Positions 1 to 64,000 of a stretch of DNA of 64,000 nucleotides are shown here, piece by piece. The notes under the pieces were generated by a model that made no database searches, was not told the DNA's origin, and worked only from the letters and a program-made list of their open reading frames with translations. This DNA is from Streptococcus cristatus AS 1.3089. Its GTDB lineage: Bacteria > Bacillota > Bacilli > Lactobacillales > Streptococcaceae. The stretch lies in contig NC_021175.1 in NCBI RefSeq assembly GCF_000385925.1, positions 1,590,213 to 1,654,212 on the forward strand, in the 5' to 3' direction. The translations under genes and the position numbers were made by a program. Position 1 is the first letter of the stretch, and the number at the start of each line of letters is the position of its first letter.

Positions 1-15
1 ATGATAAAAGAATAA
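1..15 (+). CDS. 3' tail of the gene upstream of orf22 (orf23 position), partial
   Basis: Five codons, ending in TAA at 13..15, precede orf22. They are in the position of Tn916 orf23, a small DUF961-type protein of unknown function. Only the tail is visible, so the assignment rests on position. Confidence 0.4.
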   Translation: MIKE

Positions 16-30
16 AGAAAGAGAGGAAAA

Positions 31-417
31 ATGATGAGATTAGCAAATGGCATTGTATTAGATAAAGACACGACTTTTGGAGAATTGAAATTCTCTGCTC
101 TACGTCGTGAAGTGAGAATCCAAAATGAAGACGGGTCGGTTTCAGATGAAATCAAGGAACGTACCTATGACTTAAAATCCAAAGGACAAGGACGCATGAT
201 TCAAGTAAGTATTCCTGCCAGCGTGCCTTTGAAAGAGTTTGATTATAACGCACGGGTGGAACTTATCAATCCCATTGCGGACACCGTTGCTACTGCCACC
301 TATCAAGGAGCAGATGTTGACTGGTATATCAAGGCAGACGATATTGTGCTGACAAAGGATTCTAGTTCATTCAAAGCTCAACCACAAGCAAAGAAAGAAC
401 CGACACAAGACAAATAG
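31..417 (+). CDS. Tn916 Orf22-like conjugation protein (DUF961/YdcP type)
   Basis: A 128-residue protein with no signal peptide or membrane segment. It occupies the orf22 position, directly upstream of the coupling-protein gene with a 28-base gap. DUF961 proteins come as one or two copies at the start of Tn916/ICEBs1-type transfer operons, and their biochemical role is not settled. The first of two tandem ATG codons is used here; the purine-rich GAGAGGAAAA stretch just upstream is a reasonable ribosome binding site for either. The C-terminus is Lys/Gln-rich and likely disordered. Confidence 0.85.
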   Translation: MMRLANGIVLDKDTTFGELKFSALRREVRIQNEDGSVSDEIKERTYDLKSKGQGRMIQVSIPASVPLKEFDYNARVELINPIADTVATATYQGADVDWYIKADDIVLTKDSSSFKAQPQAKKEPTQDK

Positions 418-445
418 TCGCTAGGTAGAAAGGAGACTTTTTCGC

Positions 446-1831
446 ATGAAACAGCGTGGTAAAAGGATTCGCCCATCTGGTAAAGATTTAGTCTTTCATT
501 TTACGATAGCGTCACTCCTGCCTGTTTTCCTGCTGGTTGTCGGACTGTTTCATGTGAAGACAATCCAGCAGATCAACTGGCAGGATTTTAACCTATCACA
601 AGCAGATAAGATTGACATTCCCTATTTAATTATCAGTTTCAGTGTCGCAATTCTTATCTGCTTGCTGGTAGCGTTTGTATTCAAACGGGTTCGCTATGAT
701 ACGGTTAAACAACTTTACCACCGTCAAAAACTGGCAAAGATGATACTTGAAAACAAGTGGTATGAATCTGAACAGGTCAAAACAGAGGGTTTCTTTAAAG
801 ATAGTGCTGGTCGTACAAAGGAAAAGATAACCTACTTCCCTAAAATGTATTATCGACTTAAAAATGGCTTGATACAGATACGGGTGGAAATCACGCTGGG
901 AAAATATCAAGACCAACTCTTACACTTGGAAAAGAAATTAGAGAGTGGCTTGTACTGTGAGCTGACGGATAAAGAGTTAAAGGATTCCTATGTGGAATAT
1001 ACTTTGCTCTATGACACCATAGCCAGTCGTATTTCTATTGATGAAGTAGAAGCTAAAGATGGTAAACTTCGCTTAATGAAAAACGTATGGTGGGAATATG
1101 ATAAGCTCCCTCATATGTTGATTGCTGGTGGTACAGGTGGCGGTAAAACTTACTTTATACTGACACTGATTGAAGCCTTGCTTCATACAGATTCAAAACT
1201 GTATATTCTTGACCCGAAAAATGCTGACCTTGCGGACTTAGGTTCTGTGATGGCAAATGTCTACTATAGAAAAGAAGACTTGCTTTCTTGCATTGAAACA
1301 TTCTATGAAGAAATGATGAAACGTAGTGAGGAAATGAAGCAGATGAAGAACTATAAGACTGGCAAAAATTATGCTTACTTAGGTCTCCCGGCACACTTCT
1401 TAATCTTTGATGAATACGTCGCTTTCATGGAAATGCTGGGAACAAAAGAAAACACCGCAGTTATGAATAAGCTGAAACAGATTGTCATGTTAGGTCGTCA
1501 AGCTGGCTTCTTTCTAATACTGGCTTGTCAACGTCCAGACGCAAAATATTTAGGCGACGGAATCCGTGATCAGTTTAATTTCAGAGTGGCTTTAGGTCGT
1601 ATGTCTGAAATGGGCTATGGCATGATGTTTGGCAGTGACGTACAAAAGGATTTCTTCTTAAAGCGAATCAAAGGTCGTGGCTATGTTGATGTAGGAACAA
1701 GTGTCATATCAGAGTTTTATACTCCCCTTGTACCAAAAGGATATGATTTCTTGGAGGAAATTAAAAAGTTATCCAACAGCAGACAGTCCACGCAGGCGAC
1801 GTGCGAAGCGGAAGTCGCAGGTGTGGACTGA
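446..1831 (+). CDS. FtsK/SpoIIIE-type DNA coupling protein (Orf21, TcpA type)
   Basis: A 461-aa ATPase that should link the relaxase-DNA complex to the conjugative pore at the membrane. Two hydrophobic segments lie near residues 22-40 and 58-78. Walker A (GGTGGGKT) is near residue 228 and a Walker B-like LIFDEY near residue 317, followed by an FtsK-like core. Length and motifs are normal for Tn916 Orf21, and no disruption is seen. AGAAAGGAGAC a few bases upstream is a good Shine-Dalgarno. It ends just before the oriT hairpin, so transfer origin and coupling gene are adjacent as in the family. Confidence 0.95.
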   Translation: MKQRGKRIRPSGKDLVFHFTIASLLPVFLLVVGLFHVKTIQQINWQDFNLSQADKIDIPYLIISFSVAILICLLVAFVFKRVRYDTVKQLYHRQKLAKMILENKWYESEQVKTEGFFKDSAGRTKEKITYFPKMYYRLKNGLIQIRVEITLGKYQDQLLHLEKKLESGLYCELTDKELKDSYVEYTLLYDTIASRISIDEVEAKDGKLRLMKNVWWEYDKLPHMLIAGGTGGGKTYFILTLIEALLHTDSKLYILDPKNADLADLGSVMANVYYRKEDLLSCIETFYEEMMKRSEEMKQMKNYKTGKNYAYLGLPAHFLIFDEYVAFMEMLGTKENTAVMNKLKQIVMLGRQAGFFLILACQRPDAKYLGDGIRDQFNFRVALGRMSEMGYGMMFGSDVQKDFFLKRIKGRGYVDVGTSVISEFYTPLVPKGYDFLEEIKKLSNSRQSTQATCEAEVAGVD

Positions 1832-1834
1832 TCT

Positions 1835-1892
1835 TGCTGGCTGGTGTGGCAATAGCCACGCCAGCACTTAACCCCCGTATCTAACAGGGGGG
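1835..1892 (+). other. oriT of the Tn916-like element
   Basis: The intergenic space between coupling protein and relaxase holds a GC-rich hairpin (arms around TGCTGGC and GCCAGCA, 1835..1866). It is followed by CCCCCGTATCTAACAGGGGG (1872..1891), which resembles the nic region of Tn916 and ICEBs1 transfer origins. Position and sequence both fit. The exact nick is inferred from the family to lie in this C/G-rich palindrome. Confidence 0.85.
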
Positions 1893-1962
1893 TACAAATC
1901 GACAGGAAACAGTCAAAAAACATTAGAAAATCCTTTGGTTACAAGGGATTTACAAAATTTCA

Positions 1963-2004
1963 GCGTATGTCAAATGGGCTTTAAAAGTTGACATACGCCT
2001 TTTT
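1963..2004 (+). terminator. Rho-independent terminator-like hairpin upstream of orf20
   Basis: Perfect 10-bp arms GCGTATGTCA (1963..1972) and TGACATACGC (1989..1998) are followed by CTTTTT. The hairpin lies between oriT and the relaxase gene and may limit read-through from orf21 into orf20. Confidence 0.6.
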
Positions 2005-2006
2005 GA

Positions 2007-3425
2007 TTGGAGGGATTTTTACTGAATGAACAAACTTGGTTACAGCATTTAAAAGAAAAACGCTTGGCTTATGGACTATCTCAAAACCGTTTAGCTGTTG
2101 CGACTGGTATTACAAGGCAGTATCTAAGCGATATTGAAACAGGAAAAGTCAAGCCATCAGAGGATTTACAGCAGTCCCTTTGGGAAGCTCTGGAACGCTT
2201 CAATCCCGACGCTCCCCTTGAAATGCTGTTTGATTATGTAAGAATTCGCTTTCCGACAACAGACGTACAGCAGGTGGTCGAAAACATCTTACAACTGAAA
2301 CTGTCCTATTTTCTTCATGAGGACTATGGTTTCTATTCTTATTCAGAGCATTATGCTTTAGGCGACATATTCGTCCTTTGCTCCCATGAACTGGACAAAG
2401 GAGTTCTGGTGGAATTGAAAGGTCGTGGGTGCAGACAATTTGAAAGCTATCTTCTGGCACAACAAAGAAGCTGGTATGAGTTCTTTATGGACGTTTTGGT
2501 GGCTGGCGGTGTGATGAAACGCCTTGACCTTGCCATTAACGATAAGACAGGGATTTTAAATATCCCTGTACTCACTGAAAAGTGCCAACAGGAAGAATGT
2601 ATCTCCGTCTTCCGCAGTTTTAAAAGCTATCGCAGTGGCGAACTGGTACGCAAAGAGGAAAAGGAATGTATGGGAAACACCCTCTATATCGGTTCATTAC
2701 AAAGTGAAGTTTATTTCTGTATCTATGAAAAGGACTACGAGCAGTACAAGAAAAATGATATTCCCATTGAAGACGCAGAAGTAAAAAACCGTTTTGAGAT
2801 TCGATTGAAAAATGAGCGTGCCTATTATGCAGTCCGTGATTTACTCGTCTATGACAATCCAGAGCATACCGCCTTTAAAATTATCAATCGGTATATCCGT
2901 TTTGTAGATAAAGACGATTCCAAACCTCGTTCTGATTGGAAACTGAATGAAGAATGGGCTTGGTTTATTGGGAACAATCGTGAACGATTAAAACTAACCA
3001 CAAAACCAGAGCCTTACTCCTTCCAAAGGACGCTGAACTGGCTATCTCATCAAGTTGCCCCGACCTTAAAGGTTGCGATTAAACTTGATGAAATCAACCA
3101 GACGCAGGTTGTAAAAGACATTCTCGACCATGCGAAACTGACAGACCGACACAAGCAGATTTTGAAGCAACAGTCAGTAAAAGAACAGGACGTGATAACA
3201 ACAAAAAAAGGATATCTGTCAACCATACCAGTTGACAGATATCCAAAAAAAGATATAATGGGAGATAAGACGGTTCGTGTTCGTGCTGACTTGCACCATA
3301 TCATAAAAATCGAAACAGCAAAGAATGGCGGAAACGTAAAAGAAGTTATGGAAATAAGACTTAGAAGCAAACTTAAGAGTGTGTTGATAGTGCATTATCT
3401 TAAAATTTTGTATAATAGGAATTGA
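2007..3425 (+). CDS. Relaxase/replication initiation factor (Orf20, MobT type) with an altered C-terminus
   Basis: HTH (about residues 15-70) plus a Rep_trans-family relaxase core, the MobT-like enzyme that nicks oriT. The open frame begins at TTG 2007, but AGGAGGGA-like SD bases at 2009..2015 overlap it, so initiation may be a few codons later at CTG 2022. The frame runs through the junction with the erm(B) segment. From about residue 415 (IMGDKT...) the protein continues into a foreign small-ORF sequence found beside erm(B) on Gram-positive plasmids, then into a Lys/Arg-rich tail. The catalytic core precedes this tail and looks complete, so activity is plausible but untested. Confidence 0.88.
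   Translation: MEGFLLNEQTWLQHLKEKRLAYGLSQNRLAVATGITRQYLSDIETGKVKPSEDLQQSLWEALERFNPDAPLEMLFDYVRIRFPTTDVQQVVENILQLKLSYFLHEDYGFYSYSEHYALGDIFVLCSHELDKGVLVELKGRGCRQFESYLLAQQRSWYEFFMDVLVAGGVMKRLDLAINDKTGILNIPVLTEKCQQEECISVFRSFKSYRSGELVRKEEKECMGNTLYIGSLQSEVYFCIYEKDYEQYKKNDIPIEDAEVKNRFEIRLKNERAYYAVRDLLVYDNPEHTAFKIINRYIRFVDKDDSKPRSDWKLNEEWAWFIGNNRERLKLTTKPEPYSFQRTLNWLSHQVAPTLKVAIKLDEINQTQVVKDILDHAKLTDRHKQILKQQSVKEQDVITTKKGYLSTIPVDRYPKKDIMGDKTVRVRADLHHIIKIETAKNGGNVKEVMEIRLRSKLKSVLIVHYLKILYNRN
3210..3244 (+). repeat. Perfect 14-bp inverted repeat at the erm(B) insertion junction
   Basis: GGATATCTGTCAAC and its exact complement are separated by 7 bases, flanked by A-runs. Bases 3218..3244 recur as a perfect reverse complement at 4612..4638, downstream of erm(B). 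Confidence 0.9.
3384..3416 (+). promoter_or_regulatory. erm(B) promoter
   Basis: TTGATA (3384..3389) and TATAAT (3411..3416) lie just upstream of the leader peptide and match the known erm(B) promoter region. The spacer is long (21 bases), so the true -35 may be a weaker overlapping hexamer. Confidence 0.6.
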
Positions 3426-3473
3426 AGTTAAATTAGATGCTAAAAATTTGTAATTAAGAAGGAGGGATTCGTC

Positions 3474-3557
3474 ATGTTGGTATTCCAAATGCGTAATGTA
3501 GATAAAACATCTACTGTTTTGAAACAGACTAAAAACAGTGATTACGCAGATAAATAA
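3474..3557 (+). CDS. ermBL: erm(B) leader peptide (ErmBL)
   Basis: A 27-codon ORF starting MLVFQMRNVDK, preceded by AAGGAGG. This is the known ErmBL peptide whose translation stalls at Asp10 in the presence of macrolides and exposes the erm(B) start. The intact leader implies inducible rather than constitutive expression. It is followed by about 120 bases of attenuator sequence before erm(B). Confidence 0.93.
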   Translation: MLVFQMRNVDKTSTVLKQTKNSDYADK

Positions 3558-3681
3558 ATACGTTAGATTAATTCCTACCAGTGACTAATCTTATGACTTT
3601 TTAAACAGATAACTAAAATTACAAACAAATCGTTTAACTTCTGTATTTGTTTATAGATGTAATCACTTCAGGAGAGATTAC

Positions 3682-4419
3682 ATGAACAAAAATATAAAAT
3701 ATTCTCAAAACTTTTTAACGAGTGAAAAAGTACTCAACCAAATAATAAAACAATTGAATTTAAAAGAAACCGATACCGTTTACGAAATTGGAACAGGTAA
3801 AGGGCATTTAACGACGAAACTGGCTAAAATAAGTAAACAGGTAACGTCTATTGAATTAGACAGTCATCTATTCAACTTATCGTCAGAAAAATTAAAACTG
3901 AATACTCGTGTCACTTTAATTCACCAAGATATTCTACAGTTTCAATTCCCTAACAAACAGAGGTATAAAATTGTTGGGAATATTCCTTACCATTTAAGCA
4001 CACAAATTATTAAAAAAGTGGTTTTTGAAAGCCGTGCGTCTGACATCTATCTGATTGTTGAAGAAGGATTCTACAAGCGTACCTTGGATATTCACCGAAC
4101 ACTAGGGTTGCTCTTGCACACTCAAGTCTCGATTCAGCAATTGCTTAAGCTGCCAGCGGAATGCTTTCATCCTAAACCAAAAGTAAACAGTGTCTTAATA
4201 AAACTTACCCGCCATACCACAGATGTTCCAGATAAATATTGGAAGCTATATACGTACTTTGTTTCAAAATGGGTCAATCGAGAATATCGTCAACTGTTTA
4301 CTAAAAATCAGTTTCATCAAGCAATGAAACACGCCAAAGTAAACAATTTAAGTACCATTACTTATGAGCAAGTATTGTCTATTTTTAATAGTTATCTATT
4401 ATTTAACGGGAGGAAATAA
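3682..4419 (+). CDS. ermB: 23S rRNA (adenine-N6)-dimethyltransferase Erm(B)
   Basis: Full-length 245-aa Erm(B). It dimethylates A2058 of 23S rRNA, giving resistance to macrolides, lincosamides and streptogramin B. The SAM-binding motif [10 protein letters not shown] is near residue 36 and the catalytic NIPYHLS motif near residue 101. The start follows GGAGAGATTAC. It is intact, with the complete leader upstream, so a functional inducible gene is expected. It lies in the foreign segment inserted after orf20. Confidence 0.99.
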
Positions 4420-4423
4420 TTCT

Positions 4424-4555
4424 ATGAGTCGCTTTTTTAAATTTGGAAAGTTACACGTTACTAAAGGGAATGGAGATAAATTATTAGATATACTACTGAC
4501 AGCTTCCAAGAAGCTAAAGAGGTCCCTAGCGCCTACGGGGAATTTGTATCGATAA
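4424..4555 (+). CDS. Small 43-aa ORF that regularly follows erm(B), unknown function
   Basis: Starts at ATG 4424 with GGGAGG just upstream, four bases after the erm(B) stop, so it would be co-translated. The product is basic and begins MSRFFKFGKLHVTKGN. I know it only as a conserved hypothetical downstream of erm(B). Its 3' half overlaps a large nested hairpin (4521..4587). No function can be assigned. Confidence 0.6.
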   Translation: MSRFFKFGKLHVTKGNGDKLLDILLTASKKLKRSLAPTGNLYR

Positions 4556-4587
4556 GGGGTACAAATTCCCACTAAGCGCTCGGGACC
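4521..4587 (+). terminator. Nested hairpin at the end of the erm(B) transcript
   Basis: Outer arms GGTCCCTAGCGC / GCGCTcGGGACC enclose inner arms GGGAATTTGTA / TACAAATTCCC. No U-run follows directly, so it may protect or attenuate the transcript rather than end it. A classical terminator follows at 4640. Confidence 0.6.
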
Positions 4588-4611
4588 CCTTGTAGGAAAA
4601 TGTCCTAAGTG

Positions 4612-4638
4612 GGATATCTGTCAACTGGTATGGTTGAC
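4612..4638 (-). repeat. 27-bp inverted copy of the junction repeat
   Basis: Exact reverse complement of 3218..3244. Together the two copies bracket erm(B) and its leader in a 1.4-kb interval. Confidence 0.9.
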
Positions 4639-4639
4639 T

Positions 4640-4677
4640 AAAAATACTTCCTACGAAAATGTAGGGGGTATTTTTTT
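4640..4677. terminator. Bidirectional terminator between erm(B) and the ISL3 transposase
   Basis: AAAAATAC..CCTAC pairs with GTAGG..GTATTTTT. It can end both the plus-strand erm(B) transcript and the minus-strand transposase transcript. Confidence 0.75.
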
Positions 4678-5921
4678 ACGAAAAAATACAATCGATTCTT
4701 AAAAAGAAAAATTTTTGATTGGCAAAACCATAACAAGTTCGTTTTAGGGTTTTGATTTTGCGATTGATGCCTTCTAAAGGACCATTAGAGTATTCAAATT
4801 TAGCGCTATTTAAGACATATTTTCTGTTTTGACGAAGGGTTTGAATAGCAGTATCCATTTCTGTATTGGTTTTTTGGTAGTCTAAGATGGTTGACTCTAG
4901 TAATTCACTATTGCGCTCGTTTAGGGCTTTCGTGATATCTTGGTAAGTTTGGTATACTTCAGCGAACTTGGAAAATTTACTAGTAATGAGATCAACAGCA
5001 TTTTGGCGAGTCATATATTGTTTAACGCCGCGAAGAAAAACTACTTCTTCAGGGTGAAGATCTTCAGCTTTTTTATGGAATAGCTTCCAATGTGACTTCA
5101 TAATTTTATATTCTTGGCTCTGTTTATCAAGTTGCTTTAGGATAGAGATACGACAATTGTCCAAAGCGCGACCAGCTAATTGTACAAGGTGGAAGCGATC
5201 AATAATGATATTGGCATTAGGGAAAAGGCGATAGATAAAACTTTGATATTGAGCATTTAAATCAATTACAACTGATTGAACGCATTCGCGTTCGGCTTTT
5301 GAATAACGACTTTCAAAATAATCAACAATGGTAGGTGATAGACGATCCTGTAACTTTGTGACAATTTGGTGGGTTTCAGCGTCACAACAGATAAAGGACA
5401 TCACAGACTTAATTGAACGAAACTCGTCAAAACATAGATGCTTAGGCAACTTAGCCACACGATAGTGTGGTTCCATGCGCTCTAAGATTGTTCGACGAAC
5501 ACTGCTAGGAGAGCAGTGACACATTTCAGCAATAAGCTGACCAGATAAGCCTTTACGAGCTAAAAGCATGATTTGATTTTTGAGATCACTGGATAAGGTT
5601 TGATTTTCTTTGGTTAAATTAGTAATAGCACCAAAAGTAGTATGGCATGATTTACATTTATAGCGTTGTTTACGAAGCTCTAGTTCATATCTTCTCCCAT
5701 TTAAACTTGCCAGTCGTACATGAGTTTTGCGAAAGCCATCCTTATTAACTGTGGGAAAGCCACAGTTACGACAACGATTAATCGGATAAGAAAGAGTAGC
5801 TGTTATTAGCGTTATATACTCTTTAACAGAATCGTTGTTGTGTTCAGCTTCTTCAACAGAAATAATTTAATATTTTATCTTTAATTCCAAGAATATTTAG
5901 GATAGAATCATTATGGGACAT
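4676..5921 (-). pseudogene. ISL3-family transposase, frameshifted near its N-terminus
   Basis: An ATG at 5921 with AGAAGG upstream opens a frame (MSHNDSILNILGIKDKIL...) that hits a stop after 22 codons. The rest resumes in another frame from about 5865. It contains the zinc-finger pattern CRNC...CKSC (ISL3 zinc finger), an HTH, and the DDE domain including CFDEFR, IDRFHLVQ and EGINRKIK. A one-base loss near 5866 explains the break. Only 297 residues remain open from an internal ATG (5569..4676). Transposition from this copy is unlikely without frameshifting. Confidence 0.88.
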
Positions 5922-5968
5922 TTGTTTAACCTTCTTTCATGATTTTTGTGGTGAATTGATTGTATAAC

Positions 5969-5995
5969 GAGGGGACAGCAAATGTCCTCTTTTTT
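5969..5995 (+). terminator. Terminator near the right junction of the erm(B) segment
   Basis: GAGGGGACA and TGTCCTC form a stem followed by TTTTTT. A second hairpin (TCTGGCATGG / CCATACCAGA) lies at about 6008..6036 before orf19. The insertion boundary is somewhere in this interval. Confidence 0.65.
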
Positions 5996-6100
5996 GTATA
6001 AAAAAATCTGGCATGGAATCTCTATCCATACCAGAAAGTGTATACCCCAAAAAAATAACTCAAATACAAATTCATTGAATATAGAGAGGAGAACATTTTT

Positions 6101-6322
6101 ATGAATTTTGGACAAAACCTTTATAACTGGTTTCTATCAAACGCTCAATCACTGGTGCTTTTAGCAATCGTTGTGATTGGCTTGTATCTTGGCTTCAAGC
6201 GTGAGTTTAGCAAACTGATTGGCTTTTTAATTATTGCGATTATTGCGGTTGGCTTAGTCTTCAACGCTGCTGGAGTAAAAGACATTTTACTAGAGCTATT
6301 CAATCGCATTATTGGTGCTTAA
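6101..6322 (+). CDS. Tn916 Orf19, small membrane protein
   Basis: A 73-residue protein with two hydrophobic helices (about residues 16-33 and 38-60) and a short amphipathic C-terminus. GAGAGGAGA precedes the ATG. In Tn916 it lies between the relaxase and ArdA genes and is presumed to be part of the membrane transfer apparatus. No enzyme motif is present. Confidence 0.88.
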   Translation: MNFGQNLYNWFLSNAQSLVLLAIVVIGLYLGFKREFSKLIGFLIIAIIAVGLVFNAAGVKDILLELFNRIIGA

Positions 6323-6438
6323 ATAAAACCGTTCTTTTGTGGAATATAAGTGGTTTTCTTATGTTCCGCAAAGGAATGGTACACCAAACGAAGTGCGGTA
6401 GGGATTTTTGAATCTCTACAAAGAAAGGACGTGAATAT

Positions 6439-6936
6439 ATGGACGATATGCAAGTCTATATTGCGAATTTAGGCAAATACAATGAGGGCGAATTGGTCGG
6501 TGCGTGGTTTACCTTTCCCATTGACTTTGAGGAAGTCAAAGAGAAAATCGGCTTGAATGATGAATATGAGGAATACGCCATTCATGACTACGAGTTACCC
6601 TTTACGGTTGACGAATACACTTCCATTGGCGAACTCAATCGACTATGGGAAATGGTATCGGAATTACCCGAAGAATTACAATCGGAGCTATCTGCTCTGC
6701 TCACTCATTTTTCAAGCATTGAAGAACTAAGCGAACATCAAGAGGATATTATCATTCATTCCGATTGTGATGATATGTATGACGTGGCACGCTACTACAT
6801 TGAAGAAACGGGTGCTTTAGGCGAAGTACCAGCTAGTCTTCAAAACTATATTGATTATCAAGCCTATGGTCGGGATTTAGACCTTTCAGGAACGTTTATC
6901 TCAACCAATCATGGGATTTTTGAAATCGTCTATTAA
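6439..6936 (+). CDS. ardA: Antirestriction protein ArdA (Orf18)
   Basis: A 165-residue, highly acidic protein (many Asp/Glu, few Lys/Arg) typical of ArdA DNA mimics, which block type I restriction enzymes when the transposon enters a new host. The N-terminal YIANLGKYNEGEL pattern is characteristic. AAGAAAGGACG upstream is a good SD. The gene ends inside the first possible start region of orf17. Length and composition are normal, so it should be functional. Confidence 0.96.
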   Translation: MDDMQVYIANLGKYNEGELVGAWFTFPIDFEEVKEKIGLNDEYEEYAIHDYELPFTVDEYTSIGELNRLWEMVSELPEELQSELSALLTHFSSIEELSEHQEDIIIHSDCDDMYDVARYYIEETGALGEVPASLQNYIDYQAYGRDLDLSGTFISTNHGIFEIVY

Positions 6937-7024
6937 ATCTGTCGGTACATTACTACTGGCAGATTTTCTATTTTACGGGGTGGCTCAATCAGCTACCCCT
7001 ATTTTTTATGAAAGGATTGATTAC

Positions 7025-7417
7025 ATGAAGAAAATACGAAGCTATACCAGTATCTGGTCTGTGGAAAAGGTACTGTATTCTATCAATGATTTTAGACTTC
7101 CGTTTCCCATAACCTTTACGCAAATGACATGGTTTGTCGTGTCACTCTTTGCAGTGATGATACTTGGCAACTTGCCCCCTCTTTCCATGATAGAGGGAGC
7201 ATTTCTCAAATACTTTGGGATTCCTGTGGCTTTCACATGGTTTATGTCTACAAAAACTTTTGATGGTAAAAAGCCTTATGGATTTTTGAAGTCTGTCATT
7301 GCTTATGCACTGCGACCAAAGCTGACCTATGCAGGAAAAAAAGTAACGCTTGGCAGAAACCAGCCACAAGAAGCCATTACAGCAGTTAGGAGTGAATTTT
7401 ATGGCATATCCAATTAA
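7025..7417 (+). CDS. TcpE-family conjugation protein (Orf17)
   Basis: A predicted membrane component of the Tn916 transfer channel (TcpE/ConE-neighbour family). I place the start at ATG 7025 (MKKIRSYTSIW), which has GAAAGGATTGATTAC upstream and matches the usual family N-terminus. An in-frame ATG at 6911, inside ardA, would give 168 aa and is used in some annotations. Two hydrophobic helices are visible around the TWFVVSLFAVMIL and FLKYFGIPVAF regions. The 3' end overlaps the start of orf16 by 17 bases, which suggests translational coupling. Confidence 0.88.
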   Translation: MKKIRSYTSIWSVEKVLYSINDFRLPFPITFTQMTWFVVSLFAVMILGNLPPLSMIEGAFLKYFGIPVAFTWFMSTKTFDGKKPYGFLKSVIAYALRPKLTYAGKKVTLGRNQPQEAITAVRSEFYGISN

Positions 7418-9848
7418 ATACATTGAAAACAATCTCGTCTGGAATAAAGACGGGGAATGTTATGCTTACTATGAGCTTGTTCCTTACAATTACTCATTTC
7501 TAAGTCCAGAACAGAAAATACAAGTGCATGATTCTTTCAGACAGCTTATCGCACAAAATCGTGATGGCAAAATTCATGCTTTACAAATCAGTACAGAATC
7601 CAGCATACGTTCTGCACAAGAGCGTTCCAAAAATGAAGTCACTGGCAAGCTCAAAGCGGTTGCCTATGACAAAATCGACCAACAGACAGACGCTTTAATA
7701 TCCATGATTGGCGAAAATCAAGTGAACTACCGTTTCTTTATCGGCTTTAAGTTGCTTCTCAACGATCAGGAGTTTTCTATGAAAAGTCTTACCGTTGAAG
7801 CAAAAAATGCTTTGTCTGATTTTGTCTATGATGTGAACCATAAGCTGATGGGCGATTTTGTTAGTATGAGTAATGATGAAATCCTGCGTTTTCAGAAGAT
7901 GGAAAAGCTCTTAGAAAATAAAATCTCTCGTCGTTTCAAAATCCGCAGGTTAGATAAGGACGACTTCGGCTATCTGATTGAACACCTTTACGGACAGACA
8001 GGCACTGCCTATGAAGAGTATGAGTACCATCTATCAAAGAAAAAGCTGGATAATGAAACGCTGATTAAATACTATGACTTGATTAAGCCTACTCGCTGTT
8101 TGGTGGAAGAAAAACAGCGATATTTGAAAATCCAGCAGGAAGATGAAACCGTCTATGTAGCTTACTTTACCATTAACAGCATTGTCGGAGAACTGGACTT
8201 CCCGTCCTCTGAAATCTTCTACTACCAGCAACAGCAATTTACATTCCCGATTGATACGTCAATGAATGTGGAAATTGTAGCGAATCGTAAAGCCCTATCT
8301 ACTGTCCGCAATAAAAAGAAAGAACTGAAAGACTTGGATAACCACGCTTGGCAAAGTGATAATGAAACCAGCTCCAATGTGGCGGAAGCTCTGGAAAGTG
8401 TGAATGAGCTGGAAACCAATTTAGACCAAAGCAAGGAATCTATGTACAAGCTGTCTTATGTGGTAAGGGTATCAGCAAATGATCTTGACGAACTCAAACG
8501 TCGTTGTAATGAAGTGAAAGATTTTTATGACGATTTAAGCGTAAAACTGGTACGACCATTTGGGGATATGCTCGGCTTACATGAAGAATTTTTACCTGCC
8601 AGCAAGCGTTATATGAATGATTATATTCAATACGTGACCTCTGATTTCCTCGCTGGTTTAGGTTTTGGTGCTACTCAAATGCTGGGGGAAAATGAGGGGA
8701 TTTATGTTGGCTACAGCTTAGATACTGGACGCAATGTCTATCTGAAACCTGCTCTTGCCAGTCAAGGGGTTAAGGGTTCAGTAACCAATGCGTTAGCGTC
8801 GGCTTTTGTTGGTTCGCTGGGTGGTGGTAAATCCTTTGCGAATAACCTTATCGTCTATTATGCGGTGCTTTATGGGGCACAAGCAGTGATTGTAGACCCA
8901 AAAGCAGAACGTGGCAGATGGAAAGAAACCTTGCCAGAGATTTCCCATGAAATCAATATCGTCACTCTGACTTCTGATGAGAAAAACAAAGGCTTACTTG
9001 ACCCTTATGTGATTATGAAAAATCCCAAAGATTCTGAATCACTGGCTATTGATATTCTGACATTCCTTACGGGGATTTCCTCTCGTGATGGGGAACGCTT
9101 CCCAATCCTTAGAAAAGCCATTCGTGCAGTAACCAATAGTGAAGTACGAGGGTTGATGAAAGTGATTGAGGAATTACGGGTTGAGAATACGCCACTAAGT
9201 ACCAGTATAGCCGACCATATCGAAAGTTTTACAGACTATGACTTTGCACATTTATTATTCAGTAATGGTTATGTGGAGCAGTCTATCAGCTTAGAAAAAC
9301 AACTGAACATTATACAGGTTGCGGACTTGGTACTTCCCGACAAGGAAACTTCCTTTGAGGAATATACCACTATGGAGCTTTTATCCGTTGCTATGCTGAT
9401 TGTCATTAGTACCTTTGCTTTAGACTTTATCCATACAGACCGAAGCATTTTCAAGATTGTAGATTTAGACGAAGCATGGAGCTTTTTACAGGTAGCACAA
9501 GGAAAAACACTATCTATGAAGCTGGTTCGGGCTGGTCGTGCTATGAACGCTGGGGTATATTTCGTGACCCAAAATACAGACGACCTCTTAGATGAAAAAC
9601 TGAAAAATAACCTCGGCTTAAAATTTGCATTTCGTTCCACTGACCTTAACGAGATTAAAAAGACCTTAGCCTTTTTTGGTGTAGACCCAGAGGACGAAAA
9701 CAATCAGAAGCGATTGCGTGATTTGGAAAACGGGCAATGCCTTATCAGTGATTTATATGGTCGTGTCGGTGTGATACAGTTCCACCCTGTATTTGAAGAA
9801 CTGCTCCATGCCTTTGATACCAGACCACCTGTGCGAAAAGAGGTGTAA
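7401..9848 (+). CDS. VirB4-like conjugative ATPase (Orf16, TcpF/ConE type)
   Basis: An 815-aa ATPase from ATG 7401 (MAYPIKYIENN), the usual start; upstream in-frame codons lie inside orf17. Walker A GSLGGGKS is near residue 471 and Walker B IVDLDEAW near residue 686. The family powers assembly of the type IV secretion machine and is essential for Tn916 transfer. The large N-terminal part has no further motif I can name. It is followed after two bases by the GTG start of orf15. No disruption is seen. Confidence 0.95.
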   Translation: MAYPIKYIENNLVWNKDGECYAYYELVPYNYSFLSPEQKIQVHDSFRQLIAQNRDGKIHALQISTESSIRSAQERSKNEVTGKLKAVAYDKIDQQTDALISMIGENQVNYRFFIGFKLLLNDQEFSMKSLTVEAKNALSDFVYDVNHKLMGDFVSMSNDEILRFQKMEKLLENKISRRFKIRRLDKDDFGYLIEHLYGQTGTAYEEYEYHLSKKKLDNETLIKYYDLIKPTRCLVEEKQRYLKIQQEDETVYVAYFTINSIVGELDFPSSEIFYYQQQQFTFPIDTSMNVEIVANRKALSTVRNKKKELKDLDNHAWQSDNETSSNVAEALESVNELETNLDQSKESMYKLSYVVRVSANDLDELKRRCNEVKDFYDDLSVKLVRPFGDMLGLHEEFLPASKRYMNDYIQYVTSDFLAGLGFGATQMLGENEGIYVGYSLDTGRNVYLKPALASQGVKGSVTNALASAFVGSLGGGKSFANNLIVYYAVLYGAQAVIVDPKAERGRWKETLPEISHEINIVTLTSDEKNKGLLDPYVIMKNPKDSESLAIDILTFLTGISSRDGERFPILRKAIRAVTNSEVRGLMKVIEELRVENTPLSTSIADHIESFTDYDFAHLLFSNGYVEQSISLEKQLNIIQVADLVLPDKETSFEEYTTMELLSVAMLIVISTFALDFIHTDRSIFKIVDLDEAWSFLQVAQGKTLSMKLVRAGRAMNAGVYFVTQNTDDLLDEKLKNNLGLKFAFRSTDLNEIKKTLAFFGVDPEDENNQKRLRDLENGQCLISDLYGRVGVIQFHPVFEELLHAFDTRPPVRKEV

Positions 9849-9850
9849 AT

Positions 9851-12028
9851 GTGAAACCATCAATAGTAAACAGAATAAAATCAAACTGGACGCTGAAACG
9901 TCTAGGTAAAGTGGCAATGACAGTGGCTTTCACACTTGTGATTGCCATTTTTCTTTTAGCCATGCTGGGAACGGTGGTTCAAGCTGCGGGCTTGGTAGAT
10001 GATACGGTCAATGTGGCAAATGAATACAGCCGATACCCACTTGAAAACTATCAACTGGATTTTTATGTGGATAATAGCTGGGGCTGGCTTCCGTGGAACT
10101 GGTCGGACGGGATTGGAAAACAGGTCATGTATGGACTATATGCCATTACCAATTTTATTTGGACAATCAGTTTGTATGTTTCCAATGCGACAGGTTACTT
10201 AGTACAGGAAGCCTATTCCTTAGACTTCATTTCCGCTACAGCAGATTCCATTGGTAAGAATATGCAGACCTTAGCTGGTGTGAGTGCAAACGGATTTTCA
10301 ACAGAGGGTTTCTATGTTGGATTCCTCTTACTCTTGATTTTGGTTCTTGGGGTTTATGTTGCCTATACGGGACTGATAAAGAGAGAAACCACAAAGGCAA
10401 TTCATGCCATTATGAATTTTGTGCTGGTGTTTATCCTATCGGCTTCCTTTATTGCCTACGCTCCCGACTACATTAAAAAAATCAATGACTTTTCATCAGA
10501 CATCAGTAATGCCAGTTTATCACTTGGCACGAAGATTGTCATGCCCCATTCCGATAGTCAAGGCAAGGACAGCGTGGACTTAATCAGAGATAGCCTGTTT
10601 TCCATACAGGTTCAGCAACCGTGGCTACTGCTTCAATACAACAGTTCAGACATTGAAAGTATCGGTATTGACCGTGTGGAAAGCCTGCTCTCCACCAGCC
10701 CAGATTCCAACAATGGCGAAGACAGAGAAAAAATTGTTGCGGAAGAAATTGAAGACAGAAGCAATACCAATCTAACCATTACAAAGACCATTAACCGTTT
10801 AGGTACAGTCTTCTTCCTATTTGTCTTCAATATTGGGATTTCCATATTTGTATTCCTATTAACAGGAATCATGATTTTCTCGCAGGTACTTTTTATCATC
10901 TATGCTATGTTTCTGCCTGTGAGCTTTATTTTAAGCATGATTCCATCATTTGATGGTATGTCAAAACGAGCCATAACAAAGCTCTTTAATACCATTTTGA
11001 CACGAGCTGGAATCACATTGATTATTACGACAGCATTTAGTATTTCAACCATGCTCTATACCTTATCGGCTGGTTATCCGTTCTTTTTGATTGCTTTTCT
11101 ACAGATTGTGACCTTTGCAGGAATCTACTTCAAGCTGGGCGATTTAATGAGTATGTTTTCTCTACAGAGTAACGATTCTCAAAGTGTGGGAAGTCGTGTG
11201 ATGAGAAAACCTCGTATGCTTATGCACGCTCACATGCACCGTCTACAGCGGAAACTTGGACGTTCCATGACTACTCTAGGGGCTGGGTCTGCCATTGTTA
11301 CAGGTAAAAAAGGACAGTCGGGTTCGGGGAGTTCTGCAAGGACACAAGCAGATCACTCCCGACCAGACGGAAAGGAAAAATCAACACTTGGAAAACGTAT
11401 CGGTCAAACCATCGGTACAGTAGCTGATACCAAAGACAGAATGGTAGACACTGCTAGTGGTTTGAAAGAACAGGTTAAAGATTTGCCGACCAATGCAAGA
11501 TATGCAGTATATCAAGGAAAATCCAAAGTAAAAGAGAATGTCCGTGATTTAACCAGTAGTATTTCTCAAACCAAAGCGGACAGAGCCAGTGGACGCAAGG
11601 AACAGCAGGAACAAAGGCGAAAAACCATTGCGAAGCGTCGCTCTGAAATGGAACAGGTCAAACAGAAAAAACAGCCTGCTTCTTCTGTTCATGAAAGACC
11701 GACTACAAGACAAGAACAATATCATGATGAACAGACCTCAAAACAGTCTAATATTCAGACTTCATATAAGGAATCTCAACAAGCCAAACAAGAGCGTCCA
11801 GCAGTTAAGTCCGATTTTTCAAGTCCAAAAGTGGAACGCCAAGGCAATACCGTTCAAGAAAAAACCGTTCAAAAGCCAGCAACTTCAACCACTACAGCAG
11901 ATAGAACTTCACAACGTCCAATCACAAAAGAACGTCCGTCTACTGTTCAAAGAGTACCACTACAAAATACAAGAAGTAGACCACCAATCAAAACCGCCAC
12001 CATTAAGAAAGTCGGTAAGAAACCATGA
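9851..12028 (+). CDS. Polytopic VirB6-like transfer protein (Orf15)
   Basis: Starts with GTG 9851. A hydrophobic segment near residues 19-39 is followed by several membrane helices up to about residue 440. The tail of roughly 280 residues is Lys/Gln/Arg/Ser/Thr-rich and probably cytoplasmic and disordered. This layout is that of the VirB6/TrbL-like channel protein of Tn916 (TcpH-type). It overlaps orf14 by four bases (ATGA), so the two are translationally coupled. Confidence 0.92.
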   Translation: MKPSIVNRIKSNWTLKRLGKVAMTVAFTLVIAIFLLAMLGTVVQAAGLVDDTVNVANEYSRYPLENYQLDFYVDNSWGWLPWNWSDGIGKQVMYGLYAITNFIWTISLYVSNATGYLVQEAYSLDFISATADSIGKNMQTLAGVSANGFSTEGFYVGFLLLLILVLGVYVAYTGLIKRETTKAIHAIMNFVLVFILSASFIAYAPDYIKKINDFSSDISNASLSLGTKIVMPHSDSQGKDSVDLIRDSLFSIQVQQPWLLLQYNSSDIESIGIDRVESLLSTSPDSNNGEDREKIVAEEIEDRSNTNLTITKTINRLGTVFFLFVFNIGISIFVFLLTGIMIFSQVLFIIYAMFLPVSFILSMIPSFDGMSKRAITKLFNTILTRAGITLIITTAFSISTMLYTLSAGYPFFLIAFLQIVTFAGIYFKLGDLMSMFSLQSNDSQSVGSRVMRKPRMLMHAHMHRLQRKLGRSMTTLGAGSAIVTGKKGQSGSGSSARTQADHSRPDGKEKSTLGKRIGQTIGTVADTKDRMVDTASGLKEQVKDLPTNARYAVYQGKSKVKENVRDLTSSISQTKADRASGRKEQQEQRRKTIAKRRSEMEQVKQKKQPASSVHERPTTRQEQYHDEQTSKQSNIQTSYKESQQAKQERPAVKSDFSSPKVERQGNTVQEKTVQKPATSTTTADRTSQRPITKERPSTVQRVPLQNTRSRPPIKTATIKKVGKKP

Positions 12029-13026
12029 AGTTGAAAACTTTAGTGATTGGTGGTTCTGGATTATTCTTGATGGTCTTCTCACTGCTTCTGTTTGTTGCCA
12101 TTTTATTTTCAGATGAACAGGACAGCGGAATTTCCAATATTCATTATGGAGGTGTGAATGTTTCCGCAGAAGTGCTGGCTCATAAGCCTATGGTAGAAAA
12201 ATATGCCAAAGAATATGGCGTTGAAGAATATGTCAACATACTTCTTGCGATTATACAGGTGGAATCGGGCGGTACTGCGGAAGATGTTATGCAGTCCTCG
12301 GAATCCCTCGGTCTTCCACCTAATTCATTGAGTACAGAAGAATCCATTAAGCAAGGTGTGAAGTATTTCAGTGAATTATTAGCCAGTAGCGAAAGGCTCA
12401 GTGTAGATTTAGAATCGGTTATCCAGTCCTACAATTATGGTGGTGGTTTCTTAGGGTATGTGGCTAATCGTGGAAATAAATATACCTTTGAACTGGCTCA
12501 AAGTTTCTCAAAAGAGTATTCAGGTGGCGAAAAAGTGTCTTACCCCAATCCCATAGCCATACCTATCAATGGGGGCTGGCGATACAACTATGGCAATATG
12601 TTTTATGTGCAACTGGTAACGCAGTATCTTGTCACAACAGAGTTTGATGATGATACGGTACAAGCCATCATGGACGAAGCACTGAAATATGAGGGCTGGC
12701 GATACGTTTACGGTGGAGCTTCCCCGACTACTTCTTTTGATTGTAGCGGACTGACACAATGGACGTATGGAAAAGCTGGAATTAACTTACCACGAACCGC
12801 ACAACAGCAATATGATGTGACCCAGCATATCCCACTATCGGAAGCACAAGCTGGCGATTTGGTTTTCTTTCATTCTACCTATAACGCTGGCTCTTATATT
12901 ACTCATGTTGGGATATACCTTGGCAATAACCGTATGTTTCATGCAGGCGACCCAATCGGTTATGCCGACTTAACAAGCCCCTACTGGCAACAGCATTTAG
13001 TGGGAGCAGGACGAATCAAACAATGA
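12025..13026 (+). CDS. Bifunctional cell-wall hydrolase (Orf14; lytic transglycosylase-like plus NlpC/P60)
   Basis: A 333-aa protein with an N-terminal membrane anchor (residues 8-30). A lysozyme/transglycosylase-like domain follows (about 55-165, with IIQVESGG). The C-terminal NlpC/P60 peptidase has the catalytic Cys in FDCSGLTQW and His in THVGIYLGNN. Such enzymes locally open peptidoglycan for the conjugation channel. It overlaps orf15 and orf13 by four bases each. All catalytic motifs are present. Confidence 0.95.
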   Translation: MKLKTLVIGGSGLFLMVFSLLLFVAILFSDEQDSGISNIHYGGVNVSAEVLAHKPMVEKYAKEYGVEEYVNILLAIIQVESGGTAEDVMQSSESLGLPPNSLSTEESIKQGVKYFSELLASSERLSVDLESVIQSYNYGGGFLGYVANRGNKYTFELAQSFSKEYSGGEKVSYPNPIAIPINGGWRYNYGNMFYVQLVTQYLVTTEFDDDTVQAIMDEALKYEGWRYVYGGASPTTSFDCSGLTQWTYGKAGINLPRTAQQQYDVTQHIPLSEAQAGDLVFFHSTYNAGSYITHVGIYLGNNRMFHAGDPIGYADLTSPYWQQHLVGAGRIKQ

Positions 13027-13958
13027 GAAAGGAAGATTTAATGATGAAATTTAGAAAAAATCAGAATAAAGAAAAACAGATACCAAAGGAAAAGAAACCT
13101 CGTGTCTACTATAAGGTCAATCCTCATAAAAAGGTTGTGATTGCCTTGTGGGTACTTTTAGGGCTTAGTTTCAGCTTTGCGATATTCAAGCACTTTACAG
13201 CTATAGATACTCATACTATTCACGAAACAACTATCATAGAAAAGGAATACGTTGATACTCATCATGTAGAAAATTTTGTAGAGAACTTTGCGAAAGTCTA
13301 CTATTCATGGGAGCAATCCGATAAGTCCATTGATAATCGAATGGAAAGTCTAAAAGGCTATCTGACAGATGAACTTCAAGCTCTCAATGTTGATACAGTA
13401 CGCAAAGATATTCCTGTATCGTCTTCTGTAAGAGGATTTCAGATATGGACGGTAGAGCCAACTGGCGACAATGAGTTTAATGTAACCTACAGTGTAGACC
13501 AGCTCATTACAGAGGGAGAAAATACAAAGACCGTCCACTCTGCTTATATAGTGAGTGTCTATGTAGATGGTTCTGGAAATATGGTACTGGTTAAGAATCC
13601 GACCATTACCAACATACCTAAGAAATCAAGTTATAAACCAAAAGCCATTGAAAGTGAGGGGACGGTTGATTCCATTACAACCAATGAAATCAATGAGTTT
13701 TTAACGACGTTCTTCAAGCTCTATCCTACAGCGACAGCCAGTGAACTTTCCTACTATGTGAATGACGGGATATTAAAACCAATCGGAAAAGAGTACATCT
13801 TTCAAGAACTGGTAAATCCTATTCACAATCGTAAGGATAATCAAGTCACGGTATCGCTGACAGTGGAGTATATCGACCAGCAGACCAAAGCAACGCAGGT
13901 ATCTCAATTTGATTTGGTACTTGAAAAGAACGGGAGTAATTGGAAGATTATAGAATAA
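13023..13958 (+). CDS. VirB8-like transfer protein (Orf13, TcpC)
   Basis: A 311-aa protein with a basic cytoplasmic N-terminus, one membrane helix around residues 40-57 and a long extracellular part of two NTF2-like units, as in TcpC/ConC. The start at 13023 overlaps the orf14 stop. A second ATG pair at 13041 follows GGAAGAT and may be the main one. It is the last gene of the transfer operon before the tet(M) regulatory region. Confidence 0.92.
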   Translation: MRKEDLMMKFRKNQNKEKQIPKEKKPRVYYKVNPHKKVVIALWVLLGLSFSFAIFKHFTAIDTHTIHETTIIEKEYVDTHHVENFVENFAKVYYSWEQSDKSIDNRMESLKGYLTDELQALNVDTVRKDIPVSSSVRGFQIWTVEPTGDNEFNVTYSVDQLITEGENTKTVHSAYIVSVYVDGSGNMVLVKNPTITNIPKKSSYKPKAIESEGTVDSITTNEINEFLTTFFKLYPTATASELSYYVNDGILKPIGKEYIFQELVNPIHNRKDNQVTVSLTVEYIDQQTKATQVSQFDLVLEKNGSNWKIIE

Positions 13959-14027
13959 CAAATATTGGTACATTATTACAGCTATTTTGTAATCACGTAC
14001 TCTCTTTGATAAAAAATTGGAGATTCC

Positions 14028-14056
14028 TTTACAAATATGCTCTTACGTGCTATTAT
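14028..14056 (+). promoter_or_regulatory. tet(M) promoter
   Basis: TTTACA (14028..14033) and TATTAT (14051..14056) are separated by 17 bases, matching the known promoter position upstream of the tet(M) leader. Confidence 0.8.
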
Positions 14057-14087
14057 TTAAGTATCTATTTAAAAGGAGTTAATAAAT

Positions 14088-14111
14088 ATGCGGCAAGGTA
14101 TTCTTAAATAA
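14088..14111 (+). CDS. Seven-codon ORF (MRQGILK) in the tet(M) leader
   Basis: AAAAGGAG precedes ATG 14088. The ORF ends inside the left arm of the GGTATTCTTAAA / TTTAAGAATACC inverted repeat, so its translation could affect folding of the leader RNA. This function is inference. Confidence 0.5.
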   Translation: MRQGILK

Positions 14112-14194
14112 ACTGTCAATTTGATAGTGGGAACAAATAATTGGATGTCCTTTTTTAGGAGGGCTTAGTTTTTTGTACCCAGTTTAAGAATACC
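14097..14194 (+). promoter_or_regulatory. First inverted repeat of the tet(M) attenuator
   Basis: GGTATTCTTAAA (14097..14108) pairs with TTTAAGAATACC (14183..14194), with extra AACTG/CAGTT pairing inside. The loop holds TCCTTTTTTAGGAGGG-type sequence. It forms the upstream part of the transcriptional attenuation region known for tet(M). Confidence 0.65.
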
Positions 14195-14232
14195 TTTATC
14201 ATGTGATTCTAAAGTATCCGGAGAATATCTGT

Positions 14233-14349
14233 ATGCTTTGTATGCCTATGGTTATGCATAAAAATCCCAGTGATAAGAGTATTCATCACTGGAGATTTTT
14301 ATGCCCTTTTGGGCTTTTGAATGGAGGAAAATCACATGAAAATTATTAA
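14233..14349 (+). CDS. tet(M) leader peptide orf12, frameshifted variant of 38 codons
   Basis: It begins [16 protein letters not shown] as in Tn916 orf12. As I remember it, the canonical peptide has 28 residues and ends shortly before the tet(M) SD. Here TGGAGATTTTT stands where TGGGATTTTT is expected, so one extra A shifts the frame after codon 20. The frame then runs past the tet(M) start codon (14336) and stops at 14347..14349. The same base leaves a bulge in the terminator stem AAAAATCCCAGTGAT / ATCACTGGaGATTTTT (14259..14300). Possible effects are changed attenuation or coupling to tet(M) translation. Confidence 0.7.
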
Positions 14350-16255
14350 TATTGGAGTTTTAGCTCATGTTGATGCGGGAAAAACTACCTTAACAGAAAG
14401 CTTATTATATAACAGTGGAGCGATTACAGAATTAGGAAGCGTGGACAGAGGTACAACGAAAACGGATAATACGCTTTTAGAACGTCAGAGAGGAATTACA
14501 ATTCAGACGGCGATAACCTCTTTTCAGTGGAAAAATACTAAGATAAACATCATAGACACGCCAGGACATATGGATTTTTTAGCAGAAGTATATCGTTCAT
14601 TATCAGTATTAGATGGGGCAATTCTACTGATTTCTGCAAAAGATGGCGTACAAGCACAAACTCGTATATTGTTTCATGCACTTAGGAAAATAGGTATTCC
14701 CACAATCTTTTTTATCAATAAGATTGACCAAAATGGAATTGATTTATCAACGGTTTATCAGGATATTAAAGAGAAACTTTCTGCGGAAATTGTAATCAAA
14801 CAGAAGGTAGAACTGCATCCTAATATGCGTGTAATGAACTTTACCGAATCTGAACAATGGGATATGGTAATAGAAGGAAATGATTACCTTTTGGAGAAAT
14901 ATACGTCTGGGAAATTATTGGAAGCATTAGAACTCGAACAAGAGGAAAGCATAAGATTTCATAATTGTTCCCTGTTCCCTGTTTATCACGGAAGTGCAAA
15001 AAACAATATAGGGATTGATAACCTTATAGAAGTGATTACGAATAAATTTTATTCATCAACACATCGAGGTCAGTCTGAACTTTGCGGAAAAGTTTTCAAA
15101 ATTGAGTATTCGGAAAAAAGACAGCGTCTTGCATATATACGTCTTTATAGTGGCGTACTGCATTTGCGAGATTCGGTTAGAATATCGGAAAAGGAAAAAA
15201 TAAAAATTACAGAAATGTATACTTCAATAAATGGTGAATTATGTAAAATCGATAAGGCTTATTCCGGGGAAATTGTTATTTTGCAGAATGAGTTTTTGAA
15301 GTTAAATAGTGTTCTTGGAGATACAAAGCTATTGCCACAGAGAGAGAGAATTGAAAATCCCCTCCCTCTGCTGCAAACGACTGTTGAACCGAGCAAACCT
15401 CAACAAAGGGAAATGTTACTTGATGCACTTTTAGAAATCTCCGACAGTGACCCGCTTCTGCGATATTATGTGGATTCTGCGACACATGAAATCATACTTT
15501 CTTTCTTAGGGAAAGTACAAATGGAAGTGACTTGTGCTCTGCTGCAAGAAAAGTATCATGTGGAGATAGAAATAAAAGAGCCTACAGTCATTTATATGGA
15601 AAGACCGTTAAAAAAAGCAGAGTATACCATTCACATCGAAGTTCCACCGAATCCTTTCTGGGCTTCCATTGGTCTATCTGTAGCACCGCTTCCATTAGGG
15701 AGCGGAGTACAGTATGAGAGCTCGGTTTCTCTTGGATACTTAAATCAATCGTTTCAAAATGCAGTTATGGAGGGGATACGCTATGGCTGTGAACAAGGAT
15801 TGTATGGTTGGAATGTGACGGACTGTAAAATCTGTTTTAAGTATGGCTTATACTATAGCCCTGTTAGTACCCCAGCAGATTTTCGGATGCTTGCTCCTAT
15901 TGTATTGGAACAAGTCTTAAAAAAAGCTGGAACAGAATTGTTAGAGCCATATCTTAGTTTTAAAATTTATGCGCCACAGGAATATCTTTCACGAGCATAC
16001 AACGATGCTCCTAAATATTGTGCGAACATCGTAGACACTCAATTGAAAAATAATGAGGTCATTCTTAGTGGAGAAATCCCTGCTCGGTGTATTCAAGAAT
16101 ATCGTAGTGATTTAACTTTCTTTACAAATGGACGTAGTGTTTGTTTAACAGAGTTAAAAGGGTACCATGTTACTACCGGTGAACCTGTTTGCCAGCCCCG
16201 TCGTCCAAATAGTCGGATAGATAAAGTACGATATATGTTCAATAAAATAACTTAG
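14336..16255 (+). CDS. tetM: Tetracycline resistance ribosomal protection protein Tet(M)
   Basis: The full 639-aa EF-G-like GTPase that removes tetracycline from the ribosome. G1 is AHVDAGKT, G2/switch includes RGIT, G3 is DTPGHMDF and G4 is NKID, followed by the EF-G-like domains. ATG 14336 with GGAGGAAA upstream is the standard start; an in-frame ATG at 14321 overlaps the SD and is not used. No truncation. Regulation is by the upstream attenuator and leader peptide, which here carries an unusual indel. Confidence 0.99.
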
Positions 16256-16355
16256 TGTATTTTATGTTGTTATATAAATATGGTTTCTTGTTAAATAAGA
16301 TGAAATATTTTTTAATAAAGATTTGAATTAAAGTGTAAAGGAGGAGATAGTTATT

Positions 16356-16541
16356 ATAAACTACAAGTGGATATTGTGTCCTGTATGTGGAAATAAAACA
16401 CGATTAAAGATAAGGGAAGATACTGAATTAAAAAAATTCCCCCTCTATTGTCCGAAATGCAGACAAGAAAATTTAATTGAAATAAAGCAGTTCAAAGTAA
16501 CTGTGATTACAGAGCCAGACGCAAAGACGCAGAGCCGATAA
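16356..16541 (+). CDS. Cysteine-rich KTR-domain protein (Tn916 Orf6)
   Basis: About 61 residues with two CPxC-type pairs (CPVC near residue 8, CPKC near residue 33) spaced like a zinc ribbon, and the NKTRLKIRED motif of the Cys-rich KTR family. AAAGGAGGAG lies upstream, but no ATG, GTG or TTG occurs between it and the conserved start of the protein. The best initiation codon is ATA 16356 or ATT 16353. Function unknown. It lies between tet(M) and a strong terminator. Confidence 0.65.
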   Translation: MNYKWILCPVCGNKTRLKIREDTELKKFPLYCPKCRQENLIEIKQFKVTVITEPDAKTQSR

Positions 16542-16577
16542 AATGAGATTAATACAATCTCATTTTATCGGCTCTTT
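16531..16577. terminator. Strong bidirectional terminator after orf6
   Basis: A long perfect stem GAGCCGATAAAATGAGATT / AATCTCATTTTATCGGCTC with a 5-base loop, followed by TTT. It separates convergent tet(M)-orf6 and orf9 transcription. Confidence 0.9.
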
Positions 16578-16600
16578 CCGTTATGTATGGATTCTTTTAA

Positions 16601-16954
16601 TTAGTCTTCGATGTTTCTTGCTTCGTTGATACCGCTGGCTAAAGATTCCATTAAGGATAGTTCTTTGTCTGTAAAGCTATCCATGTATTTCTCTATCTGT
16701 AATCGTCGGGTGCTTTTTACCAAGTTATTAGCAGGTAAGAAAAATTCATCAACGGAAACATGAAGTAACGATACAAGGTCATAAAGAACTTGTATGCTGG
16801 GGTGTTGCCCTTTATTTTCAATATTAGTTAAGTACCGTGGGTCAATTTCAATCAATGCTCCCACTTGTTCACGAGTTAAACCTCGTTTCAATCGAGCTTC
16901 TTTAATGGCTAAACCAAAGGCTCTAAAATCATATTTATCTTCTTTTTTACGCAT
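16601..16954 (-). CDS. XRE-family transcriptional regulator (Orf9)
   Basis: A 117-aa protein with an N-terminal HTH_3 domain ([16 protein letters not shown]...[13 protein letters not shown], about residues 17-62). It is the only gene of the transposon core on the minus strand. In Tn916 it is considered a repressor or anti-activator of orf7, part of the tetracycline-responsive switch for xis/int and transfer. It is convergent to orf6 and divergent from orf7. Confidence 0.9.
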
Positions 16955-17457
16955 AGTAGACCACCTCTATACATTTTATTGTTCCTACTGAATTAAAAAC
17001 AGGTATAGAAAAACGTGTTATATGGTTTATAGGTTTATATTTAATAAAAAGCACTACTAAACGCCAATAAAAAAACCGTTATATGGTAGTGCTATTTACG
17101 CTGTTAAAATATTGTATATTACTTCCAAATGGCGGTTTGTTGGAGGTCAACGTCGCCATGAAGTACATCATATACAATAAATTTCCTTACATTGGGTTCT
17201 TGTCAAAAAAAGTCGTCTATCTGCAATAGATAAGTACGTCCACCAATGTGGTTTTATAAATCATATAGATAGAATAACAGAAGCATGTAAACAGAGAAAT
17301 AAATCTGTTTATATGCTTTTTTGGCTATTCAGAACTTTTTTACAAAGTTTATTTATCAGTAATGCAACAAATCCCCCTTTCACATTGGGACTAAGAGTGA
17401 AAGGAGATAAACGAGCAAGGCTCACTTCCTTTCCTAGACAGAAAGGGGGTGAGAAAC
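16955..17457. other. Regulatory intergenic region orf9-orf7
   Basis: About 500 bases without a convincing gene. It holds inverted repeats AGCACTAC / GTAGTGCT (about 17050..17094) and ATGGCG / CGCCAT (about 17130..17160). A 62-codon plus-strand frame at 17313..17501 may be the ORF historically called orf10, but it overlaps orf7 and has no clear start signal. This is the expected place for the orf9 and orf7 promoters. Confidence 0.5.
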
Positions 17458-17880
17458 ATGAAACCATCTTCTTTTCAGACCACAATAGAAAATCAGTTTG
17501 ACTATATCTGTAAACGTGCTATGGAAGACGAGCGAAAGAATTATATGCTTTATCTTTCAAGGATTGCAAAGCGTGAGGTGTCCTTTTCGGATGTTGGCGA
17601 TTATCTTGTTAGCCAGTTTGCGACAACAGATAACTATTCAACTGACTTTCAGATTTTTACACTCAATGGGTTATCAGTAGGCGTTGAAAATGATTTGTTG
17701 AGTGAAGCATTACGTGAGTTGCCAGACAAGAAACGTGAAATTCTACTGCTGTTTTACTTTATGGACATGAGCGATTCAGAAATTGCAGACCTGTTGAAAT
17801 TGAACCGTTCTACTGTCTATCGGCATAGAACCAGTGGACTAGCCTTAATTAAAAAGTTTATGGAGGAATTTGAAGAATGA
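17458..17880 (+). CDS. Sigma-70-like regulator Orf7
   Basis: About 140 aa from ATG 17458 (MKPSSFQTT), preceded by AAGGGGGTGAG. The C-terminal half is a sigma region 4-like HTH (LPDKKREILLLFYFMDMSD, then an HTH ending RSTVYRHRTSG). Together with orf8 it is required for activation of downstream Tn916 genes. It overlaps orf8 by four bases. Confidence 0.92.
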   Translation: MKPSSFQTTIENQFDYICKRAMEDERKNYMLYLSRIAKREVSFSDVGDYLVSQFATTDNYSTDFQIFTLNGLSVGVENDLLSEALRELPDKKREILLLFYFMDMSDSEIADLLKLNRSTVYRHRTSGLALIKKFMEEFEE

Positions 17881-18107
17881 AAACACAATATCCTATGATT
17901 CCCTTTCCTCTCATTGTAAAGGCAACAGATGGCGATACCGAAGCGATTAACCAGATTCTACATCATTACAGAGGGTACATAACGAAGCGTTCCCTACGAC
18001 TTATGAAAGATGAATATGGCAATCAAAGTATGGTCGTTGATGAAGTCTTACGTGGAAGAATGGAAACCAGACTGATTACAAAGATTTTGTCATTTGAAAT
18101 TAAGTAA
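17877..18107 (+). CDS. Orf8, HTH-type helper regulator
   Basis: A 76-aa protein, translationally coupled to orf7 by ATGA overlap. It contains the helix-turn-helix domain (ATDGDTEAINQILHHY) typical of the Tn916 Orf8 family, related to sigma factor N-terminal helices. It is thought to act with Orf7 in driving conjugation gene expression through the circular form. Confidence 0.88.
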   Translation: MKTQYPMIPFPLIVKATDGDTEAINQILHHYRGYITKRSLRLMKDEYGNQSMVVDEVLRGRMETRLITKILSFEIK

Positions 18108-18567
18108 TATCCTCTCTCCTTTCGTGGAAGCGTGCTAAACCATTCCACGCTTCCCGAACAGGGAGGTTTGTTATTCCACCAAAGCATATTGAGCTTTCAA
18201 TGTGTTTTGATAGGCTAACGAGCCATTGTTCTTTGAAAACTGAATAAAAGTAATCGAATACGTTTCGATAAGAAAAGAGCCAACGGAACTAACCGCCATG
18301 ACCTATCTTATAAAGATAGCGAGCGATTCATGTTAGTGATCCGAGAAGCAATCTTTAGCAGGATTGCCTGCAACGACATTCTTATCGTGATAATGATACT
18401 CCCATACAGTCAATAGTCCGAGCGTGATAAAACCGTCGCAGGCAATGAGTATGGCTACATGAGAACCATGCAGGGGTGGAACTCCCGTGAGCTTTGCTAA
18501 AGCTGTTCGATTGCTGGTAAAACAACTTTTATGAAATCCAAATAAGTGATTTGGAAAGGAGGATTTT
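18108..18567. other. Gene-poor region between orf8 and xis
   Basis: It contains a hairpin GTGGAAGCGTG / CCACGCTTCCC soon after orf8 (about 18125..18156) and further short palindromes. A minus-strand 83-codon frame (18333..18584) may be historical orf5, but it overlaps the xis start and shows no coding evidence. I see nothing else. Confidence 0.5.
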
Positions 18568-18771
18568 ATGAAGCAGACTGACATTCCTATTTGGGAACGT
18601 TATACCCTAACCATTGAAGAAGCGTCAAAATATTTTCGTATTGGCGAAAACAAGCTACGACGCTTGGCAGAGGAAAATAAAAATGCAAATTGGCTGATTA
18701 TGAATGGCAATCGTATTCAGATTAAACGAAAACAATTTGAAAAAATTATAGATACATTGGACGCAATCTAG
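18568..18771 (+). CDS. xis: Excisionase Xis-Tn916
   Basis: A 67-aa protein with a winged-helix excisionase fold ([20 protein letters not shown]). It bends DNA at the transposon ends and directs Int toward excision. GGAAAGGAGG precedes the ATG. It lies directly upstream of int as in all Tn916 relatives and is full length. Confidence 0.96.
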
Positions 18772-18852
18772 CGTCGCCAAAGGGTCTTGTATATGATAAA
18801 ATAGTATTAAGTCGTATCAAGGCTCTTTCCATAAAGGAAAGGAGCAAATGCC

Positions 18853-20070
18853 ATGTCAGAAAAAAGACGTGACAATAAAGGTCGAATCTTAAAGACTGGA
18901 GAGAGCCAACGAAAAGACGGAAGATACTTATACAAATATATAGATTCATTTGGAGAACCGCAATTTGTTTACTCGTGGAAACTTGTGGCTACAGACCGAG
19001 TACCAGCAGGAAAGCGTGATTGTATCTCACTTAGAGAGAAAATCGCAGAGTTACAGAAAGACATTCATGATGGTATTGATGTTGTAGGAAAGAAAATGAC
19101 ACTCTGCCAGCTTTACGCAAAACAGAACGCTCAAAGACCAAAGGTTAGAAAAAACACTGAAACTGGACGCAAATATCTTATGGATATTTTGAAGAAAGAC
19201 AAGTTAGGTGTAAGAAGTATTGACAGTATTAAGCCATCAGACGCTAAAGAATGGGCTATTAGAATGAGTGAAAATGGTTATGCTTATCAAACCATCAATA
19301 ACTACAAACGTTCTTTAAAGGCTTCATTCTATATTGCTATACAAGATGATTGTGTTCGGAAGAATCCATTTGACTTTCAACTGAAAGCAGTTCTTGATGA
19401 TGATACTGTCCCTAAGACCGTACTAACAGAAGAACAGGAAGAAAAACTGTTAGCCTTTGCAAAAGCTGATAAAACCTACAGCAAAAATTATGATGAAATT
19501 CTGATACTCTTAAAAACAGGTCTTCGTATTTCAGAGTTTGGTGGTTTGACACTTCCAGATTTAGATTTTGAGAATCGTCTTGTCAATATAGACCATCAGC
19601 TATTGAGAGATACTGAAATTGGGTACTACATTGAAACACCAAAGACCAAAAGTGGCGAACGTCAAGTTCCTATGGTTGAAGAAGCCTATCAAGCATTTAA
19701 GCGAGTGTTAGCGAATCGAAAGAATGATAAGCGTGTTGAGATTGATGGATATAGTGATTTCCTCTTTCTTAATAGAAAGAACTATCCAAAAGTGGCAAGT
19801 GATTACAACGGCATGATGAAAGGTCTTGTTAAGAAATACAATAAGTATAACGAGGATAAATTGCCACACATCACTCCACATAGTTTGCGACATACATTCT
19901 GTACCAACTATGCAAATGCAGGAATGAATCCAAAGGCATTACAGTACATTATGGGACATGCTAATATAGCCATGACGCTGAACTATTACGCACATGCAAC
20001 ATTCGATTCTGCAATGGCAGAAATGAAACGCTTGAATAAAGAGAAGCAACAGGAGCGTCTTGTTGCTTAG
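18853..20070 (+). CDS. int: Tyrosine integrase Int-Tn916
   Basis: A full-length 405-aa tyrosine recombinase. An N-terminal arm-binding domain is followed by the SAM-like core-binding domain and the catalytic domain. Catalytic positions are visible: Arg in TGLRISEF, Lys in PKTKSGERQ, HxxR in HSLRHTF, His in MGHANIA and nucleophile Tyr in LNYYAHAT. It performs low-specificity integration into AT-rich DNA and excision with Xis. The gene appears intact, so the transposon could still excise. Confidence 0.97.
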   Translation: MSEKRRDNKGRILKTGESQRKDGRYLYKYIDSFGEPQFVYSWKLVATDRVPAGKRDCISLREKIAELQKDIHDGIDVVGKKMTLCQLYAKQNAQRPKVRKNTETGRKYLMDILKKDKLGVRSIDSIKPSDAKEWAIRMSENGYAYQTINNYKRSLKASFYIAIQDDCVRKNPFDFQLKAVLDDDTVPKTVLTEEQEEKLLAFAKADKTYSKNYDEILILLKTGLRISEFGGLTLPDLDFENRLVNIDHQLLRDTEIGYYIETPKTKSGERQVPMVEEAYQAFKRVLANRKNDKRVEIDGYSDFLFLNRKNYPKVASDYNGMMKGLVKKYNKYNEDKLPHITPHSLRHTFCTNYANAGMNPKALQYIMGHANIAMTLNYYAHATFDSAMAEMKRLNKEKQQERLVA

Positions 20071-20350
20071 TAGTACAAATGAATTTACTACTTATTTACC
20101 ACTTCTGACAGCTAAGACATGAGGAAATATGCAAAGAAACGTGAAGTATCTTCCTACAGTAAAAATACTCGAAAGCACATAGAATAAGGCTTTACGAGCA
20201 TTTAAGAAAATATAAAAAGATAATTAGAAATTTATACTTTGTTTATTTCAAAAATTGAATAAATTTGATTGAGACAGAAGATTTTTATAAAGTTAAATTT
20301 CAAAATTATGAGATTAGGTAAACACAAATACTAAGGATTTCTTAACTTAA

Positions 20351-20563
20351 CTATATAATCATACGTATGGCCTTCATCCCGCAATCAGAATCCTTTTGAT
20401 TTATAGGGATTCCAAATTTAATAAAAAAATCTCCCTTACAACTATTAAAAATTTCACTTTCTAATGGTATCCGTGACTCTAGATTTATTATAAAGTTTGT
20501 TTTATCACTTTTCTTTTCTAATATTTCAATAATTAAATATGAGAATAGTGCATCTTTAAACAT
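20351..20563 (-). CDS. Short unknown ORF next to the transposon right end
   Basis: A 70-codon frame beginning MFKDALFSYLIIEILEKK, with only a weak upstream SD. It resembles no family I know. Being near the Tn right end and the decayed island, it may be a gene remnant. The last codons (CGTATGATTATATAG) happen to resemble the 3' end of the HNH gene at 22200. Confidence 0.25.
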   Translation of the reverse strand: MFKDALFSYLIIEILEKKSDKTNFIINLESRIPLESEIFNSCKGDFFIKFGIPINQKDSDCGMKAIRMII

Positions 20564-20622
20564 TAGATTTTAACCCTTACAGAAAATGAAACGGGCTATT
20601 CTCCTGAAGTAGGTCCTTCACA

Positions 20623-21387
20623 TTATAGTTTAATGCAAAGTGTAGCTATATAGTCGTTTCCATAACGTGATAATCTATTTCTTTTATCACATGATTCATA
20701 AAAATCTATCATAGCGAGACCATTTTTAAGTTGTCCTCTAATCTGACTTTCTAAGGTATGGCTAAATTCATATCCATATTCTGGATTTATGGTTATTTTG
20801 CCTTCCGCTTCAAGCTCTTTTGAATTAAAAGGTATTGAAAACTTTAAAAGTAATTCCTCATCGGGTTTGTCCCATACAATGTCAGCATCATACATGTATA
20901 TCCAAGGGTTCATAAACCCGACCATTAACAATCCACCCTTTTTCAATACTCGAGAGGCTTCTTTATACATGTTTTCTAAATCTTCTATATATACATTTGA
21001 AACCGGATTAAAAATAATATCAAACGTTTCATTTTCAAATGGAAATGGTTTTGTCATATCGCCTTGAACTGTGTTGATTTTTAAGCCTTCTCTTTTAGCA
21101 ACCATCTCATCTCTTTGTAATTGTGATGTAGAAAAATCCATGATGGTGACATCATAACCTTTTGCAGCAAAAACGGGTCCCTGCTGTCCGCCACCACAAG
21201 CTAACCCTAATATCTTTTTTCCGTTTGCTTTTTCAAACCATTCTTTTGGAACTTTTTTCCCAACAGTTAATGCAACAGAAATTGGATGATTTCTAACTTC
21301 TTCTAATTCTTCATGTGTCAATGGCTCAGTATAGTCATTTTTGACATTATTCCATCTATCTTGATTTAATTTTATATAATTGTTCAT
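20623..21387 (-). CDS. Class I SAM-dependent methyltransferase
   Basis: A 254-aa Rossmann methyltransferase. Motif I is LGLACGGGQQGP (near residue 76), followed by an acidic strand end in TIMDFS, then GDMTKPFPF and FDIIFNPVSN. This is the Methyltransf_11/UbiE-like type acting on small molecules or unknown substrates. GAGGAG lies upstream of ATG 21387, and TATAAT-like bases near 21470 offer a promoter. It is monocistronic. It lies in the remnant island between the Tn916 end and the integrase fragment, so it is probably cargo of an older element. The substrate cannot be told. Confidence 0.8.
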   Translation of the reverse strand: MNNYIKLNQDRWNNVKNDYTEPLTHEELEEVRNHPISVALTVGKKVPKEWFEKANGKKILGLACGGGQQGPVFAAKGYDVTIMDFSTSQLQRDEMVAKREGLKINTVQGDMTKPFPFENETFDIIFNPVSNVYIEDLENMYKEASRVLKKGGLLMVGFMNPWIYMYDADIVWDKPDEELLLKFSIPFNSKELEAEGKITINPEYGYEFSHTLESQIRGQLKNGLAMIDFYESCDKRNRLSRYGNDYIATLCIKL

Positions 21388-21630
21388 CTTATAATCTCCT
21401 CGTAATTTTATATTATTTCAATTTAAGTTGGATGTGTTGCCATTACTTGATTTCATTTTATTATACCATATGTCCAATTACTATTATTTCAATATTTTCT
21501 TAATTAGTATTTTAAATTTATTTTCCTATATTAAATATCGAACCAAAGATTGTTTCTCGCACACGTGCTACTCTTGGTGGAGCTCCAGACGCAAATTATG
21601 AAGATAATGGTAAAAACACTCAAAGTTATA

Positions 21631-21818
21631 GGAAAGTTCAACTCACATTTTTCGTCACACACATATCAGCTTTTTAGCTGGTCAAGGAATCCCACTCGAA
21701 TCAATTCAAGATCGTGTTGGGCACACACGAGGAAGTCGAGTCACAGATATCTATTTGTACCTTACACAAAAAAACAAAAGATCTCATTATTCCTGTATTA
21801 GATTCGTTAACTGAATAA
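21631..21818 (+). pseudogene. C-terminal remnant of a tyrosine integrase
   Basis: Reading plus strand from about 21640 gives THIFRHTHISFLAGQG and then the QDRVGHTRGS motif with a following Tyr, clear for catalytic boxes II of a phage/ICE integrase. Its end is shifted by one extra A in an A-run near 21773; correcting it restores a terminal ...VLDSLTE and a stop at 21816..21818. Upstream catalytic and N-terminal parts are missing. The stop lies 25 bases before the duplicated fba end, the normal position for int relative to att. Confidence 0.8.
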
Positions 21819-21819
21819 G

Positions 21820-21840
21820 TGTGGCAAATTTGTGGCAAAA
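21820..21840 (+). repeat. Pair of TGTGGCAAA direct repeats left of the att copy
   Basis: TGTGGCAAAtt (21820) and TGTGGCAAAac (21831) have an 11-bp period. They are possible integrase arm-type sites next to the fba-end repeat. Confidence 0.55.
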
Positions 21841-21842
21841 CA

Positions 21843-21921
21843 AAGAAAAAAGGTTTATCCAAATTGGATAAACCCTATTATATCAAGCATTTACAAGCTT
21901 CTTATGCTTTACCTTCTGAAC
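21843..21921 (+). repeat. Duplicated fba 3' end (att copy A)
   Basis: About 79 bases nearly identical to 25473..25550. They include the fba terminator palindrome (AGGTTTATCC / GGATAAACC) and the last seven fba codons. Differences are two single-base indels and one substitution. Similarity stops at CTGAAC. It represents one boundary of an inserted element. Confidence 0.85.
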
Positions 21922-22036
21922 ATAAACCATTTAGTTACTATGCTTCCTCATACACTAAAAAGGGCTATATTCAGGTATTCTTCTACCCACACTGTATTAG
22001 AAAGATGCTTCATTATTCCCTTTAGTTCTTAAAAAG

Positions 22037-22080
22037 TGTGGCAAAATAGGGGCAAAATCTTAAGTTGAATTTGCCACAAA
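22037..22080. repeat. Second TGTGGCAAAA-type repeat pair plus an inverted copy
   Basis: TGTGGCAAAAT (22037) and AGGGGCAAAAT (22048) again have an 11-bp period, and TTTGCCACAAA at 22070 is an inverted copy. They flank att copy A on its other side. Bases 21922..22036 may hold a second, very decayed integrase end. Confidence 0.45.
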
Positions 22081-22179
22081 TCATATGATCTGGTTTGAGA
22101 AGAACTCTATGTATTTAGATCCAAAGAGCATCAACCATATCCTCCTATTTTACATGTAAAACTTTAATAAGTTAATTTT

Positions 22180-23112
22180 TCACTTTTCTCTCAACTCAAC
22201 TATATAATCATATGTATCCTTTTTTAATTTTGATAGTGAATGATTTAAATAGTCGTCAAAACTATCATTGGCAATCTCTCCAAATATCATACTATCGAAA
22301 AATTCTTCTGAAAATTCATTTACTATATTACCTTTATCTCCCAAAAGAGAAATTAAATAATCACGATATTCTTTACAATATTTTTCTTCTTTCATAAACA
22401 TTTCAGCAACGTCTTTTTTATGAATTTCATACGCATCTTCTAATTTTAAAATATTATCTTCCTGTGATTTCTCACCAAAAAGAATCTTTATTTTGCTGTC
22501 CTTACTTGATGGAGACACTACAAATTTAACTTCTATATCCTCCTCAAGATCAAAAGGGCAAAATTCATAATCATTGGCCTGTTTTATCCTATTACAAGTG
22601 CTGCACGAGGGAACTAAATTTGAAAGTGTCAAAGCGAAAAAAGGAAACTTGTCTTTGCTGTAATAATGGTCAAACTCACATCCTAATTTATCGTGCCTAG
22701 AATTAATATAATTTCTATTACAATAGGGACATACGGTTACATCAAGATTTTTGACTAAAATCATATTATTTCTAATCCCAATAGTTTCATCTATTTTATG
22801 AAAAAATTCAGAATAATAACTTTTATAAATTCTCAAATCTTCTTTACTTTGCTTTAAAAGATTTTTATATCTCGGTTTGTCTGTAGCTAAAGAATCACAA
22901 AATTTTTGTAGATCTGAGAAATTCATAGTAAGTAATTCATAAAAGCTCCCTATCTTTATTTGGGGAGATTTTTTCTGTGGAAGTTGATTTAATAAAGATA
23001 TCATAGCTGTTCCCTTACCATTAGTTTTAACAATTGATGGTTTCTTTTTTAAAACAAAATTATAATATCTATATAATTCCTGTTGACTATAAAAACTATT
23101 TATTTTTATCAT
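22180..23112 (-). CDS. HNH endonuclease, PtuB-like
   Basis: A 310-aa protein. Residues 128-174 carry a zinc-bound HNH core: CPYC (128-131), FDHYY with His149, then CSTCN (170-174). The surrounding LSNLVPSCSTCNRIK is typical of HNH nucleases of defence systems such as Septu PtuB. The N-terminal ~120 and C-terminal ~100 residues are helical and unassigned. It is the last gene of a three-gene operon. Its ATG overlaps the restored end of the ATPase gene by 17 bases. It is probably the DNA- or RNA-cutting effector. Target unknown. Confidence 0.82.
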   Translation of the reverse strand: MIKINSFYSQQELYRYYNFVLKKKPSIVKTNGKGTAMISLLNQLPQKKSPQIKIGSFYELLTMNFSDLQKFCDSLATDKPRYKNLLKQSKEDLRIYKSYYSEFFHKIDETIGIRNNMILVKNLDVTVCPYCNRNYINSRHDKLGCEFDHYYSKDKFPFFALTLSNLVPSCSTCNRIKQANDYEFCPFDLEEDIEVKFVVSPSSKDSKIKILFGEKSQEDNILKLEDAYEIHKKDVAEMFMKEEKYCKEYRDYLISLLGDKGNIVNEFSEEFFDSMIFGEIANDSFDDYLNHSLSKLKKDTYDYIVELREK

Positions 23113-24684
23113 TTTTTCCTTCTTGAAGTTCTTTTATTTTATCTTGATATATCTTGATCTTTCTTTGGTACTCTAAAATTTGACGTTCTTCTCTACCCCA
23201 TTTTATACTTTCAAGCTGAATTTTCAAATGATTACGAATAATATCTTCACCAATCATATCTACTAATTTTTCAAAAAAATTGCGAATATCCTGAGCCGGT
23301 GTATCTTTTTTAAATGTATTCTGTATCTCTTAATAAACTGTTTATATGTTTTATTTCGTTGAATCATTTCTTCATTTGAGCAACTCCCAAATATTTTCAA
23401 TAAGTCTTCAATCACTTGTTGTGAAAAAGCTCCTTTGGGAGCCTCTAAGAAAAATGAATTCTTAAATAAACTATAAATATTCTGGCCAAAAGTTTTTAAT
23501 ATTTTATTAGGCTCTTCTGGTAAATATATTACATCCTCTGCTAGAAAGTCTGAGAGAATAATAGGTGAATGTGTTGATAATATTACCCGAACTGCATCAT
23601 TCCCTTTCTTCATAATTTTACCGATAATAGGTAAAACACTGTTTACCCAATTTCTTTGCCACTCAGGATGCAGCCCTAGGTCAACTTCATCAAGCAATAC
23701 CAGTACTTTACTACTATTAAGATTACTTGTAACACTATTTAAACGTCCAAGTAAATTAAGTAATGCTAGTTCACCCGAACTAAGTCCATTCCATTCAAAT
23801 TCAAGGACAGAAAATGTTTCTTGTGAAATCAAATTATCCGATTCTTCGGTATTTAAACTTTTAAAAATATCTTCTAACGTCTTTCTATCATCATCCTTAG
23901 TAAAGACAAAGTTTCTTCCAACATTACTAATAATAGTACTTAAAGCACTAAAGAAATTCCTTAAATGAGCTATCTTTGATTTTGTATTGCCATTTAAAAA
24001 CTTATTTAAATCCACATAGAATCTTTCAGTTGGTTGTATAGTTTTAGGATCTATTTCATTAATTAAAGATACGATTTGTTCACGACTCAAGTCGAAAACA
24101 ATATAATCGCTAAATACTGCAAAGAATTTTCTCAATAATACTTTTATTATTTTCTTTTCTTTATCTACATATTCTATTATTTCTTTTAGTTTGTTTTCCC
24201 ATTCTTTATTCAATGGATTACCTTTTAAATAATATTTATCATATGAATGTATCCCTTCACCTATTTGATTTAATCTAAGAAACACTTTTTTATCCGAAAG
24301 TTCAATTAAATTTTGCCATTTCGTATTTCTATTTTCCTCTTTATAATAATCAATCACTACTTTTACTTGTTTGATCGAATCTTCACGATTCAAGTTTACG
24401 AGATCCATCGTATTTAAATATGCAGAGGTTGAAATGTCCATAGAACCACTAGGAATAACTTTTATATTGTTCAACTCTACGGAAGCTGAATACTTAACAA
24501 AAGAATAAGCTAATATATCCTTGGTGTCCTGATAGAATTTTGCAATTGAATCCTCATCCTTTTCTAATAAAGAATTTATCAACATTGTTTTTCCCGAACC
24601 GTTTTCACCAACTATACAGTGCACAGATTCAATTTCATTAGAATAATTTAATCTATATTTAAAGCTACTACGATTATTTTTCAT
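23096..24684 (-). pseudogene. ABC/SMC-type AAA ATPase of the island operon, frameshifted near its C-terminus
   Basis: A 473-aa open frame (24684..23263) with Walker A GENGSGKT (residues 26-33), a signature-like LSSGELALLNL, Walker B VLVLLDEVDLGLHP and the H-loop STHSP, as in AAA_15/AAA_21 proteins (PtuA, RecF-like). No TOPRIM domain is seen. After KTYKQFIK the sequence continues in another frame (EIQNTFKKD...GREERQILEYQ) to a stop at 23096..23098. Loss of one A near 23330 explains it. The restored protein would be ~529 aa with a coiled-coil tail. The truncated form keeps the whole ATPase domain, so it may still work. Confidence 0.8.
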
Positions 24685-24685
24685 T

Positions 24686-25360
24686 TTAAATTTCCTTTAC
24701 TATACATTCAAAGTGTGTAAGCTTACAATAAGTATTTAATCTACTGAGAACTATTTCTATATCTTTCATTTCCTCTTCATGTTTCTGTTTATCATTATCA
24801 GGAATTTTTACTGTTAACGCACCTTGAATAGGCCCTGTTTGATTTTTTCTACCAATAATATGTCTAAAGCCCTCTTCTCTATCTTTGTAAATTTTATTAA
24901 TATTTTGAATTCTTGACAGACTGGGGGCAAAAGGATGATCACCACACCATTTTTCAATATCCACATCTAACGGATATGGGATAAAAATTCGAATTACATT
25001 CTTAAGAATTAGTTTATACTTCCAACTTTGTCGACCTGCCCAAATATAGTCTAATTCTTTAGCTTCGATTTTCTTAAAAACAGTAGCTAAATAAATTGCA
25101 GCATTATTATTCGTAATAAATATAAGATCTCCCGATTTAGGTGGATTTATTTTTAAATTATTATCATTCTCACTATAGCCCCAAACAGAGAAGGATTCTT
25201 CTATGGATTCTAGAATTTCTTTTATATCATTCAAATCTCCATTTTCAGATTCTAAAGCAGATATAATAATAGATTTGGAAACCTTCTTCTCTATTGTATT
25301 AAGATAAGGTATTATTACACCCGTCCCCCCAGCCATTACAAATACATCCTGATCTGTCAT
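24686..25360 (-). CDS. Island operon first gene; possible PUA/EVE-like base-recognition protein
   Basis: A 224-aa protein I do not recognise by name. The middle (about residues 70-135) has the pattern GDLIFI...IYLATVFKKIEA...YIWAGRQSWKYKL...IFIPYP. This resembles PUA-like EVE/YTH-type domains that read modified bases in restriction systems. The N-terminus (MAGGTGVIIPYLNTIEKK) is unassigned. AGGAG precedes the ATG and TATAAT lies at about 25439..25444. One base separates its stop from the ATPase start, so both are co-translated. The EVE assignment is tentative. Confidence 0.6.
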   Translation of the reverse strand: MTDQDVFVMAGGTGVIIPYLNTIEKKVSKSIIISALESENGDLNDIKEILESIEESFSVWGYSENDNNLKINPPKSGDLIFITNNNAAIYLATVFKKIEAKELDYIWAGRQSWKYKLILKNVIRIFIPYPLDVDIEKWCGDHPFAPSLSRIQNINKIYKDREEGFRHIIGRKNQTGPIQGALTVKIPDNDKQKHEEEMKDIEIVLSRLNTYCKLTHFECIVKEI

Positions 25361-25472
25361 CTTTAACTCCTAAAAAATTGGAAATTTTATAATTGTATAA
25401 ATCATTTTACAAATTCTTATAAAATCGCTTGCATAGTGATTATATCATAATATTTTATATTTGTTCTAAAAC

Positions 25473-25550
25473 GAAGAAAAAGGTTTATCCAAATTGGATA
25501 AACCTATTATATCAAGCGTTTACAAGCTTCTTATGCTTTACCTTCTGAAC
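25473..25550 (+). repeat. Native fba 3' end (att copy B)
   Basis: Matches 21843..21921 over about 79 bases. It contains the fba stop (TTA, 25531..25533 on this strand), the last codons and the minus-strand terminator AGGTTTATCC aatt GGATAAACCT followed by TTTTT (25480..25505). Integration here keeps fba intact. Confidence 0.85.
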
Positions 25551-26412
25551 CGAATACGTCGATACGTTCTTCAACTGATGCTTGGATAGCTTTGACACCG
25601 TCAGCCAAGAATTTACGTGGGTCGAAGAGTTTCTTCTTGTCGTATTCTGCTTCGTTTGCTTCGTAATCGCGAGCAAATTTACGAGTTGCGTTAGCGAATG
25701 CGATTTGGCATTCAGTGTTAACGTTAACTTTGGCAACACCAAGTTTGATCGCTGCTTGGATTTGGTCATCAGGAATACCTGAACCACCGTGCAATACGAT
25801 TGGGAAACCTGGAAGAGCTTCTGTCAATTTCTTCAAGTGGTCAAGGTCAAGACCTTCCCAGTTTGCAGGGTAAGGACCGTGGATGTTACCGATACCAGCT
25901 GCCAAGAAGTCAATACCAGTTGCAACCATTGCTTTAGCGTCTTCGATTGGAGCCAATTCACCTTTACCGATGATACCGTCTTCTTCACCACCGATAGTAC
26001 CAACTTCAGCTTCTACTGAGATACCTTTAGAGTGTGCTTTTTCAACAACGTCTTTAGCCAATTTAAGGTTTTCTTCAACTGGAAGGTGTGAACCGTCAAA
26101 CATGATTGAAGTATAACCAACTTCGATACACTCAAGTGCATCTTCGTAGTGACCATGGTCAAGGTGGATCGCTACTGGTACAGTGATACCCATTGATTCA
26201 ACAAGGTTAGCGATCAAGTTGCGAGCAACTTTGTAACCACCCATATATTTGGCAGCACCCATTGAAGTTTGGATCAAAACTGGTGCTTTTTTAGCTTCTG
26301 CTGCGCGCAAGATAGCTTGAGTCCACTCAAGGTTATTTGTGTTAAATCCACCAACTGCATAACCATTGTCACGAGCTGCTTGGACAAATTTTTCTGCTGA
26401 AACGATTGCCAT
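25531..26412 (-). CDS. fba: Class II fructose-1,6-bisphosphate aldolase
   Basis: A 293-aa zinc enzyme splitting fructose-1,6-bisphosphate in glycolysis. The start is MAIVSAEKF at 26412 with GAGGAGG upstream. Zn-binding His in HLDHGHYED, VEAEVGTIGGEEDG, and substrate-binding GGSGIPDD are present. Its 3' end serves as attachment site for the neighbouring island; the gene remains complete because the att copy restores the end. It is monocistronic, with its own terminator. Confidence 0.98.
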   Translation of the reverse strand: MAIVSAEKFVQAARDNGYAVGGFNTNNLEWTQAILRAAEAKKAPVLIQTSMGAAKYMGGYKVARNLIANLVESMGITVPVAIHLDHGHYEDALECIEVGYTSIMFDGSHLPVEENLKLAKDVVEKAHSKGISVEAEVGTIGGEEDGIIGKGELAPIEDAKAMVATGIDFLAAGIGNIHGPYPANWEGLDLDHLKKLTEALPGFPIVLHGGSGIPDDQIQAAIKLGVAKVNVNTECQIAFANATRKFARDYEANEAEYDKKKLFDPRKFLADGVKAIQASVEERIDVFGSEGKA

Positions 26413-26562
26413 TTGTAATAGGCCTCCTCTAATTTTTGTGGAATGAACCACTTACATTGTTTATTTTATCACTTTTTCACTAAAATTGCTAGTTTTTCCT
26501 GAAATTTTAAGTAATTCCCAAGCAATTTTTGAATTCAGACATCTTCAGCTTCTTTGAGAAAA

Positions 26563-26588
26563 CAAAAAAACTGACCGAAGTCAGCTAA
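26563..26588 (-). terminator. Terminator of tRNA-Leu
   Basis: Read on the minus strand, AGCTGAC ttcg GTCAGT is followed by TTTTTT just downstream of the tRNA 3' end. Confidence 0.85.
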
Positions 26589-26593
26589 TCCTA

Positions 26594-26679
26594 TGCGGAG
26601 AGAGGGACTTGAACCCTCACGACCTAAAGCGGTCACAGGATCCTTAGTCCTGCGCGTCTGCCAATTCCGCCATCCCCGC
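26594..26679 (-). tRNA. tRNA-Leu (anticodon AAG)
   Basis: An 86-nt tRNA with long variable arm. The acceptor stem GCGGGGA pairs with TCTCCGC and the discriminator is A. The anticodon stem CAGGA/TCCTG encloses loop CTAAGGA, giving anticodon AAG. The T-arm GGTTCAAGTCC is standard. CCA is not encoded. It lies alone between fba and the nus operon. Confidence 0.95.
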
Positions 26680-26764
26680 GATTGAGTACTTTACTAGTAT
26701 AACAGGATAATCTCCACTTGTCAACACCTTTTTTCAAAACTTTTAAAAAGTATTTGCAAAAATA

Positions 26765-26806
26765 AAAATGAGATAGGACTCGTAAACACTGCCCTATCTC
26801 ACTATT
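26765..26806 (-). terminator. Terminator of the nus/infB operon
   Basis: On the minus strand GAGATAGG and CCTATCTC form a stem followed by ATTTTTATTTTT, immediately downstream of rbfA. Confidence 0.8.
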
Positions 26807-26810
26807 TTCA

Positions 26811-27161
26811 TTAATGTTTTTCTAAATTGCGTAACATTTGATCAATCTTATTACCGTACTCAATAGACTCGTCTTTGACGAAGGTCAAGTCTGGAATCTT
26901 ATACATCTTGAGGTTTCGGCCCAGTTCACGCTTAATGGTGCCGGTTGCCTTTTCTAAGCCCAGCTGTGCCTTTTGATTATCTGAAGCCAAGTCACTCATG
27001 ATGCTATAGTAGACCTTGGCCATAGACAGATCGCCCAGCATTTGAACGTCAGTAATAGTCACACCTTGGACACGTGGATCACGGACTTTCTTTTGCAAAA
27101 TCTCATTGACTTCACGCTTGATTTCCATTCCTACACGGTCGGTACGAAAATGATTTGCCAT
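26811..27161 (-). CDS. rbfA: Ribosome-binding factor A
   Basis: A 116-aa KH-like cold-shock protein needed for 16S rRNA processing and 30S maturation. It has the family N-terminus [17 protein letters not shown] and the central MAKVYYSIM. It is the last gene of the rimP-nusA-ylxR-ylxQ-infB-rbfA operon but is separated from infB by about 330 bases that hold a 175-bp repeat. It therefore may be partly uncoupled from the operon. Length is normal. Confidence 0.96.
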
Positions 27162-27195
27162 AGGATTTCCTTTCTAATTTTTTCTTCTGCAATAT

Positions 27196-27370
27196 GAGGC
27201 TGGGACAAAAGTCCTAGCCTCTCAATTGTCTTTGGATTATCGAGCAAGACGCAGTGGTTGAGTGGGCTCTATTACGCTGATTTCATCAGCTTTTACAGCC
27301 CTACTCAACTGTGCGGAGGTGGGACGACGAAATCGAATTCTAACGAATTACCGATTTCTGTCCCACTCTC
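27196..27370 (+). repeat. ~175-bp three-hairpin intergenic repeat, copy 1
   Basis: Starts GAGGCTGGGAC and ends GTCCCACTCTC. Hairpin 1 is GAGGCTGGGAC/GTCCTAGCCTC with an AAAA loop. Hairpin 2 runs from GTTGAGTGGGCT to AGCCCTACTCAAC with an inner GCTGAT/ATCAGC. Hairpin 3 is GTGGGAC..GAAATCG/CGATTTC.GTCCCAC. Other copies are at 46519..46694, 51721..51892 and 52248..52424. This one lies between infB and rbfA. The remaining ~120 bases before infB hold no gene. Confidence 0.9.
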
Positions 27371-27489
27371 ATATTTTTAATTTTAGTTGAATGAAATTCG
27401 CTCTAAACTCTTTGAGAAAAGGTGCTTGGGATAAAAGTATCAACTTCCATCCAATATGCTTTTCACTGGGAGTTTTCGACGGATTTCTC

Positions 27490-30291
27490 TTATTTCTTAA
27501 TTTCTTCCATGATATAGGCTTCAATCGTATCATCCACTTGGATATCATTATAGCCGTCAATCATGAGACCACCTTCGCGGCCGTTAGTGACTTCTTTCAC
27601 ATCATCCTTGAAGTGCTTCAAGCTCGCCAACTGACCGTCGTAAATCACGACGCCATCACGGATGACACGAACCTTAGAATCACGGGTAACTTTACCATTG
27701 ATAACCATGAATCCACCGATAGTACCAACCTTGGAAACTTTGAAAGTTTCGCGGATAAGGGCTTCCCCGATGATTTTTTCTTGGTATTCTGGGTCCAGCA
27801 TTCCTTTCATGGCATCTTCCATTTCTTCGATAACCTTATAGATAATGCTGTGAAGACGGATTTCTACATCATCAGCTTCTGCTTGCTGGCGAGCTTGTGG
27901 TGTAGGGCGAACGTTAAATCCAATGATAAAGGCATTTGAAGCTTCTGCCAATGTCACGTCAGACTCATTGATAGCACCAACTGCTGAGTGGACAATGGTA
28001 ATCTTAACGCCTTCCACTTCAATCTTCTGCAAGGAAGCAGCCAAGGCTTCTACAGAACCTTGTACATCGGCTTTGATAATGACGTTAACAGACTTAACTT
28101 CACCAGCTTTGAGGGTATCAAAGAGATTTTCTAGACTGACACGATGAGTAGCTTGACGTTGCTTGAGAAGGGCACGTTTAGCACGTTCTTCACCGGCTGC
28201 ACGCGCAGCTTTTTCATCTTCATAGACGGCAAAGTGGTCACCTGCCATCGGAGTTTCATTAAGACCTGTGATAGAAACCGGCGTAGATGGACCTGCCGCT
28301 TTGACACGACGACCTAAGTCATTGGTCATAGCACGGACACGTCCGAAGGTATTTCCGACAACGATTGGATCTTGAACATTCAGCGTACCTTGTTGGACGA
28401 GAAGGGTTGCAACTGCACCTTTTCCTTTATCCAAACGGGCTTCGATAACCGTACCGATAGCGCGAACTGTTGGATCTGCTTTGAGTTCCTGAATTTCTGC
28501 TACAAGTAGAACTGTTTCCAAAAGTTCATCGATGTTTTGGTTGAACTTAGCTGAGATTTCAACAAACTCAGAATCTCCACCCCAAGCAGTTGACATAACA
28601 CCATGCTCAGCCAATTCACCAATTACGCGCTCAGGATTGGCACCTGGCTTATCGATCTTGTTAATAGCCACAATAATTGGCACATTAGCGGCTTTAGAGT
28701 GGTTAATCGCTTCAATAGTCTGAGGCATAACACCGTCATCAGCTGCTACGACCAAGATGGTAATATCGGTAACAGATGCACCACGCGCACGCATCGAAGT
28801 AAAGGCCGCGTGTCCAGGTGTATCCAAGAAAGTAATCTTCTTGCCATTTTCCTCAATCTGGTAGGCACCGATATGCTGAGTGATACCACCTGCTTCACCT
28901 GTCGCAACGCGAGAGTTACGTAGAGTATCCAAGAGGGTTGTTTTACCATGGTCAACGTGTCCCATGATGGTCACAACTGGCGGACGCTCTACCAATTCAT
29001 CTGGATTGATATAGCCTTCTTCGACAAAGAAGCGCTCAATATCAGCTGTATCCACTTCAACCTTTTGTTTGGCTTCGATACCATAATCCACCATGAGGAG
29101 CTCAATCGTATCCCCATCAAGAGATTGGTTTTGCGTTGCCATCACGCCCATCATAAAGAGCTTCTTGACAATTTCAGCTGGCTCGCGCTTGATCCGTTTT
29201 GCGATTTCCGCAACGGTCATGCCATCCGTATATTCGAATTCGCTTGGCAACTCATGGAACTTGCGTTCTGTAACAGGTTTTGGAACCTGATTCTGGTTAC
29301 CTTTTCCTTTTTTATTTTTCTTATTGTTATTCCAGTTACTGTTTCTTTGATTTCTCACTTGATTTTGACTATTTCGATTCTTTTGTTGTTTTCTTGGACC
29401 TTCTTCTTCGCGATCAAAATCATCGCGCTTCTTATCTGGTCGAGCTTGCTTTTTACGACGAGTATCTACCGCAGCTTGTGCTGGTGCAGGAGCAGCCGGT
29501 TGGACTGTTTCAGCCGGAGTAGCTTTAAATACTTCAGCAGTTGTTGGCTCTGCTTGGACTGGCTCTTTTCGTCTATTCTGGCGTTCCTGCGCTTCTTTAG
29601 CTGCTTGAGCCTGTTTAAAACGCTCCTCACTAGAACGTGCATACTCCGCATTTTGCTCTGCTTTCAGAGCTGCTGCCCGAGCCTTAAAGTCAATTTTCGG
29701 ACCCTGAGGCTGTTGGCGGTTTTGACCGTTGAATCCTTGATGATTCTGACCATTCCGACGGCCATCTTGACCACGATTATCACGACGGTCATTGCGGCGC
29801 TCTTGGCGATCATTGTTGGCCTTGCGGTCATGTCGATCACGCTCATTGCTTTTCTTCTGGTCAGGATTTTGTGGTTTCCGATTTTGTTGCTGCTTACGAC
29901 GCTCTGCTTGTTCCTTGGCACGTGCTTCACGCTCTGCCTTAAAATTTCGACTTTGTGGCCGAGCTGGAGCCGGTTTAGCTGGAGCTTCAGCTGCTGGTAC
30001 GTCGGCTACTTTTGGCTCTTCTTTTCTAGCAGAGGCCACTTCCTTTTGGACTGGAGCAGCTGGTTTTTCAGCTACTTTATTTGGTGCTGGCTGGACAGCC
30101 GCTTCTTTCTTTGGAAGAGGCTTAGCAACTTCTTTAGTCGCGAAGCTAGCCTTGATGCGTTGGCTTGCTTCTTCTTCTACGCTGGAAGAATGGCTTTTGA
30201 CTTCTAGGCCTAATTCCTTGGCCCGAGCTACTACCTCTTTACTTTCCTTCCCCAGTTCTTTTGCGATTTCGTACAATCTAATTCTAGACAA
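27490..30291 (-). CDS. infB: Translation initiation factor IF-2
   Basis: A 933-aa GTPase that brings fMet-tRNA to the 30S subunit. IF2_N-like motifs occur at residues 1-55. A long Gln/Asn/Arg/Lys-rich low-complexity linker covers about 60-330. The G domain (G1 GHVDHGKT, G3 DTPGHAAF, G4 NKID) and the C-terminal fMet-tRNA binding domain follow. AGGAGGACA precedes the ATG. The linker antisense generates long spurious frames. The gene is normal for streptococci. Confidence 0.98.
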
Positions 30292-30307
30292 TTCTTGTCC
30301 TCCTCTT

Positions 30308-30607
30308 CTATTGCATAAGAGACCTCATTTTCTTTGTAAAACCAGCATCTGTGATGGCAGCTACTTTGCGAGCTTTGCCAATCGCAGTGCTTAATTCCAG
30401 TGTTGAAAACACGGTTGACACTTCTATCTTGTAATAATGGCTTTTATCAGTCATTTTTTTCGTCAAATTTGGTCCGGCATCCTCAGCTAGAAAGATCAAA
30501 TGAACCTTTCCTTCTTGGATGGCTTTGATGACCAATTCTTCTCCTGAAATGATGCGGCCAGCCCGCTGGGCCAAACCCAGCAAGTTTGCTAGTTTTTCTT
30601 TATTCAA
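30308..30607 (-). CDS. ylxQ: L7Ae-family RNA-binding protein YlxQ
   Basis: About 99 aa from TTG 30607 ([17 protein letters not shown]), the start that matches the family. Upstream in-frame codons lie in ylxR. The L7Ae/L30e fold is recognisable by [20 protein letters not shown] and the [11 protein letters not shown] strand. It is a kink-turn binder with unclear physiological role. It overlaps ylxR by eight bases within the nus operon. Confidence 0.88.
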
Positions 30608-30896
30608 GACCCAACTCTCTTCTCTTGACCTTGTGATCGACATAGGCAATCAGCTCGTCGTAGAAACTTTCTTCTACTTCCATACTGAAACTACGGTTAA
30701 AGACCCGTTTTTTCTTGGCCTGCTGAGCTTCTTCATTATCTAGCTTGATATAAGCGCCCCGCCCATTGGCCTTGCCTGTCGGATCAATGAATACCTGACC
30801 TTCTTTATTCTTGACGATGCGCAACAGATCACGCTTGTCAATCACTTCACTTGACACAACTGATTTTCTTAAAGGGATTTTTCTTGTTTTTGCCAT
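30600..30896 (-). CDS. ylxR: YlxR/RnpM, RNase P-modulating protein
   Basis: A 98-aa DUF448 protein with the family pattern TRKIPLRKSVVSSE, KNKEGQVFIDP and GRGAYI. Homologues bind RNase P RNA and reduce its activity. It lies between nusA and ylxQ. The start follows GGGAGGCAGAT. Confidence 0.92.
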   Translation of the reverse strand: MAKTRKIPLRKSVVSSEVIDKRDLLRIVKNKEGQVFIDPTGKANGRGAYIKLDNEEAQQAKKKRVFNRSFSMEVEESFYDELIAYVDHKVKRRELGLE

Positions 30897-30907
30897 ATCT
30901 GCCTCCC

Positions 30908-32158
30908 TTATTCTGTGGCTACTGCTTCACTTTCTTCGAGTTCGATTTCAGTTGCCACTTCTGTACCATTTGCCAGCTCTTCCACTTCAAATTCTGCTGA
31001 AAGGGCATCTACTTCGGCTGGTACATCTTCTGCTACGTAATCTTGGCCAAATCCACCAAGCTCATTGGCTGCTTCCATTGCTTCAAATTCGCTGGCTGAC
31101 TTGATATCAATTCTAAAGCCAGTCAAATGAGCTGCCAAGCGAACGTTTTGACCACGACGGCCGATAGCCAGTGAAAGCTTGTTATCCGGTACGACAACCA
31201 AAGCTCGCTTATTGTCTTCTGCATGGAAGATAACTTGATCTACCTCTGCTGGAGCAATGGCATTGTAGATATACTCGGCTGGATCAGCAACCCACTCGAT
31301 AACATCGATATTTTCCTCAGTCGGAATCATACGACCACTTTTGGCATCATATTTGGCTGGGTGGAATTTGCTGGTAATCTTCTTGATATTGGCACCTCCA
31401 CGTCCGACGATGGTTCCGATCGCATCCACGTTTGGATTGTGGCTGCGAACCGCTACCTTGGTCCGATCGCCCGCTTCCCGAGACACGCTCATGATTTCCA
31501 CAGTTCCGTCGTAAACTTCAGGAATTTCCTGCTCCATCAAGCGCTTGATCATTTCTGGATGACTACGGCTAACGAAAACATTGACACCACGAGGATTGTC
31601 TTCTACTTTATAGACAAAAACTTCGATGCGGTCATGAGAGGCAAAGACCTCACCAGGAATCTGGTCTTGTTTAGATAATTGTGCTTCAATAGTGCCCAGA
31701 TTGACATAGATAAAGCGATTATCAAAGCGCTCCACAGTTCCTGACATGATTTCATTTTCATGTTCTTTGTAGGTATTGTAAGTGATAGCACGAGTTTGCT
31801 TACGCATCTTTTCCATGATGGTCTGCTTAGCAGATTGAGCTGCTACGCGGCCAAATTCGGCTGGCGCTTCTTCAAACTTGATCTTATCTCCCAACTCATA
31901 GGCAGAGCTGATAGCCAAGGCGTCCTTTAGGCTGATTTCCAAGCGGCTGTCAAAGACCTCATCCACGACTTCGCGGACAGTATAGACACGGAAATCACCT
32001 GTTTTTTCATTAAACTCAATGGATGCGCTGTCTGCCTGACCGTAGCGACGACGATAAGCAGAGCGCAGAGATTCTGTCACTGCTTCGATAATATCTTCTT
32101 TTTTAATACCTTTGTCCTCTTCCAAAATACGGAAGGCCTCTAGCATTTCTTTACTCAT
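30908..32158 (-). CDS. nusA: Transcription termination/antitermination factor NusA
   Basis: About 416 aa from MSKEMLEAF (ATG 32158). It has the N-terminal RNA polymerase-binding domain (about 1-130), S1 domain (135-200), and two KH domains including IGTIVGRGGANIKKI and LAIGRRGQNVRLA. The C-terminal ~70 residues are acidic (Glu-rich), without the AR repeats of E. coli NusA, normal for Firmicutes. Second gene of the nus operon. Confidence 0.96.
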   Translation of the reverse strand: MSKEMLEAFRILEEDKGIKKEDIIEAVTESLRSAYRRRYGQADSASIEFNEKTGDFRVYTVREVVDEVFDSRLEISLKDALAISSAYELGDKIKFEEAPAEFGRVAAQSAKQTIMEKMRKQTRAITYNTYKEHENEIMSGTVERFDNRFIYVNLGTIEAQLSKQDQIPGEVFASHDRIEVFVYKVEDNPRGVNVFVSRSHPEMIKRLMEQEIPEVYDGTVEIMSVSREAGDRTKVAVRSHNPNVDAIGTIVGRGGANIKKITSKFHPAKYDAKSGRMIPTEENIDVIEWVADPAEYIYNAIAPAEVDQVIFHAEDNKRALVVVPDNKLSLAIGRRGQNVRLAAHLTGFRIDIKSASEFEAMEAANELGGFGQDYVAEDVPAEVDALSAEFEVEELANGTEVATEIELEESEAVATE

Positions 32159-32219
32159 CTTCATGTAACTTTTGTCTAAACAAAAGTATTCCTTTCTTCA
32201 TTAATATTGCGATTTGTTA

Positions 32220-32714
32220 TTAAAATTTAACAGCCAATCTTGCTTTTGACACTAGACTATATGGAATTTCAACTTCTTTTTTGCGTGTTTTGTCCATATA
32301 TTCCATAAGCAAAACATCATCTTCAAATCCAAGTAGAGTTCCTTCAAAAACCTTGTTTTTATCCAGTGCTTTATAAAGGCTGACATGGATATAACTGCCG
32401 ACTGCAGCTGCCACAGCTTCCTTGGTCTTGAGCGGGCGCTCCAAGCCTGGACTGGTCACCTCCAGAAAATACTGGTCAGGAAAAGGATCTGGCTTGATAG
32501 AGTCCAACAGAGGACTGATAATATCGGTCAAATCTGCTGTATCGTTGACCGTAATCCCCTCGGGCTTGTCTATAAAAACACTTAGAACATGGTCACCGCC
32601 CATCTTGCCATACTCAATATCCACCAATTCATAAGGTTCTTGGATGGCTGGCTCAATGACTTCTCTTACTAATTCAACAATCGTTGCGATAAGACTGCAC
32701 CTCCTCACAGACAA
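32220..32714 (-). CDS. rimP: Ribosome maturation factor RimP
   Basis: About 150-160 aa, needed for 30S maturation. The core [20 protein letters not shown] and the region [13 protein letters not shown] are typical. The start is unclear: AGGAGG (minus strand, about 32702..32707) is followed at normal spacing by TGCAGTCTTATCGCA with no ATG/GTG/TTG. In-frame GTG 32708 and TTG 32714 lie in or before the SD. Homologous proteins begin at the IATIVELV segment, so a rare codon such as ATC may be used. First gene of the nus operon. Confidence 0.9.
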
Positions 32715-32737
32715 GAGGCGAAGATATTTCCTCGCCT
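32711..32737 (-). promoter_or_regulatory. Hairpin in the rimP 5' leader
   Basis: On the minus strand GAGGCGA and TCGCCTC form a stem around GGAAATATCT, ending a few bases before the rimP SD. It could act as a terminator remnant for upstream stkP or as a leader element. No U-run follows. Confidence 0.4.
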
Positions 32738-32857
32738 CTCTTTCATATTTACTAAGGTGATTATAGCATAGTCTGCCTTGAAAATCAAGGGATACGCTTT
32801 TATTTATCTACAAAGCCTAAAATAGACTAGATAAGATAACTGCGACTAGCTGCCTCA

Positions 32858-34729
32858 TTAATGGCTCGTCGATGCAGTTGTAGAGCTGCTCGAAGAGCTC
32901 GAGTGACTTTCCTCCTCACTCGTGCTGCTTGAAGAAGATGATGGTTGTGTTCGCTCACTTGAACTAGAAGAGCTAGTGACTGTGCCATCTGTTACGTAGA
33001 AAGTAATCTTGGTATTTGATTTCAATTTGATACTTTGTCCAGCTGCTGGAGACTGGGATGTCACCAAATCAGCTTGACTTGACTCTACAGAACGATCGAT
33101 AACACGCTCGATTCGAGACGCAGAAATTCCCATCTCCATCAGATAGGCCCGTGCATAAGCATAGGAAACTTGGAGATGGCCAAAGTCAGGCATTTCAACT
33201 CTAGTTACCGTTTTAGCAACCGTCAGGGTAATCTGTTTGTTTGATGTCACATCGTAAGAAGAACCTGCAGCCGGTGTCTGGCTGATAACAACTCCCTCTT
33301 CAACATCAGAATTTTCTTCTTCTACAATCTTGATTAGCTTTTCAGGGATATTGTAAGTGCTCTTCAGATGTTCGACCGCTTCAGAAGATTTTTGACCAAC
33401 ATAGTTTTCTACCGTAAAGGTTTTTGAACCTTTAGATACAATCAAATCCACCTTACTATTTTCCCGACGCTGGCTATTTACTGGCGGATCAGTCTTGATG
33501 ACCTTGCCTTCTGCCACATTATCACTGTAGTCTTCTTTGATTTCCCCTACTTCGAGGCCTTTAGCAGTAATGGTCGAACGGGCTTCCGCCACTGTTTGAC
33601 CTGCTACATCTGGTACCGTAGTATTGGCAGGACTTTTATAGAGCAAGAAGAAGAAGGCTGCAAAAACCAAGAGAATGGCTAAGAACATAACCTTGTATCT
33701 AGCTCTCAAATGGCGTTTTTTCGGCTTCTTGACTGGAGCCTTCAAAACGGGAGTCTCTCTCTTCACATCAGCCGCAACTTTAGGCGCCACTGCTTCTGCG
33801 ACAGGGCTTGGAGCTGACTGAGGAACCGGAGGAACTTTTGGCAGAGTTTTAGTATCTGCCTTGGCTCCATCATCAAAGACCAGTTTCTTTTCATTTCGGC
33901 GGTCATAGGATAAGCTGCTAGACAAGTCAACATACATCTCCGCAACGGACTGATAGCGATCGCTCAGCTTTTTAGCCGTCGCCTTAATGACCACATTTTC
34001 CAAGGCCTGAGGGACATTCGGATTTTCTGCGATGATTGACGGCAGGGGCTTTTGGAAATGCTGCAAGGCAATTGTTACAGCACTATCTCCGTCATAAGGG
34101 ATATGCCCTGTCAGCATCTCGTAGAAAATAATCCCCATGGCATAAATGTCGCTCTGAACAGTGGCTTTAGAGCCACGCGCCTGTTCTGGCGAAAGATAAT
34201 GCACCGACCCCAGCATCGAATTGGTCTGGGTCAGGCTGGTCTCTGCGAAAGCCACGGCAATTCCAAAGTCTGTTACCTTGGCATTGCCATCTGGCGTCAA
34301 GAGAACGTTTTGGGGTTTTAAGTCACGATGGACAATCCCGCGTGTATGCGCTAAACGCATAGCTAGTAGGATTTGTCCCATGATTCGGACTGCTTCTTCA
34401 TTTGAAAGTGGAGAATTTTCTTTGATATAGCGTTTGAGGTCAAGCCCAGACACGTATTCCATAGCCAGATACTGCTGGCCATCTTCTTCTCCAATATCGG
34501 AAATCCGGACAATGTAAGGATGATCCAAGTCCGCCATCGCTTTGGCTTCTCTCTGGAAGCGAGCAACTGCAATCGGATCCGTCTGATAATTGGTTCTAAG
34601 AACCTTTACAGCAACTTCCTCACCATCAAGTATCAGATCTCGTGCCAGATAGACATCGGCCATGCCTCCGCGGCCAATCTGCTTGATGATTTTATATCGC
34701 CCGGCAAAGATCTTGCCGATTTGAATCAT
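32858..34729 (-). CDS. stkP: Serine/threonine protein kinase with PASTA repeats
   Basis: A 623-aa membrane kinase that senses muropeptides/lipid II and coordinates cell division. The N-terminal kinase domain (1-275) has G-loop [16 protein letters not shown] lysine, HRDLKPQN and DFG. A membrane helix (about 347-365) is followed by four PASTA units up to about residue 580, then a Ser-rich tail of roughly 35 residues. It overlaps phpP by four bases, so kinase and phosphatase are co-produced. Confidence 0.97.
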
Positions 34730-35466
34730 TCCTGCTCCTCCTTGTCAAAACGAACCAGAGCAACTGTGATGTTATCCAGTCCTCCAGCATTGTTGGCAAA
34801 GCGAATTAAGGTTTCAGTTTTTTCAGACAGGCTGATGTCGCTGGTGACAATGTCATAAATCTCGCTGCCTGAAATCATATTGGTCAGACCATCGCTATTG
34901 AGCAGAAGGTAATCACCATCTTCTAATGTAATCATGCCATAGTCAGGCTGCACTTCATCTTTTTGACCGATAGACTGAGTGATAATATTCTTCTGTGGAT
35001 GGCGTTCCGCCTCTTCTTGGGTAATCTGTCCAGCCTTGAGCAAAGCATTAACAAGTGAATGGTCGCTGGTTAATTGACTGTATTCTTCACCACGAATCAG
35101 GCTAATCCGTGAATCGCCAATATGAGCATAAATGGCTTGATTGTCAATGATAGCCAAGGCTTCTAGCGTTGTGCCCATGCCCTTGTATTCTTCACCCTGA
35201 CCAAATTGGTGAATACGTTGATTTTCTTGTTCCAGATGCTCTGCAAACCATTCACGGACTTGATTTACTGAGTCAATCTGGGTATCAACCCATGCGGCAC
35301 CCAGGTCTGTCACTGCCATTTCACTGGCAATATTGCCGGCCCTGTGGCCACCCATACCATCGGCCAAGATAATCATGGTCTTGCCAGCCCGATTTACAAA
35401 AAGATTGGCATAATCCTGATTATTTTTCCGCTTTTGACCAACATCTGTTAATATTGAAATTTCCAT
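34726..35466 (-). CDS. phpP: PP2C-family protein phosphatase
   Basis: About 246 aa from [11 protein letters not shown] (ATG 35466); upstream in-frame ATGs overlap rsmB. Metal-binding and catalytic motifs are [36 protein letters not shown] and DNITVAL. It reverses StkP phosphorylation. Position directly upstream of stkP, with coupling, is the standard streptococcal pair. Confidence 0.96.
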
Positions 35467-35487
35467 ACTGTCAGTTTCCTCCTCCAA

Positions 35488-36807
35488 TTAAGACATCTTC
35501 CTAAATTGACTGATAAAAAATCCATCACTGCCATATAGTTCTGGTGTAATCAAAATACAGCCGTCTTTCACGATATCTTCTCTTTCATGTTCTAGTCTAA
35601 CTTGCTCAAAGTTTGGGTGTCTTTCTAAGAATTTCTTAACCACTTCAAAATTCTCTGTAGACACAATCGTGCAAGTACTATAAATTATTATACCACCTTT
35701 ACGTAGACTTTGACAAACGCTGTCTAATATATCCAGCTGAATTTTTTGTAAATTTTCAAAATCGGCGTTTTCTTTATTGTACTTAATGTCTGGTTTGCGA
35801 CGAATCAAGCCGATGCCAGAGCAGGGAGCGTCCACTAGGATTTTATCAAAAGCATTTGGTCCAAAAGTCTCAAATACCTTGGTTGCATCCAGTTTTTTAG
35901 TGGTGATTTTATCCGCCAAACCTAGACGTTCTGCGTTTTGACGAATCAAGTCCAGCTTATGGTCGTAAAGATCCAAGGCTATAATCTGACCAGTCGTCAG
36001 ATAGGAAGCCATATGCACAGCCTTGCCCCCTGGCGCACTGCAGGCATCCAAAATCTGCTCATGTCCTTCAATTTGCAAGGTCGGAGCAACCAGCTGACTA
36101 GACTCGTCTTGAATAGTAATCAAGCCTTTTTCAAAGAACTCATGACCAGCAAAATGGCCTTGTTTCTTGACCAAGGCTGAAGGAGCTAAGACCGAATCTT
36201 CCGCACCCAAAACTGCTTTAATTTCTTCCTTTCGAGCCAAATCCGTCACTCGGATGCTGGCCTTGTTGCGTTCAAAGAGACTAGCAAAGATGGCTTCCGC
36301 ACGTTCTTCCCCGTATTCGTCAATCAAGACCTTGACCAGCCAGACCGGCAAAGAATACTGGACTGAGTAGCGCTTGTTCTTGCGGTTGATACTGGTCGGA
36401 TCAGCTGCGCCTTCCCGCTCGATTTTCCGCAGGATGGCATTGACATATTTTTCACTGCCACGCTTGCGGCCTTTTGCAATCTCAACAGCTTCATTGACGA
36501 CAGCATGCTGGGGGATTTTATCCAGATAGAGCATCTGATAAAGGCTGAGCTCAAGCAGGATATATAGCCAAGCATCTAGCTTGTCTCTGTCCTCCACCCA
36601 ATGAGCCAGCTGCCATTCTAGAGTAATTTTGCGAGCGACCGTTCCATAGACCAGCTCCGTAACCAAGCTTTTATCAGCTGAACTGAGAGCACTCTGTTTC
36701 AGAGCCTTATTGAGGGCAATATTGGAATAAGCTCCCTCCTCAAAGACTTCTTCCAGAATTTGCAGAGCAAGCTCTCGGGCTCTGTTTTGCTTACTTTCCA
36801 AATTCAT
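35488..36807 (-). CDS. rsmB: 16S rRNA (cytosine-967-C5)-methyltransferase
   Basis: About 439 aa. An N-terminal NusB-like RNA-binding domain (1-140) precedes a Rossmann methyltransferase with SAM motif [15 protein letters not shown] and catalytic Cys in DAPCSGIG, plus a second conserved Cys in STCTI. Two adjacent ATGs (36810, 36807) are possible starts. The 5' end overlaps fmt by about 17 bases. Confidence 0.96.
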
Positions 36808-37729
36808 CACCTACTGCTAAACTCCGACCCAGACCGTTGAGAAAGTCCTTGATGTCCATTTTGGGCTTGCCGAATGGCTGCACCGTCTTTAGTGAAAGGG
36901 CTCCCTGACCCGCTGCGACCACTAATTCTTTCTTGCTGATTGTCAAGATTTCACCTGGACGACCACTGCCTTCCGCTTGGCTAACTTCATAAATCTTGAA
37001 GCGCTGGCCAGCTAGCAGGGTATGGGCCACCGGCCAAGGATTCATGCCCCGAACCTGATTGAAAATCTGACGACTGGTCTTTGTCCAATCAATCCGCTCT
37101 TGCTCTGGGCTGATATTCGGTGAAAAAGTCACCAACTCTGGATCCTGAGGCTGAGCTTGAATCTCTCCCGCTACATAGGCTGGCAAGACTTCTAAAAGAA
37201 GATCGCGGCCAATCACAGCTAATTTTTCAAAGAGAGTTCCGACATTATCAGACTCTTCAATGGCGGTTGCTCGACTGGCAATCATATCACCAGCATCCAT
37301 CTCCTTGACCATCTCCATAATGGTCACACCCGCTTCTTGATCGCCATTTATCAAGGCATAATGAATAGGCGCTCCGCCACGGTATTTTGGCAAGAGAGAG
37401 GCATGGACATTCACTGCGAAGTTAACGCTGTCCAGCAAGCGGCTAGGCAGAAATTGGCCAAAGGCTGCTGTCACAATACCGTCAGCTCCCAAGTTCATAA
37501 GCTCTTCCAAGTCAGCGCTTTTAGCCAGCTTCTCTGGTTGGTAAACTGGCAAGTCATTAGCTAAAGCCACTTCCTTGACCGGTGTCATGCGGATTTCCTT
37601 TTTGCGACCCACCGCTCGGTCTGGTTGAGTAACCACCGCTAAAATGTCATATTGTTCGCTTTCCAGCAGGCCTTTTAAGACCGTTGCTGAAAAGTCAGGC
37701 GTTCCCATAAAAATTAATTTCACTGTCAT
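36791..37729 (-). CDS. fmt: Methionyl-tRNA formyltransferase
   Basis: About 312 aa from [13 protein letters not shown] (ATG 37729). The formyl-THF binding loop [13 protein letters not shown] contains the catalytic His, the catalytic Asn lies just before it (NVHAS), and the Asp is in MDAGDM. Family length is normal. It makes fMet-tRNA for the IF-2 encoded in the neighbouring operon. It is separated from priA by a terminator. Confidence 0.97.
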
Positions 37730-37787
37730 TTCCTCAAATCTGTCGCAGAATCCCACCACCTGCGACTGTTTTTCTTTCTATTATATC

Positions 37788-37823
37788 AAAAAAGCGAGCA
37801 AAGCTGACAGCTCTCGCTCACTT
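37788..37823 (-). terminator. Terminator after priA
   Basis: On the minus strand GCGAGAGCT gtc AGCTTTGCTCGC is followed by TTTTTT, just downstream of priA and upstream of fmt. fmt therefore may have its own promoter or depend on read-through. Confidence 0.75.
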
Positions 37824-37829
37824 TTGCCA

Positions 37830-40235
37830 TCAGATAAAATTCTGGGGCTCGTTATCAATACTGAGCCGCAGGTCCTTGTTTTCCGCTTGCTGCGTTAGTT
37901 CCAAGACCCGATTGAGCGTGGTTTGTAGGTCATCCTCAAAGCGATACTTAAGTAAAATCTGATAGTGGTAGAGATTGTGGGTTCGGGCAATGGGTTTGGG
38001 TGTGGGACCCAAAATTTGCACCTTGTCCGACAGGCCACTCCGTAAAATATCCATGACTTGGTAAGATTTCTTGACTACTGTTTCCTCATCCTTGTGGGAT
38101 AGGGTCAACCCGACTGTATAGTAATACGGCGGATAGCCCAACTGACGACGAATTCCCATTTCATAAGCGTAGAAGCCTTCGTAGTCCTGCTTTCTGGCAA
38201 AGTCAATGGCATAGTGATGCGGGTTGTAAGACTGGATAAAGACTTGTCCAGCTTTTTCAGCCCGACCTGCCCGACCTGCTACCTGAGTCAGCAGCTGAAA
38301 AGTTCGTTCTGAAGAGCGAAAATCTGGCAGATTTAGAGCTGTATCCGCATTGAGGACACCGACCAAGGTCACATTAGGAAAATCCAAGCCCTTGGCAATC
38401 ATCTGAGTTCCCAGCAGAATATCTGCCTGCCCTTGACCAAAGGCCTCTAGGATTTCTTCGTGGCTCCCCTTCTTACGGGTCGTATCCACATCCATGCGCA
38501 GAATGCGAGCCTGTGGAAAGAGAGTCGTCAGCTCATCATAGGCCTTCTGCGTCCCCGTACCATAGTAGCGGATGCTGCGACTGGCACAATTAGGACAGGT
38601 TTGCGGAATGTCCTTGGTAAAGCCACAGTAGTGGCAGTTCATGGTTTTGGTATCCATATGTAAGGTCAGAGAAATATCACAGTTGGGGCAGGTGTCCACC
38701 GTGCCGCATTCCCGACACATGACAAAGCTGGAATAGCCTCGCCTGTTGAGCATGAGAACAGTCTGCTCCCCCTTATCCAGACGATTCTGAATAGCCTCTA
38801 GCAGGACTGGGGTGAAATTACTGGCTTCATTTTGCCCAATATAATCTCGGAAGTCCACCACTTGAACCTGAGGAATCTGCGCCAGCGGATTAGCCCGCTT
38901 AGTCAGCTGCAAAAAATCATAAACGCCACGGCTGGCTCTGGCTCTACTTTCTAAGCTAGGAGTCGCCGAACCCAGCACCAAGACAGCTTGATTGTACTGA
39001 GCTCGCAGGAGAGCCACATCTCTGGCATGGTAGCGAGGATTGGAATCCTGCTTGTAGGAGGACTCATGCTCCTCGTCAATGATGATGGCTCCGATATTTG
39101 TCAGTGGAGCAAAAATGGCCGAACGCGCACCAACAACGACCTGGGCCTCTCCCCGCTCCACCTTGCGCCACTCATCGTACTTCTCACCGTCAGATAGGCC
39201 TGAATGCAAAATAGCCACCTTGTCGCCAAAGCGCGAGATAAAACGGTCGGTCACCTGAGGAGTCAAAGAAATTTCTGGCACCAGCATAATTGCTGTTTTG
39301 CCTTGACCTAGAGCCTCCTCGATAACCTTGAGATAAACCTCGGTCTTTCCACTTCCCGTCACTCCTTCTAGCAAAACGGGTTGAGCCTTTTCTTTACCGA
39401 TTTTTTCACAAATCGCAGCGACCGCAGCTGCCTGCTCCTCATTGAGAACCAGCTTTTTATCCTGTCGCTCCTTCTGGAAATGCGCCGCAGACCGGCTGAC
39501 CTCTCTCTCCTCTGTATGGAGAAGCTCCTTTTCTAAGAAAATGTTGACCGCTGCAGGCGAAAAGAACTTGCGTAAGTCTTTGAGGCGACCTGATTGCGGA
39601 TTTTCCAGCAAATAAGTCTGAAGTTCCTGCTGCTTTTTCGCTCGGGCAGAAGGCACGAATTGAGCCAATTTCTCTCTGTCCACCTGATACCAAGTTTCTG
39701 TCTTGATATGCTTACGGTCGGTCGCTTGGTATTCCAAGCGAATCTTACCAGCCTGGGTCAACCGCATTAGCTTAGACTGACTTTTTTTATCCAAATCAGA
39801 AAAGCGAAGACTAGCTGACTGACCGAAAATGGCCTGCTGCTCCTCAACTGAAAGCTGCTCCGTTGGATACAACAACTTGTCATAGCTGGAATTAAGAAGA
39901 CTTGGCAACATGGCCTTCAGGATAGAAATTTTATAAGAAAAGACAGACTGGCGCAACTGGTCAGCCAGCCAGAGCTGCTCCGCATTGAGAACCGGTCTAA
40001 AGTCCAGGACCTCTGCAATATCTTTCAATTCTTCAATATGTTCAGCCAAATCTTCAGCTTCCTCATCCGCCAAGCCAACAATCAATCCTTGAATCAATCG
40101 ACCGCCCTTACCAAAAGGCACATGCACCCGCATCCCAGCTTCTAGCATCCCAGAAAACTCCTCTGGAACCGCATAGCTGTATGGTTTGTCCGTCTGCATC
40201 AGAGGAACATCGACAATAATCTTGGCAATTTTCAC
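37830..40235 (-). CDS. priA: Primosomal replication restart helicase PriA
   Basis: An 801-aa helicase that reloads the replisome at stalled forks. It has an N-terminal 3'BD (1-110), Walker A GVTGSGKT, DEEH box, and zinc-binding cysteines (CRECGTVDTCPNC, CHYCG, CPNC) inserted in helicase domain 2. C-terminal motifs include GRAGRAEKAG. Standard length. It follows rpoZ in the operon. Confidence 0.97.
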   Translation of the reverse strand: MKIAKIIVDVPLMQTDKPYSYAVPEEFSGMLEAGMRVHVPFGKGGRLIQGLIVGLADEEAEDLAEHIEELKDIAEVLDFRPVLNAEQLWLADQLRQSVFSYKISILKAMLPSLLNSSYDKLLYPTEQLSVEEQQAIFGQSASLRFSDLDKKSQSKLMRLTQAGKIRLEYQATDRKHIKTETWYQVDREKLAQFVPSARAKKQQELQTYLLENPQSGRLKDLRKFFSPAAVNIFLEKELLHTEEREVSRSAAHFQKERQDKKLVLNEEQAAAVAAICEKIGKEKAQPVLLEGVTGSGKTEVYLKVIEEALGQGKTAIMLVPEISLTPQVTDRFISRFGDKVAILHSGLSDGEKYDEWRKVERGEAQVVVGARSAIFAPLTNIGAIIIDEEHESSYKQDSNPRYHARDVALLRAQYNQAVLVLGSATPSLESRARASRGVYDFLQLTKRANPLAQIPQVQVVDFRDYIGQNEASNFTPVLLEAIQNRLDKGEQTVLMLNRRGYSSFVMCRECGTVDTCPNCDISLTLHMDTKTMNCHYCGFTKDIPQTCPNCASRSIRYYGTGTQKAYDELTTLFPQARILRMDVDTTRKKGSHEEILEAFGQGQADILLGTQMIAKGLDFPNVTLVGVLNADTALNLPDFRSSERTFQLLTQVAGRAGRAEKAGQVFIQSYNPHHYAIDFARKQDYEGFYAYEMGIRRQLGYPPYYYTVGLTLSHKDEETVVKKSYQVMDILRSGLSDKVQILGPTPKPIARTHNLYHYQILLKYRFEDDLQTTLNRVLELTQQAENKDLRLSIDNEPQNFI

Positions 40236-40299
40236 ACTCTCACCCCGCTTTCCCTAAACGCCATATTCATAGAAAAAATAAGATTGAGTAGCCCCAACC

Positions 40300-40614
40300 T
40301 TAAATTTTCTCACCCTCTTCTTTTTCTTTGGCAATTTGTTCTTTGATCTTGCGCTCTTCTTCTTCTTTGCGCAGGCGTTCTTCTTCCGCACGTCGACGAA
40401 CTGCTTCGCGTTTTCCTTCTGGATCTGGGTGAATCACAACATTACCAGATTCAATTTCTTCCAAAGCGCGTAGCGTTGATTTCACTGACTTGAAATCCTG
40501 AGTTGGCTTAGCACCAGCCTCTAGCTCATGGGCACGCTTAGCTTCTAAAATAACCAAAGAATATTTTGACGGCACCTTGTCCAACAAGGTGTCAATAGAC
40601 GGTTTTAACATCAT
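40300..40614 (-). CDS. rpoZ: RNA polymerase omega subunit
   Basis: A 104-aa protein with [19 protein letters not shown] and the RAHEL motif. The C-terminal third is a highly charged Glu/Lys/Arg helix. Omega stabilises RNA polymerase assembly. It lies between gmk and priA, the usual order in streptococci. Confidence 0.95.
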
Positions 40615-40640
40615 AATTATTTACCTAATTTCTAACTTTA

Positions 40641-41291
<651 letters not shown>

Positions 41292-41385
41292 CTATCTAGT
41301 GTAACAAAATTGCGCTCATATTTCAAGAAGATTCAAAGAGATTTCCTTGATAATCCTCTAGAATCCTGCTAGAGTTTAGACGCTT

Positions 41386-41919
41386 TTATTCATCAAATAA
41401 ACCTTGAAGGCTGGCAAAAGGGCTATTGGCTTCTTTCTTTTCCATTTGCTGCTTTTGATAGTCTTCCTCCGTCAGCACCTGCCAGTCAATTCCCATAGGC
41501 ATGGTCTCACCGGCTTCCTCTCCAGGAGTCAAAACTTTCAACGGAATATGGAGCAAAATATTGTCCGCCACACTTGCTGCCAAATCGATCGTATCCCCCT
41601 CAAATGGCAGAACCAAATCATCTTCCAGCAAATCTTTTTGCACAGAGCCATCTTCGACAGAGGCAAAGACTTCATGAACCATGTAGTCTTCCACTATGTC
41701 AACTGGAGCCATGCTGCGACTAGAAGCGAGGGTAATCTGGTAAGTCAAGGTGTAATCCAAAAAATAAAGCCCATTTTCATACTGAGCCTGACCTCTAGCC
41801 ACGATCTTCTGGATATCTAGCACTTCACGATTACGTTCTTTTAGCTCTTGCGCCAAATCAAAGTCTTGATCAAACTGCAAACCGCCAGCATTTTTCTTAA
41901 TTTCTTGAATATTTAACAT
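41386..41919 (-). CDS. YceD/DUF177 family protein
   Basis: A 177-aa acidic protein with two CxxC positions replaced by other residues; DUF177 members accompany rpmF in many bacteria and are linked to 23S rRNA biogenesis. Recognised by NKNAGGLQFDQDFDL-like N-terminus and GEEAGETMPMGIDWQVL near the C-terminus. rpmF is not adjacent here. Divergence from typical members makes the function uncertain. Confidence 0.8.
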   Translation of the reverse strand: MLNIQEIKKNAGGLQFDQDFDLAQELKERNREVLDIQKIVARGQAQYENGLYFLDYTLTYQITLASSRSMAPVDIVEDYMVHEVFASVEDGSVQKDLLEDDLVLPFEGDTIDLAASVADNILLHIPLKVLTPGEEAGETMPMGIDWQVLTEEDYQKQQMEKKEANSPFASLQGLFDE

Positions 41920-42008
41920 TTCAGCCTCGTTTTACATTATTTCTTTCATCATTATACCATTTTCTCGACCAAATACCTATACCCCAAACAGCCAATGAGA
42001 CAACTAAA

Positions 42009-42041
42009 AAGAAAATCTCTCAGCCTCTTGGACTGAGAGAA
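42009..42041 (-). terminator. Terminator after the amino acid permease
   Basis: On the minus strand CTCTCAG tccaagagG CTGAGAG is followed by ATTTTCTTTTT. Confidence 0.8.
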
Positions 42042-42068
42042 AATACGCTTCTTCCTAAAAAGGTTCGT

Positions 42069-43454
42069 TTATTTTCTAAATTTAAACTGGCTGTAAAGAC
42101 CAAAAACGATGATCCAAACAGCTGATCCGATTGCTCCCACTACCGTTGACTTTTGTAAGAAAAGAGTCACAAAGACAAAGGCAAAGAAGAGCATGGTCAA
42201 AGGATTGAGAAACTTGTAAGCTGGCATGAGATAACCATCTGCCATAAAATCTGGTGACTTGCGATATTTGAGGTGGGCCAGCATGGTCAGACCATAGATG
42301 GCGATGTAGACACCAGATGAGGAAGCCGTAATCAGGGCAAAGGAATCTGATACTCCCGGCAGAATCTTGATAAAGGCCGCAAAGGCAATAACAGCCGCTG
42401 ACGCCAAAATCGCATTCTGCGGAACGTTTTGCCGAGACAGCTTCCCAGCTCCTATTTTCTTTAGAAAACGATTTGGCGTATCGTGGGCAATCTGATACAA
42501 ATGGCGACCCGTTGAGTAAAGGGTCGAGTTCAGTGCTGAAGCCGCTGAGGTCAGAACCACGAAGTTAATCAAGGCCGCTGCCCATTTGAGACCAGCTAAC
42601 TGAAAAACGATAACAAAGGGAGAGTCAGCCGTTGCCAGCTCTTTCCAAGGAATGATAGCCATAATGGCAAGGAGAGAACCCCCGTAGAACAAGACAATCC
42701 GCAAAGGAATTTCTTTAATGGCCTTTGGCAATACCGCTCGTGGATTAGCCGTTTCAGAAGTAGTAATCCCGATAAATTCAATGGCCTGATAGGCAAAGAA
42801 AACCATCTGAAAAGCCATAACAAAACTTACAAAGCCATTAGGGAAAAGCTGAAAACCGCGACCAATATTCCCAAGACTGGCTACTCCGTGAGGCGTTTTA
42901 AAGCCTGTCAATATCATAAAGACAGCCGTTGCAATCAAGGCGATGATAGCCACAATTTTTATCATGGCAAACCAAAATTCGACCTCGCCAAAAACTCGAA
43001 CCGCTATCAGATTGACCAAGCTAAGAAGGGCTAGAAAGACTAGCTGAATCAGCCAAGCTGGCCAGTCAGGAAACCAGTACTGCACATACTGGGCAACAGC
43101 CGTAATCTCAGCCATTCCGATAAAAATCAGAGAAATCCAGTAGGACCAGCCGGAAAAATACCCCCAGCCAGTTCCCAAATATTTGGTAATAAAGTTGATA
43201 AAGGTATGCTGGTCAGGGTCGTAGTAAAGCATTTCCCCAATCGCCCGCATCATCAGATACATGAAAAGGCCCGTCAGCATATAAATCAAGATAATGGATG
43301 GTCCCGTCAGGCTAATCGAACGCCCCGCCCCCAAGAAAAGACCCGTGCCGATGGTTCCAGCAATGGCTATAATCTGAACATGTCGATTTTGTAAACCACG
43401 TTCCATCCCATTCTTTTCTGTTTTCTCGTTATTTTTCAACTCATTTTCACTCAT
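42069..43454 (-). CDS. AAT-family amino acid permease
   Basis: A 461-aa APC-superfamily transporter with about 12 membrane helices. It has the consensus GTIGTGLFLGAGRSI at the first helix and the AAT signature ITTSETANPRAVLPKAI. The family includes CycA (D-Ala/D-Ser/Gly), LysP and AnsP; substrate cannot be fixed. The N-terminal 25 residues are charged and cytoplasmic. It is monocistronic with its own terminator. Confidence 0.9.
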   Translation of the reverse strand: MSENELKNNEKTEKNGMERGLQNRHVQIIAIAGTIGTGLFLGAGRSISLTGPSIILIYMLTGLFMYLMMRAIGEMLYYDPDQHTFINFITKYLGTGWGYFSGWSYWISLIFIGMAEITAVAQYVQYWFPDWPAWLIQLVFLALLSLVNLIAVRVFGEVEFWFAMIKIVAIIALIATAVFMILTGFKTPHGVASLGNIGRGFQLFPNGFVSFVMAFQMVFFAYQAIEFIGITTSETANPRAVLPKAIKEIPLRIVLFYGGSLLAIMAIIPWKELATADSPFVIVFQLAGLKWAAALINFVVLTSAASALNSTLYSTGRHLYQIAHDTPNRFLKKIGAGKLSRQNVPQNAILASAAVIAFAAFIKILPGVSDSFALITASSSGVYIAIYGLTMLAHLKYRKSPDFMADGYLMPAYKFLNPLTMLFFAFVFVTLFLQKSTVVGAIGSAVWIIVFGLYSQFKFRK

Positions 43455-43663
43455 TCAATCATTTCCTTTCACAAATCGCTTTATTGTATCACAATTCAGA
43501 CAATTCTGCTAGATTTTTTCATTTTATCTAAACATTTACTCTAGAAAATTTATGTAAAAAGCCAGACTCATAGTTCGTAGAATCATTTATAACAGACAGG
43601 ATAAAAACATTGCATACTGTTCTTATGAAGGGACTCTATCTAGCTCTAACTCCCTTACTTGTC

Positions 43664-43834
43664 TAGGATAAACATCCCTATCATCCACACTTGTCGATAA
43701 TCGGCAAACAAATCGCTGGCTTGGAAATTCCGTTCTCCCGTATCCTTATCATACAAACAAAAATCATCATCTAGATCTTCCGATTTTACAGCCTCAACGA
43801 TGTCTTTTAAGAAATAGGTTTGGTTTTTCTTCAT
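43664..43834 (-). CDS. Small ORF downstream of the GNAT gene, unknown
   Basis: A frame of about 56 codons from ATG 43834, overlapping the GNAT stop (ATGA), beginning MKKNQTYFLKDIVEAVKS. The start overlap suggests translational coupling. The composition is acidic and protein-like, but I know no family. The exact C-terminus is less certain than the start. Upstream, 43455..43663 on this strand holds no other gene. Confidence 0.45.
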
Positions 43835-44589
43835 TGGTCAAAAGTCCCTTTCCATTCATAAGCCGGATAAGCTCCTAGGCACAGACAGCCCAAGCTTTCT
43901 GCGACCTTTTTGGAGGCTTCATTGTGCGCATCCCATAGAGGAAAGAGTGAGCGTTTTTGAGCTTCTAAAATCATCTGGGCACCCAAGATTTTGGCCAAGC
44001 CCTGTCTTTGGTAGACTGGCTTGGTAGCAATTTCAATCTCAAGGGCGCCATGATAGACCAATCCTGTCGATATGCCAGCGATGATTTCCTCTCCTGAATA
44101 GAGTAAAAAACCAAAGCCACCCGTCGCTTGAAAATGGTCAAAATCGGAAAAATCACCCTGCAAATCCTGAGACCATGCTTCCCCAGCCAAACGCTCATAA
44201 CTCTCCGTATCAATCGAGCAAAGGTAGTAGTTTGCAGGTAGCCTGCTCTGCCATTTCTCCAAAGCCTCTGTGTCAAAGGAAGCCCTGTCCGCAAAAGCAT
44301 AGCGAGTGAACTGCTGCAGCTCACTCTGACTATCAAAAAATTCTCGCCAGCTGAAATCCTCAGAGATGACAATCTTATCAGCCAGACCATACTGGCTACT
44401 ATAATCCTGCCAAAAATCCGGATCTGCCTGACCAGCAGGAAAGATGAAATTTCCTAGTTGGTAAAGACAAGATGTCTCAGGCGCGTTCATAAAGAACTGC
44501 CCTAGACCAGCATCCAAACCGTAAAGTACCATATTTTTGGTCCAGGATTGGAAAAGATTCTTAGCTTTTTCATTGTTCGCATTCTTCAT
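43831..44589 (-). CDS. GNAT-family acetyltransferase (252 aa, GNAT_acetyltran type)
   Basis: A large GNAT relative. The N-terminal half (about 1-120) is a diverged repeat and the C-terminal half carries the acetyl-CoA site (YQRQGLAKILGAQMILEAQKR) followed by NEASKKVAESLGC. Substrate unknown. It lies 4 bases after the SDR gene in a minus-strand series 45551 to 43664, probably one operon. Confidence 0.85.
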   Translation of the reverse strand: MKNANNEKAKNLFQSWTKNMVLYGLDAGLGQFFMNAPETSCLYQLGNFIFPAGQADPDFWQDYSSQYGLADKIVISEDFSWREFFDSQSELQQFTRYAFADRASFDTEALEKWQSRLPANYYLCSIDTESYERLAGEAWSQDLQGDFSDFDHFQATGGFGFLLYSGEEIIAGISTGLVYHGALEIEIATKPVYQRQGLAKILGAQMILEAQKRSLFPLWDAHNEASKKVAESLGCLCLGAYPAYEWKGTFDQ

Positions 44590-44593
44590 TTAC

Positions 44594-45292
44594 TTACTTC
44601 AAACTCCAGCCACCATCGATTTTGATAATCTCGCCCTGCATAGCAGCTGCCTTACCACTGGCTAGAAAGAGGCTGATGTCTGCCACTTCCTGAGGATCCA
44701 GCCAGCGCTTGATCGGCGTTTCCTCAGCAACCCAGTCTGCCAGCCCGCCTGGCTCAAAATCTGCAGCAGTCATAGCTGTCTTGACTGCGCCTGGCGCTAG
44801 GCCAAAGACTTGGATATTTTGATCCGCATAGTCTAAGGCTATCTGTTTGGTCAGGCCAGCCAGAGCATGCTTAGAGGCTGTATAGGCTACACCGCCGCCA
44901 CCAGCCAGAAAGCTAGCAATCGAGCACATATTAATGATGATACCAGACTTTTTCTCCAGCATTTTCTGCAGGTAAAAGCGAGTGATTTTCATTGTCGCGG
45001 TCAGATTAAGGCCAAAAATCTGCTCCCAGTCCTCGTCACTTGTCTCGTGCAGGGGGCAATAATCGTCCAAAATTCCAGCTGTATTGCAGAGAATGTCCAC
45101 CTCGGGCAAGCTGGTGAAGAGCGGTGTCAAATCCCCTGTCAAATCCAACTTGATAAAACGCAGCTCATTGAGAAAGCCGGGATTTTCATCCTTGTCCACA
45201 CCATAAACCCGGTAGCCATTTTCCAAAAAGGTCAGAGCCTGAGCTCGACCGATGCCAGAGCTAGCTCCCGTCACCAGTACCGTCTTAGTCAT
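44594..45292 (-). CDS. Short-chain dehydrogenase/reductase (FabG-like)
   Basis: A 232-aa classical SDR. The cofactor loop is TGASSGIGRA (residues 7-16), NTAG is near residue 70, and the catalytic Ser-Tyr-Lys are in MCSIASFL and YTASKHAL. The C-terminus GGWSLK with IKIDGG is typical. NAD(P)H-linked oxidoreductase; often annotated 3-oxoacyl-ACP reductase, but fatty-acid genes are not adjacent, so another substrate is likely. It overlaps the DUF2829 gene by 8 bases. Confidence 0.9.
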   Translation of the reverse strand: MTKTVLVTGASSGIGRAQALTFLENGYRVYGVDKDENPGFLNELRFIKLDLTGDLTPLFTSLPEVDILCNTAGILDDYCPLHETSDEDWEQIFGLNLTATMKITRFYLQKMLEKKSGIIINMCSIASFLAGGGGVAYTASKHALAGLTKQIALDYADQNIQVFGLAPGAVKTAMTAADFEPGGLADWVAEETPIKRWLDPQEVADISLFLASGKAAAMQGEIIKIDGGWSLK

Positions 45293-45521
45293 CTACTTCC
45301 ACCCAATCTGTAGCGAGCACATCACAAGGAGTTGGACTCCACATGGAGAAGCCCTCTCCCTCACCTGAAACATTGATGAGGAAATACGGTGTCACTTCAA
45401 GAGCCACTCCATTCTGCTCAATCGTGTCAAAGAGCTGGACATAGTTTTCCGCTCCACCCCAGCCTGTCCTCACATATTTTTTCTTGGCCTTAAGGCCAGG
45501 TAAAATTTCTTCAAATGTCAT
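45285..45521 (-). CDS. DUF2829 family protein (Tad2-like fold family)
   Basis: About 78 aa from MTFEEILPGLKAKKK (ATG 45521, AGGAGA upstream). It has the family pattern GWGGAENYVQLFD, PYFLINVSGEGEGFSMWSP and DVLATDWVEV. Phage members include Tad2, which sequesters a Thoeris signalling nucleotide. Chromosomal members such as this one have no known role. It is the first gene of the SDR-GNAT series. Confidence 0.85.
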   Translation of the reverse strand: MTFEEILPGLKAKKKYVRTGWGGAENYVQLFDTIEQNGVALEVTPYFLINVSGEGEGFSMWSPTPCDVLATDWVEVDD

Positions 45522-45583
45522 GGTTTTCTCCTTTTGTTTATCGATATCCATTTACAAATTTACTGTTAGCAGTCATAGGTAAG

Positions 45584-46039
45584 TTAAAGCTTCTTCTCCA
45601 TCTCTACAAAGAGGTGAATATCGCCATTGCTTTCCTGCGGAATGCGTCTCACCACTTCAAAGCCCATGTTGAGATACAGCTGCTGGGCTCGATGATTGAA
45701 GTCAGCCACGGATAGCCTTATGACTTGGGGCGCAAAATTTTCCATGATAAAGTCCAGAATTTCCTGCAGAAATGAAGCGCCCTGACTCTTTCCGCAGTGC
45801 TCCGGCTTCATCCCCAAACCAAGCTCCAAAGCTCGTTCTCCTTTTTGCTCCAAACAGAAAAATCCATAGAGCTTCCCCTCTCGCAGGACTTGATAATAAC
45901 AGTCCCCACGCGCTTCTGAGGAGACCATTTCTTCATAATCCTCTAGGTCATTTTTCATATCATAAAAGTCATAGGGCGCCTCGTAATGCCAGTCCTTAGC
46001 AATTTCCAAAGCATGCTGCTGGGTTAATTGTTCAATCAT
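45584..46039 (-). CDS. GNAT-family N-acetyltransferase (151 aa)
   Basis: An RimI-like acetyltransferase with CoA-binding region GLGMKPEHCGKSQGASFLQEIL and the terminal FNHRAQQLYLNMGFEVV motif. Substrate unknown. It is followed after 18 bases upstream by another GNAT gene (46058..46483), and the two may be co-transcribed. Confidence 0.88.
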   Translation of the reverse strand: MIEQLTQQHALEIAKDWHYEAPYDFYDMKNDLEDYEEMVSSEARGDCYYQVLREGKLYGFFCLEQKGERALELGLGMKPEHCGKSQGASFLQEILDFIMENFAPQVIRLSVADFNHRAQQLYLNMGFEVVRRIPQESNGDIHLFVEMEKKL

Positions 46040-46057
46040 CGTCTAGTCCTCTTTTCT

Positions 46058-46483
46058 CTAAAATTTCCAATAAAATCGTTTCTGATCTGCTTTTTCACTG
46101 CAGCCGAGGTTGCGATAAAATTCATGGGCTGATGAGCGGGAAATGCCTGAATTAATCCGAATCCCTGTGTAGCCTGCGGCTTTTGCCTCTTCACGCAAGG
46201 CTTGCATCAGCGCTCTGCCATGTCCCTGGCCTTGAAAATCCTGAGCGACGGCCAAAGCCAAGAGATTGAGCAAGGACGGGAAATAGAGACAGTCGTAGCT
46301 AGCTGCATGAGCGTAACCTATGACCTTTCCGTCTTCTTCAGCGACCAAAATCAAATGCTGGTCATTCTCTAGCAGCCTCTTCAGTTGAGCCTCCGTCGCT
46401 TCCCTATCGAAATCATAGCCCAAGCACTCAGCATTGAGCCGCTGAATGGCTGCGGCGTCTCTTAGTTTTACTTTACGAATCAT
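46058..46483 (-). CDS. GNAT-family N-acetyltransferase (141 aa)
   Basis: A compact GNAT protein. Acetyl-CoA motif VAQDFQGQGHGRALMQALREEA and C-terminal SRSSAHEFYRNLGC are present. Full length; substrate unknown. Immediately upstream lies repeat copy 2, so the promoter must be in or before the repeat. Confidence 0.88.
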   Translation of the reverse strand: MIRKVKLRDAAAIQRLNAECLGYDFDREATEAQLKRLLENDQHLILVAEEDGKVIGYAHAASYDCLYFPSLLNLLALAVAQDFQGQGHGRALMQALREEAKAAGYTGIRINSGISRSSAHEFYRNLGCSEKADQKRFYWKF

Positions 46484-46518
46484 CTGTCACCTCGTTCTAT
46501 TCTTTATTATAGCAGAAA

Positions 46519-46694
46519 GAGAGTGGGACGGAAATCGGTAATTCGTTAGAATTCGATTTCGTCGTCCCACCTCCGCACAGTTGAGTAGGGCTGTAAAAGC
46601 TGATGAAATCAGCGTAATAGAACCCACTCAACCACTGCGTCTTGCTCAACAATCCAAAGACAATTGAGGAGGCTAGGACTTTTGTCCCAGCCTC
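46519..46694 (-). repeat. ~175-bp three-hairpin repeat, copy 2 (inverted)
   Basis: Same element as at 27196, in the opposite orientation: starts GAGAGTGGGAC and ends GTCCCAGCCTC on this strand. It lies upstream of a GNAT gene and downstream of a membrane protein gene. Confidence 0.9.
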
Positions 46695-46704
46695 TTTCAA
46701 TAAA

Positions 46705-46815
46705 CTATTCTCCTAACTGTTTCTTCAACCAAGACTCCGCCTCTTCTAAAGGATGGTCAGTTAGGACATCGGGCTGAATTGCCTCATTTTCATAAAGCTT
46801 ATTCCCATTTCTCAC
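46705..46815 (-). CDS. Possible 36-aa ORF, low support
   Basis: From GTG 46815 to TAG 46705, overlapping the end of the membrane-protein gene. The frame looks protein-like (acidic, ending EEAESWLKKQLGE) but has only a weak SD. It might be a fragment of an older gene. Confidence 0.2.
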   Translation of the reverse strand: MRNGNKLYENEAIQPDVLTDHPLEEAESWLKKQLGE

Positions 46816-47068
46816 TCTTGGAAAATGCAATCATGAGACCCGAACCAGCTATACCTGCTAAAAGAACAAGACAGATATTTTTCAGAGGATAGAGCCAGTC
46901 TTTATTTTCCTCATGCCATCTTGACTTCCAAAGACCAACATAATCAGCGCTCATATGTTCGGGTTGATTCAGCTGGATATTGATTACAATGGCTAGTAAG
47001 ATAAGGGCAAGTAAGGCAAGCGCAATCAGCCAAACTTTCTTCTTTTTCGTTAGGTTAAAATTCTTCAT
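46799..47068 (-). CDS. Small two-helix membrane protein, unknown
   Basis: An 89-aa protein. A Lys-rich N-terminus is followed by a helix (about residues 12-31), a short extracellular loop with YVGLWKSRW, and a second helix (about 63-82). No family recognised. It lies between the two-permease region and repeat copy 2; GGAGAAAAGG precedes the ATG. Confidence 0.7.
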   Translation of the reverse strand: MKNFNLTKKKKVWLIALALLALILLAIVINIQLNQPEHMSADYVGLWKSRWHEENKDWLYPLKNICLVLLAGIAGSGLMIAFSKSEKWE

Positions 47069-47110
47069 CCTTTTCTCCTTCTACTTTCTGTTTAAAACAA
47101 CTTTTTTACA

Positions 47111-48511
47111 CTACTTTTCTTTCACTTCTATTTCCGAATGACGATAGCCGTAGCCAAAGTAAATCAAAATTCCCAAAAGCAGGGCGATGCCAAAGGCCAA
47201 CCAAGTGTCCCAAGTGTACTGAGTCATAAAGGAAAGACAGATGACAATGGACAAAATCGGAGTTAGAGGCACCAGCGGAGTTTTAAACTCTCCTGCCTTG
47301 GGCTGCCCCTTTTCCTTGCGCAACTTCAAAATGGCAAAGGCCAGCATAATCAGATAGGCCAAAGTACAGATATTGAGGAAAGAAGCGATGCTGGCAAGAG
47401 GGAAGATACCCGCACAGATAGCTGAGGCAATCCCCACCAAGATAGTAGCATTTTGAGGTACGCGGCTAGTAGCAGTCAATTCCTTGAAAGACCGCGGTAA
47501 AAGTCCGTCACGCGCTATGCTGTAAATCATCCGAGACAAGGCATAGGTCATGGAGATACAGACCGTAATCAGGGTCAAAATAGCCACGATAGAGACATAA
47601 TTAGCCGCCCAATCCAGCCCAATACTGCGAAGGGAAAAGGCTACTGCATCTGGAACATTTAGCTTAGTATAGTGGACCAAGCCTGTCAATACCAAAGTTA
47701 CCAAGATATAGAGAATGGTCACGATCCCAAGGGAAAGGACAATGCCGCGCGGCACATTTTTTTGCGGTTCTTTAATCTCATCCACAGACATGGAAATCGA
47801 CTCAAAGCCGAGAAAAGCAAAGAACATCAGAGAAGCTCCAGCCATAATCCCCGTCTGTCCGCCATAAATCTGACCAAAGCCGAAGGGTGCAAAGTTAGAC
47901 CAATTCTCAGGTCGGAGATGGAAAAGCCCAACGAGAATAAAGAGAGCTAAGGCTGAGAATTTGAGGACGACCAAGGCTGAATTAAAGCGCAGGGCTGCTT
48001 TTGAGTTTAGAAGTACCACACCCGTCACAAAAAGAATGACCAAAATTGGCAAAATATCGACATAGGTCCCTGCTTGTGGAGCAAAAGTTCCATTTAAGGC
48101 AGTCGGTAACTGAAAACCAAAACCACCCAGTAGCCCTTTTAGGTAAGAGGCCCAACCAGAAGCCACACCTGATATAGCTGTCATAAATTCCATGATGGTC
48201 AGCCAACCAGCCATCCAGGCCGGAAATTCCCCTAAAACAGCGTAAATATAGCTGTAAGCTCCGCCATTAGCCGGGACTCGAGAGGCAAACTCTGCATAAA
48301 ATAAGGCAGAGATGCTGACACATAGGGCAGAAATCACGATCGACACAATCAAAGCTGGACCAGCATAAGTCGCCGCTCCAATTCCCGTAACCGTGAAAAT
48401 CCCGGTACCGACCATGGCACCGATCCCTAAAAGAATCAAATCCATCAGTTTCAGATGCCGCCGCATTCCCGTCCTGTTTTTACTGGCATCTTTTTTTCGA
48501 AAAATATTCAT
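47111..48511 (-). CDS. APC-family amino acid permease (cationic amino acid type)
   Basis: About 466 aa from MNIFRKKDAS (ATG 48511, GGAGGGAG upstream). It has about 12 helices, GIGAMVGTGIFTVTG at helix 1, and the CAT/YfnA-like pattern FFAFLGFESISMSVDEIKEPQKNVPRGI. Probably an amino acid/polyamine importer. Substrate is not determined by sequence. Distinct in subfamily from the AAT permease at 42069. Confidence 0.9.
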   Translation of the reverse strand: MNIFRKKDASKNRTGMRRHLKLMDLILLGIGAMVGTGIFTVTGIGAATYAGPALIVSIVISALCVSISALFYAEFASRVPANGGAYSYIYAVLGEFPAWMAGWLTIMEFMTAISGVASGWASYLKGLLGGFGFQLPTALNGTFAPQAGTYVDILPILVILFVTGVVLLNSKAALRFNSALVVLKFSALALFILVGLFHLRPENWSNFAPFGFGQIYGGQTGIMAGASLMFFAFLGFESISMSVDEIKEPQKNVPRGIVLSLGIVTILYILVTLVLTGLVHYTKLNVPDAVAFSLRSIGLDWAANYVSIVAILTLITVCISMTYALSRMIYSIARDGLLPRSFKELTATSRVPQNATILVGIASAICAGIFPLASIASFLNICTLAYLIMLAFAILKLRKEKGQPKAGEFKTPLVPLTPILSIVICLSFMTQYTWDTWLAFGIALLLGILIYFGYGYRHSEIEVKEK

Positions 48512-48613
48512 AGCAATCTCCCTCCAAGGCATAGATGGTTTATTATATCATAGATTGTTGGATTTACCAAAGTCTCATTTTATCTGCCCCTTTTTCATCA
48601 GGTAAAGAAAAGC

Positions 48614-48644
48614 AAAATAAGAAGCTGGGAAAACCCAACTTCTT
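48614..48644 (-). terminator. Terminator of the Bce-type ABC operon
   Basis: On the minus strand AAGAAGTTGGG tttt CCCAGCTTCTT is followed by ATTTTGCTTTT, directly after the permease stop. Confidence 0.85.
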
Positions 48645-50631
48645 ACATAGAGACAATTTTACGATAACTGCGGGAAGTAATCATGAAGACAATCACATAG
48701 CTGATAAAGAAGATTGCACAGACACCCAGCGTTACAGCTAGCATGAGAACTGAGTTAAGAACACCGAGGGCAGACAAGATCAAGCTCAGCATATGATAGG
48801 CAAAGGTCAGATGGATAAAGGCAAAGGCCAGCGGCAGGAAGAAAACAATCAAGATCTGTTTCCGAATGGTTTGTCTGATTTGCTTCTCATCCAGACCGAC
48901 CTTTTGTAGAATCATAAAGCGATCCCGATCCTCGTACCCTTCTGAAATCTGCTTGTAGTAGATGATGAGGATGGTCCCCAGCATAAAGACGATCGACAGA
49001 AAGATGCCGATGAAGAACATCCCACCCAGCATACCTTTGATTTCTTGCTTATCAAAAGCTGTTACCGAACCGTAGACTGCTTGGTTTTCAGGCAAGGTCT
49101 GATTAAACTGCTGCAATTTTTCTTGGTAAGCATCCCGCAGATTGCGCTGTTCTTCTGTTGACAGCTTTGTATCAAGCCAGCCATAATAATTAAGGTTTAC
49201 AGCATATTTATCCGTCATTGCAGAGAATATTTGGTCAGGGTTTTTAAGAACCATGTAGATTTTCTCTGGGACGATCATGTTCATCTGATCGGGTAAATGA
49301 CCAAAGATAAAGTCTTCTTTGAGTTCTTCCTTGATTTTAAAAGTCTGACCAGCCAGCTGCAAGTCTTGCTTGGGATCCAGTTTCACTCCTTGCTGGTAGA
49401 GCGCCACTTCATCATCTCCAAGATCAAGAGTTTTCCCCGTCATACTCTGATAATCCGCTTCTGAAACCGCCAGAATATAAGTTTTCGGTGTGACAAATTT
49501 TTGAGCGGCAGCGTTGATATCGAGCTGATTGCCAGCACGACTCGTCACTCCCATCGTATAGTATGGATAGACACCTTTCTTAGTGACTGGCAACTGCTGC
49601 TCATTCACAAACTCTGTCAGCACTTGGTCCATCTGCTCACCCGTGGTTCCTTTTCCTTGAATGCTAAAATCATGAGGAAACATAGCTTTTTGCATGTAGT
49701 CACCACCGGCATAGATGTTAGCACCGCCAGATAAGGTTACCAAGACCATGGTTGATAGGATAGCAATCGTTGCCAGGCCCACTGCATTTTTCTTCATGCG
49801 GAAAATCAGGTTGGAAACGGAAATCATATTATTGGGTTGGTAATAATAGGACTTCCTCTTTTTCAAAAATTGTAGAAAGACTGTAATTCCAGCATTAAAG
49901 AGTAGATAGGTGCCTAGAATCACAAAGAGCACCGCGACAAAGAATGTAAAGACTGCTGATAAAGGATTGGTCACTCCTAATGCAAGGAAGTAACCGTATG
50001 CCAAGGCTGCAAGTCCAAGTAGTGTCTGCAGGAATAAAAAGCGACTTTTCTTTTCTCCGCTATTCTTCTCTTTGACCAATTGCAGCGCATCAAGCTTTCT
50101 CAGGCGCAGACCATTGCTAATCATCAAGCAGAAAAAGACAAAAGCGTAGAAAATAGCAACCGCGATAACGACAGCAGGCTGAAAAGTTGACACCAAGACA
50201 ACCTTCATCGCCATGATTTTCAGCAAAAGAGCATAGATCAGCTTGTCAAACAAGAGTCCAATCCCTAGTCCGAGGATAAGGGTGACCAGACCAAATACCA
50301 GTAATTCGATCACCACCATGACAAAGATGTGGGATTTATTGAGCCCTAGCACACTGTAAAGGCCTAACTCTTTGGAGCGATTCTTGAAAACAAAGCTATT
50401 AGCATAAAAGACGATAATGCTGGTCGTGATGCTGACAATCACCATCCCCAAAGATAGCACCATAGAAACAGCACTTGCACCGGTCATTTTTACTAAATTG
50501 GGATTAAAGGTCAGGGAGAAAAAGATGTAGGAGATGGCGATGGATAGACAGGTCGCCAGGGCGAAAGGATAATAAAGCTTACGATTTTTGATTAAATTGG
50601 AAAGCGCAAGCTTACTAGTTAATCTAAGCAT
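48643..50631 (-). CDS. Bce/FtsX-type ABC transporter permease
   Basis: A 662-aa permease with about ten helices and a large extracellular domain (roughly residues 310-520) between helices 7 and 8, the layout of BceB/VraG peptide-detoxification permeases. FtsX-like segments occur near both ends; it ends TSRSYRKIVSM. It overlaps the ATPase gene by 8 bases. Family members protect against bacitracin and other cell-wall peptides and sense them for a partner kinase. No BceRS genes are near in this window. Confidence 0.92.
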   Translation of the reverse strand: MLRLTSKLALSNLIKNRKLYYPFALATCLSIAISYIFFSLTFNPNLVKMTGASAVSMVLSLGMVIVSITTSIIVFYANSFVFKNRSKELGLYSVLGLNKSHIFVMVVIELLVFGLVTLILGLGIGLLFDKLIYALLLKIMAMKVVLVSTFQPAVVIAVAIFYAFVFFCLMISNGLRLRKLDALQLVKEKNSGEKKSRFLFLQTLLGLAALAYGYFLALGVTNPLSAVFTFFVAVLFVILGTYLLFNAGITVFLQFLKKRKSYYYQPNNMISVSNLIFRMKKNAVGLATIAILSTMVLVTLSGGANIYAGGDYMQKAMFPHDFSIQGKGTTGEQMDQVLTEFVNEQQLPVTKKGVYPYYTMGVTSRAGNQLDINAAAQKFVTPKTYILAVSEADYQSMTGKTLDLGDDEVALYQQGVKLDPKQDLQLAGQTFKIKEELKEDFIFGHLPDQMNMIVPEKIYMVLKNPDQIFSAMTDKYAVNLNYYGWLDTKLSTEEQRNLRDAYQEKLQQFNQTLPENQAVYGSVTAFDKQEIKGMLGGMFFIGIFLSIVFMLGTILIIYYKQISEGYEDRDRFMILQKVGLDEKQIRQTIRKQILIVFFLPLAFAFIHLTFAYHMLSLILSALGVLNSVLMLAVTLGVCAIFFISYVIVFMITSRSYRKIVSM

Positions 50632-51391
50632 GAGCTTCTACCTCACTTGCCATGACCGTCAGCGTATCAGAAATCTCTTGGAACATCTGCCGCTCGGTCT
50701 TGTCACCGCGGAAGATTTGATTGTAAAGAATTCCATCCTTGATAAAGAGCACCCGCTTGGCCCGACTGGCTGCCGAGGTCGAGTGGGTCACCATGAGAAT
50801 GGTCTGGCCGCGGTCGTTGATATCGTCAAAGACATCCAAGAGGGCAGCCGAGGACTTGGAATCCAAGGCTCCTGTTGGTTCATCTGCCAGCAGAATCTCA
50901 GGCTCGGTGATAATGGCACGGGCTACTGCTACCCGTTGCTTCTGACCACCGGAAATTTCATAAGGGAACTTCTCTTGAAGTTTGTTAATCCCCAGCTCAT
51001 TGCAGGTCGTGACCAGCTTTTGCATCATCTCAGTAATAGGACGCCGAGAGAGGACCAAAGGCAGGAGGATATTATCCTTGACTGACAAGGTATCCAGCAA
51101 GTTGAAATCCTGAAATACAAAGCCTAATTTCTCCCGACGGAAGCTGGAAGCCTGGCTGTTTTTAATGGTTGCCGTATCAGTTCCGTTGAGGAAAACACGG
51201 CCTTCTGTCGGCTTGTCCAGCATAGCTAGAATATTGAGCAGGGTGGATTTCCCAGAGCCTGACTCCCCCATGATGGCGACATATTCGCCTTTTTCTACTG
51301 TAAAGTGAATGTCCTTCAGCGCCTCTACTTGGCTGCCCTGAAAGCGGGTCTTATAAATCTTTTTCACGTGTTGTACGTCTAATAATGTCAT
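50624..51391 (-). CDS. Bce-type ABC transporter ATPase
   Basis: A 255-aa MacB/BceA-like ATPase: Walker A GESGSGKST, Q-loop FVFQDFNLL, signature SGGQKQRVAVARA, Walker B ILLADEPTGALD and H-loop VTHS. It powers the adjoining permease. AAGAGGTTCAAGT lies upstream of the ATG. Its promoter carries a tandem repeat operator at 51555..51590 with TATGATAAT at 51520..51528. Confidence 0.95.
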   Translation of the reverse strand: MTLLDVQHVKKIYKTRFQGSQVEALKDIHFTVEKGEYVAIMGESGSGKSTLLNILAMLDKPTEGRVFLNGTDTATIKNSQASSFRREKLGFVFQDFNLLDTLSVKDNILLPLVLSRRPITEMMQKLVTTCNELGINKLQEKFPYEISGGQKQRVAVARAIITEPEILLADEPTGALDSKSSAALLDVFDDINDRGQTILMVTHSTSAASRAKRVLFIKDGILYNQIFRGDKTERQMFQEISDTLTVMASEVEAHA

Positions 51392-51519
51392 ACTTGAACC
51401 TCTTTTTATTTATGTGTAAAATGGCTATTTAGCTTATCTTTCAATACCTTATTAGCTAGCTCTGCTCTAAGATTAGCTGAGCTGCTGCCCCCTACTGAAA
51501 GCAAACTAAAAACGATACT

Positions 51520-51595
51520 ATTATCATACCGAAAAGCCCCATAAGTTTCCATAAGCTAATCTTTCATTTTGGACGCTAATCTTACATTTTTGTCA
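51520..51595 (-). promoter_or_regulatory. Promoter and tandem operator of the Bce-type ABC operon
   Basis: On the minus strand, AAAATGTAAGATTAGC (51590..51575) and AAAATGAAAGATTAGC (51570..51555) repeat with a 20-bp period. TATGAT starts at 51528, 42 bases after the start of the second repeat. The same arrangement occurs at 52103..52175. This suggests a shared response regulator bound next to the -35 region. Confidence 0.75.
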
Positions 51596-51720
51596 CTTAG
51601 CGTTCCTCAAGTTATATAAAAATCTGATGCTCATTGGAGGGAGCTGGCTGTATGATTTGCCTTGCTTTGCAAGTGTCCCTCTCTAAACTTTTAGTTCCAT
51701 TTGGACAAAAAGGTGGTGGG

Positions 51721-51892
51721 ACTGGGAAAAAAGGCCTAGCCTCTCAATTGTCTTTGGATTATCGAGCAAGACGCAGTGGTTGAGTGGGCTCTACTACGCT
51801 GATTTCATCAGCTTTTACAGCCCTACTCAACTGTGCGGAGGTGGGACGACGAAATCGAATTCTAACAAATTACCGATTTCTGTCCCACTCTC
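51721..51892 (+). repeat. ~175-bp three-hairpin repeat, copy 3
   Basis: The left hairpin is diverged (ACTGGGAAAAAAGGCCTAGCCTC) but the middle and right parts match copy 1 closely. It ends 24 bases from the stop of the 43-aa ORF. Confidence 0.88.
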
Positions 51893-51916
51893 CAGCCCCT
51901 TCACTGCATCTGCTTC

Positions 51917-52048
51917 TTAATGACTATATTGTAGCCAGAAATAATACTGGCTTGATGCACAGCCCAGTCTGGTTTTTTCGATTTCTTCTTTGGAAATCTT
52001 CTGCGCCATTGGTGTCTTTTGTTTATGGTTGAAGAGATTTGTTTTCAT
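51917..52048 (-). CDS. Orphan 43-codon ORF under the same promoter type as the Bce operon
   Basis: ATG 52048 is preceded by AGGAGG at 6 bases, a strong SD. The peptide begins MKTNLFNHKQKTPMAQ. After a run of six A (about 51970) the +1 frame would instead end ...HQASIISGYNIVIKKQMQ, so the 3' part could be frameshifted. No signal peptide, no GG leader, no known family. Promoter TATCAT at 52108 with a tandem-repeat operator upstream makes real expression likely. Confidence 0.5.
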   Translation of the reverse strand: MKTNLFNHKQKTPMAQKISKEEIEKTRLGCASSQYYFWLQYSH

Positions 52049-52102
52049 AGTGGGCCTCCTTTTATTTGGATCTTATTTTGATTTGTTTTTCCTTACACCT
52101 AT

Positions 52103-52175
52103 ATGATATAAAATTCCCCGTCCCGCTACCATCGAATAACCTTTCATTTTAAGCTTTAAACTTACATTTTTGTCA
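52103..52175 (-). promoter_or_regulatory. Promoter and tandem operator of the 43-codon ORF
   Basis: On the minus strand AAAATGTAAGTTTAAAGC (from 52170) and AAAATGAAAGGTTATTC (from 52150) have a 20-bp period, and TATCAT (52108..52103) starts 42 bases after the start of the second repeat. The geometry is identical to the Bce operon promoter. Confidence 0.7.
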
Positions 52176-52247
52176 TCTTAAACAGAAAGTTCGCGATTGA
52201 TAGTTCAGTTGCTCTATTTTCTACAAACCCCTAGAAAAACAGTAAAA

Positions 52248-52424
52248 GAGGCTGGGACAAAAGTCCTAGCCTCTCAATTGTCTTTGGGATTGTCGAGCAA
52301 GACGCAGTGGTTGAGTGGGCTCTACTACGCTGATTTCATCAGTCTTTTACAGCCCTACTCAACTGTGCGGAGGTGGGACGACGAAATCTAATTCTAACGA
52401 ATTACCGATTTCTGTACCACTCTC
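52248..52424 (+). repeat. ~175-bp three-hairpin repeat, copy 4
   Basis: Same element as copy 1 with a few extra bases and changes in hairpin 3 (GTACCACTCTC at its end, weakening the stem). It lies downstream of bgaA. Confidence 0.9.
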
Positions 52425-52468
52425 TTCATTCGACAGTTTTAGTTGTCAAGATTAATCCTCTACGAGAC

Positions 52469-55400
52469 TTAATCTTCTTTTTTCTTTAGTTTTGCTACAA
52501 GACTAGCTACTAAGCCTAACAGTCCCATTCCTGCCAGTGCTGCTACCTGCGCAGAACGGTTTCCTGTATTTGGCAAACGACCACTGTCTGTTTGACTTGC
52601 TTTTCTAGCTTCCGATTTTGTTTCTTCAGCATTTGTTTTTTCTTCCTCAGCTTTTGCTGGTGCTTGAGCAGGTCTTTCTGCTGCTGGCTGAGTCGGACTT
52701 TGATCTTTCTCAACTTCTACAATCCTAGTTTCGCCCTTACCGGTCTCTTCTGGTTTTTGAGGAGTCACATGGTGAGGTTCATGTGATGGCTGAGGAGTTT
52801 CTTTCTTCGTTCCGACGAGGACGATTCGATCTGTCGGAGCTTGTAGAACTTCTCGTAGCTTTTCTTCTCGCTTGCCATCTGGGTAAACTTCTGTAAGAAC
52901 TCGTTCCTGACCATTTTTGCCTTCTTGAGCCACACGCTTTTCTCCTATTTTGAGCGTCGGATCCTCTTTTTCAACTGTTTGGAAGTTGAGCTCTTGTTCG
53001 AGGACTTCTAGATTTGGAAGTTCCTCTTGGACAGCAGCTGCAGTTTTCCCAGTCACTGGTTTTTCCTTGGTCAATTGGATGCGATATTCCTTGACCTGCT
53101 TACCATTTTCTGAAACAAGGCGCACCAAGACTGGCAAATGGTCATCTCCACTATCCACAACCGTCGAAGCTACTTGATCGCTTTCTGCTACTGTGATCTT
53201 CGGACGTTGACCTGTATAAGTCACTTGATAATTCTGACGTTCTTGAGAGAAGTCTGGCAGTTCTTTTCCATCTACTAGAATCTTAGAATTTGTACTTTCC
53301 TTAGCCAATTCACTTGGTGCCAAGAAAGTCATCTCCGTCAGAGCAACTCCATTCTTGTCATCTTTTCTTTCCATCCGCCATCTCATCGCTTTAGACTGAA
53401 CAGCGTTAAAGCTTGCTGTGAGCTCCGTACCTGCCTGGATTTCCTGGTTGATGTTATATGGGACTGCCTCCCAGTTGTCAGGGTTGTTAAACGGATGATT
53501 TGGTTCGTAGGCTTGGTAGTTTGAGTAATAGACAGGAGCATCAAAATCTGGTCCAACATAGCGCTCTAAAACAAGTTTAGATGGTGCATCTGTTCCGCTA
53601 TCGGCAAAGAAGCGCAGTTTAGCTTGAACGACCGTCCGCTCAACAATCCTACCTTGGTCCTTGAAGATGACACCTACTGAGACTTCTGGATTCTCTGACG
53701 GAGTGGCAGACCAATTGGTCCAACGACGACTATCATCATGATCTCCATCATTGATATAGTCCACACGGTCATGAGAACCTGGGTCAATATCATTGGTTGC
53801 TGAAGCAAAGGCTTGATTGCTATTTTCATCATAATATGGATTGTCTGATACAGACTCGCCTTGCTTATCGGTCACTCGGACAGATAGCTCGACAGGTAGG
53901 TCACTACCTAGAAGGCGACCTCGAACAGTGAATTCACCAGCTTTTGCCAGATTTTCAGCCGGAACTGGCTCCCACTCAACAGTCAGGTCTTTGACTTCAT
54001 AGTCTGATGTACCAGTGAAGTAAACAGGAACTTTGTTTGGCAAGTCTAGACTTTGACCTAGGTGAAGCAAGCGAGACTGTTTCACTGCTGCTACCGGTTT
54101 GCGAGCCAGCAAGTCTTTATCATTTGTAAAGTGGAGACGGTATTCTCCGAGGATATCTCCATTCTCAGCTTTCACGACAACACGGACAGGATCTCCCTCA
54201 TGGACACTTGGCACGACTGTTGCCAGACCATTATTGCTGACACTAGCAGTTACTGCTGGTACTTGCCCATCGTTAGCTGGGAGATAATAGTCAGTCAAGC
54301 TTGGGTTAAAGTTTGGCAAGTCTTGACCAGCCACTTGGATGCGGGTTTCTGCCTCTTTCGCTGCCGCCACTTGTTTGGAGAAGATTTGGACTTCTGTGAT
54401 CGAGGTTCCCCACTTGTCATCCGCTCTCACCATACGAATCCGAAGGGCATAAGTATCGACTTTATCAAAGTTAAAGTGATTCATTTCCCCAGCTTTGAGT
54501 TGATCTGGTGCTTTGAGGTTGGTCACCGGTTTCCAGTTGGTAGCATCGTTGAAGACATGCTCTTCGCTTTCGACAAAGCTAGGATTTTTAGGCGCAGTCG
54601 GCACGGTCTTGCCAGCATAATACTCAATCACGTAGGATTTCGGAGCCCCAACGCCGTGATCTTCGTGGAAGGCTACGTTTAGATTGTCAACCGCCCGCTT
54701 GGTCATAATGCCAGAATCTCCAAAGAGAACGCCCACTGAAGCCTCATCTTGTCGGTTCCAGTTTGTCCAACGATTGGCTGGTTGGTCATTGTAAGAAATC
54801 ACCTTATCATTAACATAAGATACTGGGTCACTTGGATTAGAGTCCGAAGCAAAGGCCAGCGGCAATTCTGAACCTGTCCATTGGTCCGAAATATTGGCTC
54901 CATTTTCGGTCTTATCAGAGACACGGACATGGAGTTTGGTTGGCAACTGAGTGCCTTCTACCTGACCAGTGACCGTGAAGACGCCTTCTTTTTGATATTG
55001 ACTTGGCGAAATAGCGTCCCAAGCAACTTTTGCTGAAGAAACTTGCCCATTTGAATGGTAAGTCCGGACACTCTCTGGCAGGTGTGGTGCTTCCGCAAGT
55101 GGAGTTGTCACGCTGACTTCCTCTACTGCGACAATGCCTTCCACAGACACCTTAGCACGCGCTTCCTGCTCAATACCTTCAACTTTTCCGACCACTTCAA
55201 AAGTGTGGTAGCGATTAAGTTTTTCTTTTTCGACAGCCTGCCAAGTAACCTTATGAACTTTAGGGAAACCTTTTTCGTACTCAACCGTCACGGTTGTTGG
55301 CAGTTTTGGTTCTTGATGCAAGTCTGTTACCACATGGACTGGGCGGACTGCTTGAACCACTTTCTTCTCCGTATTGGCTTGAATCGCTAGTTCCACTTGC

Positions 55401-58400
55401 CCTTCAGCACCGTCATACTCTGCTTTCAGAGTCACATTTCCTGGTTTGTGCAGTTCTAAGCTTCCTTTACGAACGGCAACTTCTCCTTCACCTTTCGTAG
55501 AGAAGGCCACCTTATCTGCCTGTAAAACTGCCTGAGTGCCATCTTGATAGTGAGCCAAAACAGTTAATTGGGCAGTCTGGTCTTCTTTGAGACCGTCAGC
55601 TTGCTCAACTTGGAGACTCAAATGGTCAATTTTAGGAGCTTCTTCTAAGAATTGCACTGCATAAGTTTGCAGGGCCCCACCATCTTTTGGCTGTACATAA
55701 ATATTTGCGCGCATACCGTTTGAAGCACTAGCTTGAACCACTGTCACATCCGCATTTTCAGCTGTAGCTGCCACTGAAGGGAGTTGCGCTCCATAGGCAA
55801 GGCTTTGATAATGGACTGGTTTTTGACTAGTCAGGTCCGATACTGCCTCACCACCCACAGTCACTAGTGGCGTCACAGGTCCAGCTGCTTGCCCTTCTTC
55901 AACGAGCAAGGTAGCAGAAATGGTATCGCCTGCTAGATGACCTGTCATTGGAATACGAGAACCTGCCACAGACAATTTAGCTTGATCTTCTGGCGCGATT
56001 TCCCATCTATCTACATCATAATGTTCGACACTGCCGTCAGTTAGAGCAAGAGGGATCGACTTGTCTACACTGTTCAAGTCCGTTCCAGGAGCTACTCGTT
56101 TGATGACTGGCAATTCTCTTTCAACAGCTAAAACTTCCACACGTGCTTCTACTTGACGATCGTCTGCCTCTCCTTTAACGGTTACAATGCCTGAGTGGCT
56201 AACGTCTGCTTGTGACCAAGTTACAGGGCGTTCTGCACGACTACCGTCACTGTAAACAAAAGGAACTGTCGCTGGCAAGCTTGGAGCTTGTCCCAAAACT
56301 GTACGAACGTTTGGCACTTCTGTACCCAAAACAGTCTTTTCTTTCTGCTCGTCTTTGCCAGTAAAGACCGTCACTTGGTCTGATTTTAATAAACCAGAAT
56401 GGGCAGTCAGCGTGAATTTACCTGCTTGGTCTGTTGATTTGACAATGGCAACTCCTTTACCGTTAAAGGCTTTGCGGATCCAAGAACCGTCTGCTTGTTC
56501 CTTGTAACGTTCACGACTGGCTTGCTCACCATTATCTACACCGACAAGCTGGCCTTGTCCATGCAACTGGAAGCGAACAAGGTTATTAGCAGTTGGCACG
56601 ACATTGCCGTCACGATCGACGATTTCATAGTAGATATAGGTCAAGTCTTTTCCATCTGCTGCGATAGCATGTTCTTCCTTGACCAAGCGTACACCTGCTG
56701 GCTGACCTGCTGTGACAATCTTGTCGCGGGCAATTTCTTTACCTTGCTCATCACGAGCTACAGCTTCCAAAGTTCCCGGCTGATAAGCCACTTTCCACTC
56801 AAGGTAGAGTTCTTGAGGATTTGCTCCTTCTTGATAGCTACGACCGTCGCTGGTTTCTTTTTTATTAAATTTCTTAACTCCCAAAGATTGGTTGTTCAAG
56901 TACAATTCGACACTAGCAGCGTTGGAGTATGCACGGACTGGTATTTTATTTTCAGCATCTGCAACATTGTCCGCTAAATCTTGATCTTCCCAGTTCCAAT
57001 GAGGAAGCAGGTGAACCATCGGTTTCTTCTTAGCTGAAACCCACTGACTTTGGTAAAGGTAATAGTCATTTTTCGGAATGCCCGCCGTGTCCACTATTCC
57101 AAAGTAAGAACTTTTCACAGGCGTGTTGTTTTGGTTGTGCCAAGGAGTTGGCTCGCCGATATAGTCTGTGCCTGTCCAGATAAATTGTCCTGCATAGCCC
57201 GCATTGTCTCGGTCAAAAGTCCAAGAAGCAGTGGCCGTTTTTCCCCAACCGACACGGTCATTCCCATAGTCAGACTGCTCATAGTTGCGCCAAGATTGAT
57301 TGCTTCCAACCCATTCTTGCTCTGGATGGAAATAGCTACCACGCGTACGAGTTGCCGAAGATGTTTCAGAACCATAAATCAACCAGTTTGGATGTTTGGC
57401 ACGTAAGGCCTTGTAATTATCTTCTGAGTAGTTAAAGCCAACCGCATCCAGTTCATCTGCGATTTTTTCATGACCACCACTACCATCACCAAAGCGGAAT
57501 TTGTCAGCTCCCATCGTGACATAGCGGGTCTTATCAACTGACTTGATGACCTTGACTAAGCGTTTAACCGTCGCTAACGAATGAGCATCGCCGTTTGCTT
57601 CACCGATTTCATTTCCGATTGACCACATAACGATGGCAGGATTATTTTTGCCTCTTTCAACCATGGTCCGCAGGTCATAGTCAGACCATTTTTCACCCTT
57701 TTTAGCTTCTGGGTGAGTCGCATCTTTTTCAAAGAAACGACCGTAGTCATAAGGCTTCTTGCCTCCATACCAAGTATCAAAAGCCTCTTCTTGGACCATC
57801 AGCCCCAGCTCTGCCGCAATCTGCAAAGTCTGTTCGCTGGCAGGATTGTGGGTCGTACGAATCGAGTTGACCCCCATTTCCTTCATTTGCTTGAGGCGAC
57901 GATACTCTGCCTTATAGTTTTCTTCTGCTCCTAGAGCCCCGTGGTCATGGTGCAAGGATACTCCGTGGAATTTGACCTTCTGGCCATTGAGAGAGAAGCC
58001 TTCATTTGGAGTCCAGTTGTAATAACGATAGCCAAACAAGTCTTTCTTAGCATCGACCAATTGACCATCACGATAAATCCGTGTCACCAATTCGTACAAG
58101 GCAGGATTGTCTTTAAACACAGTCCACAATTCCGGCTTTTCTACTTCTAAGCTTGCCTGGATAGTACTGCTTTCGTGGGCTTTTATTTTTTGGCTAGCAG
58201 TACGAATAAGGTCTGTGACTGCCTCACCACCACGTCTGACAATCTGATATTCCGCTGTGATTTCATGGTCTTTATCGTCTGTATTGACAATCTTACTCGT
58301 CACATGAGTTGCAACCTTACCGTCTTGCTGCTTCTCAAGTTCTGGCGTTAAGATAGTTGTACTATTTTTCTCAACATGCACCTTATCTGTCACTTGCAAA

Positions 58401-59257
58401 CTCACATCACGGTAGATCCCACTTCCTGAATACCAACGGCTACTTGGTTGCTTGTTGACAACGTGCACAGCGATGACATTTTCCCGACCATCTTTGTGGA
58501 GGTATTTAGTAATATCGTATGAAAATTGGTTGTAGCCATTTGGATAATGCCCGACCAGCTGGCCATTGACAAAGACCTGCGAATCCATGTAGACACCATC
58601 AAATGTGAGACGAACATTTTTATCAAGATCTTTTTCGTCTAATTTCAGAGGCTTACGATACCAAGCATCTCCACCATTGAGCTGGCCACCTTCGTTTTGT
58701 GCAGGTGATTCATGGTCAAAATCAAAGTGGATACTCCAGTCATGAGGCAGATCCAATTTTTTCCATGATGTGACATCCGTCTCAGCTTGGACAGCTTCCT
58801 TAGCATTAGCGTTTAATTTAAAGTGCCAATTCTGATTAAAATTCACTTTTCTATCTTCGATCATTTGGCTCACTTCTTCCTTCGTCGCAGATTTTATCTC
58901 AGGCTGAGCAGCTTTTTCTTGAGTAGCTTCTTGGCCATTCTCTTTTGCTCCATTTTGAGATGCTGCTGAAATGTCCTCCGCCACTTTAGAAAGCTGAGGA
59001 TTTTCTTCTTTTTTCTCCTCCTGAGAATGTTCAACAGTCTCAGCTGCCTGACTTGTCACTGGTTCAGCAGTTACTTCTTCCTCAATGGGCTTTTCTGCAG
59101 CAACCAGCACCGTTGTTTCCTCGGCATAAACTGGAGTCGCTCCCGCCACACTTGCTCCAAATAAGAGGAAGCAAGTACCAATAACTATCGAGCAAACACC
59201 AATAGAAAACTTTCTTATGCTATAAACTCTCTTTCGATTCCAATGATCCTTTCCCAT
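52469..59257 (-). CDS. bgaA: Cell-wall-anchored beta-galactosidase (BgaA type)
   Basis: A 2262-aa surface enzyme releasing terminal galactose from host glycans. YSIRK signal peptide (residues 12-45) and an acidic, repeat-free spacer to about 135 precede the GH2 sugar-binding, Ig-like and TIM-barrel domains. The acid/base Glu is E550 (SIGNEIGEAN) and nucleophile E631 (YGSETSS), 81 residues apart as in pneumococcal BgaA. Ig-like repeats and two related carbohydrate-binding segments (each with RWTNW and LAFASDS/QAFASAT) follow, consistent with CBM71 modules. The C-terminus has LPNTG (2228), a hydrophobic helix and KLKKKED for sortase anchoring. The start follows AAGGATGATC. A cre-like site lies upstream. 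Confidence 0.95.
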   Translation of the reverse strand: MGKDHWNRKRVYSIRKFSIGVCSIVIGTCFLLFGASVAGATPVYAEETTVLVAAEKPIEEEVTAEPVTSQAAETVEHSQEEKKEENPQLSKVAEDISAASQNGAKENGQEATQEKAAQPEIKSATKEEVSQMIEDRKVNFNQNWHFKLNANAKEAVQAETDVTSWKKLDLPHDWSIHFDFDHESPAQNEGGQLNGGDAWYRKPLKLDEKDLDKNVRLTFDGVYMDSQVFVNGQLVGHYPNGYNQFSYDITKYLHKDGRENVIAVHVVNKQPSSRWYSGSGIYRDVSLQVTDKVHVEKNSTTILTPELEKQQDGKVATHVTSKIVNTDDKDHEITAEYQIVRRGGEAVTDLIRTASQKIKAHESSTIQASLEVEKPELWTVFKDNPALYELVTRIYRDGQLVDAKKDLFGYRYYNWTPNEGFSLNGQKVKFHGVSLHHDHGALGAEENYKAEYRRLKQMKEMGVNSIRTTHNPASEQTLQIAAELGLMVQEEAFDTWYGGKKPYDYGRFFEKDATHPEAKKGEKWSDYDLRTMVERGKNNPAIVMWSIGNEIGEANGDAHSLATVKRLVKVIKSVDKTRYVTMGADKFRFGDGSGGHEKIADELDAVGFNYSEDNYKALRAKHPNWLIYGSETSSATRTRGSYFHPEQEWVGSNQSWRNYEQSDYGNDRVGWGKTATASWTFDRDNAGYAGQFIWTGTDYIGEPTPWHNQNNTPVKSSYFGIVDTAGIPKNDYYLYQSQWVSAKKKPMVHLLPHWNWEDQDLADNVADAENKIPVRAYSNAASVELYLNNQSLGVKKFNKKETSDGRSYQEGANPQELYLEWKVAYQPGTLEAVARDEQGKEIARDKIVTAGQPAGVRLVKEEHAIAADGKDLTYIYYEIVDRDGNVVPTANNLVRFQLHGQGQLVGVDNGEQASRERYKEQADGSWIRKAFNGKGVAIVKSTDQAGKFTLTAHSGLLKSDQVTVFTGKDEQKEKTVLGTEVPNVRTVLGQAPSLPATVPFVYSDGSRAERPVTWSQADVSHSGIVTVKGEADDRQVEARVEVLAVERELPVIKRVAPGTDLNSVDKSIPLALTDGSVEHYDVDRWEIAPEDQAKLSVAGSRIPMTGHLAGDTISATLLVEEGQAAGPVTPLVTVGGEAVSDLTSQKPVHYQSLAYGAQLPSVAATAENADVTVVQASASNGMRANIYVQPKDGGALQTYAVQFLEEAPKIDHLSLQVEQADGLKEDQTAQLTVLAHYQDGTQAVLQADKVAFSTKGEGEVAVRKGSLELHKPGNVTLKAEYDGAEGQVELAIQANTEKKVVQAVRPVHVVTDLHQEPKLPTTVTVEYEKGFPKVHKVTWQAVEKEKLNRYHTFEVVGKVEGIEQEARAKVSVEGIVAVEEVSVTTPLAEAPHLPESVRTYHSNGQVSSAKVAWDAISPSQYQKEGVFTVTGQVEGTQLPTKLHVRVSDKTENGANISDQWTGSELPLAFASDSNPSDPVSYVNDKVISYNDQPANRWTNWNRQDEASVGVLFGDSGIMTKRAVDNLNVAFHEDHGVGAPKSYVIEYYAGKTVPTAPKNPSFVESEEHVFNDATNWKPVTNLKAPDQLKAGEMNHFNFDKVDTYALRIRMVRADDKWGTSITEVQIFSKQVAAAKEAETRIQVAGQDLPNFNPSLTDYYLPANDGQVPAVTASVSNNGLATVVPSVHEGDPVRVVVKAENGDILGEYRLHFTNDKDLLARKPVAAVKQSRLLHLGQSLDLPNKVPVYFTGTSDYEVKDLTVEWEPVPAENLAKAGEFTVRGRLLGSDLPVELSVRVTDKQGESVSDNPYYDENSNQAFASATNDIDPGSHDRVDYINDGDHDDSRRWTNWSATPSENPEVSVGVIFKDQGRIVERTVVQAKLRFFADSGTDAPSKLVLERYVGPDFDAPVYYSNYQAYEPNHPFNNPDNWEAVPYNINQEIQAGTELTASFNAVQSKAMRWRMERKDDKNGVALTEMTFLAPSELAKESTNSKILVDGKELPDFSQERQNYQVTYTGQRPKITVAESDQVASTVVDSGDDHLPVLVRLVSENGKQVKEYRIQLTKEKPVTGKTAAAVQEELPNLEVLEQELNFQTVEKEDPTLKIGEKRVAQEGKNGQERVLTEVYPDGKREEKLREVLQAPTDRIVLVGTKKETPQPSHEPHHVTPQKPEETGKGETRIVEVEKDQSPTQPAAERPAQAPAKAEEEKTNAEETKSEARKASQTDSGRLPNTGNRSAQVAALAGMGLLGLVASLVAKLKKKED

Positions 59258-59296
59258 AGGATCATCCTTCTTTTTTTAGTAATCGCTTCTATTTTT

Positions 59297-59311
59297 AAGA
59301 AAGCGTTTTAC
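59297..59311 (-). promoter_or_regulatory. Possible cre site upstream of bgaA
   Basis: On the minus strand AGTAAAACGCTTTCT matches the catabolite-response consensus around its ACGC core with two mismatches. It lies about 45 bases before the bgaA start, fitting CcpA repression of a glycosidase gene. Confidence 0.4.
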
Positions 59312-59441
59312 TTTTTATAATCGTTTCCCTCCTATTTTATAAAACAAGATAGCTTATCTCAATAAGCCAAGAACCTTTTTTATACTTTTGAGCTTTTTTC
59401 CTAAAATTAGGAGAAAAACAAACTTTATCGAACATTCCTAT

Positions 59442-59476
59442 AAAAAGGATGAGTCATTATCACCCATCCTTTTTCT
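59442..59476 (-). terminator. Terminator after the nrdI-like gene
   Basis: AAAAAGGATG and CATCCTTTTT form a stem around GGTGATAATGACT on the minus strand, with the U-run in the right arm. Confidence 0.8.
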
Positions 59477-59503
59477 AGAGATTTATCATATAAATAATCG
59501 CTC

Positions 59504-59851
59504 TTAGAGTTTAGCCAAGTATTCCTGCACAAGTTTGATGTCCGCTTCCTTGCCACCTCGGTCAATATCGCAGATATGCGGCAGCCCATATTTTTCGATA
59601 ATCAAAGCTGTCGCCCCGCAGAAGGTCCGACCATGCTTAACCGAATCTCCATTATTGACAAAACCTTTAATCAGGCTTGAGTGTTTCTTGATGAAGCGTT
59701 TACTTGACCAGGGAATTTTCCCAGCACCTGCATTTCTAGTAATTAGAATGCAGGGTTCTTCCAACTTTTCCTTGATGCTTTGTGTCGGATAGCCCAGCGA
59801 TTCTGCAAATCGCTTCCCAACACCCGTTACTGAATCGTAAACTACAATCAT
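59504..59851 (-). CDS. NrdI-like flavodoxin
   Basis: A 115-aa flavodoxin-fold protein. The FMN phosphate loop is DSVTGVGKRF near the N-terminus; ITRNAGAGKIP and the C-terminal FCGATALIIEKYGLP are NrdI-like. NrdI reduces and activates the manganese cofactor of class Ib ribonucleotide reductase. No nrdE, nrdF or nrdH is nearby, and the protein is shorter than many NrdI, so it is an orphan copy whose partner is unknown. Confidence 0.8.
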   Translation of the reverse strand: MIVVYDSVTGVGKRFAESLGYPTQSIKEKLEEPCILITRNAGAGKIPWSSKRFIKKHSSLIKGFVNNGDSVKHGRTFCGATALIIEKYGLPHICDIDRGGKEADIKLVQEYLAKL

Positions 59852-59860
59852 TTCCTTTAC

Positions 59861-60211
59861 CTACTTTCTCAAAAGAAGCGCTGCCAAAAAAGCACCAAAA
59901 CCTATAACAGCCACATCCGCTATCAGTTGTAAGAGAATTTCCAAATCAGGCATACTGTGAATATAGAGCAAGATACTGATCACCGTCAAGGCCAAAACCA
60001 CCAACTTGATAGCTACCGCCACGCCTGGCATCGCAAGCAATCCAAGCAAGATACAAATAAGACCACCAATCAAAAAAGACTGGAAGCCCAAACTTAGACC
60101 AAAGCCAAATTCCACCCCACCATAAGCAAAGGTCAAAAGACCAATCACAACTAGGCAAAGCCCCAAAATAGTCCTTCCACTCAACAGCATTCCACCTTGT
60201 TTCATCATCAT
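59861..60211 (-). CDS. Small four-helix membrane protein under TetR control
   Basis: About 116 aa from the first of three ATG/AAG-adjacent codons at 60211 (MMMKQGGMLLSGR), with GTGAGGAA upstream. The protein is almost entirely four hydrophobic helices with Gly-rich turns. No family recognised. Two operator-like palindromes (60227 and 60329) lie directly upstream, between it and the tetR gene, so it is the probable target of that regulator. Confidence 0.75.
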   Translation of the reverse strand: MMMKQGGMLLSGRTILGLCLVVIGLLTFAYGGVEFGFGLSLGFQSFLIGGLICILLGLLAMPGVAVAIKLVVLALTVISILLYIHSMPDLEILLQLIADVAVIGFGAFLAALLLRK

Positions 60212-60226
60212 TTCCTCACTTTCTTG

Positions 60227-60258
60227 TTTGAATGAATAGATTTTGATATTCATTCAAA
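60227..60258. promoter_or_regulatory. TetR-type operator 1
   Basis: Perfect palindrome with 12-bp arms TTTGAATGAATA / TATTCATTCAAA and an 8-base centre. The core TGAATGAAT-N10-ATTCATTCA recurs at 60329 and 60965. It lies just upstream of the membrane-protein start. Confidence 0.8.
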
Positions 60259-60328
60259 TCTTTCAAAAAATATTTTTCCAATTCACTTCCACATGAGATT
60301 CTATATCACACAAATCCATCTCCTTTAT

Positions 60329-60356
60329 TGAATGAATATTTTTATAAATTCATTCA
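60329..60356. promoter_or_regulatory. TetR-type operator 2
   Basis: TGAATGAAT, 10 bases, ATTCATTCA: same arms and spacing as operator 1. It lies between the tetR stop and the membrane-protein gene. Confidence 0.8.
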
Positions 60357-60382
60357 CATTATCTTCTAAGAAAAGGAAATTC

Positions 60383-60949
60383 TTATTTAGCAAAAATTCC
60401 CTTTAAAAAATATTTCACCAAGGTTTCGATACTCTCAAAATAGCCTGGAAAATCCTGCTCTGTCACATGCATGTCAATGTAGTAGATCAAATCGTAAGCC
60501 TTCATGATTTGGGCGACTTCCTCTTGAGAAAAGCCCTTCTCTTGCAAGCGCTGGCTGAAAGTCTGAATCAAAAACTGATGAAAGGCATTGGCCGCGCGAC
60601 CAGCATCTTGATTATAGTAGTCGTGCAAGATCTGAGAAATGCCCGGCTTGCTCCACTCAGCCAAAATTTTATTAGGCGAAATCAACTCAAAGGTGACTGC
60701 AAAGAGCTGTTCAACGACTGCCTCAGGTTCACCTTGCCAATCCACGCGCTGCATGGTTTCCTCACGTATGCGGTTATTCTCAGCTACATAAACCTCTAAA
60801 AAAATAGCTTCTTTGGAGTCATAATACTTATAAAAGGAGCCAACAGCCATGCCGGCACGCTTGGTAATATCCGAAATATTCGTCTTTTTATAGCCTTTCT
60901 CAGCAAACACCTGCCTAGCCTCAGCCAATAATTCAGCTTTTTTGTCCAT
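60383..60949 (-). CDS. TetR-family transcriptional regulator
   Basis: A 188-aa regulator. The N-terminal HTH (about residues 8-50) reads ARQVFAEKGYKKTNISDITKRAGMAVGSFYKYYDSKEAI. The C-terminal ligand-binding domain is helical with unknown ligand. Operator 3 lies 16 bases upstream of its start, so autoregulation is likely. Two more operators lie downstream before the small membrane-protein gene. Confidence 0.92.
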   Translation of the reverse strand: MDKKAELLAEARQVFAEKGYKKTNISDITKRAGMAVGSFYKYYDSKEAIFLEVYVAENNRIREETMQRVDWQGEPEAVVEQLFAVTFELISPNKILAEWSKPGISQILHDYYNQDAGRAANAFHQFLIQTFSQRLQEKGFSQEEVAQIMKAYDLIYYIDMHVTEQDFPGYFESIETLVKYFLKGIFAK

Positions 60950-60964
60950 GACTCTCTCCTACCC

Positions 60965-60992
60965 TGAATGAATTTTAATTTCTGTTCATTCA
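60965..60992. promoter_or_regulatory. TetR-type operator 3
   Basis: TGAATGAAT, 10 bases, GTTCATTCA: the same 28-bp geometry with one mismatch, directly upstream of the tetR start. Confidence 0.75.
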
Positions 60993-61081
60993 TATTATAA
61001 CACTTTAAAAATCTTTGTCAAGAAGGGTCGAAATAGTATTTTGAACGGAAGACGGCAATTTGAGATAATAGCGCCTTTGTT

Positions 61082-61122
61082 AATAAAAAAACAAGCAAGT
61101 TCTCGTTAAACTTGCTTGCGTC
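61082..61122 (-). terminator. Terminator after the LytTR-DUF3021 operon
   Basis: On the minus strand CAAGCAAGT ttaacgaga ACTTGCTTG is followed by TTTTTTT. Confidence 0.85.
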
Positions 61123-61131
61123 TTGGATACA

Positions 61132-61533
61132 TTAGTGTTTTCTACGATTTTTCAAGGCCTCGTTGATTTTCTTGGTTTTGATCATCGAATCAACGGAGAT
61201 AAGGAACCAAACCAAGAGGTAAATCAAAATAAAGTTTAGCCAGAAGAACCAACCGAAAAGCATACTTCCCCAGTCATTGCAGATCATGGCCAAACAAACG
61301 ATAGTTGCAGTCACTACAAAGTGGCAGAAAAGTAGGAAAGGAAATGGAAAGCGATCTGTCGCATCAAAAATATAGCTTGCTACTCCGATTAAGGCGCTGA
61401 CAAGGAGGACACTGAGAATAGAGCTAGGAGTCAACGAAAATGTTTTTCCTGAGAACAGGCCTACCAGCAGAAAGACCAAACTACCCGTTCTCAGACCATC
61501 CTGCATACCGATCAGAATTTTTTTAAAGGTCAT
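61132..61533 (-). CDS. DUF3021 membrane protein
   Basis: About 133 aa from MTFKKILIGMQDG (ATG 61533, TTAGGAGGA upstream). Four hydrophobic helices and a basic C-terminus. DUF3021 proteins are the usual partners of stand-alone LytTR regulators and probably inhibit or sense for them. It is the last gene of the ABC-LytTR-DUF3021 series; an upstream ATG would overlap the LytTR gene. Confidence 0.88.
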   Translation of the reverse strand: MTFKKILIGMQDGLRTGSLVFLLVGLFSGKTFSLTPSSILSVLLVSALIGVASYIFDATDRFPFPFLLFCHFVVTATIVCLAMICNDWGSMLFGWFFWLNFILIYLLVWFLISVDSMIKTKKINEALKNRRKH

Positions 61534-61543
61534 GATTTTCCTC

Positions 61544-61999
61544 CTAAATTCCCAAATAGTCCATAAGTAGCTTGACATAGCGGCGACTGACATCTGTTTT
61601 GAGCTGATTGGTCAGCTTGGCAGTCATATTACCCGAGAAGCTATCCGACAAGGATTCCAGATGATCAATGTTAATGACTGCATGCCGCGACACCTGAATG
61701 AAATTGCGACTATTGAGACGATTTTGAAAACGAGTCAGCGTTTCTATCGTTGTATAAACGCCCTCGGTACTGTAAATCATCAGGGTTGTCTGATTAATAT
61801 CGGCCAGGATAATGTCCTCCGTCTTGAGCATGACCAGCTTATCATCTGACTTAATAGGCAGGACACCACTTGGACCAGCCTTGAAGTTTTCCAGATAGTC
61901 TAGGACGACCTTGGCCTCACCAGCCAGTTGATCCGCTCTCACGACCACCAGCGGGTCTTGGGAGGAAATCTGAGCATCTTCTTCAAATCTTGTCTGCAA
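61544..61999 (-). CDS. LytTR-family DNA-binding regulator
   Basis: A 151-aa protein with TTG start (GGAGG seven bases upstream). The C-terminal LytTR domain (about 50-150) contains VYTTIETLTRFQNRL, FIQVSRHAVINIDHLESL and RRYVKLLMDYLG. There is no receiver domain. Such regulators act with the next gene (DUF3021). They likely control the upstream ABC-2 exporter genes or themselves. Confidence 0.92.
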   Translation of the reverse strand: MQTRFEEDAQISSQDPLVVVRADQLAGEAKVVLDYLENFKAGPSGVLPIKSDDKLVMLKTEDIILADINQTTLMIYSTEGVYTTIETLTRFQNRLNSRNFIQVSRHAVINIDHLESLSDSFSGNMTAKLTNQLKTDVSRRYVKLLMDYLGI

Positions 62000-62019
62000 A
62001 CCTAAGCCTCCTACTTTCT

Positions 62020-62883
62020 TTACTTGAAGCTCATCCGTCTATTCAGCAGCCAATTTTGACCTAGCCAGAGGAGGGCTACTGCCGTGAGCACTACTCCAAC
62101 TATATAGTATGTTTCTTGGCTTGTCAAGAGCTTTTGCCATTCGATACGGATACCTAGGAGCTTCTCAAATTCTTGCTGGAGCTGACTCTGGTCCGCAAAA
62201 ACTTCAGTCAGAGACTCCTTCATCAGGACTTGTCTGAAAAGGGAAGCCATGTAGGTTGAAGGAGTCAGCTTCATGAGATTTTGGGCAAGGCTGGGCAGAG
62301 TCCCAATCGGAATATAGGTTCCCACTAGAAAACCAGAGGCCGCACCGATGACCGTTGCATATTGACCCAAGGAATTCACCGATTTGAAATAAGGAACAAC
62401 TAGCGCATTGAGGAGACTAGCCAGCAAGCTATTGAGTAACATAAGGCAGGCCAGCTGGGGAAGAAGCCCCCAGTCAAAGGAAATCTTGTCCGCTAGAATA
62501 AAGTAGGTTAGCATGACAGCAAACATGAAGACTTGCATGACAAAGCCAATCACAAAGGCACTGATTAAGTAGCTAAATCGCAAGCCCCATTGCCCTAAAT
62601 CTGTGATAAAGAGGTCGGCAGTCACCTTTCTTTCTCGGTCTTCCGTCTGTTGTGAAAAAGCTGATAGGGTAGTTGTCAAGGCGGTGACCGCCAGCGTTCC
62701 GCTAATCAACCAGAAATCAAGCAAGTCCGTCGCATGGCTACTGTCTGACCAAGAGCCTTTCATGTTGTTCTTTAGAAAAACCAGATATAACACAAAGGGA
62801 ATAATGGCTCCAAAGAGAGAGAGGATCACCCCACTATGATTGCGGAAATAGAGTAAAAAATTTCGTTTGATCAACATTAACAT
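62020..62883 (-). CDS. ABC-2 type exporter permease
   Basis: A 287-aa membrane protein with six helices, DrrB-like. The ABC-2 signature region is around GFLVGTYIPIGTLPSLAQNLMK. It starts directly after the ATPase gene, so it is co-translated. Substrate unknown; an antimicrobial or membrane-stress role is suggested by its coupling to a LytTR regulator. Confidence 0.9.
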   Translation of the reverse strand: MLMLIKRNFLLYFRNHSGVILSLFGAIIPFVLYLVFLKNNMKGSWSDSSHATDLLDFWLISGTLAVTALTTTLSAFSQQTEDRERKVTADLFITDLGQWGLRFSYLISAFVIGFVMQVFMFAVMLTYFILADKISFDWGLLPQLACLMLLNSLLASLLNALVVPYFKSVNSLGQYATVIGAASGFLVGTYIPIGTLPSLAQNLMKLTPSTYMASLFRQVLMKESLTEVFADQSQLQQEFEKLLGIRIEWQKLLTSQETYYIVGVVLTAVALLWLGQNWLLNRRMSFK

Positions 62884-63750
62884 TTAACGTACCTCTCTTC
62901 CTGTCAGGGCCATAAAGGCATCATCCATCGTCCCTGCTTGAAATTCAAATTGTTCAATATAAGAGCCAAGCTGGCTCAGTAAAGTCAAGGCTTCTTGGGT
63001 CGTTTCAGGATAAAAGAAAAATTCATTCTCCTTGCCTTGCTCAAATTCACAGCTAGTCGGCAAAGCAGCCTTCAAGCTCTCTGAATGCTGGGTCAAAATC
63101 CGCAAAACATTGCGGGCATAGCGCTCCTTGATCTGGTCGGCAGAGCCTTGCGCAATGACTTGACCATGGTCTACGATATAAATCTTATCCGCATCGTCTG
63201 CTTCATTGAGATAGTGGGTGGTCAGGACTACGGTCATCTTTTCCTTCTGCTGCAGTTCTTTGAGCAGCTTCCAAATGCTTTCTCTAGTCTGGATATCCAG
63301 GCCTGTCGTCGGCTCATCTAGAAAAAGCAGGTCGGGACTATTGAGCAGCGCACGTGCAATGTCTACCCGTCGCTTTTGTCCGCCAGAAAGTGTCCCGTAG
63401 CGCTGTTTGGCAAAGCTAGTCAGCCCCAGTTGCTCGATTAATTTCTCAATCTTACCAGTCGCCACCTGCTTGTACTGCTTGGCACGGATTTGCAGATTTT
63501 CAACTACTGTCAAATTGGCATCTAGCACACTATTTTGAAAGACCACCCCCAGCTTGGCTTGTTCTGCATAAGTGATTTGTCCTGATGTTGGCTGCAAAAG
63601 TCCAATCAACATCTGAATCGTTGTCGACTTGCCCGCTCCATTAGGACCCAGAATTGCTGTAAAACTACCTGCCTCAATTTCTAAATTCAGGCCGTTAACC
63701 GCTACCTTATCGCCATAAACTTTGGTTAGATTTTTCGTTTCTACTAACAT
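62884..63750 (-). CDS. ABC exporter ATPase (DrrA type)
   Basis: A 288-aa ATPase: Walker A GPNGAGKST, Q-loop VVFQNSVLD, signature LSGGQKRRVDIARA, Walker B LLFLDEPTTGLD and H-loop LTTHY. A C-terminal ~80-residue extension is typical of drug/antibiotic exporters. First gene of ATPase-permease-LytTR-DUF3021; AGGAGG precedes the ATG. Confidence 0.95.
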   Translation of the reverse strand: MLVETKNLTKVYGDKVAVNGLNLEIEAGSFTAILGPNGAGKSTTIQMLIGLLQPTSGQITYAEQAKLGVVFQNSVLDANLTVVENLQIRAKQYKQVATGKIEKLIEQLGLTSFAKQRYGTLSGGQKRRVDIARALLNSPDLLFLDEPTTGLDIQTRESIWKLLKELQQKEKMTVVLTTHYLNEADDADKIYIVDHGQVIAQGSADQIKERYARNVLRILTQHSESLKAALPTSCEFEQGKENEFFFYPETTQEALTLLSQLGSYIEQFEFQAGTMDDAFMALTGREVR

Positions 63751-63864
63751 GATTTTCCTCCTGTCTTAACTTCTGAGACTATGATAGCAAGTCTTTTTTG
63801 AAAAATCTCGGCTTCTTGGACAAGCGGTAAAATGAGGGAGATGAGAGGTGAAAATCCAGCCATC

Positions 63865-63894
63865 AAAAAATCCCCGACCAAGGGTCAGGGAAGC
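63865..63894 (-). terminator. Terminator after the permease at the window end
   Basis: On the minus strand TCCCTGACCC ttgg TCGGGGA is followed by TTTTTT, between the end of the partial permease and the next ABC operon. Confidence 0.75.
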
Positions 63895-63897
63895 TTA

Positions 63898-64000
63898 TTA
63901 GCGGGCGACAATCTTGCGGTAACTGCGGGAAGTTAGTAAGAATACTAAAATATAGGTCAGGAGGAAGACGCCGCAAGTTGCAAGTGTTGTCTGGATTAAA
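63898..64000 (-). CDS. 3' end of a second Bce/FtsX-type permease, partial
   Basis: The last 33 codons read on the minus strand end ...FLLTSRSYRKIVAR and a TAA at 63898..63900. The sequence parallels the C-terminus of the permease at 48643 (FMITSRSYRKIVSM) with a preceding hydrophobic helix. It is thus a paralogue continuing beyond the window. Confidence 0.8.
   Translation of the reverse strand, partial: LIQTTLATCGVFLLTYILVFLLTSRSYRKIVAR

What the first reader, a model, noticed from the sequence alone, without database searches (positions are those of the whole stretch)
22180..25360. Three-gene putative defence operon: PUA/EVE-like protein, SMC-type ATPase, HNH nuclease
Seen: three tightly packed minus-strand genes (1-base gap, then 17-base overlap after frame correction), AT-rich compared with the core genome, between two copies of an att-like site. 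Known: ATPase plus HNH pairs make up Septu (PtuAB), and PUA-like EVE/YTH domains read modified DNA in restriction systems. Inference: the combination with a possible base-reader as first gene could be a modification-sensing relative of Septu. I do not know a named system with this exact layout.
Basis: partly seen in the sequence, partly recalled or inferred. Interest (0 to 1): 0.85.

Follow-up and report, generated by a model that had tools for sequence, protein, structure and literature searches.

The report
Base-reader gene joined to Septu-like pair
A small mobile DNA insertion in a Streptococcus carries a Septu-like phage-defence gene pair (an ATPase and a nuclease) preceded by a third gene whose predicted shape resembles domains that recognise chemically modified bases, which suggests how such a system might be switched on; in this strain the ATPase gene is interrupted.

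The parts
24686..25360 (-). Gene 1: 224-aa EVE/YTH-like (PUA-superfamily) putative modified-base reader; residues 1-165 were modelled; W60, W107 and W113 invariant in the 6 operon proteins
   Evidence: No Pfam match but one chance-level hit, none in PADLOC/NCBIfam; AF2 model pLDDT 67, best Foldseek/VIA hits PUA-superfamily; profile-profile to EVE with shuffles; conservation
23263..24684 (-). Gene 2: PDC-M62A / PtuA-like ATPase, 473-aa ORF with Walker A, LSSGE signature, LLLDEVD Walker B and THSP; reading frame broken near its 3' end
   Evidence: PADLOC PDC-M62A E 9e-43; Pfam AAA_21; solved PtuA-type chains matched by the intact S. mitis homologue; motifs; frame change
23096..23322 (-). Out-of-frame remainder of gene 2 (C-terminal ~75 residues), overlapping gene 3 by 17 bases
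   Evidence: tblastn with L043 ATPase, second frame, 48% identity; stop read by eye
22180..23112 (-). Gene 3: PDC-M62B / PtuB-like HNH nuclease, 310 aa, CPYC...DH...N...CxxCN...K intact
   Evidence: PADLOC PDC-M62B E 2e-30; Pfam HNH above cut-off; invariant residues in a 10-sequence alignment
21847..21921 (+). Left direct repeat (att-like): duplicated fba 3' end and terminator
25477..25550 (+). Right direct repeat (att-like), at the 3' end of fba
   Evidence: empty site in L113
21641..21811 (+). Remnant of a tyrosine integrase (C-terminal part) just outside the left repeat; the stretch is also present in the empty-site relative L113
   Evidence: Pfam Phage_integrase E 2.7e-5, 24.5 bits, below the curated cut-off of 27.1

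Best explanation
This is a horizontally moved three-gene defence operon: an EVE/YTH-like reader of modified bases (gene 1) working with a Septu-like PDC-M62 ATPase-HNH effector (genes 2 and 3). Inferred: base binding, complex formation, the nuclease target and anti-phage action. In this strain the ATPase frame is broken, so the operon may be inactive here.
Confidence: 0.5

Rival explanations
1. Gene 1 is an inhibitor (antitoxin-like lid) of the ATPase-HNH effector rather than the sensor of modified bases: it holds the nuclease silent, and infection removes it by some other cue.
For: In VcaM4I the EVE domain and linker block the HNH site, and loss of both gives a toxic nuclease (PMC7897488, abstract). 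In retron-Eco7 the PtuAB toxin is held by other components (PMC11555353, passages). Gene 1 comes first in the operon, as antitoxins often do (recalled).
Against: Most related pairs have no gene 1, so a lid is not generally needed. The conserved Trp positions look like a binding pocket more than a lid (inference).
Confidence: 0.2
2. One reading: it recognises a modified base in tRNA or other RNA and guides the HNH to cut it, stopping translation during infection.
For: Septu EcB88 cuts tRNA-Tyr and retron-Eco7 PtuAB depletes it (PMC13096335, PMC11555353, passages); YTH domains, frequent in the structure list, read m6A in RNA; some EVE-family systems are predicted to act on RNA (PMC11090510, passages).
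Against: The best structural match is a DNA-binding McrB domain, two loci lie beside McrBC-type genes, and the archaeal fusions are to HNH_2, a family known mainly from DNA nucleases (recalled).
Confidence: 0.15
3. Gene 1 is an independent passenger or a regulator that shares a promoter with the pair without being part of its mechanism.
For: A related EVE-like domain is fused to HTH in a probable regulator on the opposite strand beside an ATPase-HNH pair in Exiguobacterium; gene 1 is rare overall.
Against: All strong homologues from gene-1-led searches lie directly before the pair, with spacing from +1 to -40 bases in five other genomes, and EVE-bearing ATPases cluster on the tree (3 changes against a shuffled mean of 5.8, 0 of 500 as low), although near relatives can produce such clustering.
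Confidence: 0.1

Closest known systems
PDC-M62 (PADLOC candidate system, PDC-M62A ATPase + PDC-M62B HNH)
   Same: Both large genes have their best PADLOC matches here; ATPase-HNH order as in 70 of 71 related pairs (most of those pairs were not themselves run against PADLOC).
   Different: A third gene, the EVE/YTH-like reader, precedes the pair; 3 of 69 ATPase-led pairs had it (2 of 68 without the query's own genome).
Septu (PtuAB), including the retron Ec78 effector
   Same: ATPase plus HNH pair; the 10 distinct solved chains matched by the intact S. mitis ATPase are labelled PtuA, retron Ec78/Ec83 ATPase or AAA family ATPase; in a B. cereus survey 203 gene sets were called both PDC-M62 and Septu (PMC11811056, passages).
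   Different: NCBIfam PtuA and PtuB equivalog cut-offs are far from met (44 of 500 and 16 of 150 bits); three genes, not two.
EVE-HNH modification-dependent endonucleases (VcaM4I)
   Different: Separate subunits with an ATPase between them; the HNH belongs to the PtuB/PDC-M62B type.
McrBC with YTH/EVE-like reader (T. gammatolerans McrB)
   Same: Closest predicted fold of gene 1; reader, NTPase and nuclease functions together.
   Different: ABC-like ATPase instead of the McrB GTPase, HNH instead of PD-(D/E)XK, reader not fused to the NTPase.
OLD/ABC-ATPase-HNH dyads noted beside BREX loci (PMC12839542, passages)
   Same: ABC-type ATPase coupled to an HNH nuclease in a defence locus.
   Different: No EVE/YTH-like third gene is mentioned with these dyads in the passages seen; sequence relation not tested.

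Membership tests
PDC-M62 | ATPase matching PDC-M62A next to HNH protein matching PDC-M62B | tested here: met
   E 9e-43 and 2e-30; adjacent genes. PADLOC's own thresholds and system rules were not visible.
Septu (PtuAB) | PtuA ATPase and PtuB HNH by NCBIfam equivalog cut-offs (retron Ec78 type) | tested here: not met
   NF041760 44.1 of 500 bits; NF041761 16.4 of 150 bits. So it is not filed as PtuAB; it may still work like it.
Septu (PtuAB) | Two-gene ATPase + HNH operon | tested here: not met
   A third gene precedes the pair in the window and in five other genomes.
Septu (PtuAB) | Infection-triggered nucleic acid cleavage needing ATPase and HNH motifs | not testable with these tools
   HNH motif intact and ATPase motifs present, but the window ATPase frame is broken.
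EVE/YTH (PUA superfamily) | PUA-like fold | tested here: met
   AF2 core model, pLDDT 67; the 50 rows shown are of McrB-N, EVE, YTH and ASCH type (several labels recalled); prob 1.00 to 6p0f. A moderate-confidence model.
EVE/YTH (PUA superfamily) | Pfam EVE curated cut-off | tested here: not met
   No EVE match for the window protein; sub-cut-off matches in relatives, e.g. E 0.023 in L026. Hence 'EVE/YTH-like', not a Pfam EVE member.
EVE/YTH (PUA superfamily) | Position of the extra strand that separates EVE, YTH and ASCH | tested here: inconclusive
   Model too uncertain in loops and at the C-terminus; criterion from PMC7897488 section 18.
EVE/YTH (PUA superfamily) | Binding of a modified base | not testable with these tools
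   Only conservation of W60, W107, W113 and Y90 in 6 of 6 operon proteins.
McrBC | McrB GTPase and McrC in the operon | tested here: not met
   Not among the three genes; McrBC-type genes lie nearby in L043 and L105.

The most novel reading that the evidence does not exclude
A Septu-like ATPase-HNH effector has, perhaps more than once, recruited a separate EVE/YTH-like subunit as its trigger, making a modified base (in phage DNA or in tRNA) the direct activating signal of a Septu-type system; this would give a Septu relative a known class of sensor, and would join type IV restriction and Septu into one reader-ATPase-nuclease theme.
Probability: 0.35. Interest if true: 0.8.

Novelty: new variant of a known kind. 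Interest (0 to 1): 0.6.

Why it matters
In the passages I read, what activates PtuAB was not settled (the retron-Eco7 paper says it may be triggered by an unknown mechanism). A dedicated subunit with a base-reader fold gives a concrete, testable trigger hypothesis. It also extends known reader-nuclease combinations (EVE-HNH fusions, McrBC) to a new partner, and shows such a cassette inserted as a small unit at the fba 3' end of a Streptococcus.

Tried and rejected
Gene-1-led searches that found nothing: phages, plasmids, viral contigs (with the archaeal HNH protein), genome contigs by pattern. The one plasmid hit (with the L104 protein) led to the haloarchaeal HNH fusions. Weak hits of gene-1 searches (E 0.003-0.009: L035, L036, L037, L041, L042/L106, L144) were rejected: none of their ORFs matches the family, ATPase or HNH profiles at E<=0.05.

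Not followed up: ATPase relatives in viral contigs (3 loci), plasmids (39 records) and phages (2 records) were not examined for neighbours.

Idea that L050's upstream gene is a reader: rejected; it is a different accessory family. Profile-profile with only three stand-alone EVE proteins was not significant. The first AF2 model (3 rows) was too poor to use; its Foldseek list had no significant hit. Programmed frameshifting as the reason for the ATPase frame change: not tested; the S. mitis homologue is in one frame, so it is not conserved there.

The survey most likely to have described ABC-ATPase-HNH systems with readers (Krishnan et al. 2020, NAR, gkaa726) and the T. gammatolerans McrB paper (PMC6970917) are not held, so prior description cannot be excluded. 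Searches for the layout or its parts in print.

Full report
Where it is. The window lies in a single-contig 2.14-Mb genome of Streptococcus: the nearest full copy of the operon is in a same-genus genome (G093) whose contig length and position equal those of S. mitis SK564. Bases 1-20070 hold part of a Tn916-type element (gene set recalled) with erm(B) and tet(M) and an integrase with the Tn916 DNA-binding domain. Right of it, between an integrase remnant and the fba gene, lies the three-gene operon.

The insertion. A 75-column repeat (97.3%, one gap) lies at 21847-21921 and 25477-25550 and is the fba 3' end with its terminator. Of 23 relatives' fba loci compared, one, L113 (G008), aligns on both flanks (94-95%); there the flanks meet at a single repeat copy and everything between the repeats is missing, though its left flank also differs at window 21489-21636. 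So ~3.63 kb holding only the operon and short flanks most likely arrived as a unit. In S. mitis SK564 the window region 20000-27500 matches over the operon and three 31-nt stretches, one of them just upstream of gene 1; fba is not in the 15.6 kb held, so the site differs. An integrase fragment lies beside it there too. No integrase was seen inside the insertion; mobilisation in trans is an inference.

The pair. The ATPase and HNH proteins match PADLOC PDC-M62A (9e-43) and PDC-M62B (2e-30) far better than the best PtuA (1.8e-17) or PtuB (4.6e-7) profile. Ten distinct solved chains match the intact S. mitis ATPase at E<=0.01, labelled PtuA, retron Ec78/Ec83 ATPase or AAA family ATPase; the HNH protein matched none of note. 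NCBIfam PtuA and PtuB cut-offs are not met. The HNH residues C128, C131, H149, N165, C170, C173, N174 and K177 are invariant in 10 of 10 aligned sequences. Among 80 loci examined, 71 pairs distinct by ATPase sequence were found, 70 in the order ATPase-HNH; 3 loci were duplicates and 6 gave no pair by my rule. Most of these pairs were not themselves run against PADLOC.

The broken frame. Against the intact S. mitis ATPase, the window gene aligns in one frame to residue 472 and in another from residue 477, the change lying at 23303-23322. The operon in this strain may therefore be inactive, or the change may be an assembly error or programmed slippage; this is untested. Intact copies exist.

The first gene. 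The 224-aa protein has no family match beyond one chance-level Pfam hit. Relatives were found directly before the pair in L019/L043, L026, L044, L104 and L105. Six operon proteins align with F7, G12, W60, G61, D78, Y90, W107 and W113 invariant. Their profile also matches an HTH-fused protein beside a pair in Exiguobacterium (33 bits) and 6 of 7 haloarchaeal HNH proteins tested, at 11 to 38 bits, the lower of these weak, plus one small haloarchaeal protein at 24 bits. One of the HNH proteins, in Salinigranum, sits in an apparent operon with a tRNA-guanine transglycosylase homologue and a BREX-type ATPase. Of 16 members of this extended family, 5 match Pfam EVE at E<=1, best 0.0013; the window protein does not.

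Co-location. Gene-1-led searches gave strong hits in 5 genomes in all: 2 of 197, 4 of 295 and 5 of 395, overlapping sets with the own genome counted in each; all 5 have the ATPase and HNH directly downstream. Only the own genome was strong among 398 phylum genomes. ATPase-led searches (15 of 299 genomes; 61 loci) gave 69 of the 71 pairs, 3 with gene 1: L043, L026 and L044. L043 is the query's own genome, first found by gene 1; without it the fraction is 2 of 68. L104 and L105 were found by gene 1 and are left out. At least four of the pairs begin within 200 bases of the end of the DNA held, so an upstream gene could not be seen there. On a FastTree tree of 73 ATPases the six EVE-associated ones need 3 changes (shuffled mean 5.8, 0 of 500 as low; starred branches force at least 2), in two places: window, L043, L044 and L105 within a starred set of 10 that also holds 6 Streptococcus ATPases without a reader gene seen upstream, and L026 with L104 apart. 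The program warns of long branches.

Neighbours. L043 and L105 have McrC plus an AAA_5 (McrB-like) gene; L026 has two SLFN-type helicase genes, one with GIY-YIG, and a MazG-like gene upstream; L104 has the MazG-like gene, Cas9, and two genes whose starts resemble the L026 SLFN genes (not searched); L044 has the GIY-YIG-SLFN gene.

Mechanism. Septu EcB88 needs both ATPase and HNH motifs and cuts tRNA-Tyr during infection (PMC13096335, passages). I therefore propose a reader-gated Septu-like effector, about 50% likely as stated; an inhibitory lid, an RNA-directed reader and a passenger gene are the rivals.

Novelty. The parts are known kinds; ABC-ATPase-HNH dyads are in print (PMC12839542, passages). 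The combination with a reader as a three-gene operon was not found in searches of the held library, which lacks a key survey. It is a new variant of a known kind.

Noticed in passing
window 1-20070: Tn916-type element with tet(M) at 14321-16255, erm(B) at 3682-4419, an ISL3-family transposase at 4676-5569 and a Tn916-type integrase at 18853-20070.
   Followed up: partly
window 20623-21387: SAM methyltransferase gene between the Tn916-type integrase and the operon; the stretch is also present in the empty-site relative L113.
   Followed up: no
window 20340-20368 and 22189-22217: A 29-nt stretch left of the methyltransferase gene is 90% identical to the 3' end of the HNH gene; it may be a remnant of an earlier copy.
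   Followed up: no
L026 3722-10961, L104 3245-11491: Similar larger gene string in two order-mates: SLFN-helicase genes (one with GIY-YIG; in L104 judged from protein starts only), MazG-like, reader, ATPase, HNH; possibly one larger system.
   Followed up: partly
   Followed up: partly
L086, L087, L093: Related ATPase-HNH pairs with a conserved upstream gene (ATP-grasp-like in L087, the one scanned) and, in L087, SIR2-like and pentapeptide-repeat genes around them.
   Followed up: partly
L053 5759-11181, L062 3630-8969: Two tandem related ATPases followed by one HNH gene.
   Followed up: no
L065 9537-10298 and 10464-10985: HTH-EVE-like protein and a second protein matching the same profile, on the opposite strand downstream of an ATPase-HNH pair in Exiguobacterium.
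   Followed up: partly
L145 1807-5990: Haloarchaeal plasmid genes in a row: tRNA-guanine transglycosylase homologue, BREX-type ATPase and an EVE-like-HNH nuclease; may link base modification and its reading.
   Followed up: no
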